Shown here piece after piece: positions 1 through 64,000 of a DNA stretch of 64,000 nt. The DNA comes from Adineta ricciae (Eukaryota; Rotifera; Eurotatoria; Adinetida; Adinetidae). The first letter of the stretch is position 1, and every line of letters begins with the position of its first letter. The notes under the pieces were generated by a model, which saw nothing but the letters and a program-made list of their open reading frames with translations, ran no database searches and was not told the DNA's origin. The DNA lies in NCBI GenBank assembly GCA_905250025.1, contig CAJNOJ010000096.1, positions 62,001-126,000 of the forward strand. The letters are read 5' to 3'. Both the position numbers and the translations under genes were made by a program.

Positions 1-1
1 A

Positions 2-196
2 CCCAATGCAATATTAAGTAATACTAACAACAGTTATTTGGATCAATTAAATCGAACAATTAGCTTATCATTGCTAACGCTAACACCATTTTCACAAATC
101 CAATTAGCACGTAACCATTTATCGATCAGACCGGCTGAAAACAATCAAATCTGTGAAGAACCACAGAATGAGAACAATATTCACCACCACCAGTAA
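2..196 (+). CDS. 3' end of an unidentified protein-coding gene (partial)
   Basis: An open frame enters from the left edge and runs 64 codons to a TAA at 194-196. The peptide is rich in Asn, Gln, Ser and Leu and ends in three His and a Gln (IHHHQ). No domain is recognisable, so this is probably a low-complexity C-terminus of a gene whose body lies left of the window. It could be a chance open frame, but an uninterrupted 64-codon frame from the edge in such AT-rich DNA favours coding. Confidence 0.4.
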   Translation, partial: PNAILSNTNNSYLDQLNRTISLSLLTLTPFSQIQLARNHLSIRPAENNQICEEPQNENNIHHHQ

Positions 197-590
197 GCAC
201 ACAATTTTCAGCTAGTACTGTGATTACGCCAATGTCACATTTATCATTCATAAAGTTCTTTTCCGTTCAACGAGAAATAGATTTTCGACGAAAAAGCGAA
301 CTCTAATGGAAAATAGAGTACTCTGCAATTATCGGCAAGTTGACCTGAGAAAAATAATAGGATTGGCCATCACAAACTCATAGAGGATAGATAGAGTATT
401 GAAAACAACACGCACAAATCGAGATCAAAGGTACTGTTGTGTAACTCTTAGTGAAAGAATCTGAACTTCTATAAAGTACCTCCATGAGCTGACATCTATC
501 GTAAACCACATAAACTCGACCATAGTTTACCCCTCGCTGATGAAATGATTGATATATGATTGCGAAGATGAATTCAATACGAATTACCTC
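197..590. other. Intergenic spacer before tRNase Z
   Basis: About 390 nt with no convincing open frame or RNA gene. It lies between two plus-strand genes, so it should hold the 3' UTR of the upstream gene and the promoter/5' UTR of ELAC2. I see no distinctive motif. Confidence 0.5.
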
Positions 591-3500
591 ATGTTATTAA
601 TTTCTTTAGCAAGAAGAGCTTTTCAAATTCGAACTCAAATTCGTTTTTCATCATCGTCGATTGATATTGCGGATTTCATTCGCGGAATGTCACAAACGAA
701 GAAACTCAAAAGTGATTCCACATCTTCCGTGACGAACAAACCACGACACGTTCGAATGAAAGAACGCGGTCGAGATCCAGGTTTAACATCTCGAATAAAT
801 CTCCAAGTAATTTCCAACGGTTACGCTGGCACTAGCAAATCATTGGTGCTGAACAATGATCAAACCAATTATTTGTTCAATTGTGGTGAAGGCACACAGC
901 GGACATTACAAGAAAAGAATACGATTTGGGAAATTAAGTTCTCCAAAACAAAACATTTGTTTATGACGCAAAAATCTTGGGATACAATGGGTGGAATATT
1001 AGGTCTATGCATTAGTTTGAAAGAAGCATATCTGAATGAGATCACGTTTCATGCACCATGCGATGTCGTAAGTTGAGATAAATCGAAAAAGAGTCGTAAT
1101 GAATGGATGTGAGTTTAGATTGATCTTTTGAAACATTGGAAAGGTTTAGAAGCATTTTCAAATATTAACCTTGGTAATGATTTCGATTCTGAAAACAACT
1201 CATTCGTTGGATTGATTATTTATTTAGAACAACATGATTATGACAAAGGTGAATTTCAAGACGACTGTTTCAAAATCAAAGCAATTCCACTACGAGCAAA
1301 TAACTTAATTTTGAGTCCTAGTAAGAGAACTCCTTAACAGTCAAATTGTTTGATAACATTTGTCATATTTTGAAAGATTCGAAAAGACAATGTGCATCAG
1401 CATCGAATGATTTATCTCAAATGAAGAAATATCCCGATGATCTCGTCTACGCTTATCTATGCGAAGTATGTATCCATTCAGCCATGATCCAATTCATATC
1501 ATTCGATTTCAGACACATCCATTTCCTGGTAGTTTATCGGCTGAATTATGTGCTTTTCATCGTGTACCACCGTAAGTCTTTTCACGTTAAACTACCAACA
1601 GTCAACTCGCTATTTTTCTAGGAATGAACTTCGATCTCGGTTGAAGAATGGTGAAGATGTGACATTGCCCGATGGACGACTTGTATGCAGAAACGAAATA
1701 CACGAATATTGGTGATGCATTTTTAGCTTTAGATTCGTTCAAAAGACGTGACTCTGCCTGGTGAACCACCTGTGAAAGTTTTAAGTACGTTAAATTGAAC
1801 ACATTGATTGAATTCATTGGTTACGTTCTATTTAGTATTGGATTGTCCATCGTTGGCTTATCTTGATTCAATTAAAAGCAATGAACTAAACTCCCATTCG
1901 TATCATACAATTGTTCATCTTGCACCGAGTTCAATCCTGAATAATGAAACATATCGCTCGTGGATGAAAAGGTTTTTGGTTGGTTCAGACGAGCTTTCCA
2001 TAAAAATAAATCTCTATGATCTTTTCAGTATGAATACAACACATCATCTCCTATTGGACGAAACACAAGTAAATGTGCACATGGAAGCCATTTATCGTTA
2101 CCAAACTCAATTGAACTATATCGATGACGGAATTTTCCCTCTACTTAGCTATCACAACACTTTGACAGTACGAACTAAATTGTTCGAAAATCCTTGTAGT
2201 AATATTGCTATTATCTACTTTATAGGATTTGAAAATTCCAGAACCAGTAGATAATATCACTTATGGATTAACTAGTAGTCGTATACCTATTCGTCCAATG
2301 CTGGCGCCAGATAATTCAAAGGTGGTCGCAATACAACCACAAAGTTACATTGATCTTCTTCTTGCCAATGAAGAATTCAAGCAGACGTTCACAGCTGCTA
2401 AACAACAATTGCAAGCCATGCATGAAATTGCAAAAACAGGACATTCGTAATGACGATAATGTTAAGAATTCGAAATCTTTCACACTTCTCTCTTTTCCAG
2501 GTATCCGGAAATCATTTTTCTCGGCACTGGTTCTGCCTGTCCAAGTAAACCACGAAATACCAGTGGTATTTTGATTCATGTCAAGTAATTCGCTCTAGAA
2601 TCCACTTCTTTGAACCACTCGTCCTCTATCTTTAGTGATACAACTATTTTTCTTCTTGAATGTGCAGAAGGCACGACTGGTCAGATTCGTCACTTCTATG
2701 GTGATCAATCCGATGACGTTCTCTTTCGTATTCGTTTTGTATACATCTCACACATGCACGCCGATCATCTCGGTGGTTTGTTCGGTTTGATTCGTCAACG
2801 TCGACGTGCTTTTGAAAAATTGGGTCATCAATATGAAAAACTCATCTTACTCTGTCCGAACAAATATGTTGATGTCGGACGGAAACAGTGGGGCTTCTTT
2901 TCGTGTGAATATTCGTTTGATGATGATGTACACATCATTTTCAATCGATCGTTAACCAACGGTTTACCTTCCATGACTAATGTTGGCGGAGAAAATACCG
3001 AAGAAGAAAAGTTTCTCTTCGAAAAGTTCAAAACCATTGGAATACATGGTGTACAAACAGTTTTAGTCGAGCACATCTATGATGCACATGCTCTAGTATT
3101 AAGACACATTGATGGATGGTCATTGGCTTTTAGCGGTGATTGCAAACAATCAAGTGATTTCATTCAAGCTGGTTAGAAATTAGATGTTTTCATTGACATA
3201 AGAAATCGATTTGCCTTAGGTCAAAATGTTGATTTGTTGATTCATGAATCGACGTATGAAACTGGTTTGGAAGTTTATGCATCCCAAATGCGTCATTGCA
3301 CAATGGCCCAAGCCATTGATGTAGGTCGTCGAATGAATGCAAAATACACAATATTGTGGCATTTTTCTCAACGCTACGCAAAAATTCCATTCCTTTCGGA
3401 AAGAGCTGATGAGGACGATGCTGAACAAAAAGAGAAAAAACAAGCAACACGACCAGAGAATGTTTGTATCTCCTTTGACTTCATGCGTGTTCATTTATCA

Positions 3501-3774
3501 GATTTGCCACGAGCGTGTGAACTCGTTCCGATATTTGAAAGTATGTTCTATGAAGAATGGTTAACGCTAAAAAAACGACAAACAAGACGAGAACAAGAGC
3601 CGGATTACTTCGCTAAAAATACTCGAATGATCGAATCAAAGCGAAAACACGTAAGCGCACGAACTTTTTTCCCATTAAACTATTTTCCTCTTTTATTTGT
3701 AGATGGGTGGTAAATCATCATCATCATCGCCGGAGAGTAAAGTCAACCGCCAAAGCTCATCGTCGCGCCAATGA
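591..3774 (+). CDS. ELAC2: Long-form tRNase Z (ELAC2), pre-tRNA 3' processing endonuclease
   Basis: Zinc-dependent endonuclease that cleaves 3' trailers from nuclear and mitochondrial pre-tRNAs. Thirteen exons close in frame: 591-1067, 1119-1320, 1377-1465, 1513-1571, 1622-1682, 1733-1784, 1836-1971, 2029-2167, 2226-2446, 2501-2584, 2636-3171, 3220-3650, 3703-3774, giving about 852 residues, close to the ~830 of animal ELAC2. The N-terminal half is the degenerate metallo-beta-lactamase copy (LFNCGEGTQR). The C-terminal half is catalytic: FLGTGSACPS, the zinc motif SHMHADHLGG at 2748-2777, FSGDC, LIHEST and WHFSQRYAKIP. The ATG at 591 was chosen because it opens MLLISLARRAFQIRTQIRF, a typical mitochondrial presequence; the longer frame upstream has no ATG. 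The 57-nt intron at 1972-2028 is a multiple of three without a stop, so it could be retained. The C-terminus is a Ser-rich tail. Confidence 0.93.
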
Positions 3775-4840
3775 TTAAAACAGATGTTTTCTTTTTTTCT
3801 TTTGTATTCTATATTGTGATGATAGTAAAGATCAGTACATTGAAAGTCACTACTATTTGTATCAGAGTGTAAAATCGATTTCGAACCTGTTAGAGGAACA
3901 GCATTCGATCAAGGAAACTGACGCGACGCACACATTTGAGATGAAGAAGGTTTTGGGCGCCGAGTGGTCCTTGGTTCACCGTGTTGATTCTAATCGAACC
4001 GATGAAGATTGAATCATTTAATTTGTTTGAAACAAAATAAGGTCTACTTATTCGGCTTGACGCGACCTTTTTTCATGATTACTTCCGATCGAATCTCGAT
4101 ATTCGAAAGCGATCAAATTTCGAGACTTTCCATCCACGAACAATGGTGAATGAGTTTATACTTTCGTTTTAAGACTACATCTGACACAAAACATACAGTT
4201 ATAAATGACTATTGCTCTCTTTCTTTTTACGGACATCTATGAAGAGCTCAATGACAATAAAAATTATCGCGCAGCAATTGCACGATCATTGAAATTCAAG
4301 TGTGGGTGTAAAGATTGTGCTTGCAGACAACAATAAACAGATATAAATGTCCTTTCTGTCTCGTTCCCGAAGTCAACTAAGCGATATTACTCAGTTTGAC
4401 ATCCCTGTAAATAAGTGATAAAATCTCTATCGTTGAGTTTAATTGTATAGTACATAAACCTTCAATTACTTGACTATTATCTTGATAACGATCAATTGAA
4501 TTAGAAATCATTGTTAAATCATGTCATCGAAATTCTTTCACCATCAAAACTTGAAGTCTTTTGATAGACTATCTCCTTAGTTCATATTACGTGTTTATGC
4601 GATACGTTCGTGAAACATATATTTTGCTCATTTATGTAACAGATGCATCGTATTGAATAATATACTACCGACCGCGAAGAACATTTGATTGTCACAGATG
4701 ACCGAACATTACATTAATATAGAGATGAAATAAATCATGTTTCGTTCTCGTTCGGTATTTTTTTTTCTTGTGCATCGAACATGTTCATTTACAACATACA
4801 ATTCAGTTCGAACTCATCCACGAAATAAGTCGAAGCACAA
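3775..4840. other. Intergenic region, about 1.07 kb
   Basis: Holds the ELAC2 3' UTR and the upstream region of the next gene. The only unusual stretch is a locally GC-richer block around 3940-4015 with a 23-codon ATG frame, too short to call a gene. No tRNA-like cloverleaf, transposon ORF or extended repeat was seen. Confidence 0.4.
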
Positions 4841-5945
4841 ATGTCAACCAACTTTGATTACAGTATTGACATATTATAACTAGTCTCTCATAACTTTCTA
4901 CTTTCATTTCATTAGATTGGAATCCACAAGATAGTGGACAGTATGCTGCTGCAACAGGTGATACATCATTGCATTCAGTTCATGGGCAGATTCATGCTGG
5001 ACCACACTCAGTACCAGCACATACAGACAATGGAATAGACCCAAATTTGCTGAATAATGAAGCTAATGATTCAGGCGCATTTGTAACAGCAGGAACGGCT
5101 GGTCAACTTGGTTTCGATATTCGAACATTAGGTTTAAGTGAACAAGAATTGAAAGAAACAGGATTACATCCATCTCTATTGTCAACTGGGCGTCAACTCC
5201 CATTAGAACAATACAAAATCAATTACGATCCTAATCCAATTATCATTCGAAAACAAATTCCTATGGAAATGCCCACGTACAAACAACAGGTCATCGTTCG
5301 ATATCGTAAGAAGAGACAATCAAACAACAACTATACTATCTCTTTCTCTCTTCTCTATTCTGTTTAGTTCGACCTCCGACTCCGCCTTCACCAGGTCCAT
5401 TGATTATCAAAGAAGTTCGAGAACCTCAAGCAGCTGCTGCACCACCTCTTGTGATTCGCACTCGAGCACCACGAGAGAAGACTCCACCGCCAATTATCAT
5501 TCGCGAAGCACCACCCCTCGTACCTCAAATCGATTCTCATCCAAAATATGTTACACGTGTTGTCCGTAACAATGATCCACCATTCTCATCTCCTCCCCAA
5601 CGGCAACAGCAACAGCAACAGCAACAACAACAACAACAACAACAACAGCAATTCCAACAAGCGCCGCCACAATTTCAAAATTTTGATTCATTTGATGCCG
5701 GAACAGTCAATTATGAGCAATTCAATGGAATTCAAAATGGAAATCGATTTAACCACGAAATCAATTCATTCGGAGATCAACAACAAGCTGGATGGGTTAC
5801 CGAAGTCGTTTCAAGTAATGGCATCACGTCAGCAGCTCCACCACATCTTTTAGGTAAACATAATTTCCGTTACAACATCAGTTCTTGATCTTTCTATTTA
5901 GATGATATCTATCGAGCAATTAATAATCAACTACCACGTGTATGA
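4841..5945 (+). CDS. Pro/Gln-rich protein with repeated P-x-[IV]-I-[RK] motifs
   Basis: Four exons close in frame: 4841-4862, 4916-5305, 5368-5853, 5902-5945, giving 313 residues starting MSTNFDYN. I do not recognise the family. The N-terminal third is Gly/His/Asp-rich and soluble-looking. The middle carries repeats of one short motif: NPIIIRKQIP, GPLIIKEVREP, PPLVIRTRAPRE and PPPIIIREAPP. A polyglutamine run follows (CAA/CAG tract, about 5606-5655), and then an Asn/Gln/Phe-rich tail. There is no signal peptide or membrane segment. The tiny 22-nt first exon is supported because splicing at 4863 restores the frame exactly. A structural or scaffold protein is plausible from composition, but no function can be assigned. 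Confidence 0.75.
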
Positions 5946-6485
5946 TCAACAAAGTTCTAGTTTTCTTTTTTTTTGCGTAAAATTTGATTAGAAGAAATCT
6001 CTTGTAGTGTTCAAACAAGCCAATAATAAAGGGAAAAAAGTTAATAATATTATTTATGCGATAAAATAGCACAAAATCATCTCCTTGTTACATTCTATTT
6101 GACTATGCTCAGGCAAAACTCTGAAACATCTGTGTTTAAAATAACTTTCTCTCGTTCTCTAATTGTCGATCACTGGTGTCAATATACTCTGTTTCAGTGC
6201 ATTGCGATTCAAGAATAATAAAAAAAACTGAAAGATCACGCGCAGATATTTGAAAAGTGCGAGAGAGGAAGGTTAAAATCTATTCGGTAACAGCACGATA
6301 TGTTTTCTTTCCGTTGAGTTATATTGATTTTTCTGTTATAACAAACGAGATCTATCTCCGACAACAAAACAAGATGTGAACAAGTTCCATCTGTGTGATA
6401 CGGATCGTTGTTTCATTCGTCTCGTTTCTTTTTTTCAAAAAAAAACAAATTTCCTGGAAAGAAAACGAAAACTAACGTAATCATA
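5946..6485. other. Intergenic spacer
   Basis: About 540 nt between two plus-strand genes. An AATAAAG poly(A)-like signal lies near 6024-6031, fitting the 3' end of the Pro/Gln-rich gene. Nothing else stands out. Confidence 0.45.
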
Positions 6486-8943
6486 ATGGAAATGGACACG
6501 CTACCCACTGTTCGAAGTGATTTTCAATCGTTACACAATATGTGGAAAACAAAAGTTCAAGAAGAGCAAAACTTATCGAAACCGAAACCAGGAACAGTTC
6601 GAAGACCACCTTCAATTATAGAGAAAGAATCGGCGCCACAGGTGATTCTGCAATCTTTGCCAAGTATGGATGACATCTTCAATTCGAAACAAACAGTAGT
6701 AACTCCAGAACAACTAAGTAGAAGAATAGAAAGTACCATATCGATGATCTTCTTTGCTTTTTTACCTCTTTAGATCCAATCAATGAAAATTTTGTTGAAG
6801 AATCTACAATCTTCGACGATTCCGAACAACTTCCACCTCCACCTGCGTCTATTGTAATGAAAGATCAAATTCAATCAATGATCACATTAAAACAATGTGT
6901 TGCAAAAATGTTTGATTTCAATACGAAGACTAGTCCTTTTTCGCATGGGAAAAGTACCGGTATCCATCACTGGCACATTACCAGACATGTTGTTCGTAGT
7001 GGTCTTATTTTTGCTCGATCAAGACGTGCATCGGACAGTATTATACCCATACTAATCCGTACACATATTGCTCAACAACGTCCTCGAAGTGATAGTCTCG
7101 ACAGCATCTACATGACAACACCATTGGAAAGTCTGGTTGATTACTTCGCATCGGATAGCAAGATTTCTACACAGAAACCTAAAGCTCAGAAGAAGATATT
7201 CATCAAACGAACAATATCAGATTCAACCGGTTGCATCGAACGAAATAGATTAAACGAGACAATTTCTCAATATGAAACGTTAATGCGTCACTTGAAAAAC
7301 TATGATAAATTTATGTCAACATATCCTACCTCAACATCTGTGCCTCTGGAACATTCATTTACTGACTTGGAGAAACGCATAAGCAGAGTCGAAGTAGACC
7401 TTCAACAGGATTCAACGAGAAAGTCATCCATGCAAAGTCGACAAACACAATCGTTGGCGAGAAATGCTGGTCGAACATTCACGGATTTTGTCATGAACGA
7501 TCTGCGCTTGCCGCCATCAGCAGGAAAATCATTGTCGAACGAACCGCAACGATTAAATACTGTTCATGCTGCATCGCAAACAGATTTAACCGAAATGGTT
7601 CAAAAGGTCGATTCAACTGTTGATGCAAGTGTGGTAGACGAAACAAAAGAAATTCTACAACAACTGGATAATGTTCTAATCAACACAGAAGACAAGAAAG
7701 AAGTACCCATCACAGCTAATGGTGAGATTAATGTCATTGTCGTGAACTCTCCTGTGGTTAATGAGCCAAAAGTAAGATGAAATCGAGAAATCCTCTTTCC
7801 GCCTATCATATTCTATGAATTTAGTTACAGAAGAAGGAAACACCATTGATGCAACGTTTATTTGAAGGCAAAAAATCGATATATACACCAGAGAATCTTG
7901 AAATGGAAACCATGCGATTAAGTTTGTCATTTCAATGCACGATTTTTTTGTTGTTCGTATAAAACAATATCTTTGTAGCTGATGAATTAAAAACTACGTT
8001 TGAACTCGCCAAGAAAAAATGCTTTTTTCCGTCCGAGACGATTTTGGTAAGTATAAGCAAATGTTCAAATATATTTTGCGGAAGTTTTATCCATTAGTTT
8101 GTTAGTCTTGTTGCATAGACAGCGATTCATGACAATTGAGTAGTTGTGAACCTGCGCTTGACTGAAATCGTTCCGCCGGATGCGTGATTTTCATCTTTAT
8201 TTAGTTTTTGAAATCGATTGTAGCACAAGTCAGACATGATTCGTCCAAAAATTTTTTCCATCTATTTATAGTATGTAACCAAAATGACTAAAATCGATCG
8301 TCGAGGTTACAAGCAACATGTTCGAATCTTATGTATTACAAATGAACGACTTTATAATATAACGAAGAAGGATCCATATCCGAAAGAGGCTGTTCTTTTC
8401 GCTGATATTCTTGGTATTGGTATGACACCACGTAAAGATGGTCTTGTTTGTATTCATACTCGAGAAACACGTGAAGATCGAGTAAGATCATTCGATATCT
8501 GGTAGATCCATAATTATCTCTTTCTATTTCGATATTTTCAAGGGTGATTGGCTGTTCCTGCTCGATTATCCATGCGAATTTGTCGTTCAGCTGTTTATGG
8601 CAATGAAGCGAACGAATAATGATGATCATTTGTTAAAAATTCGACCAAAGTAGGAATTCGTGATGATATCGTTTCATTTTCATTGTCTGTTAACATCTCT
8701 AGGTTTCAACATACTCGTCGAAGTCTCGGTTGTTCATCAGATTTTCTTTTATTTCAGTTTTCGTATAATCATGTGTTTTTCTTATTCGTTTAGCTACGAT
8801 TTCGGATGATTGTATAATCGAATCTCGACCATCCGATGTATTTCGAATCGCTTTTGAAAACTACGAAATTTTAGCAATTGTAAGTTAATAACATTTCATG
8901 CGTTATAAATATCTTCGTTTTGTCTTTTCAGTATTCGCCATGA
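6486..8943 (+). CDS. Motor-less protein with a C-terminal myosin-I tail (TH1) domain
   Basis: Nine exons close in frame (6486-6732, 6774-7771, 7825-7921, 7979-8046, 8272-8481, 8543-8649, 8703-8728, 8794-8879, 8932-8943), giving 616 residues. Residues from about 420 to the end resemble the TH1 lipid-binding tail of class I myosins: the entry motif RLFEGKKSIYTPEN, then VTKMTKIDRRGYKQHVRIL, ITNERLYNI and a beta-strand series. TH1 binds acidic phospholipids, so membrane association is likely. The first ~415 residues are Ser/Thr-rich and largely disordered, with a short possible helix around RLNETISQYETLMRHLKNY. There is no myosin motor and no IQ motif anywhere upstream. The intron at 8047-8271 is long (225 nt) for this genome and could hide an unrecognised small exon. 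Confidence 0.8.
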
Positions 8944-9422
8944 CCGACATCTAAATGCACATCATACTCTCAATGTTGTCAATGCCGCCGTTTTATCAAT
9001 TTGCTAAAAGTTGCTTTGTGATATGTAGTAACATCCTATCCGTGAACATTTAAAATAAATCGATCATTCTAATGTCTGATGCTACTCGTCGCGTTGTCGT
9101 ATATTATGAAATAATGCGATACAATTTCCATTGATTCTATTGCTCAGTACATTCGAATTCGAAAGTAGATATCTGTCATCTTCTTGCAAGCGAATGTCAA
9201 AGTGCATAGCTATGTTGGATGATTTGATTCGAAAACGAAACGATGAGTCATTGTACATATGATCACGTTTGTGTTGCAAAGGAAGGAAGAATTCTTTTGC
9301 TGAGAACTTTTGCAAGACATTCTTAGATGAATGAAGTCATATTTTTCTTCGGATAACATTGAAAATTAAACAATCCTTGCATGTTTTCGAGTTTGACTAG
9401 TTGGGTTGGTCAGTTTTTTAGC
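8944..9422. other. Intergenic spacer before spastin
   Basis: About 480 nt. A 77-codon minus-strand open frame at 9082-9315 has no recognisable domain and looks like chance. TTTTTTAG directly precedes the spastin ATG, a splice-acceptor-like context. Confidence 0.4.
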
Positions 9423-11822
<2,400 letters not shown>

Positions 11823-14343
11823 AGAATTGTCCATTTATTGATTATTTTTTATGATCAACTTTATTTTTCTTGTTTCTTGATGACTAGTCATGTGAAAAGA
11901 ACTTGTCTAATATACGATGTTTGTCTTCCTATCAGCTGTTCGATTTTTCTCTCTCTCTGTCTGTCGCTCTTTTTTGTTCATTTGTACGTAAACAGATAAA
12001 TAATAATGTGATTTTTGTACATGTGATTTTGGACGTCGTATAACACAATGACTACGAGATCGAATGTAGTGCAATATGATTATAGTTTATCAACAAATTG
12101 CAGTGACACCGACCTAGTCGCCTTGGTTCTCTGCCCTTTGATTGGTAAAGAAGGAGAAGAAAGAGGACAAAATGAAATCAAAACGAACACATCTCGATTC
12201 CGAAGAAGAATATAAAAGGCTAATTACATCATCGATAATGATTACGATTCACTCGTGTGGTAGAAATGCCCTTTTTCTAACTTGATGTCAGAACATTTTG
12301 TTTTGCTTGTCTTTCTCGTTCTATCTTCATATTAATGAATAATAACCGATATTTATTTAGGAAAGAATTTTACTTACCAGCAATCATAGCTGAATGATAT
12401 GACAAATCATTCCTTCGAAACAGAAATGCATATGGCACACATCGAAACAGAATGTATGAGTAAAGTAGATTGTAACAGAGTAAAAAGGAAGGAGAGAAGG
12501 AGACCGTAAAGTATTCACCATTGCGAGCGTCAATCGAATCGAAAAAAAGAAAGAAAGAGAACGACAACAACAGAGAATAGCATACCTGTACACACCATCA
12601 GGGCACAGACAAGAGCAACAATTGAAATGAAAAAAAAAATATATATACATACATACATACTCATACACATCGTCGTAGCGACGACAATAACAACGGCTAT
12701 ACAAGGTCTAAATGCAAAACTCTTCTTCGTCTTACGCATAATAAAGAAAAAAAATACACGAGAACTCGTCTTCATCCTTCTTCTTCTTCCTTTGCTACTG
12801 TGCATCGGCTAGAGAGAGAGAGAGAAAAGAAAATATCGACATATGTCTATATATCTATGCATAGATTTCTCGTTCGTACATAATTCTTTCGCGAGCTCGT
12901 GGTATTTATGACATCCATATTTTGCTCAAGGTGTAGAAAAAGAAAAAAAAAGGATAGATAATACAGAGGGAACGATTACAATAACTAACGCTATATACAT
13001 GTTGAGATAGACATATATATTCATCAATGCTATTGTCTCATCTCAATTAGAGACGACAACGAAGTCCGATAATAATTACCTATATGAATATATATACATC
13101 TATGTCCAACTGTCTTTCGCATACCTTCCAAACGAATGACTGAGCTTTTATATATGTGTGTATGTTAAAATGAAATATATTTCATCACTCTCTTTCTCTC
13201 TTTCTTCTTCTTCTTCTAATTATACGAACTCCTTCTCTTTTTCTCTCCCCTTCTCTGTATGTCCTATGTATGCACAAACAGACACAGTACTTCAACTGTA
13301 GCGGGCAGGTAATGAGAAGACTTTGAAAAAAAAACTTTGACTACCTCTGAGAAAAGATTGTCACATTCGAGTACTTTTCTCGTTCTCCCTCTCTCTCTCT
13401 CACTTCATAATCAAACAAAGGAAGAAAGAAAGATTGATTTTTCTGCCGCACGGAAAATGCCATAACAATAGTTCTTAAGTTTTCTTTCTCTTCTTAAATA
13501 GACTTGAACTATGTAAACAAAGTGAACTGAGAGAGTGTGTCTCTACGCCGTTGTCAATGACACAGAAACAAAATCATCCATTGAAGAATGTCAATTTTAT
13601 TCTTACTTCGTTTTCAAAATGAAATCAGGCAATTCGAAAGAAAGCTCTTGAGGAAAAAGAAAACAAATGCTCGACGAATATTCAATAGAACCATCTTTCA
13701 ACAAAAGAATAAAACAACTGTTGATTCAGATTCGATCATTCTTTAGAAAGCCATTGTGAACAATCAAATGGATAAGTTATTTTAATGCCAAGTGTTTATT
13801 TCTTGTCCTCACCCTCAATCAATGAACAACAAAAGAAAACGGATCACGGCAGTTTCTCATGAACTCGAAGAACCTTAGTCATTCGTCTCACTTATGGATA
13901 TTTCTTATTTCAGATTAAGTTTTATTAAAAATGAGCGAGATATTCGAAACGTGATTTAGATTAAGATGTAATTCAATACGAGGAGTGTTAGAATTCCTAT
14001 TCGATTTCGTAATAACAGAGTCAATAAATGACGCGATTCGTCCTCCGTTGCAGCAAGTCGAGCATAGGTTGTTATTTGAAAGTTTCGATTGTTCATCAAT
14101 TAATTACGAATGAAAATATTTTTGCTGTTAATAATTGACAACATTTCAATTATTCATTTGAAAAAAAAATTCAGCGAGAACTTCGTATTCGAATACAAAT
14201 AATCATCTCGATATTTCTCGGCAATGTTAACTCTCATGTTCTCACACATTTTCTTTTTCTAGACAAGAATAAACTTCTCTCATTCTTACATCTTGCGATA
14301 GAAAGCGTATAGTAATGTCATACTCATAATTTTTATTAACAGC
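11823..14343. other. Gene-poor 2.5 kb with simple-sequence tracts
   Basis: No convincing gene. It contains pyrimidine tracts (about 11945-11975 and 13190-13250), short ATAT/CATA runs (about 12640-12665, 12840-12860, 13010-13095) and purine runs. Several minus-strand open frames at 12370-12805 translate to low-complexity Tyr/Phe/Cys-rich peptides and look spurious. Canonical donor-like sequences on the minus strand near 12375 and 12586 could mark a minus-strand untranslated or non-coding transcript. The right end should contain the promoter of the coiled-coil gene. Confidence 0.4.
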
Positions 14344-15545
14344 ATGCATCGACACGAGAGAGTAACTATCGACGACGACGATGGTGATGATGATGATGAT
14401 GACGATGACAACGAACAAAGTGTCAAACAAGAGGTCACTGATACAATCGAGAAATTTGTTCAATCTCGGCATGTGCAAACATTGAAGTATTTACGACATG
14501 TTATCGACGAAAATCGCCAATTGAGACTGCATATCGATCGATTGAAACGATATCAAGATGAACGTTTGCTACCACCGCCGCCGCCGCCAACAGTGCCAGT
14601 ACAAGCTAATAAAGTTGATACTGAAGAGACATCAACTGAAACTGAACCGATTTCTGAACAGCAAGAAGAAAATATTATTGAATTCAATGAGAATCTCACT
14701 CAAGAGATACTAGAAGTATTTGACTCGTTTGTCTAATTATATATTGTTGTTTGTCTTTTTCCTAGAAACCATTCGTTAATATCGAACTTGTCGATCAAGA
14801 GACAAACACTGAGAAAGATGATTCTGAATCTCAGTATAATCTCTTGAACGAGGAATTGACGAATTTAAAAAAACAACACAATATCAATCGTGAAGAATTT
14901 CGACGTGAACTTGATCGTGTCGATGCTCAAAATACTCAGTTTGAAAAAGATCTCAAATCGACCCAGCAACAGTTGATTATTACTCAACGACGAAATCAAG
15001 AGAAGCAAGCCGAAATTCACAAACTCACAACTTCACTTGCTGACGAACGATTAACAAATGAAGCTTTAACTATCCGTGTGAACAATCTCGATCAGACTAA
15101 CGAACGGTTAACACAATCATTCAATCAATCCGAAATTATTCGATTGGATCTGGAAAGTCAAGTGCGAGAACTTCGACGTATCTTCCAAGAAGATAAACAA
15201 AAGTTGTTTGAGATCCAAGTTGAATGTCAACATCATGAACAACAAGTGCAAATATCTGAACAGGAAATTGCCTCACTAAAACAGAAACTTGACGAACAAT
15301 TCGACAAAAATCAACAGTTAAATGATGAGAATGAAGTTTTGAAAGAAAATATCAAATATCTACAAATTCAACTACAAGATAAAGTTCTTCAAGAACAAGA
15401 ATTTAATCGTGAACGACAACTGAATAGTAATTTTAAAGATTTCGTTCAAACTAAACGAGTTCTACAACAATGTCAACAAGAAAATGAACAGTTGAAGATT
15501 GAAATTAGAAAATTACAATTGAAACTTGTAAATAAAAATGACTAG
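14344..15545 (+). CDS. Long coiled-coil protein with acidic N-terminus
   Basis: Two exons (14344-14715 and 14766-15545) close in frame to 383 residues. Residues ~10-22 are a run of Asp encoded by GAC/GAT/GAY repeats. A short helix (QTLKYLRHVIDENRQLRLH), a six-Pro run and a Glu-rich linker follow. From about residue 150 to the end the protein is a continuous heptad-rich coiled coil (for example LDEQFDKNQQLNDENEVL). There is no catalytic domain, membrane segment or signal peptide. An acceptor-like TTAACAG lies immediately before the ATG. Coiled-coil proteins of this type are cytoskeletal or scaffold components, but I cannot name a family. FAM8A1 follows 173 nt downstream on the same strand. Confidence 0.78.
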
Positions 15546-15718
15546 TTTGAAGAAATTCTATAGATGTCGTTGATGTCCATCTTACAGTCAATTTCACTAA
15601 TATGCGATTGTACGGAAAAGAATCCACTGGTAGTAAAGGCCGTAGATTGATATGTACCACGCACTTTTACGTCTTTTTCAAAAAATCCTTTCTGAAACAG
15701 TTCGTGCAATAATACGAT

Positions 15719-16753
15719 ATGAGTAGTGATACTTCAGCATCCTCTGTGGAGACAAAACCACGTCAAATGACAGTTGATGAATACTCACAATTGATTGCCA
15801 AATGGCAAGAAGCATACTATGCATGGAATAACAGTTGTGTAACATATCACAAGTAAGATGACATCGAATTCTTCATCTGCTCGATAGGTTTGATTTTCAC
15901 ATGTTAAGTATGATGATGTTCAATGCATTTGCTCAACAAGCACCAATGATTACCATGACTGTCAATGCGAGTCGTTTTCAACCTTTTGATCCTTTAACGG
16001 AAATTCGCAATGGTAAGTTCAACTGAATAGCTCTGCGAATGGAAACAGTGTTCATTGCTTTTAGCACGTTTGAAAGTGGCATCAGTTTGGCGTCGTTTTC
16101 TAGCTGAAGCAATTGATTTTGTTCTTTTACATGCATTAAAGTAATCCGCTTTGACTTCTTTCTTTCTTTCTTTCTTATTTCGACATTTTCTCTTTGAAAA
16201 GAATTTTTCTCATCTATCTTCTTTCCACTCATTTACATCTGATCGACGAAACCCGGCTTACAGTGAACTATATGCTGTCGAGTCTACTATACGAAGATAC
16301 ACTATCATTTCCACTCGAACTTATTCTTGTTGAATTTGGATATTTAATTGCATGCATTGCTTTTGAGGTAAACGATCACTTGTTTGTATTCGATTCAATT
16401 GGTAACTTTCGTTGCAGAGCTTTTGTCTTACACGTTATGGTGCTACACCGGGCAAACGTTTACTTCGACTGCGTGTTCTCAAATGTGATCATTTACAAAT
16501 ACAAGAAAATGGAGATGTAACAATCGAACCTGGCACTATCTTGAACAGTGGAGCGTAAGATTTTCAATTGAAATAGATGATTGAAATCGAATTGTATTTC
16601 AGAGCATTAACACGTTCATCATTCAAAACGCTCATGTCAACATTTTTATTTCCGGCAGTGGTCGTTGCTCTTTTAACATCACAAAATCGACAGACAAGTT
16701 ATGACATGGCTGCTAGTGCAGTTGTTGTCGAACTTGAACAACGAGATCAATAG
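15719..16753 (+). CDS. FAM8A1: FAM8A1-like RDD-domain ER membrane protein
   Basis: FAM8A1 is an RDD-family membrane protein that assembles with the Hrd1 ubiquitin ligase in ER-associated degradation. The conserved features are an N-terminal helix (YSQLIAKWQEAYYAWNNS), then ARLKVASVWRRFLAEAIDFVLL opening the RDD domain (Arg-Arg followed by Asp in the first membrane helix), a second hydrophobic segment around ELILVEFGYLIACIAFE, the diagnostic YGATPGKRLLRLRV and a last hydrophobic stretch FPAVVVALLTS. The coding region is split by five short introns; I did not fix every boundary. The stop is at 16751-16753. FAM177 begins 112 nt downstream, preceded by an AATAAAA signal and an acceptor-like ATTTTTAG. 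Confidence 0.82.
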
Positions 16754-16865
16754 AAAAAACCCGAAAGATTATCATCGTTCGTCGCGTTGTTTTTTCTTTT
16801 GTAAATAATAAAAGGATAGAAAAACGGAGAGATGTGGAAGATTTGATAGATGGAATTATTTTTAG

Positions 16866-17675
16866 ATGAATGATAATCATCAATCGAATAGAATCGATGT
16901 ACCTCTGTCTCAATTAGATGGTCCTGATCAGAACGATCAAGATGATGAATTAAATGAACCACAAGCAATGCCAGCAGTTGAAGAACAAATTGATCCAGTG
17001 AGCTTCTGTTTCAGTATATCTCTCTAAACGAATGATGTTGAATGTTGCTTAGACACAATTACAATGGATTCCGTGGGTATGGTACTATACAAAACTATCA
17101 GCTAAGAAAGGTTATGAAGCATGTGATGCGGCTGGTGAGAAGCTCGCTTGGTTTTTTGGCATTACCAAACCGAAATATTACGCAGAACTTCAAGAATACG
17201 AACGCATGGATGAAGAAGTATGTTTTTCATATATTTGATTTTAGGTAAATTGAGGAAATTTTTTGAATCGCGTAGGAACGCGAAGCTTGGCGACAATCAT
17301 TTCAAGATGTTGAACAAACGGATCATATTCTCGATACAATCGTAAGTCTTAGATCGATTACGATATCGTTTAGATAGCATGAAACATACATATACATGTC
17401 TTTTAGAGATAAATCAGTAGGTTGGGTTTGCTTTTATACTTTTCTAACTGTTGTTGCACGTTCTATGACAATTATACACTAGGTTGCTTTAACTTACTAT
17501 TCTAAAAACATACATATAGGTGATTGAGCATCTAGTGGAACGTTTTATTATTCCATATTGAAATTTCACCTTTCACTATTGATACAGATTTCATTTCGGC
17601 GTCTTGTTTTTTTTGTTCTAATAGGTTACTAATCCACCGCAATCATCGAATATATTTACTGTTATGCATGAATGA
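16866..17675 (+). CDS. FAM177A: FAM177 family protein
   Basis: Small protein of about 130 residues from four exons. Residues 1-44 are acidic and disordered. The conserved FAM177 core follows: TQLQWIPWVWYYTKLSAKKG, CDAAGEKLAWFFGITKPKYY, then ELQEYERMDEEERE. The last exon (17625-17675) adds a short tail ending FTVMHE. The ATG at 16866 abuts TTTTTAG. Vertebrate FAM177A1 is associated with the Golgi; the residues seen here match the family core (aromatic-rich segment then FFGxxxPKY). The last intron (about 17343-17624, 282 nt) is unusually long for this region. An AATAAAAAAAT poly(A)-like signal lies near 17716. Confidence 0.85.
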
Positions 17676-17791
17676 TGTAAATATTTCTATTGAAAATATG
17701 CTTTTTTTATTCTTAATAAAAAAATTTATTTCGAAAAGAAACTCGAGAATTGATTTGACTACGAACAGAATGCATGAAGTGCTGCAAATGA

Positions 17792-19267
17792 TTACGACGT
17801 TTGATTCGATATGGAAATAGATTGTTCAATTAATGAAAGTAATCGTTTATTCGATGGTGACGATGAAAATAAAGTTAATTCATCGAGAATTAAATAACAT
17901 TGAAGATTTTTTGGTAAAATTTCATTCGGAGAGATTCGTCGATCGATCGACGACTGAACACCTTGACGAATTTTACGTCGACACAATGCCGAAAGACGTA
18001 ATGGTGCTTGTTGACATAGGATCAAAATAGTTTTGATCATTTCTCGACGTTGTTTAAACAGATAAATTCGTTGATTTTCAAGCAAATATTTTAACATATC
18101 AACATACGAACTAAAGCGAGAACGAAAAGGTAATATCTAGAGAGATTTCTCTCTCTCTCGCATACCGAGTACCACCCATTTCGACTAATGCGCAGTAGAG
18201 TAACAATCCGAATCGATTCGTGGACTCTTTGTCTTTGATAATTCGTTGTAAATAGAATAGAATTAACTCTCGATAGTTTTCTATATACATTCGTTGAAGA
18301 AAATATATAATATGTTCAAGATTGTGATTGAAAACGATCAAATTTTGACTGATCAACAGGTTTCCGTAAAGAATTGGACAAGGCCAATTGGTTTCTTCAT
18401 AAATTTTCCAACCAATTTTCTCTAAACTATCAAGTGCCTTCATGCGACAATAGAAAATAAAATCAAATAAGGGAAACAAATAGGGAATGTTCGGTGTACG
18501 CCCGATAATTGTCTGTCTCAAATCATTTTCATTCGTCGAAAATTGTTTGAGAAGAATTTCGACGACATCTAAACGCCCTCGGTAAATTTCGCTCTCATGC
18601 GGGCTAGTATATGACAAACAACCCAGTGCATAGCGAAAGGGTGAATAACCCAGAAGATTTTCAAATGTATAATCTGCTCCGTAAGTTAACAAAAGCTTGA
18701 CGATGGCAGGTATACCACGATATATAGCGTAGAATATCGGAGTCAATCCGGACATATCGACATGATTAATATTCGCACCTTTAGTAATCAATAGACGAAT
18801 GAGATCTTCTTCGTTCGAATCAAATAATGATGCACGGTACTCAATCGCATAGATCAACGGTGTTTTACCATATCCTATTGATTAAAAAGAGAATCGATTC
18901 GAATGGAAAGAATGTCGTCTATACGATCGGTAAGATTTAGATTTGCATTGTAATTGCATAGGATATCGATGAAAACCTCATCGGCCCATCCGCATGCTCG
19001 ATGGAAGTCTGACGCTAAGATTGATCCTGTTCGTCGATTGATATCCACATTGAATTCCAAGAGCGCAAAGACAGTATCCAAATGTCCACTTATATAAGCT
19101 AGCCATAACGGTGTATTGCCCACTTCGTCAGCATCATTCAAATCAGCACCTTCACGAATCATTTGTTCGATGTCATTAGTACGACCATCTGCACAAGCTT
19201 GATGAACATGTCGAGACATGAACGTCCATGGTAGAATATCCATATCTGTTTCGTAGAGAAGTTTCAT
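17792..19267 (-). CDS. Ankyrin repeat and SOCS box (ASB) protein
   Basis: Probable substrate receptor of a Cullin-5/Elongin BC ubiquitin ligase. Three exons close in frame (19267-18925, 18874-18166, 18110-17792), giving 456 residues. Ankyrin repeats occupy about residues 15-190: REGADLNDADEVGNTPLWLA, FNVDINRRTGSI, GANINHVDMSGLTPIFYAIY and YGADYTFENLLGYSPFRYAL. The C-terminal part carries a SOCS-box-like end: APLRLSALCRRKIRQGVQ (Elongin-binding helix with L-x-x-x-C) and ILPKNLQCYLILDE (the LPxxLxxYL Cul5-type motif). The middle 200 residues are alpha-helical-looking without an assigned domain. It is the last member of a minus-strand run and converges on FAM177 with about 115 nt between stops. 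Confidence 0.83.
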
Positions 19268-19833
19268 GGAAAAGAAGACAATCGAGTAGTGGTTATCGAA
19301 AAAAGAACAAAGGTGATTAACATAAATAGTGTACGGTGTACGAGAAAGAAGTGATGAATTTCGGGAGAGAGCTTGTTGTTTGATTGGTACAGTTCACTCA
19401 CTCCTTCCAAGGGGGGAAAAATTGGAAGATAGAAATTTCGTCTTAGACCGCTTCGTATTTAATTTCTTTTTATTTTCTTGTAACTATGACAGTCGAAAAA
19501 TCAATTTCGATTTCAATAAACAGTACTTGATGATAAAGAGTTCATCATTGACAAAAACACGAATAATAGCTCGATTATTTCCGCACTATTTCAACCGGCA
19601 TGATCCCAACACACTTATCCCTACTAGATAGTTATGTCCACTTCAAACATCGTCGTCATCTCTTTGCCAAAATCAATCAACTCCGACGCCAATACATCTC
19701 ATCTCTTCTATCTTCTGCTTGATTTCAACAGATATCCAACTGTGCGGTGATTATGTTCGCTATTTTGAATCTGGATGAAAAAGAGACAGTAACTGATATA
19801 ATTTGTGATGATGGAAACTTTTATTCTTTCAAT
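19268..19833. other. Upstream region of the ASB gene
   Basis: About 570 nt without a convincing gene; presumably the promoter and 5' UTR of the minus-strand ASB gene. A 100-codon plus-strand open frame at 19329-19631 has no domain and unremarkable composition. Confidence 0.35.
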
Positions 19834-20307
19834 TTACAAAAGCCAAATCTTGACATTGTTTATTATCAAGCGTTTACTTTCATCCGTTGATTGCGAATGT
19901 GTAGTAAACTGCAAGCGTCGCTGTGATATAACAATGGGTAATTTACGTTTGATTGTGGACGATCGACGACGAGTCTGTTTCGGAGTACTGCAAAAGGCTG
20001 GAGGTGTTAATAGAGGCTGTTGTCTTTGTCGCAAAGTGGCATCTAAATACAAAAAAGAATATTCGATCGATAAAGGCACAATGAGAAACGAACGTGGAGA
20101 ATCGTTATTCAATGAATGTGTTGGTGGAACTTCGTAGGGAGTGGAAGTTGCTAGTGGCCGAAACGATGCCGTCGTTCGATGTTTTAAACGTGTTGTCGTA
20201 TTAGCATGTTGAAACAGAAGAAACGAGGAGTCATGATGTGCACAGAGAATTTTTGTTGATTGCTGAGAATAACGTCGTTTTGCTATCAAATGCTTCCGCA
20301 TCGTCAC
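19834..20307 (-). CDS. Uncertain 157-codon open frame, Ser/Thr/Arg-rich
   Basis: A single uninterrupted ATG frame starting MTMRKHLIAKRRYSQQST and ending NNVKIWLL. It is the longest open frame in the 2.3 kb between the ASB and PSD genes. No domain, signal peptide or membrane helix is evident; the composition is rich in Ser, Thr, Arg and Pro. Open frames this long are uncommon by chance in AT-rich DNA, but there is no other support, and it could be antisense to an untranslated transcript. Confidence 0.25.
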   Translation of the reverse strand: MTMRKHLIAKRRYSQQSTKILCAHHDSSFLLFQHANTTTRLKHRTTASFRPLATSTPYEVPPTHSLNNDSPRSFLIVPLSIEYSFLYLDATLRQRQQPLLTPPAFCSTPKQTRRRSSTIKRKLPIVISQRRLQFTTHSQSTDESKRLIINNVKIWLL

Positions 20308-21618
20308 GCTCTAAACAAGACAAATGAACAGATACTTTCGAATTCAGGTAGTCAGACGACATAGTGTATGATGTCATCAACACGCGTGTTTCGCACGCTC
20401 GATAATGAATGACATAAGATTCGTAATGGATGCCTTAATTGCTCTTACTCAGCAATGAACTTAATCCATTAAATAATGTCAGTAGAAATAACGTCTAAGT
20501 AGACACGATCAGACTCGTCTGCGTAATATTTCGAATTAATCTTGTCAGACATTATGTAAATCATTAAGTCAAACCTGGGGAGATGTTTTTCGAATTTGTC
20601 GCTGTTGATTAGATCTATTGCTCTTCTTATCCATCGAGATACCAATTGTTGGAAATGATAGGTAATGACAGAAAGCGTGAAGTCATTAACGAGCAAAAGA
20701 GGGAGGGGGAGAGAGAGAGAGAGGAAAAACGAAATATTGTGTTTCTTGGATGTTTGTAATTGGCGATGAGAAATTCGAATGACGAATGATTCGTCAATCA
20801 AACGAAAGAGAAGAAAGGTAAAGCAATGATTTCGATATTGAATCGGAAGAACGCAAAAAAAAGAGTTGATTGAATGTTATTGTTTTTGTTTTTCGACAAT
20901 TGTTTCAGATGATCAATTAGTTGATGATTGACAAAATTAGAGTGTCTATATCGATTGCTCTTTCATCATCAATATCGATGTTCAAAGAGAATTCATTTTA
21001 CAGAAAGAATATACCGTCGTCTGTAGTATTTCTACTCGACTCAAGTCTTTTTCTGCACAGTAGCGGCGGATTTAGACATCGTTGTGCAGGTAGCGTTTGT
21101 CTACAGTATTGAAATATGATGATATTTATTAAATGATGTAATAATTGTTTTTCTTTAAGATGCTTATGGTGGTCTTTTTATGACTAGATTATTTACATAG
21201 TGAACACTCTCGTAGATATTAGCGCTTGTATTGGCAGTATCGTAGTGCGACACTGCTCACTATAACAGCATCAATATTACTATCCAACCGAACGCGTAGA
21301 AACTTGTGCATTCTTTCAATTTTCGATTCCGAGAGTTCAACATTGATGGAAGAATGTAGGGGAAATATCAAGGAACAAAATACACCAATAACTTCTTTCT
21401 TGCATCGTTTGAAACGGATATCAAAATACAAGTTCTCTTCGAAAGAACCTTATCTGATATCGCGGTTTATTTATCAAATGAAATCGTTTATTTTTTATAT
21501 CATTAAAACAATGACCTCAGCCGAGCAATATCATAAACACATATAATCGAGAGAAAGTCTGGCACAATATCTAGGCATATTTTTTCTCAAAAAATAATCT
21601 GAGTAAAAATTTGTCATT
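20308..21618. other. Intergenic region, about 1.3 kb
   Basis: No recognisable gene. A GA-rich microsatellite lies at about 20699-20728. Short open frames on both strands (60-110 codons) lack domains. The right end should contain the 3' UTR of the PSD gene. Confidence 0.35.
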
Positions 21619-23675
21619 TTAGGAGAAGGAAGAAGAAGATGACATTTGTTCATTGCTATTATTATTCGATATAACTTCTTGATCAGCAATAGCATCGGCG
21701 TCCGCAATAGCTGCATCCAGAGCGACAGTGTCGATAAGTAAGCTTTGATCATCATTTTCCATATCTTGATTGATATTAACAGTAGCATCATCGTCATTAT
21801 CTTCGTGTGAACTTTCACTATCATCACTATCGAGACTGGTTGATTCATTGTCTTGTTTCCTAGGTTTAATATCGATGTTCTTTTGTGTATCGAAATAGCA
21901 TAGAGATTGACCGAGTCGAATCGCATCACCAGATTTAACATTAAATGCGAGATTATCAGGTGCTTCGAAGACAAGAACAATAGTCGAACCAAAATTGAAA
22001 TCACCAAAATTATCGCCACGTTTGAGCAAGATTCCATTCGTATTTCGAGTTGTTTGAAATGTTTTTTCTAATCTGGGTCGAAGGCGATTGTTCGTCTTCA
22101 ATTCCTAAATAACTCAAACATAATGTAGCTAGTTTCGAACGAAATTGCATCTTGACGCTTACAGGATCAAAATGAACATTGATACTTCCAACAATAGTGG
22201 CTCCGACGGGCGTCATGGAGAAAAATCCATATTTCCATGATCCATAATAAGCTGCTCGTTCGTTTAAACAAAAGAGATTTTGAAGCCAACTGGCAACCTT
22301 GGGATTCACAGAGAATAGATGTCCAATATAATGCCGACGCCAACTTATTTGCCTACAAAGAACGGTTCGAACATTCTGTCTGAAAACTGTTGAATTCAAT
22401 AGGTGAAGCATAGTCAACTGTTGTAGCTAAATTCAATATGAGCGTTTCTTGTACTGTTCGTAATGCAGACTTCTTCTGCCAATCAGTACATAATCGATAG
22501 ATTCTCATAACAACAATAGACAAAGTACTGAGAAACATGAGCGCAAACATAATTCGATTCACTTGTTCTTGAAGAAGATTTCGACGGCAATAGCGATGTC
22601 AGAGACGATGACTACAACTTAAGAAAAACGACGTGTACAAAAAAGGACTATACTGAAGGTAGGCCTTTGGCGAAATATTTTTTCATAAAAATGATTTCGA
22701 CAATATTCCGACGATCACCGACAGTACTGACTACAAGAACTACCAAAGCAAAGTAATCGTTTAGTGAATTCGATACGGATTGTAAACGAGTTCAAATGAC
22801 AACAAAGTTCATCTTACCATTCGGTTGGGGAATGAAATCGATGATAATCTCCCGGAGCAAGGTAGATGACCTATATAAAGGGTAAATAATCTATTTTCGA
22901 ATATGTTGCTTTGATGGAAAATTCTTACAGCATAGTAGAGTGCATGACCACGATATTTGAGTAAACTTTCAGCGTATGAATGTGCATCATCATGATCACC
23001 CGAAGCATTCTGTTTCATTCGATTTTGCTGTTGTTGTAACTTTAAGAGACCAGCCGTTAATGGTACACCAAGAAATGAAGATGCTGTGTAAGTGATGCCT
23101 TTGACTTGTTCAATCAAACCACGAGACACTTTGCCACATGTTAAAACACGGCCATCACAAGGCGAGACGATTGGAGATTCTTTGTCGATCGGACGTAGCT
23201 CCATTTTAATTTTGCGACGAAAAAATTCAGATATTGTTCGATAAGATTTAAGATCTTCGTTGTACATTTCATGAGCATGGCAATGAAAAACTGTAATATA
23301 AAAACGAAAGATAAATGGTCGTAACCAGACAGGTAGATAAAGCCGAGCCACCCAGCCCATGATGCGCGAGATTAATTTCAATGGTAACATTTTATAAATC
23401 GAAATTTTCGAAGGTGTTTTGGGTTTTCGAATAAGATTTCGAGGTCTTTTAACGAAGTTTCTCATTCGTGCCACACGTCGTGCCGTCGATGATATACTAC
23501 GTATGGATTTCGACATGGTTCGTTTAACACCAGTGCCGAGTTTTTGTTTGACAAAAGCTGCACTTCGTTTAACACGTCGACTGACGACAAGTGGAGTCAG
23601 AATGAACATCATGATTAGATAGAAAGGACCTGGCGTATCACCCGCTTGGACGAAATCTTCGTCGGGCGAGAACAT
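21619..23675 (-). CDS. PISD: Phosphatidylserine decarboxylase proenzyme (mitochondrial type)
   Basis: Pyruvoyl enzyme that converts phosphatidylserine to phosphatidylethanolamine at the inner mitochondrial membrane. Four exons close in frame (23675-22929, 22870-22818, 22352-22163, 22104-21619), giving 491 residues. The basic N-terminus with a membrane helix fits an imported inner-membrane protein. Catalytic landmarks: [11 protein letters not shown] (Asp), [14 protein letters not shown] (His), [26 protein letters not shown] and VGATIVGSI. The autocleavage/pyruvoyl site reads [17 protein letters not shown], with FGST in place of the common LGST; the essential Gly-Ser is intact. After the usual C-terminus there is an extra acidic, Ser/Asp-rich tail of about 90 residues. 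Intron 2 is 465 nt, far longer than its neighbours. An acceptor-like CATTTTTAG lies 21 nt before the ATG. Confidence 0.93.
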
Positions 23676-23877
23676 TGTGAAGACAAAGAAACAAAACTTG
23701 ATCTAAAAATGAAGTCGGTATTATTGTTAAAATTTGTTCGAAACTAAAAACTAAAAATAGTTATACTATTCACAAAAAGAAAACGAAACGTCTTGTTTCA
23801 TTGTTAACAAATAGATGTGGGTAGAGAGAAAAAGTGAAGGACGGTTAGTAGAATTTCAATTGAGTATCGATTCATAA

Positions 23878-25348
23878 CTATTTCGTTTTGCTTGTTTTTG
23901 TATCACTTTTAATGACGGACATGTTTATCATTAATTGTAGAGTCACATAAGCAAGAAAAATAATGATTGAGAAGATGATTTTCGCGAGGAACGTACTATG
24001 GAAAATAAACTGAACAAACCAGATTAAAGATGGAAAACCGATGATTAGAAGCCAAAATAATTGAATCAGTAGATCAGAATAATTCCGAACAACAGGTATT
24101 TGCGGAACACCGAGGCCAACGAAGTTATCATATTGAACAAAATGTTCATAAACACGATCCTAGAAATTTCAAGATGGAATTGTTTGACAAGTAAATTTTC
24201 GAAATACTTTTTCTTGGAAAAGATGATGCAACCAATCGGCGCATTTCGATTCATCTTCATATGGGATTCCTGCGATCGGGTATCGTCTACAAAGTATTTC
24301 TTATTGACAAACTTTAGAACAATGACAGCTTACTTGATGTAAAGCTGAGCTTTACACGACTCTCCCTTGAGCAAGGTGCGAAATGTTGGTGAAGCACTGT
24401 CTTTCGAAAACGCAAGCATAAAATCGTAAACGGCAGGTACTAGAAAATATTCCAGTCAATTCCTATCTTTAGAATCACATTTGTCAGTTTACTTTTCCCT
24501 TTTGCACCTTGCATGATCATAGTGAAGCCTCGTGTACGTGGTAAGATGTGATATTTTAGTTCAGGTAGGTTCTTCTCACGTGCATATTTCATGCTCTCCT
24601 CACGTTTTCTTTCCGTATATCGAGTACCTTCACAAGCCATCAAAAACTACAACAAAAGGAATCTTCGGATAAAAGACGTTCCAATCGAAATAATAAATCA
24701 CATACGCTAAAATAATAATTATCAGGATAACCATGTAAAAGTTGATGGATATCATTTTCTAACACTTTCTTATCAGTTTCCCAAACACGCCGTAAGAAGA
24801 TCGATTCCGTAAAAAACCATGACCAACCAAGAAGTGGTATTAAACTCAACGAACGTTTTCCAACTATTTTCAATCCCTAATTCGTCAAACTCAACACATC
24901 ATATCCTTTCAATTCAATCTGACACTTACTCCAAGTATACCTAGCTTTTGTGCAGCAACCATTCCGATTAACCAATCGATTTCAAAGCGATGATTAACAA
25001 GGATAATCGCATATTCTTTGGGCAATTCTTTAATATCCTTTGGATCAACATAGAAAGTCACATTGGAATCGGCCCACCATGAATATAGAAAAGTCAATTC
25101 TAGAAGACAAAAGATGATTCTTTTCGTGCGATAGAAACTATCGTTTGTAACTTACGACTCCACAGTAATGTTCCGAGATAATAGTTCACACGACGATAAA
25201 GTTGCTTACTAAACGGCCAAATCAAAATAGCTGAAAGCAGTTGAGCAGCATTTACAATTAAGCCAGATATCACAAATACATAGCCGATAAAAATTTGCAC
25301 GGGTAATAATGATTGGATGGTTCGGAGAAGGCTTCGATCGAACTTCAT
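23878..25348 (-). CDS. 1-acylglycerol-3-phosphate acyltransferase (AGPAT3/4 type), copy 1
   Basis: Lysophosphatidic acid acyltransferase that makes phosphatidic acid in ER/Golgi membranes. N-terminal membrane helices (VQIFIGYVFVISGLIVNAAQ, LLSAILIWPF) precede the acyltransferase motifs: NHRFEIDW (H-x4-D), GKRSLSLIPLLGWSWFF, FLRRVWETDKK, CEGTRYTERK (EGTR) and HILPRTRGFT. Two hydrophobic segments near the C-terminus (LIQLFWLLIIGFPSLIWF, FLAKIIFSIIIFLAYV) complete the topology. About seven exons with short introns; I did not fix all boundaries. The stop is at 23878-23880. It is a tandem paralogue of the next gene upstream and sits between it and PSD on the same strand, so three successive genes act in glycerophospholipid synthesis. 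An acceptor-like TTTCTCTCGTAG precedes the ATG. Confidence 0.87.
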
Positions 25349-25600
25349 TTATGCTTGCCACAGATTTATTTCTACGAGAGAAAGTAAAACGGTCAAATTA
25401 GTTCTTGTCGAATGGTAATTATTTTATTGTAGAAAGACAAAATTTATGCAACGGACGGATACTAATCCAAACTCATTCTCATGGATTAAAAAAAGGAAAG
25501 CAAATATACGTATAAGCTTGGATAAAAATATTTCTAATCAAAACTTTCAATGTCATTCCCAAAAATGAAATTTCTAATACTGTATCATTAATATCATGTC

Positions 25601-27003
25601 TCATTTGTCTTTTTGATTTTCACCATAATGTGAACCACGTTCAGTTTCCGTCACCGCAATCATTGCTCGAACACCGATAGTTGCTAAGAACCGGAAGAGA
25701 GATCATAATAGCAAACAGAGTCGAAACGGCACTTACCGAGTATGACGAGGATGACGAAGATGAACTGGGCAAGAAATGTGCTTGTCCAGAGGAATTTGCA
25801 TAGGTAAATAACGGAAGGTATACCGATAATGATCATCCAGGTCAATTCAATCAGTAGATCTTTATAATTTCGAGGAATTTCAACACGAACTAAGCCATTT
25901 CCTTCGAATGTATCATGACGAAGGAAATAATCATAAATCTGATCTTTTTCCTGGTATAATTTATGCACCCAATCACTGCATCCATCGGTATCTGTAGGAA
26001 TGTCAGCTATCGGTGTGCGTCGAACATAAATCTCCGCTTGGCATGCATGACCTTTTATTATACTAAGAAATGTTGGCTCAGCACCGGACTTCTTGAAGCC
26101 AACATTTAAATCATATATGCCCGTAACTAAATAATACGTCGATGAACACAATAAATTGATATTCGAAAAGAATAACGTACTTCGGTTTTCTGCACCTTGC
26201 AGTAAAAGTGTGAAACCTTTCGTACGTGGTAAGATATGATGCTTCAATTCTGGTAAGCCCTTTTCTTGAGCGATTTTCATACTTGCTAAGCGTTTCTTCT
26301 CTGTAAATCGTGTTCCTTCACAAAAGAGTAAAAACTATGAACAAGAGAGTAGATAATGAAGCATTCAGTTCGAGAAATCCTACATTAAAAAAATAATTCT
26401 GCGGATAATTTGCTAAAACTTTCCGTAAATCTTTGACTAGTGTTTCTCGATCACTCTCCCACACTCGACGTAAGAAGATCGACTCCGTAAATATCCAACA
26501 CCATCCGACAATTGGTACTAAGCGAAGAGATTGTTTACCGACTATTTTCGAACCATGCATGATTCCTAAACGTTGGCATATTATCCAACCAGCAAGCCAA
26601 TCAATGTCGTATTTATGATTCATTCTAAACTATCCAGTCTTTTCCTGTTGATCTAGACAACTATTAGACTTACATGACAATAGCATGTTCCTTACGAACT
26701 CGTTCCATATCCACCGGGTCGATATAGAGTACACAATCACTCTTCGACCACCATTGTGCCAGAAATGTAAATTCTACGAGAAAATCTCAACAAACACATC
26801 CTTCTCTATTGACAGTACTACTTACGACTCCAAATACCTAATGCCAAATAGCAATTAATCTTTCTATATAATTCTTTGTTAAACGGCCATATAATGCAAG
26901 AACATAACTGTAAAAAATTGATAATTAATCCACTAACGAAGAAGATATAGGCTAAGAAGCAAATACTGATGAATGATGATTTGAATTCATCATAAATACG
27001 CAT
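25601..27003 (-). CDS. 1-acylglycerol-3-phosphate acyltransferase (AGPAT3/4 type), copy 2
   Basis: Same family as the adjacent downstream gene. N-terminal helices (SFISICFLAYIFFVSGLIIN) are followed by NHKYDIDWLAGW (H-x4-D), KIVGKQSLRLVPIVGWCW, FLRRVWESDRE, CEGTRFTEKKRLASMK and HILPRTKGFTLLLQG. An extended C-terminal part follows (YVRRTPIADIPTDTDGCSDW, VHKLYQEKD). The last exon gives GVRAMIAVTETERGSHYG, closely matching the ends of AGPAT3/4. The ATG at 27001-27003 was chosen over an upstream in-frame TTG because TTGTTTCAG there looks like a splice acceptor. The BCD1 stop codon is only 23 nt upstream. The two AGPAT copies share intron positions at least around the NH..D and EGTR exons, which fits tandem duplication. 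Confidence 0.88.
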
Positions 27004-27026
27004 GATCTGAAACAAATAACACAGAA

Positions 27027-27791
27027 TTAAGTCTTCTTATTTAACAAAGATTCGAGCATAGAATTTTCATCTGCTAACAGCGATATGTATAGTATTGGAA
27101 ATTCAATGAAGACTCTTTCACGAAAGAGATCAATAACTGTATTGAACGAACGCTTTTCGTATTTACCAAATTGTGTTCGTTTCTGACCGAAATTCTCGAT
27201 ATAAACACAAACTTGTTCTTCTGATGAGAAGTTGTTGACTTTTGGAGATACGGATTGATTTGCCTCACGAAATTTTCCTAACAGATTCGCCAATGTTGTG
27301 TCTTTGGTTGGCATACGAGTGATCGTCCATGTATGAAACGTGTCCAGAAAGACGCGACATTCGACGTGCCAAAAAATGTCATCGGTTTTTCTATCGAACC
27401 ACATTTGATTTTGTTTATGTCGAGTAGAGAATCGAGGCAGATAAAGAATCTGAATAGACCACAATGATTTTAATTTGCTTTGAATTAATTTCTGAAAACG
27501 TGTTGATTCGTTTAATGATTTCATTCGATTAGCCAGTTCATCACGTTTGCTTGTTTCAACTTGACGATTGACTTCCTCGAGAAAACGATAATCTGACAAA
27601 AGATCCAGATCGGTCATTGTATTCAACGATTTGAACAATGTTTTATCACGTTGACCGTTGCAATTCAGTGTTTTCTTATGTTCAATACAACATGATAACG
27701 AACATGTGCGTAAGGAACATCGTGGACAGGTATACTTGATTGGATTTTGACGACATATTGAACATTTCTTTGGATCCACATAAGATTCCAT
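27027..27791 (-). CDS. ZNHIT6: Box C/D snoRNA assembly factor BCD1 (ZNHIT6), HIT zinc finger
   Basis: Single-exon gene of 254 residues. BCD1/ZNHIT6 is needed for assembly and stability of box C/D snoRNPs. The N-terminal zf-HIT domain is complete: CSICRQNPIKYTCPRCSLRT, CSLSCCIEHKKTLNCNGQRD. The family signature FKSLNTMTDLDLLSDYRFLE follows. The C-terminal domain shows the family strand pattern: MWFDRKTDDIFWHVECRVF, then RTQFGKYEKRSFNTVIDLF and VFIEFPILYISLL. The ATG directly follows AAAATTTTAG, an acceptor-like context. It is the first gene of a minus-strand array in which the next ATG is 23 nt past its stop, and it is divergent from eIF3c. Confidence 0.92.
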   Translation of the reverse strand: MESYVDPKKCSICRQNPIKYTCPRCSLRTCSLSCCIEHKKTLNCNGQRDKTLFKSLNTMTDLDLLSDYRFLEEVNRQVETSKRDELANRMKSLNESTRFQKLIQSKLKSLWSIQILYLPRFSTRHKQNQMWFDRKTDDIFWHVECRVFLDTFHTWTITRMPTKDTTLANLLGKFREANQSVSPKVNNFSSEEQVCVYIENFGQKRTQFGKYEKRSFNTVIDLFRERVFIEFPILYISLLADENSMLESLLNKKT

Positions 27792-29147
27792 CTAAAATTT
27801 TGATGATTTTTACAAAACAACTGCTCCTCTGGTCTGTTATCAACATATTTATCTACTCTCGTAAGTGTTATGCTAACAAATATGTTACAGGTAAGATACG
27901 CGACCTTAGTATTCAACCACTATCAACAGACGATTGTTGGATCAGATTTTTTTTATCAATAAAAAAGCTTATTCAGGAAAAAATAGTTCTTCTCTACTTC
28001 CGACTGTGCAAATATTTGATTAATACACAACATGGGATACTATCAATTATTCGAGTCGTAGTCTATAGAGAAATCTTAGCTTTCGAATATAAAGAAAAAG
28101 ATCATTCATCATCGTAATTGCTCGATGCTTTTGGCAGAATGTTTTTTTGGAATCAATGGTGATCGAAAAGAAGCACTGTGCGCATTAGATTTCTCGAGCA
28201 CAATTCGATTACACGTCCTTACGAATTCATTCTATTTAATTGAATCGGATTGTATGCATCAATTCTGTTCCGAAATGTCTGAAGATTACACATACACAAA
28301 GGAGCACATGGATAATCTACTTAAAGAACGCTGATTTCAATATACGAATGAAAATCTAGATAACACTCGCCCTTACATTCGTAACTAATGATTTCAACAA
28401 GATTTTCTTCCAATAAATGAACATTTCGGATATAACAAAGAAAAAAAATTGAAACAGATGACGCACCGATTCTCACGCGAACGACAGTCTTGCTTGACGA
28501 TTAGAACTACATCACTAAATTTGGTTAGGTAGATATTAATTAACAGTATAAAAGTACGATCGGCAGATGTACGGCAATTACGCATTACAAACGGAAACAA
28601 AATGATTACATATGCAATATAAACAAAACATGCTATATTTAGTACTCATCTACGTTTTTTCAATCGATACCATTAAGAGTCTCAAGCCAAGTGCATCTGT
28701 CTGTTTCTTCTCTTTCCTTCCAGCTATTTTCATTCGATGAATTTTCATAGCCAATGAAACTAAAGCGCTGCATAGATGTCATTACATTTTAATGGATGCG
28801 AAAAGCATAGTGAAGATATGGTGAATCTTCAAAATTAAAAATATGCGATTCTACTCATTATTGAAGATTTCTGATCATCAACATAACGGATTTTTCGTTG
28901 ACAAATAACACTGACACCTATCGTTCTGTGTTGATAATACTAGTAAAAGTTTGTGAAAGGAGATTTGTCCATATTGTCCTCCTATGAATAAATAAAAAAT
29001 TACGAAACCGGTGATTACTTGATGCGAAGATTTGCGAAATTATGAGCAGCAATATTAACAATTTATTTGCGAGTGAATTTCATAATTAACAAGGTTTGAA
29101 TATAAAAACGAACGTATGAGAAAATTAATGTTGAATATAATCTAACC
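27792..29147. other. Divergent intergenic region between BCD1 and eIF3c
   Basis: About 1.36 kb that should hold the promoters of both divergent genes. Open frames of 60-125 codons on either strand have no domain and look fortuitous. No tRNA, transposon or extended repeat was recognised. Confidence 0.4.
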
Positions 29148-31238
29148 ATGTTTCGAAATCGTTTTTTTGCAGGTGAAAATTCTTCCACAAGTGAAGATAG
29201 TGACGATGATGCGCCACAAAATGATGTTCAAGAGTCCAACGCGTACGTATCATAAAAATAAAAAGACGATTCTTTAAAATATGAGATATTCGTTTGTAGA
29301 TTTGCGAACCAATATGCGACCGGTATTGGTAGTGCTAAAGAAAGAAATAGGTAAAATAGACTTCCGAATCGTTCGTATTTGATTCAGATTCTGTAGATCC
29401 AAAAAGGACAAGAAGAAATCATCAGTAAATCCATCGATCGAGCAATTCTTAGTGTATGTATTATCAATTGATACGTTTAGCAATCGTAAACTTTCTATCT
29501 TAGTAAAAGTCTGGCAATTAACGAAGAAGCAACAGTTCCTACCAAGAAACCATCGAAAAACCAAGAAGTACCTGATGTCCAAAAGGTCAACGATGAGCCG
29601 AAGACTGAAGAAATCAATGATGATTTTGTTCTGAAGAAATTGAATGAAATTCGTTTCAAACGTGGCAAGGGTACCATGAATTATCAAGATGAATTTGAAA
29701 ACTTAGAGCAACTTCGAGAGCTTGTTATCAAACAAAATCTAGATTCTGATATTCTTATCGAAATTTCAATGGCAGAAATTACATTCGAGTTAGATTCTCA
29801 GCGTCAACGAAACGAATCTTCTGGGACTGACGCATGGAAACGGTAGAGTGTTACCTTATACACCATTCTCATCCCTTTCCATTCTCCTTTTTCAGTACAT
29901 TGGATCGAATCGATGAACTATTACACCATGCATTTGAAAATAATAAATTAAACACTGACATTCTTATGCCAATCATGATTCAAATGGATGATACATATAC
30001 ACGAATTCTACGCGATGCGAATGCTGATACTCAAGAATATCTTGAATGTTTAATGGACGAACATCGTATTAGTTCCATTCTCGATCGATTTCAAACGTAT
30101 TTAGAATTGAATGATGAGAACCAGTCGGAAAATCGCTGTGTCATTTACTTACGTATCATTAAACATATTTACTATAAGTATAACAAACGCTCCGAACAAT
30201 CAACAATTTTATCAATCGAGCAATCGTGCAAATTTATCAATGCACACGATGAAGCAAAGTTTTACTCGAATCAAGCAATTCTTTGTCAAATTTATCATCT
30301 TGCATTGCATGATCACTACCATCAAGCACGGGATCTTATGTTCATCAGTCATTTACAAGATACAATTGATTCATTGGATATCTTCATTCAAATTTTATAC
30401 AATCGAACGATGGTTCAACTCGGATTAGCTGCTTTCCGTCGTGGCCAGATATCTGAAGCACATCAAATATTAGTTGATTTCCAATGCGGACATCATATAC
30501 GAGAACTCTTGGGACAAGATAATAATCATCAAATATATTTGTATCCGTATCATATGCACATCAATTTACAATTGATCGAATGTGTTTATTGCGTATCAGC
30601 AATGTTGATCGAAGCTCTATCGACGAAAAGACATCGAGTTAGTAAACATTTTTATAAGTTAATGTCTCAAGCAGAAAAACAAGCTGTGACTGGACCACCG
30701 GAATCGATGCGTGAACATATTGTTGCGGCTTTTCATGCATTGAAAGTAGGTGATTGGAAATGCTCTATCGATTTGATAGTGAATGAGAAGATGAATCGAC
30801 AAGTAAGTGTCATTTCCGTCGAATACATGATGATTGTTCGATTTGCTTAGGTTTGGAAGTTACTACTACAGAATACAGATGTGTATTCGATGTTGAGAGA
30901 TAGAATCAAAGAAGTTTCGTTGCAATACTATTTGAGAACTTGTGCAACGGCTTTTAGTGATATTTCGATGATAATATTAGCCGATATGTTTGACATATCC
31001 GTTACAAAAGTGTCTTGCATTGTCGGAAAATTAATTTTTTGTCGAGAATTGATGGTACGTGAGAGTTCTGCGTAAACATATTGAATTCTAATGTTTGTTT
31101 TAGGGATCAATTGATGAAGGAACAAAGATGCTTATATTAAATGAAAAGACACAATCGAAAATCGAGGAACTATCGCTTGAATTGATGTGGAAAGTTTTGA
31201 AATTACACGACCAACATGAAAAATTGATTCGCATTTAA
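29148..31238 (+). CDS. EIF3C: Translation initiation factor eIF3 subunit C
   Basis: Core scaffold of the eIF3 complex. The ATG at 29148 gives MFRNRFFAGENSSTSEDSDD, matching the conserved start of eIF3c (M-x-R-F-F followed by acidic Ser-rich residues). Exons 1-4 are small and encode the acidic/Lys-rich linker. The conserved part starts at DDFVLKKLNEI and includes IYLRIIKHIYYKYN, HDEAKFYSNQAILCQIYHLA, HYHQARDLMFISHLQD, YNRTMVQLGLAAFRRGQI, ECVYCVSAMLIEA and GPPESMREHIVAAFHALKVG. A C-terminal PCI/winged-helix stretch follows (SLQYYLRTCATAFSDISM, LADMFDISVTKV). At roughly 640 residues it is clearly shorter than the ~900 of vertebrates; most of the loss is in the N-terminal low-complexity region. 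The mS27 gene starts 58 nt beyond the stop. Confidence 0.93.
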
Positions 31239-31296
31239 CAATAAATTTATTCACTTTTGCTTTGCTTTTCTTCAGATGATCTTTAATAATAGATAA

Positions 31297-33385
31297 ATGA
31301 TGTTCCGATTAGTTCAACACGCATTTCGCGCGTCAAATTATGCTCTTAAAAGACCGTTTCTATGTTTAAGTGAGATTTCCATATCACATTCGATATCTCT
31401 TCATTACTTCTTGCTCAAGGTACTCGAACGTATCTAACCGATGCTTATCAAGCATTCGATAAATGGGATGAAGCGTTGACAAATGACATTCTGAAAAAAA
31501 CTAATATCAGTATGTCGAAAGTGATCGTCATTTCGAATTCGATGAAAACGATTGCTTTTCTCCTTCCTAGGTGAACTTTTGATCGATGTGGAAGATAAAT
31601 TAATTCGAAAGAAATATGTCAGTTCATTAGATATGGAAATTGTAAGTATCGGACGATCAACGCGACAAGCCATGCATTCCATTTTGTTTAGCTTGCTGCG
31701 AAATTAACTCATGTCGAAACAACAGAAGATCTCAAACTAGCCGAAGGAATTCTAGAAAAGTACATTCAATATTCTTTGATCACGATGTTTTGTTGATCGT
31801 CTCTGTTCGTTTAGATTTCGCCATACACCCGAAGCATTGGAATTTCAACCATCATTAGCATATTCACTGGTTCGAAATTATCTCGATCTTGGACAAAAAG
31901 AACGTTTATTACCAATTTTAGGAGATAAAGTTCGTATTACAAATCTGACAATGAATACCAATATGAAATCTTTATTATTTCAGGTTAAATACGGTATATT
32001 CCTAGATCGATTCTCTGCGAATCTTCTGCTCAATGCATTCTTATTAGAAAAGAAGTACCAAGGTAAAACAACTACTTCGAGTATTTTCGAACAAGACCTT
32101 GTCTTTTCAGATGCCGCACAGATCTGTACTGATTTGATGTTACAAGACCAAGACGATGATCAATTAACTCGTGCGCTCGCTGTGAACGCTTGTTATAATT
32201 ATTATCTGATCGCGACGGAAGAAGATTTCAAGAGTAACGTCATCGAAGAAGAGGACGAAGATATTGTTAAAGTAAAAGTTCAATTCGTTCGAAATATTAC
32301 CAATGACGATCATTTCGATCTGGCCGATAAACGCAAATTGCTGGGAAAAACATTGGCATATTTTAGTCGAGATGCAAATAACAGTCATATAGTTTCTTTG
32401 CAAGTAAGATTGAGCATTTCTTGAACAGAAGAGAAGAAGTACATGAGGATTGTTTTAGATTCTAGGTTATACTCTTTACAAAAAATTCGGACGTGTTTGT
32501 GACACACTTCAAACTGTGTTAGACAATGGCAAATTACAATTAGATGAAGGAATTGTAAGGAACGCTTGTTGGAAGAATTCGATGGACTATTTCGTATTTC
32601 GCTAGATAAACATTCTGGAAAAAGAATTGGATGAATATGTTTATAATCCAGCTGAATTTAAGGGAAATCTACCACAAAGTCCATATCGACGATTAGAACT
32701 CATTCCCGAAGCTGCTCGCGTTATAATCAAAGTAAATATTAATGAGAAAAACGAACGATACTATCCGTTTGTCCTTTAGGAGAAATTGTTACCGAAACTT
32801 CGCGAGCAGAATAAGATCGTTGCAATGGATCTCAAACAATTCGTGGAAACAAATCTAATCGAGCAAGCAGCTCTTGCCGATAAACGTGATACAACGAAAC
32901 ACGAACAACAGATAGCAATTTGGACACGCGAACGACAAGAACAACTTGATGACCAAATTCATCGTTTCGTCATCGATGAGAAAAAAGCGAACCTTATGGA
33001 ACGTCTCCGTCTGCTAGAAGAACGTGATGAATTGTTGAACTTCTTCGAGAATGAATCACGTATTGTCATGCATTCGCATGAAAAAGAATTTGCCGATGAA
33101 AATTTCGAAGATGTTCGAGCACCGGGTGAACATGAGTATTTCGAATTAGCTCGTCAACATTACCATTGGGATCGAATGGAGCCACGTCGGTCTTTACATT
33201 TAGATAAGAAATTACGCGATGACGAAATGAGCGATGTACGCGACTGGCCACCGTACAAATATCTCGCCGAAAATTGGAAATATGATCTAGTAGATTATGT
33301 TCCACTGAATGAAAAAATGAAACGCCGAAAGGAAGATTTACCACCCAGCGGTAAACCTCCGTATTATAAGCAATTCTTTTTCTAG
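31297..33385 (+). CDS. MRPS27: Mitochondrial small ribosomal subunit protein mS27 (MRPS27)
   Basis: PPR-like protein of the small mitoribosomal subunit. The start MMFRLVQHAFRASNYALKR is a good mitochondrial presequence. Conserved landmarks: YLTDAYQAFDKWDEAL, LEKFRHTPEALEFQP, QVKYGIFLDRFSANLLLNAF and LVFSDAAQICTDLMLQD, matching the order of blocks in animal MRPS27. The long last exon (32780-33385) is charged and helical, then continues past the usual end with a segment rich in acidic and aromatic residues (DWPPYKYLAENWKYDLVDY) ending YYKQFFF. About ten short exons; boundaries were not all fixed. The spacer from eIF3c contains an AATAAA signal followed by the pyrimidine-rich acceptor-like CTTTTCTTCAG, then 21 nt and this ATG. 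Confidence 0.86.
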
Positions 33386-34007
33386 TAGATCAGCTATTGT
33401 TTTTTGTTTTCTATTATCGTTCTTTACATATAGCAAAATAAAACAAAAAACAATGGAGACTGTTTGATCAAATTCAGCTCAAGAACCCCTATGTATACTC
33501 ACGTATAGTCGTATATGGACCTTATCTTGTATGCCTAGTTGAATAACGGTCAAACGGATATGATTTGTAATTTCACATCGGCTTCAAATCTATAAAATCA
33601 ACCACAGATATCAACTGATGAATGCTTGGTTTGTTCAGTCTAGCTGCAATATATTATGTATATTATGCTAAGACTGAAGAGAATATTTCAAAAGTGTTTG
33701 TGGGTAGACTGCAGTTCTGTTTAGCAATTAATGAATGACCAGTTTCTCGAAGGTTTATATAAAAGTCTTTTAAAGAGAAATGCTCATTTGAACTCTCGAT
33801 CAATTACGCGTTTGTGTGCAGTTATTTTCAAATCATACTTCTACTGTCATCAAGCAAAACTTTTTTTTTTTCAGAAAGATATTTTTCACGGAAAGTATTT
33901 AAAAAAAGAAAGCACGTCGCAAGCATATTTTTTTATTAACATTCGAGGCGTCTACTGGCGTTGAACATCTGTTCATGCAGTAAATTTTACTGATTAAAAA
34001 CAAAGAA
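33386..34007. other. Intergenic spacer
   Basis: About 620 nt. An AAAATAAAAC poly(A)-like signal for mS27 lies near 33434. The rest has only short open frames and should contain the promoter of the secreted LamG-like gene. Confidence 0.4.
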
Positions 34008-35820
34008 ATGACTTCACAAAAAGCAAATACATCGTTCATTCGTAAAATGTTTTTCAAACTAATTGTTGCCCTTCTGGTCGCTCTCGAATCGATACAAGCC
34101 ATACCTATGCAAGTTTATTCCAATGCTATATTTATTCCAAACATCGCTACTAGTACACTGAACAGTCTATCGCCTATAACATCGTTGAGTATATGTGAAT
34201 GTCAGTGTTATAGTAATAGTCAATGTATTACTGGCAATTATTTTACTATTCGGCAGCAGTGTGATCTGTATAATGCAAATCTTTCGCAAGGACAATTAAC
34301 AATAATGATTGATACTCCGGCAGTGGTATTTACCTTTCTGAATATGACGACGACGACGACGACGGAGACTGGTATGTGAAGAAAGTTCACTGTTTTGGGT
34401 TTTCTAGAATGTTTTGTAGGAAAAGAGCCACTTAATCCGCCAGTTATTATTCAGTGGTTATTCGATGGAAATCTGAACGATGTATATGGATTATATAATG
34501 GTTTTGTGGAGTGGAAAAAGGACGCTACAGACGCTGATAAAACTGAATTGTGGTCATCACCTGGTTATGCTGGATATAGCAGTACTGTGAAATTTTCGAA
34601 TTCATATGGAGTTGTGAGTAGGAATCTCGATTTAACAACAACTAGTTTTACAGTTACTGCATGGATTTGGATTACCGATGCTTACAACGCGTCGAGTGAC
34701 ATAGATATTTATTTTTTGTTATTTTTGCATTGTGCCCAAGCTGCTGCAGACCGGTGTTTATCTTTGTCAGTGAAAAATGGTTTTGTTACCATGAGTTTCT
34801 TTTTCGATGATTTAAGTGGCAACAACCCACTACAAGTCAATCAATGGTATCATGTTGCTTTTCAATATGATCGATCTAACTCGAAACAAGTGATTTACTT
34901 AAATGGAGTATTTGAAGGTAGCAGAGAAACCGTGGGATCATATTCTGAAAACACCCCACCAATACTGTTCGGTTCCACACCTCAAGACACTTTGTACACA
35001 TTTCGTAATGGCCGTGTCGATAAATTAACATTTGTGTCACGTCTGATGACTGAGAGCGAACTTCTTGACGAGGCAACCCTTGTTTCCTATTATCCATTCG
35101 ATGGTTCATATAATGATATGGGTCCGAATAACATTCAGAATGTCTACAGCCAGTCGACAAAATTTGATTCCGACGGTAAAATAAATCAAGCATTACAGAT
35201 GAATGGTTCATCTACAGCATGTTTTCGAACAGAGGGTTTCTATTATTTGGGACAAACGAACTATAGTTTTTCATTTTCATTGTGGATTTTTCCCTATGCA
35301 GCCGCTGGCCTTATTCTTCAGGTAGTATTCAGACAGATAATCAACTTGCGTATACTTTCTCTCGATTTAGGTCAACTCTCCAAAAGCTTGGTGCGTGCCG
35401 ATGATCAATTTTGATTCAGGATATTTAGTGATTCAGTCCTTGAGTGTCGAAGGAACTTACATCGCTTCAACTCCCTTCAAAAGCGATCTGTTAAACACAT
35501 GGGTGCATATTAGTATGACTTATTCGGTCAATAATGGCATTCGTCTCTATATCAATGGCGAACTGAAGAGTGAAAATCTTGCGTACACAGATTATGCAGC
35601 TAGTAATCAGATAAATTCGATCACTCTAGGAACCTGCGATTTATCAACGACATACAGTAATGGCGAAGACAACATGGCTCCATCTAATCAATATCAAGGA
35701 AAGATTGATGAATTGAAGATCTTTTCTCGTGAATTAACAGCAGATGAGATTTGTCAACTCGTCACAGGATCTTCCTGTAAGACAACATTGACCGAAAATG
35801 GTAGTTTTATCTCGTCTTGA
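34008..35820 (+). CDS. Secreted protein with two LamG-like (concanavalin A-fold) domains
   Basis: Three exons with introns at about 34371-34420 and 35322-35370; roughly 570 residues. Residues ~15-33 form a signal sequence (FFKLIVALLVALESIQA), followed by a short Cys-containing module (CECQCYSNSQCITGNYFTIR) that resembles a degenerate PAN/apple-type start, and a Thr run. Two LamG-like/Laminin_G_3 jelly rolls follow. The first has VTAWIWITDAYN, NQWYHVAFQYDRSNSKQVIY, LNGVFEGS and GRVDKLTFVSRLMTESEL. The second has LVSYYPFDGSYNDMGPNN, FSFSLWIFPYAAAGL, WVHISMTYSVNNGIRLYING and GKIDELKIFSRELTADEI. No membrane anchor is seen. The role is likely carbohydrate or matrix recognition, by fold only. An AATAAAAATC signal lies near 35930. 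Confidence 0.82.
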
Positions 35821-36001
35821 TTTGATGTGATTAAAAGAGACACTTTTTTCTTGTATTTGCTAAATTGTCTATGATTTTCACATAACTATTCAAGAAACTT
35901 GTCTGTATCTCACCTTGTTCAGAATATATAATAAAAATCTATATGATTTAATTTATTTTCAACGGTTCCAGTTTTACCGAAGTCATCAAGAGAAAAATAA
36001 C

Positions 36002-36757
36002 TTAAAATTCAACTTGTAGTCCTTTTTCTCTTCGTGTCTTAATACAATTCTCTCGCACTAAATTACGTTGCTGAAAAACTTCCGATATAGCATAACTTTC
36101 GCCAAATGGAATACCAATCTGAGCTTCTTTCACACAATTAACAATGATATTTCCCACAGCGTTCCAATCGTGTTGTGTTCCACATCCATTGTTAGTCACC
36201 GCATTCTTCAAATCGACAGTTATGTGGTATTTCGCCATCGTTTGTTGACAAAAGTATTTACCCAAAATAGGAATCTTTGCTAATGTTGAGTGACAGTGTT
36301 CAATAACAGCATTCCAATTGCCGTTTCTTTCTACATACGGCGTGATGAAGGCGGTGAGAATATTGTCGAACCACGATGGATTGTCTAACGAATTTTTGTT
36401 TTCACAGCCATGTTTTGCAATGCATAATTGATTGATTGCAAAACCACTGGCGACATCATTATGTTTGAATGCAGCAACATCTTTAACCATCTGTTCAACT
36501 GGAATACTACATAAAACATCTAATAAAGACAATTAAGATGCGTTTCGTACGATTCTTTCGCTTTTCTTACTTCCATGACTGCATGCCCAATTCGATGGAC
36601 ATGTTTTCTGACAGCCAGAATAGTTTCCTGAGTTTTGGAAACAATAACCATTGGGAACGCAAATTGTTGGATTATTTGTACATTCCTCAGTCACTGGAGC
36701 ACCGGTCGAGTATTTCAAGAGTGTGAAGATAAGGAAAATGGAGAATCGAGGTGACAT
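36002..36757 (-). CDS. Secreted Cys-rich protein of unknown function
   Basis: Two exons join in frame with a 52-nt intron (about 36522-36573), giving about 233 residues. A signal peptide (MSPRFSIFLIFTLLKYSTGA) is followed by a small Cys-rich, EGF-like or chitin-binding-like module (CTNNPTICVPNGYC, CQKTCPSNWACSHG). The larger C-terminal domain has six more Cys (LCSIP, LCIAKHGC, IEHCHSTL, YFCQQTM, NNGCGT, VNCVKEA) and is mostly helical, with repeated aromatic/Asn motifs (GNWNAVIEHC, DWNAVGNIIVNC). I do not recognise the family. It lies convergent to the LamG-like gene with about 180 nt between stops. Confidence 0.75.
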
Positions 36758-37342
36758 TTTTAGTTGAATATCATATTTTGAGAATAAAGTTAATGTAAAA
36801 ACATTTCTATCGACGATTCAAATTCCATTATATATAGTGATAATTTAATGCCAGTAATTCGATACTGATAAGAAACTCTAATATGCAATTGATTACAAAG
36901 AACGTAATTTCATTATTGATAGAAGAATTAAAATACCAAGCGATCGCATTTATTTTCTTTGTAATGACAAAGTTATATGGATCACAAGAACAATTTTTTA
37001 CCACTAAATCATGAAACTGTAATTTTCTTTGTTAATCAGTGTGCTGTGATACAGTACAGTCATAGGTCATTCAAAATGATAATGCTACAATATGTTTGTT
37101 ATCTCTATCTCTAACTCTTAAATGTAGAATTCGACGAAATGTTTAATCTATGAGAAACAGGATGTAGGTGAGAAGTTCTTCTAGCCAAGTTGAATCATCA
37201 TTCCAATGTCAGTAAAACTAGTTCCTACAACAGAGTTGGCTCTGTTAACTTAGTTTCTTGAGAAAGTATCCAGTCCATACGTGCAATCAATATCGTACTT
37301 TATTTTATCCTCCCAGATTAATACTACCAACTAAGCACTCAA
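36758..37342. other. Intergenic spacer left of the direct repeat
   Basis: About 585 nt of AT-rich sequence with no convincing gene; it should include the promoter of the minus-strand Cys-rich gene. Homology to the right-hand copy of the direct repeat begins at about 37343. Confidence 0.4.
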
Positions 37343-38412
37343 AAATATTGAAAATATCCATTACAGTCAATATCATACTCGATAAATTTTCATTCACCTC
37401 ATCGAAAAACACTCTGCTGCCGTCGTCTTTGTCTAGCACTTCTCACTCGCCCACGACGATGATGATGATTGTAACGATCCCTACAAAGATACTAACAACA
37501 TAGACATTCATCAGTCTCCATCATCATTCCATCAGCTATACTCACGATTCTCCATAATACAAGACCCATCGAAAGTAAACTCAATACGGCTGACGTCACT
37601 ATCATATATGTCGAATATCCATATCGAACAAACGCCGTCGGTAGTTGTAGCTCAGAACTTAGCGAATATGTCCAATGACATGTGAACAGTAGAAGACCAC
37701 CCAATGCAACACTTAGTGCTGACCCGTAGCATAACCAACGAATATGTCGATCGCCATACACCTCTTCATCGGCGAATCCTACCAAAAATACACTTTCGCT
37801 ACAAATCAATGACGAATGAAAGTGAACGAACCAGTACAAGCAATGCCAATGACAACAAAGATCACTCCGATGATGGCTAGACCTAACACAAAGTCAAACC
37901 AATCATATTTTTGAGTGTAAAGTAGATGAATGAGTACCGATAGAAGGTCGTGCCACAGTTTGTTTACATCGTTGTGGTGACCGGTAGAGATGGGCGGGAT
38001 GTTGTAGATGTGCACAAATATCCATCAATCCTGAGTTGATGGTCAGAATATAGCCAGTGACATTGTGAGGTTGAGTGGATGGAGGTGGAATAGGCGTGGT
38101 AAGTGTAGTTAAGAGTGGTGAATGATAGATAGTTTGAAGAGCATCGTCATCTTTGAGAATGACTTTTTCCCATGAGCTAGTGTGAAGAAAGATGGAGAAG
38201 CGTTTGATGAAGAAGAAAGTTACCTAGTTGTGATGGCGATGATGGCAAGAGTGAGTGCAGTGAGCTGAAGTACAAGAAAATTGTAGCGTAACATGTCGTG
38301 AAAGAGAGAGAGAGGGAGAGAGACGAAACGTGTCGAATGTGAAGTGAAGTGAAGGATAGAGGAGCATGTGCAGACATGATATCCAGGGATTGATGTTCAA
38401 ATATTATCCGTC
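37343..38412 (+). repeat. Long direct repeat, left copy (~1.07 kb)
   Basis: Aligns with 43638-44740 at a constant offset of 6295 nt through the whole coding part. The coding stretches 37492-37839 and 43787-44134 translate identically; only a few substitutions are visible by eye, near the two ends and one at 38271/44566. Beyond about 38412 the two copies diverge. The repeat carries a complete four-TM gene on the minus strand plus about 120 nt of its 5' flank. Confidence 0.93.
37399..38294 (-). CDS. Four-TM (claudin/tetraspan-like) membrane protein, copy A
   Basis: Five exons close in frame: 38294-38224, 38176-37938, 37882-37828, 37798-37546, 37491-37399, giving 236 residues. Membrane segments: TM1 LVLQLTALTLAIIAITT directly after MLRYNF; TM2 GLAIIGVIFVVIGIACTGS; TM3 WLCYGSALSVALGGLLLFTC; TM4 YMIVTSAVLSLLSMGLVLW. 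A long loop of about 75 residues between TM1 and TM2 has an N-glycosylation site (NVT) and two Cys; the C-terminal tail is strongly basic (RGRVRSARQRRRQQ). This layout is claudin/PMP22-like, but the claudin W-GLW-C-C signature is not obvious, so the family is inferred. The 29-nt intron 3 (37799-37827) is extremely short; without it the frame breaks. Confidence 0.72.
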
Positions 38413-38987
38413 CTTTATCCAACTATGAACAATTCGCTTTATAAAGGAGTAAACAAATGCAAATCATTTTCTTAAACAATAGAACATAATCAACAAGCTG
38501 TTTGTCTTGCTGTATAGATTGAGAAACAATTACTAGTTGTATGAAATATGATCTAGGTCTTAAAACCGAATCTTGTGTCTATTGTCACCACGACCTATCT
38601 CTACTTTTTCTCGTTTTTTCACGTACTTGTGCTCGGTGACTAATATGCATGTTATTAATCAATTTTTTTGCATAATATACGAAGCTTCATATGATGTTTC
38701 TATTTCTTATTTGTTGATTGTCGTCACATGTCAGTACAATCATGGTCAATGATATATTTCTTGCTCGACGACGTGTTCTGGATGAATAATCACTGAGATA
38801 AAGCTACCTATGGAATGTTGTTATTATGTACTTTTTATTCGTACTTGCCTCTACCGAGTTCGTAAACGAAAAAAGTCATGAGTTTTCGCATCTTCCCATT
38901 ACCTAGATTCATCGAAACATAATCGTTATATGTTAAGTATGAGTATTTAATGATACTATGTTTTACACAGAATTTCAGATATTGTAC
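38413..38987. other. Spacer between the left four-TM gene and the EGF-Hint gene
   Basis: About 575 nt shared as upstream sequence by two divergent genes. No gene seen. TTTCAG at 38974-38979, 8 nt before the EGF-Hint ATG, is acceptor-like. Confidence 0.4.
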
Positions 38988-41900
38988 ATGCAGTCAATAT
39001 CAACGTCGAATCTTCTTGAAATCGAAACTAATAACAATGGTAATGAGCAACCATTTTTTCGGTAAGTTATTTAATATATTTTCAAAGACATATCTCTCAA
39101 AAATGGACTGGTTCATCAAATAGCTATTTTTTCTTAGAAAATGGTGGAATGCAATGCATAATTACCGAGTAAAAGTATCTGTATGCTGCCCGTTGGTTAC
39201 TCTTGGCCTAGTAGCAATGCTTGTCTTCTTCGTTTTCATGCTAATATATCTTCCGAATAGACAACAGCACGTGACAAATGTTCACATAAGTATAGATATC
39301 CTTTGCTCTATTCTTGCTTCTTTTTTTAATATCAACTGATAGTTTCGGTGTCATATGTGCTTATCTATGGGACCAATACAAAGCTCGGGCAAACCACAAA
39401 TGCTACCGATTTGGCGAGCATCGGGAATAATGTATATCACATTTGAGTATTCTACAAGATCTCTTATTGATAGCTTTGTTTAGTTAATGAAATTAACCGA
39501 TCTTACCAGTATTACTGTTGTAAATGCTAAGTTGATTCCAGCACCGATAGACACTGCTCCTAGAAAACGACAAGTAGTGTATGTATATGCTTTCGACGTT
39601 TAAAGATAATTCGTACAAGCTTGATACTCGTATTCTAGAACGGATACAATTCAGTGTCAGAAAGATCCTGGTACAACAGGTGATCTGTTAGTTTTGACAA
39701 TATCAGTGAATTACCCAGGCGATTGTGTTGACACCGACTGTCGAAAAGCATATGATAACAAAATTCGAAATCTGTTTAATAGTTTGCACGCTAAGCTAAG
39801 TTTTGATATCATGTTTGCCAACGGTCAAGTGCCACAAGTAGAGCTGAGTTTCTGTTTCATCGAATCGCTCTCCACAGGTAGTTCGCTCTATTTCAATGAA
39901 TTCATAACATGTAGAGATTTACTGATGCGTTACAATGTTAGCGAGTTGTTGGCCGGCTTGTTCAAATAGTGGTACATGTTCCTCTGATGGAACATGCTTG
40001 TGTCGAACTGGTTGGAATGGTTCAGATTGTACAATACGTATGTGTGAAACTTCAGCAAATTTCAATTCTATTCTTTCTGTTGTAGCCGTCTGCTCGAAAC
40101 CATGCCTGAATAATGGCACTTGTTCTTCACCTAATACTTGCACTTGCATATCGGGATGGGACAGTTCAACTTGTGCAAATCGTAAGCAACCATACTTAGA
40201 AATCTCGACGTTTTCACACATTTATTACAATTTAGCTGTGTGCTCAAAAGTTTGCCTGAACAATGGTACTTGTTCTTCACCGAATACCTGTACTTGTGCA
40301 ACAGGATGGGACGGTTCGACTTGTGAGAATCGTAAGTGAAATCTCTTCGTTGAGTATACTCACTATTATTTCTGCATTAAGCGATCTGTTCTACACAATG
40401 TAAAAACAATGGCACATGCATAGCGCCTAATAAATGTTCTTGTACAACAGGATGGAGTGGCTCAGACTGTTCAGCTCGTACGTATTTATCTCAAACAAAT
40501 GAAAGCAACAAATATATGATTTGAACGATATTATTTACTATTTTCATCATGTTTAGCTGTTTGCTTGCCTCAATGTCAAAACAATGGTACATGTACAGGC
40601 CCTGGCGTGTGCAACTGTACAGCAGACTGGACAGACTCAGATTGTACAACACGTACGTGTGCAATCTTTTCTGCACTGGCGTGAACTGTAGATGATTGCA
40701 ATATTCTTTTCTTCACTCTAGCAATCTGTTCCATTCCATGTTCAAATGGTGTCTGTTCCAAACCTGGAGTTTGTTCGTGTGCAGCGGGATGGCAAGGATC
40801 CGAATGTACAACTCGTATGTAGTCATCTCACGTGGCAGGCACAGCTTATCACAGTATATTTATTGGTATTTGTTTCTATTATAGCTGTCTGTTCGAAACC
40901 ATGCCTGAATAATGGCACTTGTTCTTCACCCAATACTTGCACTTGCATATCGGGATGGGACGGTTCAACTTGTGCGAATCGTAAGCAACCATACTTAGAA
41001 ATCTCGACGTTTTCACACATTTATTACAATTTAGCTGTGTGCTCAAAAGTTTGCCTGAACAATGGTACTTGTTCTTCACCGAATACCTGCACTTGTGCAA
41101 CAGGATGGGACGGTTCGACTTGTGAGAATCGTAAGTAAAAGCTTTAACTTGAGTATACTCATTGTTACTTTTGCATTAAGCGATATGTTCTACACAATGT
41201 AAAAACAATGGCACGTGTATAGCACCCAATAAATGCTCTTGCGTGGCAGGATGGTCTGCGTCCGATTGCTCGGTTGGTAAGTAATTGCAAAGTTCTGGAA
41301 TTCAGAACACTCGCTTGAAATGTGCCTTTCCATTACTTAGCTGTTTGCTTGCCTCAATGTCAAAACAATGGTACATGCGTAAGTCCTGGTTTTTGCAACT
41401 GCTCGTCCGGTTGGACAGGCTCAGATTGTGGAACACGTATGTTCAGTATCTTGAGAATGTTATTGTGCGTATTTGAACATGACATAATTTGATTCGTTCC
41501 AGCAATATGCTTAACACCATGCTCCAATGGTGTTTGTTCGAGTCCTGGCGTTTGTTCATGCGTGACAGGATGGCAAGGATCTGATTGTAAAACTCGTACG
41601 TAGCTGTTCAGTCGTAATCGAAATTTAGCCCTTTAAACTTGCTGGAGATGGATCAGAAGTAATCCTATATCGTACTTCTTTTCAGCTATCTGCTCTCAAG
41701 GTTGTTTCAACGATGCCACGTGTGGATCACCCGGAGTATGTACATGTGCGTCCGGCTGGACAGGATCGAACTGCACCACAGGTATAGAAAAAAACGTCAT
41801 ATGACTACTTGAACCCAAGGCGAACGATATCTTAATAATATAGCGATTTGCCTGCCGGGATGTTTAAACAATGGCATATGCGTTAGCCCAGGTACATGTC

Positions 41901-43463
41901 AATGCACAAATAGTTGGAGCGGATCAAATTGTCAATCGCGTAAGTGATCATTTTACATGAAGATAAAATCTCTTTGGATGTAACTTCAGCTGTTTGCACT
42001 TCCCAATGTTTGAATGGTGGTGTGTGTTCTTCTCCCGGGATCTGTACGTGTTCAACGGGATGGTCTGGCTCTACTTGTGGAACAGGTAAGTGATACGCAC
42101 ATGAAATACATCGATGCAAATATGATTAATGTTTTAGCTATTTGCTCCAGTTCATGTCTGAATGGAGGCGTCTGTCAAACTCCTAATGTTTGTTCCTGTA
42201 CATCTGGATGGACGGGTTCAAACTGTCAAACGCGTATGCATGGATTTTATGTAGAAAATCAGAAACATACTTTTATCTTTCGATATTGCAGCTATGTGCA
42301 CCCCTGTGTGTTCAAACGGGGGCACGTGTTCATCTTCTAGGACGTGTGCATGTGTAACAGGATGGCAAGGAGCAGATTGTACAACGCGTACGTAATGCTT
42401 TTCACGGCAATAGTATTTTTGTATAATGGTTAACCTTAATATTCTAGCTATCTGTTCTCGAGGCTGTGACAATGGTGGCTATTGTGTTAGCCCAGAAAAA
42501 TGCTATTGTCCACAAGAATGGAGTGGACCAGAATGCCGAAAACGAGTTGGTATGATCATATTGTTGCAGTGAACATCTTAGAAAAGATTCTACTCTTCTA
42601 TTTCAGAGAATAATGGTTGTTATTTTGGTAAAGATAGAGTCAATCTTGTCGACGGTGGACAACGCTACATAGAAAATTTAAAAGTTGGAGATCGAGTTTG
42701 GTCGCTTAGTACAGATGGAAACTCATTCATTGAGGACGAAATTGTCTTAATGATGCATAATGAACCGTCCAAAGCAGGTTTGCATATTAGCCCGATGAGT
42801 GAATGCCATCTAGCTTCTTCTTCGTACTAATCTAGAACTTTTCTATACAATGGAAACCGTCGATGATAACACTATTAGTTTGACAACAACTCATAATATT
42901 CCAGTTTATGATGCAGAAATGGATCAAATCAGATATCTACGTGCATCGAAAGTAACGACCAAGCATCACCTGATTCTGTTCAATAGAAGATTAGCAATCA
43001 GAAACATCACCACTACTTCTCGTCTGGGTTATTACTCACCATTAACTTTGAGTGGATATTTATATGTCAACAATATATCAACATCTGTTTTTTCTGACAG
43101 GTATAGTTTCTTTCATAGAGTGGAAAAGTTCATCAGATTGATTTCTTAGCCAAAGGGAAAGATAGTAACATGCTGATGTGTTTTCTTTATCTATTTAGCT
43201 ATGGAGTATCGCCAGACACTCTTCAACGCTTCTTCACACCTATTCGTGTGTACTATTGCGTCATGAGATGGTATTTTGGTAACAATTATGATCCCTTTCA
43301 AACCAATACGAAAGAAGGCTTGCATCCTTTCATTCAATATCTCAAAGAAAATAAGCATATGTTCAAAATTATTTATTTCAGCCTCAAATACGTCTTTCTT
43401 ATCTCAATATTTTATCTCTTCTATAAGTATTTGTCCATCATTATTTCTTCAAAAGTCCATTGA
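38988..43463 (+). CDS. Single-pass EGF-repeat protein with Hedgehog-type Hint autoprocessing domain
   Basis: The ATG at 38988 opens a short cytoplasmic tail. A signal-anchor follows ([20 protein letters not shown]), then a ~130-residue extracellular region (ending near [10 protein letters not shown]) of unknown fold, then 17 EGF-like repeats from 39950 to 42545. Each repeat has six Cys in the pattern C-x3-C-x3-4-G-x-C-x5-C-x-C-x2-GW-x4-C, one exon per repeat, all phase-1 introns. Exon 42607-42777 begins the Hint domain: [38 protein letters not shown]; the Cys of GCYF is the expected catalytic Cys. Exon 42836-43100 supplies [12 protein letters not shown] (T-x-x-H) and [12 protein letters not shown], then [20 protein letters not shown]. 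Exon 43199-43463 ends with a hydrophobic segment ([20 protein letters not shown]). No Hedgehog signalling domain is present. Hint domains of this kind cleave themselves off their N-terminal partner. Total about 950-1000 residues. Confidence 0.85.
40085..41596 (+). repeat. Internal tandem duplication of five EGF exons
   Basis: EGF repeats 2-6 (40085-40813) and 7-11 (40885-41596) correspond one to one, offset about 800 nt. Repeats 2/7 and 3/8 are almost identical, including the 54-nt intron between them (starting GTAAGCAACC); 4/9 are similar; 5/10 and 6/11 have clearly diverged. Order and exon phase are conserved. Confidence 0.88.
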
Positions 43464-43637
43464 ATACTGATTTAAATTGATCAAATCTTTTCTACAAGTA
43501 GCATACACTCTCAATATACAATATTGCTGGTGAGCTTGTTTTCTTTGATACAGTATTTTTTTATTTACTTTCAATAAACTGATATAACAATGTTTAAGTT
43601 CATTTTTCCGGATTAACAATAAGAAATATCTGTTCAA

Positions 43638-44740
43638 AAAAATCGAAAATATCCATTACAGTCAATATCATACTCGATAGATTTTCATCCACCTCATCGA
43701 AAAACACTTTGCTGTCGTCGTCTTTGTCTAGCACTTCTCACTCGCCCACGACGATGATGATGATTGTAACGATCCCTACAAAGATACTAACAACATAGAC
43801 ATTCATCAGTCTCCATCATCATTCCATCAGCTATACTCACGATTCTCCATAATACAAGACCCATCGAAAGTAAACTCAATACGGCTGACGTCACTATCAT
43901 ATATGTCGAATATCCATATCGAACAAACGCCGTCGGTAGTTGTAGCTCAGAACTTAGCGAATATGTCCAATGACATGTGAACAGTAGAAGACCACCCAAT
44001 GCAACACTTAGTGCTGACCCGTAGCATAACCAACGAATATGTCGATCGCCATACACCTCTTCATCGGCGAATCCTACCAAAAATACACTTTCGCTACAAA
44101 TCAATGACGAATGAAAGTGAACGAACCAGTACAAGCAATGCCAATGACAACAAAGATCACTCCGATGATGGCTAGACCTAACACAAAGTCAAACCAATCA
44201 TATTTTTGAGTGTAAAGTAGATGAATGAGTACCGATAGAAGGTCGTGCCACAGTTTGTTTACATCGTTGTGGTGACCGGTAGAGATGGGCGGGATGTTGT
44301 AGATGTGCACAAATATCCATCAATCCTGAGTTGATGGTCAGAATATAGCCAGTGACATTGTGAGGTTGAGTGGATGGAGGTGGAATAGGCGTGGTAAGTG
44401 TAGTTAAGAGTGGTGAATGATAGATAGTTTGAAGAGCATCGTCATCTTTGAGAATGACTTTTTCCCATGAGCTAGTGTGAAGAAAGATGGAGAAGCGTTT
44501 GATGAAGAAGAAAGTTACCTAGTTGTGATGGCGATGATGGCAAGAGTGAGTGCAGTGAGCTGAAGTGCAAGAAAATTGTAGCGTAACATGTCGTGAAAGA
44601 GAGAGAGAGGGAGAGAGACGAAACGTGTCGAATGTGGAGTGAAGAAGATGTAACTGAATGTGAAGTGAAGTGAAGTGAAGGATAGAGGAGCATGTGCAGA
44701 CATGATATCCAGGGATTGATGTTCAAATATTATTCGTTCC
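43638..44740 (+). repeat. Long direct repeat, right copy (~1.1 kb)
   Basis: Right partner of 37343-38412, same orientation. It differs mainly by an insertion of about 33 nt in the 5' flank of the gene (around 44640-44675, within GAAGTGAAGT-type direct repeats) and a handful of substitutions. Homology stops at about 44740. Together with the left copy it brackets the EGF-Hint gene, which is on the opposite strand to the repeated genes. Confidence 0.93.
43694..44589 (-). CDS. Four-TM (claudin/tetraspan-like) membrane protein, copy B
   Basis: Near-identical copy of the gene at 37399-38294, with every exon at +6295 nt (44589-44519, 44471-44233, 44177-44123, 44093-43841, 43786-43694). It is also 236 residues, with the same four membrane segments, glycosylated first loop and basic tail. 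The only coding differences I see are a Val/Ala exchange in TM1 and two substitutions near the C-terminal end. All splice sites and the frame are intact, so both copies look functional. The start MLRYNF was chosen because the other frames upstream are CT-rich low complexity. Confidence 0.72.
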
Positions 44741-45200
44741 TTCTTCGATTAAAATTCAATTTCGTTTTATATCGATGTGATCTGTGTGAACTGATTCGAT
44801 TTACATACAATCAATGAAGTCCAGTATTTGCTGTGATAAAGATAAGTTCTTATTTGTTCAGAAGCAGTTGAAAAAAATTTTTCAATGTTTTTCACTCGAC
44901 ACACACGCGCACACAGTTATAAATAAATGACATTCTTTCGAGAGAACAACAGAAAAAAAACCACACAAGCAAACACACACGCACTCGAACGTATATATGT
45001 ATATACACAAAATTGCTCTTCGATCGTTGTTCTCGAGAATAAAAATGATGATCTGCCTAGACTAACAAATACTTAATGAGAAATGAAGAAATAAGGAGAG
45101 AAAAAAATAGATATGAAATTTTTCGTTTCATGCAAAGTGAAAAGAAAAAGCATATTGCACACAAAAATGACCATAATACTGATGAGATTCTATTTTGTTC
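44741..45200. other. Intergenic spacer right of the direct repeat
   Basis: About 460 nt with short CA/CG runs (about 44899-44915) and an ATAT/GTAT run (about 44990-45010). No gene is seen. It holds the Sbf 3' UTR and the promoter of the right four-TM copy. Confidence 0.4.
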
Positions 45201-48200
45201 CTAAGAATCCAGAAGACATGATTTGATTTTGTCGGTCCATGTTTGAGCATCTTGAGGGGTAGCAGCAATAAAATTATAGATGCGACGATTCGTATGTAAC
45301 TAAAATATAAAGAGAAACTGTTACACTATCATTCACATCAAGATGCAATGTGAGTTTACCTCGAAAGCTGCTCGACTATCGAATCGTCTCAATGCATTAG
45401 GAAATGGACCTGTATAAGGAAGTATTTCAACCGCGTCAGCTAGAAGAATAACACCTTTGGCGGTTTGATCATCGCTGCTATCATAATATCGAAGCTAAAT
45501 AAAACCGCAATGATGATAATCAGTTCATGTCTATTTCAATATTTACCTCATGCCGTACAGAATCCAGAACAAACCAACGTTCTTTCCATTGTTTTAATAG
45601 ATGGCCTCGTTTTCGTAAATAACCCTCATGCGTTCGATGTTGTGGACCAGAATTATTTCCCGTGACACCCGATGATGTAAACGAATGTGATAAACCATGA
45701 TGATCGTAGACACCTACAAAACACATTCAAGGATTAATCTTGTCACAAGTGACAATGAGCTGGTAATCAAGAGAAGATCTAGGAATTCTACGTGTAGAGA
45801 ATTAGATTCTATTGCTTAGTAGACTATGTATAAATACGAGGTATAGCGATAGTTTACCCGCCCTCTCCAGCAGAACATCTGTAATATCTGGAAATGATTT
45901 TGGTAACAAAAAAAAAGCAATAACAGTCATAAGAATATCATCCAAGAAATTACCTGTAACACTGCCTGTTTCAAAACGAGTTGAGTTAACAACAATTTGA
46001 GAATCAGATGGGCCGCTTGTACCGATTCGTCGACATGGTCGACATGAGGCAATCGATCGGCATTTTTCGTGACAAACGTTTGAGCATTCACGGCATTGTA
46101 ATGCACGTATTCCGTCTTATAAAGAAGAGATTTCGTAAAGAAAACTTTCGTAAAAGCAGAAACAAACCTAAAGTCGACTTCTTCGAATCAATAATCTCGT
46201 CACAAGTATCGCAGATTTGTGGCGATGAAAATTGTGTTAGCTCATATGTATGCGAGCCATACATAGATGATGTACGTGATGATGAAATCGATGAGGAAAG
46301 CGAACGTTGTGGGTGAAGATAATGTGGTGTAGAATTCATTCGTTTGTAAGCTTCATCTTGCATGGATAGACGCTGAAAAAGAAATATGTTCTCCACAAAT
46401 TGAAATGGTTTTTATTCGTCTACATACTTGTACTTTTTCACGTTCAGGCTTTTCGATTTTATCCCAGTAGGTTTTCCATGAATCTCCATTCGTATGTGCT
46501 AATGTATTGGACATTTCCTATGAAAACAAAAGATGTTTTTTCTCGGACTATTCACTGCTTTGTTTCGTCATACCGAAACAATTTCATTGAAGAAGTCTGG
46601 TAAACAAATACTGATATCATCATATACAGCGGATAGGCATTTACTACGTTGTCGAAGTTCTGCATCATTCAAGTGTTCATCATGTTCAGCTAAGGCGATA
46701 TCGAGATCATACGGACAGCCTGTCTCCAATGTTTCACTTAGATAAAAATCCCATATATCCAATGAATACATTTTGTACGATGGACGAAGAACACAACTTT
46801 CAGTGCTTGGCGAATATAGAAAATTATAGAATCTTGAGCATTCTCGATTAATTTTACTGACATAATCCCAAATATTGATTGTATTACATCGATATAAACC
46901 TACAAGAAGGAGAACGACGTTTTCGATAGAATATTCATTCAATTTACCACTGATCTCTTCGGCGAGAGGATCACGAGTCGTGTCCACATACCAGTTGCGA
47001 TCTTTTTTACGTTCGCAGTCACAATCCAACATGAAATTTTTGAAACGATTGGATAAATGATGATAAGCAAGGAAACGAAGATAGTATTCATTAAATTCAA
47101 ACTCGGTTGGAAACTGACTCCAGATCTAAAGCGACATTGGTTCAGTTTCTGATTCTATTAATAAATCGAATTCTTACTTGATGAACAAGATCGAGAAACT
47201 GAAGAAATACAGGTGCAAAGCCAGTCTTATTCGCTGCTGTTTGATTTGATCGATGTGAAAAGCGATGTCCGAATGCAAACCATTCTCGTTCAATCAAGGT
47301 TTGAAAGCCTTCAAATGTTCGATAGTATGGATCAAGTAACAATTCACTAATAGAAACAAGTTGAGAAGCAGTGTCCCAACCATCTTCCACACAAATCATG
47401 ACGGACGATGCATGATCTTCGATAAATTGAACAATATATACACTGATCATTAAGATTTTTTGTAACTAGGAAGAATAGGGCTTATTCGAGGACAACGAAT
47501 AAAGAAAGATATTTTACTTGATAGAGCCATCGTGACTCTTCGATCAGTTTATAGAATGACATTGAATTCGGTAATGTAACCGATGAAATATCTGTGCCAT
47601 TGTGATTAGCATGACCATTGGATGTTTGAGCGGACATACTAGGCACGCATGCTCGTGTCATCTTCTTGAAACTGGTCTTTATTTGACTAACATCATGAAA
47701 TTCTAATGGAAGAAAACAATAATTTTGAAATTGTTCTAGTCGACCAGTCTAAAATGAATTAAATAATGAAGAACGAAATTGATTTTGTGGGGAGATTCAA
47801 CTTACACGATGCTGGGCTCGATCACCGATGATATAAAGCGGCGATCGTTTATGTACTTGTAAAATAGATTCATTGAAATCAATATCAAAACTTGATAAAC
47901 CATTTGTGCCACCTGTTCCGCCATTTGCTGCTGTTGCTGATGGTGTTGGTGAATTCATTGATGTATAACTAGCCGTGTCACTTCGAGGTAGCGTATCCAT
48001 ATTTGAATGAATGTTCACGCTCGCTATAAACACAAAAGAAATGTTATTTTGGATACGAAAAAAAGATTAGAAAACACTGTCAAAATTCATTCAAAGCAGT
48101 AAGCGAATGAATTGTGATATAAGATAAACATAAAATAGAAGCGGATGCGAGTTATGGGGTCAACAATCTTTCGCAGGTTTACCCATCGTCTGCCGCATAG

Positions 48201-51200
48201 TATCTGTCAATGTTGCACTACTCGAACTTTTGAAAATAGCCGATATACGACCTTTAGATATCATCCGACTAGTGGAAGTATTTTCAGTTCGAAGATTCAA
48301 AGGTTTCTCTACAGATGCATATGTTAATGTGCTGAATATGCGATAAGCTTACTTGTTCGTGGACGATCGTAAAGAACGCGACTGGGGAGTAGATTCTGCA
48401 AACGATTTGTCGCTGAATGATGTGTGGTCTTACGAACTGATAAGGGTGTGATGTCGATGGATTCTGGTTCATCACCATCACCTAAATCGGCTGAGAATGG
48501 CATTTTCGTTGGGGTTAATTTGACAATAGCATCAAAATAACGTTCTTGTTCGATGCTTGCGTTTGTGTCGCTCGATGAACCTAGGTATAATCAAGATGAA
48601 ACAAATATTTCTATTTCAAAGATTAAGCTTTACTTGTATTAGTTTGTGGGCCTTTAACAAGAAGATTGATAAAGCCTTTGTTACAGAAAGCAGAGCCACG
48701 TAATAGAAGAGATTTTGTACGTGGATTACGCCAAACAATGACAGGTACTCTATAGAGAATGAATGAAAAATTGCCAAAATTGAATCCAGCCAACATACCG
48801 TTGAAGTTTATGACATCGAGCAACTTTTTTCAAACTTTCATCAAGAATGTCTTTTGGTAAAACCAAGACCAATGGATAACTAAACAAAAACTCGAATGAA
48901 AATTACACTTCCTCAATTAAGTTAGACTACCTTCGACAAAAACCAAAATTTCGATTAATATGTGAAATTCGGAAAACATCATCGCTTGTGCCCATGAATG
49001 CACTCATCGTTGGCGTTGTATTTGTTCCTCCTGCGATTGTCATATTCATGCCATTATTATTATTACCGTTGCTTGGGTTTCCGATCGATTGTCCGTTACC
49101 ATTGGTGTTATTCTCATTGACACTCGACAAAGCAGGCGATGATATGTTCGATGTTAATGATGTGACAGTTGATGTGCGAATAGTCGAACGTGACGCTCCA
49201 AATGTCGTAACAATTAAACCTTGTCGAACGAAATCTTTATATACAAAACTATCAGTAAAGCGTTCGAGACTCTTCGTTTCATTTGATATCGTTGCATAAT
49301 TATTAGTATCATCGATTGCAGACGATAGTCGATCCTCATCTTCATCATCACTATTATTTCCCATGACGCCTTCATCACATTCATGAATGGTCGATGGTGT
49401 TGTCAATGTTGATATTCCGCCAAGTGATCGATCGTTACTATTTTGTAAAGTTAACGATTTCGGCGAACGAGCGTTTGCTAAAGTTAAACTTCGTCTTGCT
49501 GGTTCAGGTGTACGAATCAGTAGATTCTGTTGATGTCGTGTTGAACCATTCAATGTTTTCAAACCACCTGTATTACTTGAACCATTTGATTTGAGTGTAA
49601 TATTTTGGTGTGATGTTAATTCTTTCGGTGGTATAAGACCTTTCTTACGTAGAACATTCCGCGCATATCGACCATATTTTCTAAAGCAGACGAAAATTTG
49701 CTTACAAATGGAAAAATAGAATGGCATACGTACTTGAGTGTTCCATCTTTCTGTTTACTAATCACAGGATTGTAATCGCTGTAGATCGAAAAACAAAATG
49801 TTTGAAAAACGGATTCGGGATAGCGTTTTTCGACAAGTTTGGCGCGAAATCTTTCAACATCCTCAACGAGTACTTCATCATCGAAGAAAACTTTTATTAA
49901 CTAGAAGGCAAAAGCGCATAAGACTCATTTCATTTTCGATCAGAAGAGCATACTTGAAATGTTGCTGATCGTAATTGAATACCATTGTGTAGACAAATAT
50001 TGGAATTATCCAATCGAAACTGACCGGACAGTTTCTTTTCGCGAATTAATGATGAAATCGGAAACGATCGAACAATCAGATAATCATTAGCGACTAGAAG
50101 AATAAAACGATGACAAGTTTCTCGAAATTTCTTTCTTTTTTCGCGAGACAACATACTTGCCGGATTGACTGGACGACCTTTGAATATTAATCGATAATTC
50201 GTCATGATTAAAGCGCCTTCTGCTGGTAATAATGAATGTTGTCCAATGAAAAATTCATCGCGACCATCAGGTAAAAGATATGAGCGCAATGCAATGGATT
50301 CTTCATGTTCAAACAGTTCTGGAATTGTGACGAAACGCGGCAATAATGGTTTTGGCATTGGTGCCACTCGTCGAGTTTCGCGATAGACTTTTTCCAAAAC
50401 TTCAATTTGAATTTGAACAGTTTCTTTAAACGAGAGAAGAAAAACGAAAATATATTTCATCGAAATCCACGCCAACGGAAAACACATACGATAGAGTTTT
50501 GTATGAAGACTATTTTTATGTGTAGCATTGACACCGCTTTCATCACAAACTTTATCGACAAATTTGCGAACAAAACTAAGAACGAGATCGGTGACTTGAT
50601 CATCATTATTCAAATCAAAACCATGACCGCTATCGTGTGAACCAACTGTAGATGTTTCATCTGGATCTCTGACACTAGAAAAAAAAGAACATTAATTTCA
50701 AACAAATCCTCCTCGAAACAACAAACTTGAACGGATCATTTGAACTATGGTAGAAATCGCTTGTCAAACTGTCGGCATCACCACCTGTACTATGCGGAAC
50801 AGGATTATAGATTGAATGGCGAATATTTGACGATGACGAGATATCCAGTGGAAGTTTCATATAAACCATCAATTGAATGTAGTGAATTGCAAGTGCGTAG
50901 AGTGTTTGTTCTTCAAGATCTTCGATACTTCGTTGTTCTTCCGGCGTTTTTTGTGAGTAAAGACGCATTTGTTCAGCAGCTATTTCCAATGCTGTTTTAT
51001 CGTGTATTGTCGTGCCATTCTGATGAATAGAATTCTCAAATGACGAATCTATGGTATTCGTTAACGTTGTCTTGAAAAACGAAGACGAAAGAATAGAAGG
51101 ATGAAAGAACAGTGCTCTTAACTTACAGATCCATGTTGTGTAACCGTTTCGGCTGATGAAATGGACAATGTGTCTGTCACAGCTGAATTATCATTATTAT

Positions 51201-54022
51201 TATTATTCGAATTATGATCTTCGTGTGACAAATATAGATTTCGTATTTGTAGCTGAACATCCGAATAGAACGACATTTCCCAAAATTGCATATTCGCCCA
51301 TACCGCATGACGTTGAATATCTGTATAGATGAACTGTGTCGCTTCTTCACTCAATTTCTACGAAAATATATGCATTTAGCTATGATATTCACTCAGAGAT
51401 CTATACATACACGATGAAATGTGGTCGCTAGAGTTAATATCATATAAGCAATACCATGTTCATCAATCGACGAACTTGCCTAATAGGAGGAAAATTTTTG
51501 CATAGAACAAGGAGAATAAGATGAAAGCTTACTTCAAGAGCACAATTCAGTAGATTAGCAATCATTTCGAATTGTTGATTGTTCAATCTTGGTTTATTCT
51601 GTTTTTTATACGATGCTAATTCATTACACAAAGCAATACGTGCATCTTCATGACTTTTAATTGAATAGAATACTGCACCACTTGTCTACAAAGAAAAAAA
51701 AACAACTGATTTACATGGAAATGTCAATGCAAGCCTACCTTTCTCGCTTCGGCTATTTTATCACTGAAAATGAAACTGACGCATTGTTTTAATACTTCTA
51801 ATCGTCGCGCCGATTGAGATATATCAGTTCGGCCATTGAGCGCTTGGATGGGCGTACCCAATTTAACGATACACGGTTGACTAACTCGTGCAGAATATGG
51901 CCTATAACGGAAATGTCAATCGATGGAAAAACGAACTAGCGTTCATACCTGCTGTTTTGCTGCTTTTTAAGTCCTTCTTTGATCGCTGCATTGACTAATT
52001 CTTTGTTTAGATGCGGAAATTCGGGTAAATTATCTCGAATACAACTCGCTTGAGATGGCTGAGGAACTTTTTGCGTATATGTTTGTTGTGGCGAAGGATT
52101 TTCCTAGAAATAATATTATTTTAAGGCAAAATACAGACAACAAACGTAATTAACGCGGTTTTACATTCAAAAGAAGTTGATTGGCTAATTCTTTGATGTG
52201 CTCGAAAACAGCCGAGTAATTTTGTGTTGTAATTGGATCTTTCTCACGTTTTAATTGCTCGTAGATCACTGCATAGACATCGTCAAAAATATCATGTGAT
52301 CGAAATGGTGGACCGCGTTCTTCAATAAATTTATGAAATGACATCGAATCGAGTACACGTAACATAAACTCATCATTAACTAAACGATGATGACCGAGAA
52401 AACTTGCCTTGAAAACAAAGATTTAGTTCGATAGAAGAAAGTGAAATGCGATTACTTTATGAAATGAAATCACTGGTTTAGGATTAATACGAATTATTAA
52501 TAAACACGAACGATAACCAGCAAATAATTCTGCAAACAGACGAATGAATATCGAGCGAATCTGTTTATCTCTGTTTGTTTCATCTTTATATTTCGGATAA
52601 TCAGCTACTAATTGACTTCCACTATCAGTTTTCATATTCATTCGACCATTTAATGGAAAGGCTAAATCAGCTGCATGAATATCAGGTTTCAGAATCTGAA
52701 ATAATTCTTGTAAACCAATAAAACAACAAAATATCGAGTGTTGATTTACCTGAAACAATGAACTGAGCACACGATTGTAAGGTGTTTCAGGCATCGGTGC
52801 AAGTTTCACATTCTCTGTTAAGTGGACACTAGCACCATCCAAATCGATCCATAAGCCATCGAACTAAAACAGAAGTTTTCAGATCGAATGCGTTGAGGAA
52901 AACTATTTACATTAATTAATGCTTGAAGTTTTTGATCTGAGTGAACACCGATTATGAAAGGAGTTGGTGCATCGAGTACTTCGATTAGATCAAATGGAAG
53001 CACTGGGATGAAAGTATAACTAGCGAAAGACAACCGATGATGAGAGTTGAAGAACGAAAAAAATTTTCATACCAGTATTTTAGTGGAAAGAGAAGAGATT
53101 CCACGGCTTTACAAGCTTCAGTTAATTTCCAATAACTTTTCGAAAAGAATAAAATTTTAATATCTGACAATGCAGCACAAAATATTGTGACAACATGATC
53201 AATTCCTAAAATCAATCGTTTTTCTCTTGCGAAGTCAAAATTATGTTCGAAACTTACCTAGTTCTTTAAAAAGGTTATATACAGATAGACCAGTACAAGG
53301 TACGGTAGGACTAGCTGGCGGTTGTATCACTTGCCGGTCATCAGCACCGATTGAAAAGCGAAGAGCGTGTCCACCTAGAATGGTTTTTAAAGTATTGGAA
53401 TTCTATTCTGTTTTCATTTGATTTGTTCGACGTACCTGGTGGTGGAACATTGACACTTCCGAGAATATTACCAACAAGCGTTTCGATTCGAATATCTGAC
53501 GAAGGCTCGACATATGCGGTATAGATGATTCCCAAACAGTTCTAAATAGAACGAATCAATTTGCTTTTCTAAAAGCAAAAAGATCATACTTACGCGAAAT
53601 GCTTCGAAACAATCCAGTTTTGACGTAAGCAACAGACATTTTGGTGCGTACATTTGTGTTTTCGGTAGAAGAAAAGCTGTATCATCCGCTTCATCACTAC
53701 AGATGTTGTTCTTATTCAACAAAGTATTGATTGTTGTAGTTGGCGTTGTTGGTAGAAGAGTTTGATGAAATGTTAAACAAGCGCAATAATGTCTCAAACC
53801 ATCAAGATCAGTTAGAATCGATATGAAAAACGTGGGCAATTCATGTTTGGGTGTTAGAACCCAACCTTGTGGTTGACAGAAGTGTATGATGCGTGGATTA
53901 AATGGACAATCCGGCCAATCTTTATCAGGAAAACGTTGAATAATTTTACCACATGAACGGCCACCTCGTTCTTCGTCGTGATCATAACCGACCACAAGGA
54001 AATAATCAGCTAGACGTTGCAT
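45201..54022 (-). CDS. Sbf: SET-binding factor (MTMR5/MTMR13), DENN-GRAM-pseudophosphatase-C1-PH protein
   Basis: Large adaptor of the myotubularin family; DENN modules act as Rab exchange factors and the phosphatase is catalytically dead. The start [18 protein letters not shown] at 54022 matches the conserved MARLADYF. In order: uDENN ([29 protein letters not shown]), cDENN ([40 protein letters not shown]), dDENN ([20 protein letters not shown]), the SBF2 region ([18 protein letters not shown]), GRAM ([20 protein letters not shown]) and a myotubularin domain with [10 protein letters not shown] where active enzymes have Cys-x5-Arg, so it is inactive. [17 protein letters not shown] and [16 protein letters not shown] follow. 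A C1 domain ([37 protein letters not shown]) and a C-terminal PH domain ([28 protein letters not shown]) complete it. Dozens of exons; boundaries were not all fixed. Stop at 45201-45203. Confidence 0.94.
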
Positions 54023-54939
54023 GTTAATAATTGGCAAGATAACATCTAAAAAGAGACTTTATTCAAAACTAGTTTCAAATCAATCAATCGATCGATCAAA
54101 CAGATGTTCTATTTGTTTCACTACTACGACGACTGCGTCACCTGTGACCCTTTCTTTGCTTTCGCTTTCTATTCATTCGCGAGAAACGGACTAATCGTAA
54201 GTGAGTAGACATTAGAGACAAATAAACATCGACAATGAAACATTCTTCTTCTTCTTCTTCTTCTTCTTCTATTTCTCTCCTTCCTTCTGCCATTGGCATC
54301 GATCGGTCAAATACTATATAAACATTCTTATTATCACATTATACGCCATCCCGTTCTGCAAAGGAATGATGTTTTTCACAGAAATCCAAAACGACATAAT
54401 AATGCAATGACAAGAGATAGGATTTAGTCAATTGTTCATCATGACTATATAATCGTTGTCCGCAACTAATAAATTATCTGATCAGAACTGATGCCGAAGA
54501 AGGCGAGATATGCTGGGTAAAAGAAAAATGACAAATTTTTACTCTAGAACACGTTATAGTATGATTTAAAGTTATAAAAGCAAAACGAATATATTTTGCG
54601 CCTTCAATGATAAATTGGTGAATATAAAAATAATCTTTGGCTTTTCGGAGAGTAGTATTGATAATTCATATTTATTCTGTCAATGGTACCGAGAAGAAGA
54701 GAACGTTCTAATCGTATTCTCTCCCTTTCCTGCCAAATGCTATGACTGAAAATTTTCTGTATTGGAACTAGAACTATTTCTTATCTTTTTCTTTCTATCG
54801 ATTCGAGAGAAACGAACAAATCATAAACGAATGAATAACAGAGACAAGTAAACATCGACTATGAACATATTCTTCGATTGACGTCACGCAGGCGCGTTTT
54901 ATAGTGTTTGTCGACAGTTTAGTTATTAGATTAACTGTC
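54023..54939. promoter_or_regulatory. Divergent promoter region between Sbf and WAVE
   Basis: About 920 nt between the divergent starts of Sbf and WAVE. It contains a TTC microsatellite (54244-54270), a palindromic CRE-like octamer TGACGTCA at 54879-54886 (54 nt before the WAVE ATG), and a diverged direct repeat of about 75 nt (54175-54250 versus 54797-54875; shared blocks GAGAAACG, AATAAACATCGAC/AAGTAAACATCGAC and ATTCTTC). Confidence 0.5.
54879..54886. promoter_or_regulatory. CRE/ATF-type palindrome TGACGTCA
   Basis: Exact 8-nt palindrome TGACGTCA, followed by a short GC-rich stretch (CGCAGGCGCG) in otherwise AT-rich DNA, just upstream of the WAVE gene. bZIP factors of the CREB/ATF type bind this sequence in animals. 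Occupancy is inference. Confidence 0.4.
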
Positions 54940-56874
54940 ATGCCGTTCAATAAACGAACAATTGAACCTATTAAATTGAGCGAAGTGCAAGTTCCAAAGG
55001 ACGTTCCTAATGAACTTGAATGTGTAGCTAATCACACTCTCGCGAATATCATTCGACAATTGAGTTCATTAAGCGCACATGCGCAAGATCTCTTTGATGA
55101 GTTAATTGGTGATGCTGGACATATTTTCCAACGTACCGAAGCATTGCATGGCCGAATCGAAAGACTGAAATTTCAAGTAACACAGTTGGACTCTAATGTT
55201 GAAGAAGGTAAGGGTTTTTTTTGAATATGTCATCCAAACTACAATTTCATACTGCCGTTTTTGTATCTAGTCAGTATTCAAGATGTACACAATCGGAAGC
55301 CATTTGTCAGTGTCACTCGTATCGATCAACAAGTGGTTAATCGTGCAACAATGCCTCATTCACTTCGATCACTTTATGATCAAGCTGAACCAGCACCTGC
55401 CCTACATTTACTTAATCCCTATCGGTTAGTATTCGTTTTGTTTTAACAAAAGCAGGCAATTGTGAGCTTTCTTTGTTCAGCGACGATGGTCGAGATTCAA
55501 TGAAATTTTATACGGATCCATCATTCTTCTTTAACCTATGGATGCAATCTATGATTCAATTTCCACAACATCACCATCATGCACATCGATCCGGTAAACA
55601 TGAACGATTTCGATCACCGGTATGAGAAAATCAAGCAATAATTCTTCGTTTGATGAGGAATTAATTACGCTGTCAATTTTTAGAAAGGTTCAAAATTACA
55701 GCATCAAGAATCAATCTATGCTTCTAATCCTACGTCATCATCACAGGCTCGTCTCATTCAACAATCATCGGAAGAACAACAACAGTATCGTAGTCCACAA
55801 GAATTGATGCGTCATCGTGGAGATTACGAGTCCGTTGCTCGTGCTGGTAATCGACCACCACCACAACAACAACAGCCGATCTATTCACCACCGAGTCATC
55901 GACCTCTTTTACAGTATCCTAATAATAATAATAATTTTCAACAAAATTCAGATCTCGTACAGTATGGCAGTCCAACATTATCCTCCGTATCATCTTGTCG
56001 TGAACAACAATCGATGACCATGAATTTCAGCAGTGCTGGCACCCCATTATCACCACAAAACGGACATAATGTCGAACAATCGCCCAGACTCAATGTTCAT
56101 TCTCCAATAGTTACTCGACAAGCTCCAGCACTGCCTCCACTTCCACCACTACTAACACAATTTGAACCAAACTATCCTATGACACATTATCCACAGGTGA
56201 ACCAGATGATTGCTAGACCATCAACAAGTCCTCCTCCCCCTCCTCCACCTTTACCACCAAGTACAGGTCTTGCAACGCTTGCAACTATATCCGAATTCGA
56301 CAATCTACCTCCACCCCCGGCTGACTTCATTGAACGTTCACCATCTCCGCAGTCTCTCCCACTACCGCCAGCACCACCGCCGCTTCCTTCTCAACTTTCT
56401 TCCGTTCCATCGAATATTCCTCCGGCTCCACCACTGCCGCCAAGTTCTGCAATTCAATCTCTAGTTATGCGACCTTTCACAACCAATGCCGCATCCAGCA
56501 GTAAAGCGAATACGAATAGTACTACACCAACAACATCTCATCGTGATGATGTTTCCGTTACTTCGGAAACCTCCATTCAGGATCAACGACCCTACATCAT
56601 GCGCGATCTCCATTCTGATTTATTGGAGGAAATTAAAAAAGGTAAAGCATGCGACTGTGTTTTATTTGAATTAATAAACTATTTGTCTCTAGGTATTCAA
56701 TTAAATAATCGTAAGAAAGAAGAAGAGAAGAAAGCGGCTGTAACGACAAAAACAAGTTCTCTCAACGTTATGGCAATTATGGAACAGGCTGCTAAATATC
56801 GTCGTGATAAAATTCGACCACAATCCGAATCAGAGAACGATGATGAATCATCACGTTGGGATGATAGCGATTGA
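54940..56874 (+). CDS. WASF: WAVE/SCAR (WASF) actin-nucleation promoter
   Basis: Subunit of the WAVE regulatory complex that activates Arp2/3 downstream of Rac. The N-terminal WAVE homology domain is clear: MPFNKRTIEPIKLSEVQVP, NELECVANHTLANIIRQLSS, LHGRIERLKFQVTQLDSNVE, then DDGRDSMKFYTDPSFFFNLW. A basic/His-rich segment (FPQHHHHAHRSGKHERFRSP) follows. The centre is a long Pro-rich region with several profilin-type runs (PPPPPPPLPPS, APPLPPSSA). The C-terminus carries the VCA module: WH2 helix DLLEEIKKG joined across an intron to IQLNNRKKEE, then MAIMEQAAKYRRDKI and a short acidic end DDESSRWDDSD with the conserved Trp. About six exons; the stop is at 56872-56874. Confidence 0.93.
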
Positions 56875-57222
56875 ACGACATCGAAATTCCTCTTTTTTTT
56901 ATTTTCAATCAAATTGCTTCTACTTTTCTCATATTGTATAGACAGTGTGTAACTTATTTCTTGTTCTATTTGTATTCACGACATACGTTCTTTCTAAAAT
57001 TAACTAATAATTGTATTGCTAATGTAACACAAGATCGAAATGATCATCAAACTGGAATTCGATACGAATCGTGAGAAGAAAAGTGTGAATGGGTGAAAGT
57101 TTTGAGTTTTATACTCTTCTTATTATACACAACAAAGAAACAATAACAGATTGAGATCAGCATGAGAAAATAGTTTACATAGACATGACAACAAAATAAT
57201 AGTTAGAAACACCAAGCTTTAT
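56875..57222. other. Convergent intergenic region (WAVE / nicastrin)
   Basis: About 350 nt between two converging stop codons, so it should contain both 3' UTRs. No gene is seen. Confidence 0.45.
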
Positions 57223-59359
57223 TCACGAACATGACGGTTGCAAGAGACTCAACTTAGTGAAATGACGTAGAGCAAGTAGAACGAAAAATGAGACAGAAAA
57301 TAGTAGAATTCCAATAATGAGTGTCACTACTTCATGTGTACCCGTTGGAATTATAAAGACTCTTAGACTAATTGTCGTCCAACGACTTTCAGTCCATGCT
57401 GGATAAGTTGTTTGAGAGAGATCATAACCATCGATAACAAATGCGGGAGATATGGATTGTACAGATCGTAGATATGATCGAACGCAATAGCCAGGAAGAG
57501 ATGAATTTTCACTTAGTGAAGGCAAATATCCACCAACGAATCGATACGAACGAAAGCTATCATTACTAGCACGTTCTTTACATGAGAGTCGTGTAAAATT
57601 CAGGAAATCATACGAGCGATCGCGCAGGAAATAACTGAGAACATACTGTATGAAAGGAAAGGTCGGTGTTTTTGCTGTGGGATAGCTATTGATTGTAAAT
57701 GGCATGGGCGTTTCATCGAATGGAACGAATGTATTTCCAACAGATTGATTGGAAACATTATGAATAAGAGGACAGTTGATATTTTTCAAAATACAGTAAA
57801 CCAAATTATTGATAATCTCTTGTTGGATGTTAACATTGACTCTGGCACCAACAAAGGATTCAACCAAAGTTTGAGCTAATGGTTCAACTACACGTTTTAC
57901 CCATAGACTAAGTTTAGTCGTAGAATTATATTCTAATGTTGATAAATCGATTGATAGTGTTGATGGATCATCGAAAAATGAATGGTAGTAAGGATTGTTC
58001 AATTGAGTTGCATCGGCTGATGATAAGATGTAAGCAGGAAATAATGAAGAGGATGTTTCTCGAAGAAAGATTTGCGAAGATGCTGGTGGTAGAGGAGAAT
58101 CAGGTGAGATAGGTTTGATCATTGGCTGATTACTAACAAGAGTATTGATAAATGTTTGATTGGTTAACGATGACGGATATGAATGAAGCTAAAACAGAAT
58201 TGAATATACATTTAGATGAAAGCCGTTCTTTAGTTAAACTTACCCAAAGTTGATCAGTCATACTCAAAGCTTGAAGTTCGATAATTGAATGTATATGTTC
58301 CGGTTTAATGCGTTGTTCGTTTTTGTTACCCCCTGGAAACGAACCTCTGTTCATATCGTAGAGAAATTTGATAGAACCGGAGTAATCCAATGTGTCACCA
58401 TCGATTGTCAGAAAAACAAGTTCTTTGTTTTGTTTTCGAACTTCATCTTGTACTTGTCCGACTAGATGTGCAAGTGTGAGAAGTGAAATGAGCGCTACCG
58501 CCGGTTGCTGAGCACCACCAGTTGATCCCTGTATTTTCGTAAACATTTGAAAACTATCTGTCGCTGCTAGAATCAGAACAACTGATTTGGGTTGACGTTC
58601 TTGAGGGATACTTGTAATCATTTGTGGTAATTTGCTGTAAATATTCAAGCCACCGATTGGATCGCAGAACATTTCTGGTAGATCTATCAGTGAGTGTGTG
58701 ATATCGTTTCGTCTCATACATGTTTTCGATGTATGTGCGGCATTTTGAAAGGTTTTCAATTCTAGACCACAAGCCGGTGACGAATGGCTGCTGTTGAATT
58801 GTCGATAGAATCGTACTAGTTGTTCATAATCATCTTTTTCATCGATTAACATGATCGGAAATGGAAATGAACGAAAAAATAAACCAGTGCCCTTTGAATT
58901 CCAATTGACTGTTTCTGTTTGATTTAAATAATACGAATAACGATGATTCGGACATTGATCATCGGATGAAAAGTATTCGGGACGAGATGAGTTTGATTTG
59001 AGATATAATAAAAGACCATTTAGTTTTGATTGAAGACGATTCATTAACTGATCGACATGACTTGAATCGAATAATCTGACATTCATGACAATGATAAACG
59101 AAGTAACTGAATCGATCATTTTATCGCCTTGAAGATAAGTTTTGAATTCTTCGTCATTCTCAATCATATACATTCGACCGGAATTGCCTCTTGTAGTCGA
59201 TTGACAGCCAATTTCGTGTGTTGCATTCAGACGGCGAACACAGTAGCGTGCGCGATCGAATGATACATACATTTCATCACCAACACGCTTTGATTGCGAA
59301 CCGGAGATGAATATAAGGGAGTAAAAGAGGCTTATTGCGAAAAATAAAGAATACATCAT
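57223..59359 (-). CDS. NCSTN: Nicastrin, gamma-secretase subunit
   Basis: Type I membrane glycoprotein that gates substrate entry to gamma-secretase. Two exons are separated by one short intron (about 58188-58242); about 690 residues, similar to animal nicastrins. A signal peptide (MMYSLFFAISLFYSLIFISG) is followed by the conserved RARYCVRRLNATHEIGCQS. The ectodomain shows the aminopeptidase-like fold without catalytic residues: PFPIMLIDEKDDYE, MTSIPQERQPKSVVLILAAT, VALISLLTLAHLVGQVQ and LDYSGSIKFLYDM, which corresponds to the DYIGS motif. Many N-x-S/T sites are present. A single membrane helix (VVTLIIGILLFSVSFFVLLA) lies near the C-terminus, with a short cytoplasmic tail. The ATG follows TCTCTTTAGATC, an acceptor-like context. 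Confidence 0.93.
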
Positions 59360-59935
59360 GATCTAAAGAGACAAGAAAACTTGTTAGAATGAATAAGTCA
59401 ACTAATAATTCTTTCTCTTCTCTTAAAAAAAAAGAGTTCAACTGTTGACAGCAGACAGCTTTATCATCAAGCTCAACCGTTGGTTTCCCTAGACAAACCA
59501 GTAGAATAATTGTTTCCGAATACGAGGATCTGTCGAATATTTTGATTCCAGATTTCAAAATCTCGATGCTTTTACCGAAAATAAGATCGTCAAAAGTCCA
59601 TTCATTTTTTCTCATATAGATGTCCGCACTAATCAGCATTATCGCGAGCTTTATACAAGGCACAGCACGAAGGAATGCCGATTAGATTTGAACTTCTCGA
59701 AAACTCGTAAACTTCTTTCTAGTTAGGTTTAATGTGAAGTCAAACTTCGATAGAAGGATAGTTCTGTTTTTTATTTCATTAGAAAATGAACAAAAACAGT
59801 GGAACACCGGTGACACTACAATCATATCGTGAGCATTGAGAACAAAGTCATGATCGAAATTATAGTTGAGATTCTTTGACGATCGGAAACACCGAGATTA
59901 AAGAGTAAATTGTTATGAAATGCATGTCAAAGGTT
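59360..59935. other. Intergenic spacer between BCAT and nicastrin
   Basis: About 575 nt. A 128-codon minus-strand open frame (59277-59663) overlaps the nicastrin start in another frame and has no domain, so I regard it as fortuitous. This region should hold the BCAT 3' UTR and the nicastrin promoter. Confidence 0.4.
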
Positions 59936-61493
59936 TTACGCAACATCAACTGTCCATTTACTTGGCTTTCGACCAAACTAGATTGCAAATACGATAAGCA
60001 TTACTATAATGACGAGAATTAAAAGTTTCCTACTTGAATATCAACGATTTCATCATGGAATCGGCTTGTTATTGGAGCGCCTAGATAAATACATCAAGTA
60101 ACCTAATCGAATTCGAAATAACATACCTTTGTCCATAGTGGCTAAATCGTACGATTTTCCTTCGTATACGATGCGTTCTACGGGACAGACGATGGCTGCT
60201 GTGCCCGCACCAAACATTTCCAAGAGCTGAATATAGATCAAAGAGAGGATGAATATTGAACTTCAGTCAATCCATACTCGATTGTCTTGTTGTGCTTCCA
60301 AGAGTTCATCTATTGTTATATCACGTTCGGAAACAGTGATATCCTTCTGTAAAGTAGGAAATTTATTACAAGAAAATCACTTTATCAGCAGTTTACCCAT
60401 GTGCGACCAAGATCGATAATACTCTGGCGCGTAACACCAGGTAGAATGAGACCATTTAAGGGTGGAGTCACCAACTCGACACCGCCTTTTTTATTCTTGA
60501 TGCACATGAACACATTCATCGTACCAACTTCTGTGATATATCGTTTTTCGCCGTATAACCACAAGACTTGTTGACAACCTTGTTCTTGAGCAAGTTTGTT
60601 AACATAAATCGTTGGACCATAATTTCTACATGAAGAGAGCAATGGATAAACTCGAAAGTAAAGCATTGATCAGTCTTACGATCCGGCTTTGAACGCACCC
60701 ATACCACCGGGAAATGCTCGGCAGTGGAATGTGTCTGCTAATAATGAAACAGGTTTGAAGCCAGTTGGAAAGTACGGACCGACCGGGCCAGTGACGACGA
60801 ACAACAATGATTCAGATGGAGCAGCGACGCCCAATGTTGGCTACAACAATTCATTTACGTAAACTTCTTCAAACATCGAATAAAACATACTTCAGTGCCG
60901 ATTAATGTTGGCCGAATGTAAAGTGTACTTGACTTCGATCTCGGTACCCATTCAGCATCAACTTGTACCAGTTTTTTAATACATTCCAATAACTCATTAC
61001 CATCGAAAGTCTACGCAGAGTCAATGGTGTCAACGAATAGGATTGTATATACGCTCTTACGGGTAAAACACTTCGTTCAGCAGTGGAAAGCATTCGTTTC
61101 ATATTCAAATCTGGTCGAAAAAGTCGAATTTTGCCATCATCGCCACGATAAGCTTTCATGCCCTCAAAAAGCTGAATGGAACAGACGATTCTTGTTGTGA
61201 AAAACGAATCGAATTCATTTTACTTCAGTTGCATAGTGTAGAACTTTGGCACCAGGATGAATTTTCAGATCCGTCAACGGTTCAATCACAGGCTTTCCCC
61301 AACCAGCCTTATTTGTATGTTTGATCGTTAACATATGGTCAGAATAAGTTGCACCGAAAACTAACTTGTTTGGATCGGGTTTCGGATTTCCACGTTCAGT
61401 TTTCTTTACGATCGTATCAGCAGCTCGAAATGTCGATGCTGTTGCATAGCCACGTTCAGATACTAATAAACCAACTCTTTTTATAGCCAACAT
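59936..61493 (-). CDS. BCAT2: Branched-chain amino acid aminotransferase, mitochondrial type
   Basis: PLP enzyme that transaminates Leu, Ile and Val. The N-terminus ([20 protein letters not shown]) is a likely mitochondrial presequence. Fold-type IV landmarks: [61 protein letters not shown], then [16 protein letters not shown] with the Schiff-base Lys. [14 protein letters not shown] (the phosphate/cofactor EVGTMN motif), [17 protein letters not shown] and [17 protein letters not shown] follow. The last exon was found by splicing at 60022 to 59936, giving [16 protein letters not shown], which matches the family end; reading through instead stops early at VGNF. About eight exons. A TTTGTTTCAG acceptor-like motif lies 18 nt before the ATG. 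Confidence 0.93.
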
Positions 61494-61884
61494 GGTAGAA
61501 AGTTGTGAACTGAAACAAATCTGTAATACAACACAGGAAATTACCGAAAATCATATACAAATAGAATCACAAGCAGCGTTCGCCTCTAGGATGTAACAAA
61601 GCATAAGCGATTGATTCTGGAAGTTGTTTGAATCAAGGAAAATTAATAGCCAGCTTCGTAAAACGAATCCTTCGGCTACTTACGTTAATCATAACAAAAA
61701 GTATTTCAACGAAAGAAGATTTATCGCAAATAACCGTTTTCTCGAACATAATTATCGATGAAAAGACGTTAAGAACTCTTCTTTTCCTATGTATACATAG
61801 AACCCGTAGTGCAGAACGTCTATCTATAAGTTTTCTTGAAAATCACGATCAGGTGACAGAACGAATTAAAGTAGAGCGGAACAG
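61494..61884. other. Divergent spacer between BCAT and the TMEM17-like gene
   Basis: About 390 nt. A plus-strand open frame (61628-62062) overlaps the TMEM17-like frame and has no domain. Presumed shared promoter. Confidence 0.4.
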
Positions 61885-62496
61885 ATGGCGCTACTATTTT
61901 GCTACACGAGAAGGCAAAAACTTGACAACAATTTACGCAATGGTGGAATCGATAGTAGCAGTAATCGTTCTCTCCATAATCATTCAGCAAAAAAAGAGAT
62001 GTTTCTTACCGTGTCTGATCAATCAAGTACTGCTCTTCATGTGCTTTTACGTATCAATATAATCTATACATTCTTTTGGTTCGTTCTCGAAATCCTTCTG
62101 TTCATTTTCAAATACTATCAGCTGACTTATGCTGCCAATGCCTTTGGCTTAGAAATGGCAATTATATTTATGTTATGTTTCAACGAATTTATTCGACAAT
62201 TCTTTGGTTTGAAGGGAAATTTAGTACTTGAAGCACCGTTACTTATTCTATTTATTATCTACGGACTCTTCTCCAGCGTTGGTTTTGTTTTCTTTCTCGT
62301 TTTGCAATCGTACGCACAACGCGTCGAAATCCTTCTCTCAGCAATTGGTTTAGCCTTGATTGTCATCGAAATTATACTATCGATCATCACAATTATCCGC
62401 AATAGTCGAGCGATGCCCATTTTAACCAAAGAACAAAAAGTCGAACGAATGAGACAAGCAACACTACGACTGGAAACATGGAAAAAAACCGATTAA
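61885..62496 (+). CDS. Transmemb_17 family protein (TMEM17/TMEM216/TMEM80-like), ciliary transition zone
   Basis: Single-exon frame of 203 residues with four membrane helices: LLRINIIYTFFWFVLEILLF, GLEMAIIFMLCFNEFIRQFF, LLILFIIYGLFSSVGFVFFL and ILLSAIGLALIVIEIILSII. The family signature E-x-I-R-x-x-F-G-x-x-G-N-L is present as NEFIRQFFGLKGNL. The C-terminal tail is basic (KEQKVERMRQATLRLETWKK). Proteins of this family sit at the ciliary transition zone with the MKS module; which member this is cannot be decided by eye. The first ~38 residues are uncertain, and Met39 (61999) is a plausible alternative start. AATAAAC near 62557 may be the poly(A) signal. Confidence 0.78.
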   Translation: MALLFCYTRRQKLDNNLRNGGIDSSSNRSLHNHSAKKEMFLTVSDQSSTALHVLLRINIIYTFFWFVLEILLFIFKYYQLTYAANAFGLEMAIIFMLCFNEFIRQFFGLKGNLVLEAPLLILFIIYGLFSSVGFVFFLVLQSYAQRVEILLSAIGLALIVIEIILSIITIIRNSRAMPILTKEQKVERMRQATLRLETWKKTD

Positions 62497-62758
62497 AATC
62501 GCACTCATACTTCTCTTTGTATCTCATAGATCGATAGACGCCAAAACTTGTTCATCAAATAAACAATCTCATTGAAAGTAACTTGTAGCATAGATCTGAT
62601 CTGATTTCTAGAAGTATATATGTGATGATATTGAACACACATGTACAAAAAAAAGAACAATTTGAATTATCTTAATATCGAGAAATGTACAGAGAAGAAA
62701 CTTCGTTTTTTTGTCGTTCACAAAAAAATTGAAACACTAAAATAAATCGGAAGACAAT

Positions 62759-63228
62759 CTAATCTGAATTTGAATCCGATTCGATATTAGGAATTGAGTC
62801 TTCATCGCGTTTTTTCGTGCGTTTACTACCGCTTCCACTATGAACCTCAGCTGCGTGTTTCTTTCGCCATTTAGTACGTCTAAAAGAAAGCAAAGGAATA
62901 GTCTAAAATTTCAATTTTACTTCAACAACATACCGATTTTGAAACCAAACCTACAGAAAAAAAACAATAAAAAGAGAGTTAACCGATTCGACTTCGAGGA
63001 ATATCTTTCTTACTTTAACTTGCGCTTCACTCATAGACAATTGCGATGCCAGTCGTGACCGTTCAGTTCCGGCTAGATATTTCGAACTTTCGAACATTTT
63101 TTCCAACGCGAAAATTTGATGGCCAGTAAATGTCGGCCGACTACTTTTCCGTTTCATATCTTTGATTGATTCATTTCCATTAGCCACTCCGGAATAATGT
63201 GTTACTTGCGAATTCTCAATCGGAACAC
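62759..63228 (-). CDS. NKX6: NK6-class homeobox transcription factor, 3' exons (partial)
   Basis: Sequence-specific DNA-binding developmental regulator. Three exons are inside the window: 63228-63014, 62950-62934 and 62879-62759 (stop at 62759-62761). They encode [47 protein letters not shown] | VWFQNR | [11 protein letters not shown], then a short Ser/Asp tail ([15 protein letters not shown]). The N-terminal arm [14 protein letters not shown] and YLAGxERxRLA are diagnostic of NK6 (RPTFSGQQIFALEK in vertebrates). The middle exon is only 17 nt. The frame enters the first visible exon with two bases from an upstream exon that must lie at or beyond the right edge. Confidence 0.9.
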
Positions 63229-63774
63229 CTAAATAGAGATTTGTTTATAAGAAAAAGCAATTAGAAGCAACGCTTTATTGATAACCTTTGGTAAAAAGAA
63301 GAAAATATAAACACACTTCAGACTGACTCGTCCGAGCACGAGAAAAAAATCAAAATAAATTATTCAAACGAATGACGTCGATGTGTACGGACGCATGTCG
63401 GTTCGTACATTGATGATGCCATTGTCTGTCATACATTTTCTAAACATCGATCTTATGTTCGAGTGGCTGCACTTTTGACTGCGTTTGATGACAATTTCAC
63501 GGTATACCGCGAGAGAAATCACATGTCCATCGATCATCATCATCATAGATCTGATTATCAATTAAATAATGACAGTGCAGAGGAGAAAGTTCTTGATCAT
63601 AGGTCATTCGTTTTTATTCATTTAGTGCCCATCTACCTTACCATTAAAATGATGTCATATACATTTCTTCCTTCTATTTTAATGGTGTACATGTCAATAC
63701 GTAATGATCATTTACCTTCAATAATATTAATTTTTCTCTCGCAAACAATGTAGACATGCAATGAAGCGTGTTTG

Positions 63775-63811
<37 letters not shown>

Positions 63812-64000
63812 TGACTTTTTCTGCGAGATTTCATATGGTTCATTGAGAAAATGTATGGGAGGATAGAGATTGTGTTGAGAACGGAAGCGGCATACGACAC
63901 ACTCTCATATATCTCGACTCTTATTTTGCTCGTTGTACTTTCTCAGATAATGTTCCGGCTCATTGATTTTACCTTCTGGACTCTTTCAATCAATTAATCT
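63229..64000. other. Probable NK6 intron / upstream sequence
   Basis: Since the exon at 63014-63228 starts at a splice acceptor, most of this stretch is likely intron of the NK6 gene. Short open frames on both strands have no domain. It includes an (AT)n microsatellite. Confidence 0.45.
63777..63808. repeat. (AT)16 microsatellite
   Basis: Uninterrupted alternating A-T run of about 32 nt, the longest dinucleotide tract in the window. Confidence 0.97.

Follow-up and report, generated by a model that had tools for sequence, protein, structure and literature searches.

Hedgehog ligands are the established case of protein sterol tagging driven by a Hint domain, and teneurins have an anchor at the N-terminus with tandem EGF repeats behind it. 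Proteins related to Hedgehog, as set out in Bürglin 2008 (PMC2362128), include Warthog, Groundhog and Quahog of nematodes, Thog of Xiphinema and the Hog proteins of cnidarians. Like the protein reported here, the nematode and cnidarian Hog proteins described there carry a C-terminal Hint domain and adduct recognition region behind other N-terminal parts, and have no Hedgehog domain. Neither an EGF-Hog fusion nor any rotifer Hog gene was seen to be reported in the literature that we searched, which covered few subscription papers. The gene lies on the forward strand of the window, by which we mean the whole stretch of 64,000 nucleotides analysed (Adineta ricciae, contig CAJNOJ010000096.1), and is a functional gene, probably for a Hog-type autoprocessing surface protein that cuts itself at Gly764/Cys765.

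Gene structure and a second copy

The locus encodes a protein of 993 residues in one gene of 25 exons (Table 1); its 24 introns, of 48-98 bp, all have GT-AG ends, and the spliced model holds no internal stop. From the N to the C terminus it has a membrane anchor, an N-domain, 17 EGF repeats separated by four-residue linkers, a Hint domain and a Hog-like tail, which is followed by a second hydrophobic segment. This clean model agrees with the initial annotation, which had read an anchor, 17 EGF repeats and a C-terminal Hint domain in a single frame-consistent gene, and adds the second hydrophobic segment, found by hydropathy and absent from that reading. The stretch 42607-43463, which had been given as exons, does encode the Hint domain but holds two introns, 42778-42835 and 43101-43198. 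Pfam EGF_2 matched 15 stretches of the protein. A model from an automatic splice search, with 40 exons and 635 residues, was discarded as over-split, and Rfam gave no match in positions 30000-52000 of the window. Two flanking repeats, 96.4% identical, bracket the gene.

Table 1. Features of the EGF-Hint gene, in positions of the window.
Feature	Position	Strand	Basis
N-terminus: exon 1 (38988-39061, start of coding sequence at 38988) with the beginning of exon 2 (from 39138)	38988..39183	+	gene model; predicted cytosolic side
N-terminal hydrophobic anchor, about residues 41-63	39184..39252	+	Kyte-Doolittle peak 2.73 in residues 35-67; position computed from gene model
Rest of exon 2, exon 3 (39343-39431), exon 4 (39484-39578); last part is the basic site RKR	39253..39578	+	gene model
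Basic site RKR, residues 132-134	39562-39570	+	sequence
Exon 5, N-domain, 79 aa	39639..39877	+	alignment of 7 rows
Exons 6-22, each a phase 1-1 exon of 93, 96 or 102 bp coding for one of the 17 EGF repeats	39942..42549	+	gene model, Pfam
Exon 23, linker plus the beginning of Hint, including His811 at the general-base place	42607..42777	+	gene model, Pfam, alignment
Gly764 (42615-42617) and catalytic Cys765 (42618-42620)	exon 23	+	gene model, motif location
Intron within Hint, 58 bp, TACTAAT ahead of CTAG	42778..42835	+	gene model; C16 intron identical in length and splice ends
Exon 24, remainder of Hint: T-x-x-H (T834-H837), SPLT block	42836..43100	+	gene model, Pfam
Start of exon 25, resembling an adduct/sterol recognition region: TPIR 919-922, EGLHPF 945-950	43199..43361	+	Pfam Hint match extends here
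Hydrophobic segment near the C-terminus (residues 961-990), last residues and stop codon (43461-43463)	43362..43463	+	hydropathy, gene model

A second copy with the same layout is present on C16. All 25 exons are of equal length, the 24 introns are again GT-AG, all 48 splice ends are kept and there are no exonic indels; 110 of 110 cysteines are retained, and 927 of 994 codons (stop counted) are the same in translation. The copies differ by 75.5 nonsynonymous changes over 2,267 sites and 125.5 synonymous changes over 712 sites (dN 0.034, dS 0.20, omega 0.17). When four segments were considered separately, omega was highest for the Hint domain (0.29) and lay between 0.14 and 0.21 for the others, with 0.17 after Hint.

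This conserved structure and the low omega point to one gene under selection, neither two genes nor a pseudogene. It is very unlikely that an EGF membrane protein and an adjacent Hint-only gene have been wrongly joined: in the genomic sequence the spliced frame is open from EGF exon 22 into Hint exon 23, the C16 copy has the same junction with no exonic gap, and a relative, C255, also has EGF motifs directly upstream of Hint. The phase-1 junction of these two exons, being kept in both copies, makes separate mRNAs for the EGF and Hint exons unlikely as well. We give hardly any credence to a decaying pseudogene or an assembly product; the flanking repeats could suggest one, yet selection acts on the gene, both copies are free of stops and frameshifts, and the flanks of the C16 copy match on both sides.

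The Hint domain and its family

The Pfam Hint profile PF01079, with which the Hint/Hog check proposed in the initial annotation was run, matched the protein above cut-off (90 bits, E 2.2e-25) up to residue 955, profile 205/213. A PDB search at E up to 1 matched four sequences, all of them Hedgehog (best E 2.9e-9). Together with a second copy lacking exonic indels, these matches argue that the EGF-Hint assignment is not due to chance. The protein has a Hint domain homologous to the Hedgehog C-terminal domain, with the Cys and T-x-x-H of Hog proteins. The motifs GCYF, TTTHNI and GYYSPLT were located as described earlier, and VGDRVWSL is present in the translation; the absence of a Hedgehog signalling domain also held, with no PF01085 match in the protein.

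The catalytic set, consisting of the Gly764-Cys765 cut site and T834-H837, is intact. In PDB and MAFFT alignments, His811 replaces the general-base Asp of Hedgehog (D46), and the second conserved Cys of the Hedgehog Hint is Val902. G764, C765, H811, T834 and H837 are identical between the window gene and C16. According to the part of PMC8529194 that cites Zhao 2019, D46H in the fly Hint accepts a wider set of sterols. The sterol recognition region (SRR) of human SHH carries an HPR motif with a cholesterol-contacting His, as stated in PMC7906309; the motif reads QPR in both copies, this His being Gln915, and Gln also stands there in C255 and C95, as placed by eye. Both copies retain P920, R922 and the EGLHPF block. 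The region after Hint has TPIR and EGLHPF, similar to what is seen in the SRR-like tails that other Hint genes of the genome encode, a Gln for the HPR His, and an extra hydrophobic end.

The EGF-Hint gene is one member of a gene family and no lone oddity. About 55 Hint chains are held in the genome, of which 21 were aligned; these rows were chosen by patterns containing Cys1, so that its presence in 21/21 is not an independent result. The His of [TS]-x-x-H is present in all 21. At the general-base place, 18 rows have His, and Ile (C4), Asn (C75) and Asp (C180a) occur once each; a Cys at the place of Val902 is found in 6/21. A Gly before Cys1, considered as a family mark, was rejected, as it occurs in two rows (window gene and C16). 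The window gene falls in a stalked Hint clade of nine rows (support 95/97), and the other family members examined have mucin-like, mucin plus EGF, or other Cys-rich stalks ahead of the same tail. A hydrophobic segment after the tail, with a 19-residue mean of at least 1.6, is found in the window gene, C16, C255, C114a and C114b and, outside the clade, in C357; C70 reaches only 1.3, C95 and C561b were judged by eye, and C4 and C561a gave no clear call. The HH_signal profile PF01085 had no match in the genome, in a search whose control matched in no genome either. By a spliced-leader marker the genome is probably that of a bdelloid rotifer: the marker sequence had no exact match, but 46 sites with at most three mismatches (41 of them with one), against none for the reversed control.

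These comparisons bear on whether the domain still cuts. A Hint serving as a structural or binding fold, within an intact looped adhesion stalk held in the membrane at both ends, would be consistent with the absence of both the second Cys and the HPR His, with the variable general-base place in relatives and with an omega that is higher in Hint than in the other three segments. We nevertheless regard it as decidedly unlikely, given the invariant His of [TS]-x-x-H among the aligned rows and the retention of Cys765, T834, H837 and H811 between copies at a dS of 0.20.

The N-domain and the basic site

Four Cys and one Phe are invariant in the N-domain across seven rows. None of these rows had a Pfam match at E up to 1, the single PDB match was not significant (E 0.39), and a structure prediction of exon 5 from the single sequence gave a mean pLDDT of 52.7. 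The domain occurs at 26 places in the genome, including other Hint genes, and for 19 of the 26 the 7 kb downstream contain no Hint match; in C. elegans, Hog-type N-terminal domains likewise exist without Hog, as described in PMC2362128. All seven N-domain members examined have a basic site between the anchor and this domain (window gene, C16, C387a, C387b, C357, C78 and C75), and reads P-R-K-R, without Arg at P4, in the window gene. C95 was rejected as an N-domain gene, the resemblance of its N-terminal region being not significant (E 0.19).

Proposed processing and comparison with known systems

In the reading that we favour, the N-terminal anchor would bring the chain into the secretory pathway. 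The N-domain, 17-EGF rod and Hint would lie on the outer side, and the second hydrophobic segment would, judging from hydropathy, tether the Hog part to the membrane. By the conserved residues and Hedgehog biochemistry, Cys765, aided by T834 and H837, would attack the carbonyl of Gly764 to form a thioester, to be resolved by a nucleophile bound to the tail or, alternatively, by water. The most likely nucleophile would be a sterol or another membrane alcohol activated by His811, to which we assign about an even chance within this reading. Cleavage would yield an anchor-EGF part of 79 kDa, with a free or lipid-tagged C-terminus, and a Hog fragment of 27 kDa (both masses leave out glycans).

Resolution of the thioester by water, which would leave the EGF rod without a lipid tag and separate from the Hog part held in the membrane, is a sub-case that we consider possible, if somewhat doubtful. 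It would fit the Gln in place of the HPR His in four genes, and the extra hydrophobic segment, by which the tail may be an anchor instead of a sterol binder; it fits less well with the general-base His, a residue with which the fly Hint is reported to go on using sterols, and with the retention of P920, R922 and EGLHPF. Lipidation of the EGF chain, raised in the initial annotation, may occur, with His as the general base and one sterol-recruiting residue changed. Release of that chain by the Hint cut alone, also suggested there, is not supported, because the chain bears the N-terminal anchor and a second cut would be needed. A convertase acting at the basic site could detach the rod from the anchor.

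More broadly, the Hog tail might be a general finishing module for bdelloid surface stalks, with a convertase cut at one end, a Hint cut and a sterol or alcohol tag (by the His general base) at the other, an exchangeable stalk between them (17 EGF, mucin-like, mucin plus EGF, or other Cys-rich) and no Hedgehog signal domain detected; we offer this tentatively, as a rather unlikely generalisation. If true, the same Hint machinery would stand behind EGF rods and mucin-like stalks, making the tail a portable processing module in animals. The natural general-base His of the 18 aligned rows provides natural proteins for probing the relevance of the laboratory D46H chemistry. The family also raises the question whether an animal that lacks a Hedgehog ligand could have expanded its Hog genes.

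Several described systems resemble the window protein in part. Thog has about 70 residues that are almost wholly Thr and Ser, which resembles the mucin-like relatives, and many nematode and cnidarian Hog proteins are described with signal peptides (both from PMC2362128), whereas the window protein has an anchor, a 17-EGF rod and a hydrophobic segment after the tail. Compared with the N-terminal domains of Warthog, Groundhog and Quahog, the N-terminal part is without a Pfam match, and Pfam may lack models for some of these. The spiralian Lophohog of molluscs and annelids, compared by description only, is likewise a Hog protein, and its N-terminal domain is unique (PMC9695228 and PMC5103448). 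Hedgehog itself (Hh/Shh) shares the Hint fold, the Gly-Cys cut site, T-x-x-H, the SPLT block and the P and R of HPR; in contrast, the window protein has no signalling domain, and has His for the general-base Asp, Val for the second Cys and Gln for the HPR His. With teneurin it shares the anchor and tandem EGF layout, EGF_TEN being its best Pfam EGF model. However, only the EGF models of teneurin match, with no other teneurin domain, and a Hint domain takes their place at the C-terminus.

Gene model and domain order

The gene had been described in the initial annotation as one frame-consistent unit running from an N-terminal anchor through 17 EGF repeats into a Hint domain without a Hedgehog domain, and the gene model upholds this description: 25 exons encode 993 residues, the sole stop is terminal, and all 24 introns (48-98 bp) are GT-AG. 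The 17 EGF repeats are each encoded by a single phase 1-1 exon, whose length is 93, 96 or 102 bp, and the linkers are a uniform four residues. Among the Pfam EGF models matched, the best was EGF_TEN (E = 1.1e-89). The HMM search returned the Hint domain (E = 2.2e-25, profile positions 8-205 of 213), and in the Pfam search the protein lacked a Hedgehog signal domain and its N-terminal part matched no family. With an E limit of 1, the PDB search gave four sequences, all of them Hedgehog.

A bdelloid rotifer spliced-leader sequence occurs at 41 places in the genome with one mismatch, many of them clustered, and its reversed control at none; the sequence without a mismatch has no match in the genome. 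This marker suggests that the source is a bdelloid rotifer.

Features of the gene, its protein and its surroundings
Feature	Window (nt)	Residues	Remarks
Gene	38988-43463	1-993	+ strand
Possible trans-splice acceptor	38970-38987		TTTCAG ending nine bases upstream of start codon
N-terminal hydrophobic anchor		35-67	hydropathy
RKR basic site		132-134	end of segment after anchor
N-domain			79-residue exon; four Cys and one Phe invariant across seven rows
EGF exons 7-8	40086-40331		repeats 2-3
EGF exons 12-13	40885-41130		repeats 7-8
Hint domain		760-955	Pfam
Gly-Cys1		764-765	catalytic Cys
T-x-x-H		834-837
Second hydrophobic segment		961-990	after Hint and tail
Direct repeat, upstream copy	37339-38415		two minus-strand open frames, no Pfam match
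Direct repeat, downstream copy	43634-44742
Neighbouring gene	45520-47125		minus strand; myotubularin-related match (E = 5.6e-9); PH match below cut-off

Second copy, selection and repeats

A second copy of the gene lies within C16:404001-411000. All 25 exon lengths are equal in the two copies, with no exonic gaps, and the GT and AG ends of all 24 introns are kept. The C16 translation has no internal stops, 927 of 994 codons (stop counted) translate identically, and all 110 cysteines are common to both proteins. Nei-Gojobori comparison of the copies gave dS = 0.201, dN = 0.034 and ω = 0.17, with segment values of 0.21 (residues 1-217), 0.14 (EGF), 0.29 (Hint, 764-905) and 0.17 (906-993); the EGF and Hint parts are therefore under purifying selection within one reading frame.

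Exon pairs 7-8 and 12-13, part of a five-repeat duplication, are 95-99% identical to each other, with an intron that is 100% identical, and only 88-93% identical to C16; gene conversion inside the window gene is probable here. The 1.1-kb direct repeats on both sides of the gene are 96.4% identical to each other, whereas their identity to the respective C16 counterparts is about 90-92%, and the two window copies thus seem to have been homogenised.

Relatives, stalks and the N-domain

The 130-Mb assembly (1033 contigs) holds at least 79 PF01079 exon matches; 79 chain into 55 gene-like units, some of which are single-exon and may be fragments. HH_signal had no match in the genome, which does not demonstrate absence, as the search's control matched in no genome. 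In a tree of 21 Hint rows, from 21 of the 55 chains and with 5 of 18 inner branches open, the window and C16 copies group with loci C255, C95, C114a, C114b, C561a, C561b and C4 (support 95/97).

Architectures of these relatives were read from open frames, not full gene models. C255 combines an anchor with a long stretch of Ser/Thr and three EGF repeats of the window type; an anchor and a Thr-rich stretch are read in both C114a and C114b, and a Thr-rich stretch in C95. Because C255 is sister to C95 (99/98) and not to the window, the EGF stalk either was ancestral and then lost, or moved. Elsewhere, EGF repeats of another type lie upstream of a distant Hint in C3 (L001) and C8 (L002), a separate EGF-Hint pairing, and Cys-rich modules with the signature ETDxDCGG precede Hint in C75 (L055) and, twice, in C357 (L063). 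In C4 (L036 from 2025), a long open frame shortly after the Hint exon, seven-helix-receptor-like by eye, is probably a neighbouring gene.

The window, C16, C255, C114a, C114b and C357 have a hydrophobic segment after the tail that passes the threshold of 1.6; in C70 it attains only 1.3, and in C95 and C561b such a segment was recognised by eye. The tails of C3, C8, C97, C963, C208, C273, C43, C104, C180a and C180b either lack it or stay below 1.4; C4 and C561a gave no reading, and no tail was located in C75, C387a and C387b.

A phmmer search with exon 5, which encodes the N-domain, located this domain, among the loci searched, in C16, C357 (E = 3e-9), C387b (3e-7), C78 (4e-7), C387a (2e-6) and C75 (2e-5). 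Across the genome, 26 N-domain places pass an E cut-off of 0.01, a few of them only weakly; seven have a Hint match within 7 kb downstream on the same strand, and 19 have none so placed. Hog-related N-terminal domains of nematodes are likewise described as occurring without Hog (PMC2362128). All seven members read of the 26 carry a basic cluster between anchor and N-domain (RKR in the window and C16, KRRR in C387a and C387b, KKRR in C357, QRR in C78, RKKR in C75), and C95, which has no significant N-domain match, has RRKR. These clusters are candidate convertase sites.

Catalytic residues, proposed working and class

The catalytic Cys and T-x-x-H, as first read, are in place. Cys1 is present in all 21 Hint rows, which were selected with patterns containing it; the final His of [TS]-x-x-H is also invariant (first residue T in 11, S in 10), and a Gly precedes Cys1 in two of 21, the window and C16. 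His811 stands at the aligned position of the general-base Asp of Hedgehog (fly Hint D46); in PDB alignments its partner is His for 6tyy and Asp for 1at0. Of the 21 rows, 18 have His here (Ile in C4, Asn in C75, Asp in C180a). Val902 takes the place of Hedgehog's second Cys, a position that holds Cys in six of 21 rows. Phe950 presumably lies opposite SHH Tyr435. SHH Y435F is reported as mild in simulation (PMC7906309), and D46H in fly Hint as allowing a wider set of sterols (PMC8529194). The SRR motif of human SHH is given as H374-P379-R381 (PMC7906309); its counterpart in both copies, Q915-P920-R922, argues against a standard cholesterol reaction. By eye, the SRR His place is Gln in C255 and C95 and His in C114a, C114b and C70.

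The window protein is most likely an autoprocessing surface protein. The Hog part, which its own hydrophobic end would keep at the membrane, would cut before Cys765 and either add a membrane alcohol to the EGF rod at Gly764 or free the rod; the N-terminal anchor would keep the rod on the cell, unless the basic site were cut too. That the ends are kept while stalks are exchanged suggests that the stalk determines display and the Hog part finishing.

By its sequence, the protein is classed among the Hog proteins. It differs from Hedgehog in having neither the signal domain nor the general-base Asp, and is not a Hedgehog. Known Hog proteins are described with exchanged N-terminal parts, one of them Thr/Ser-rich (PMC2362128); what seems new is a 17-EGF rod with a hydrophobic segment at either end, and stalk exchange within a single genome.
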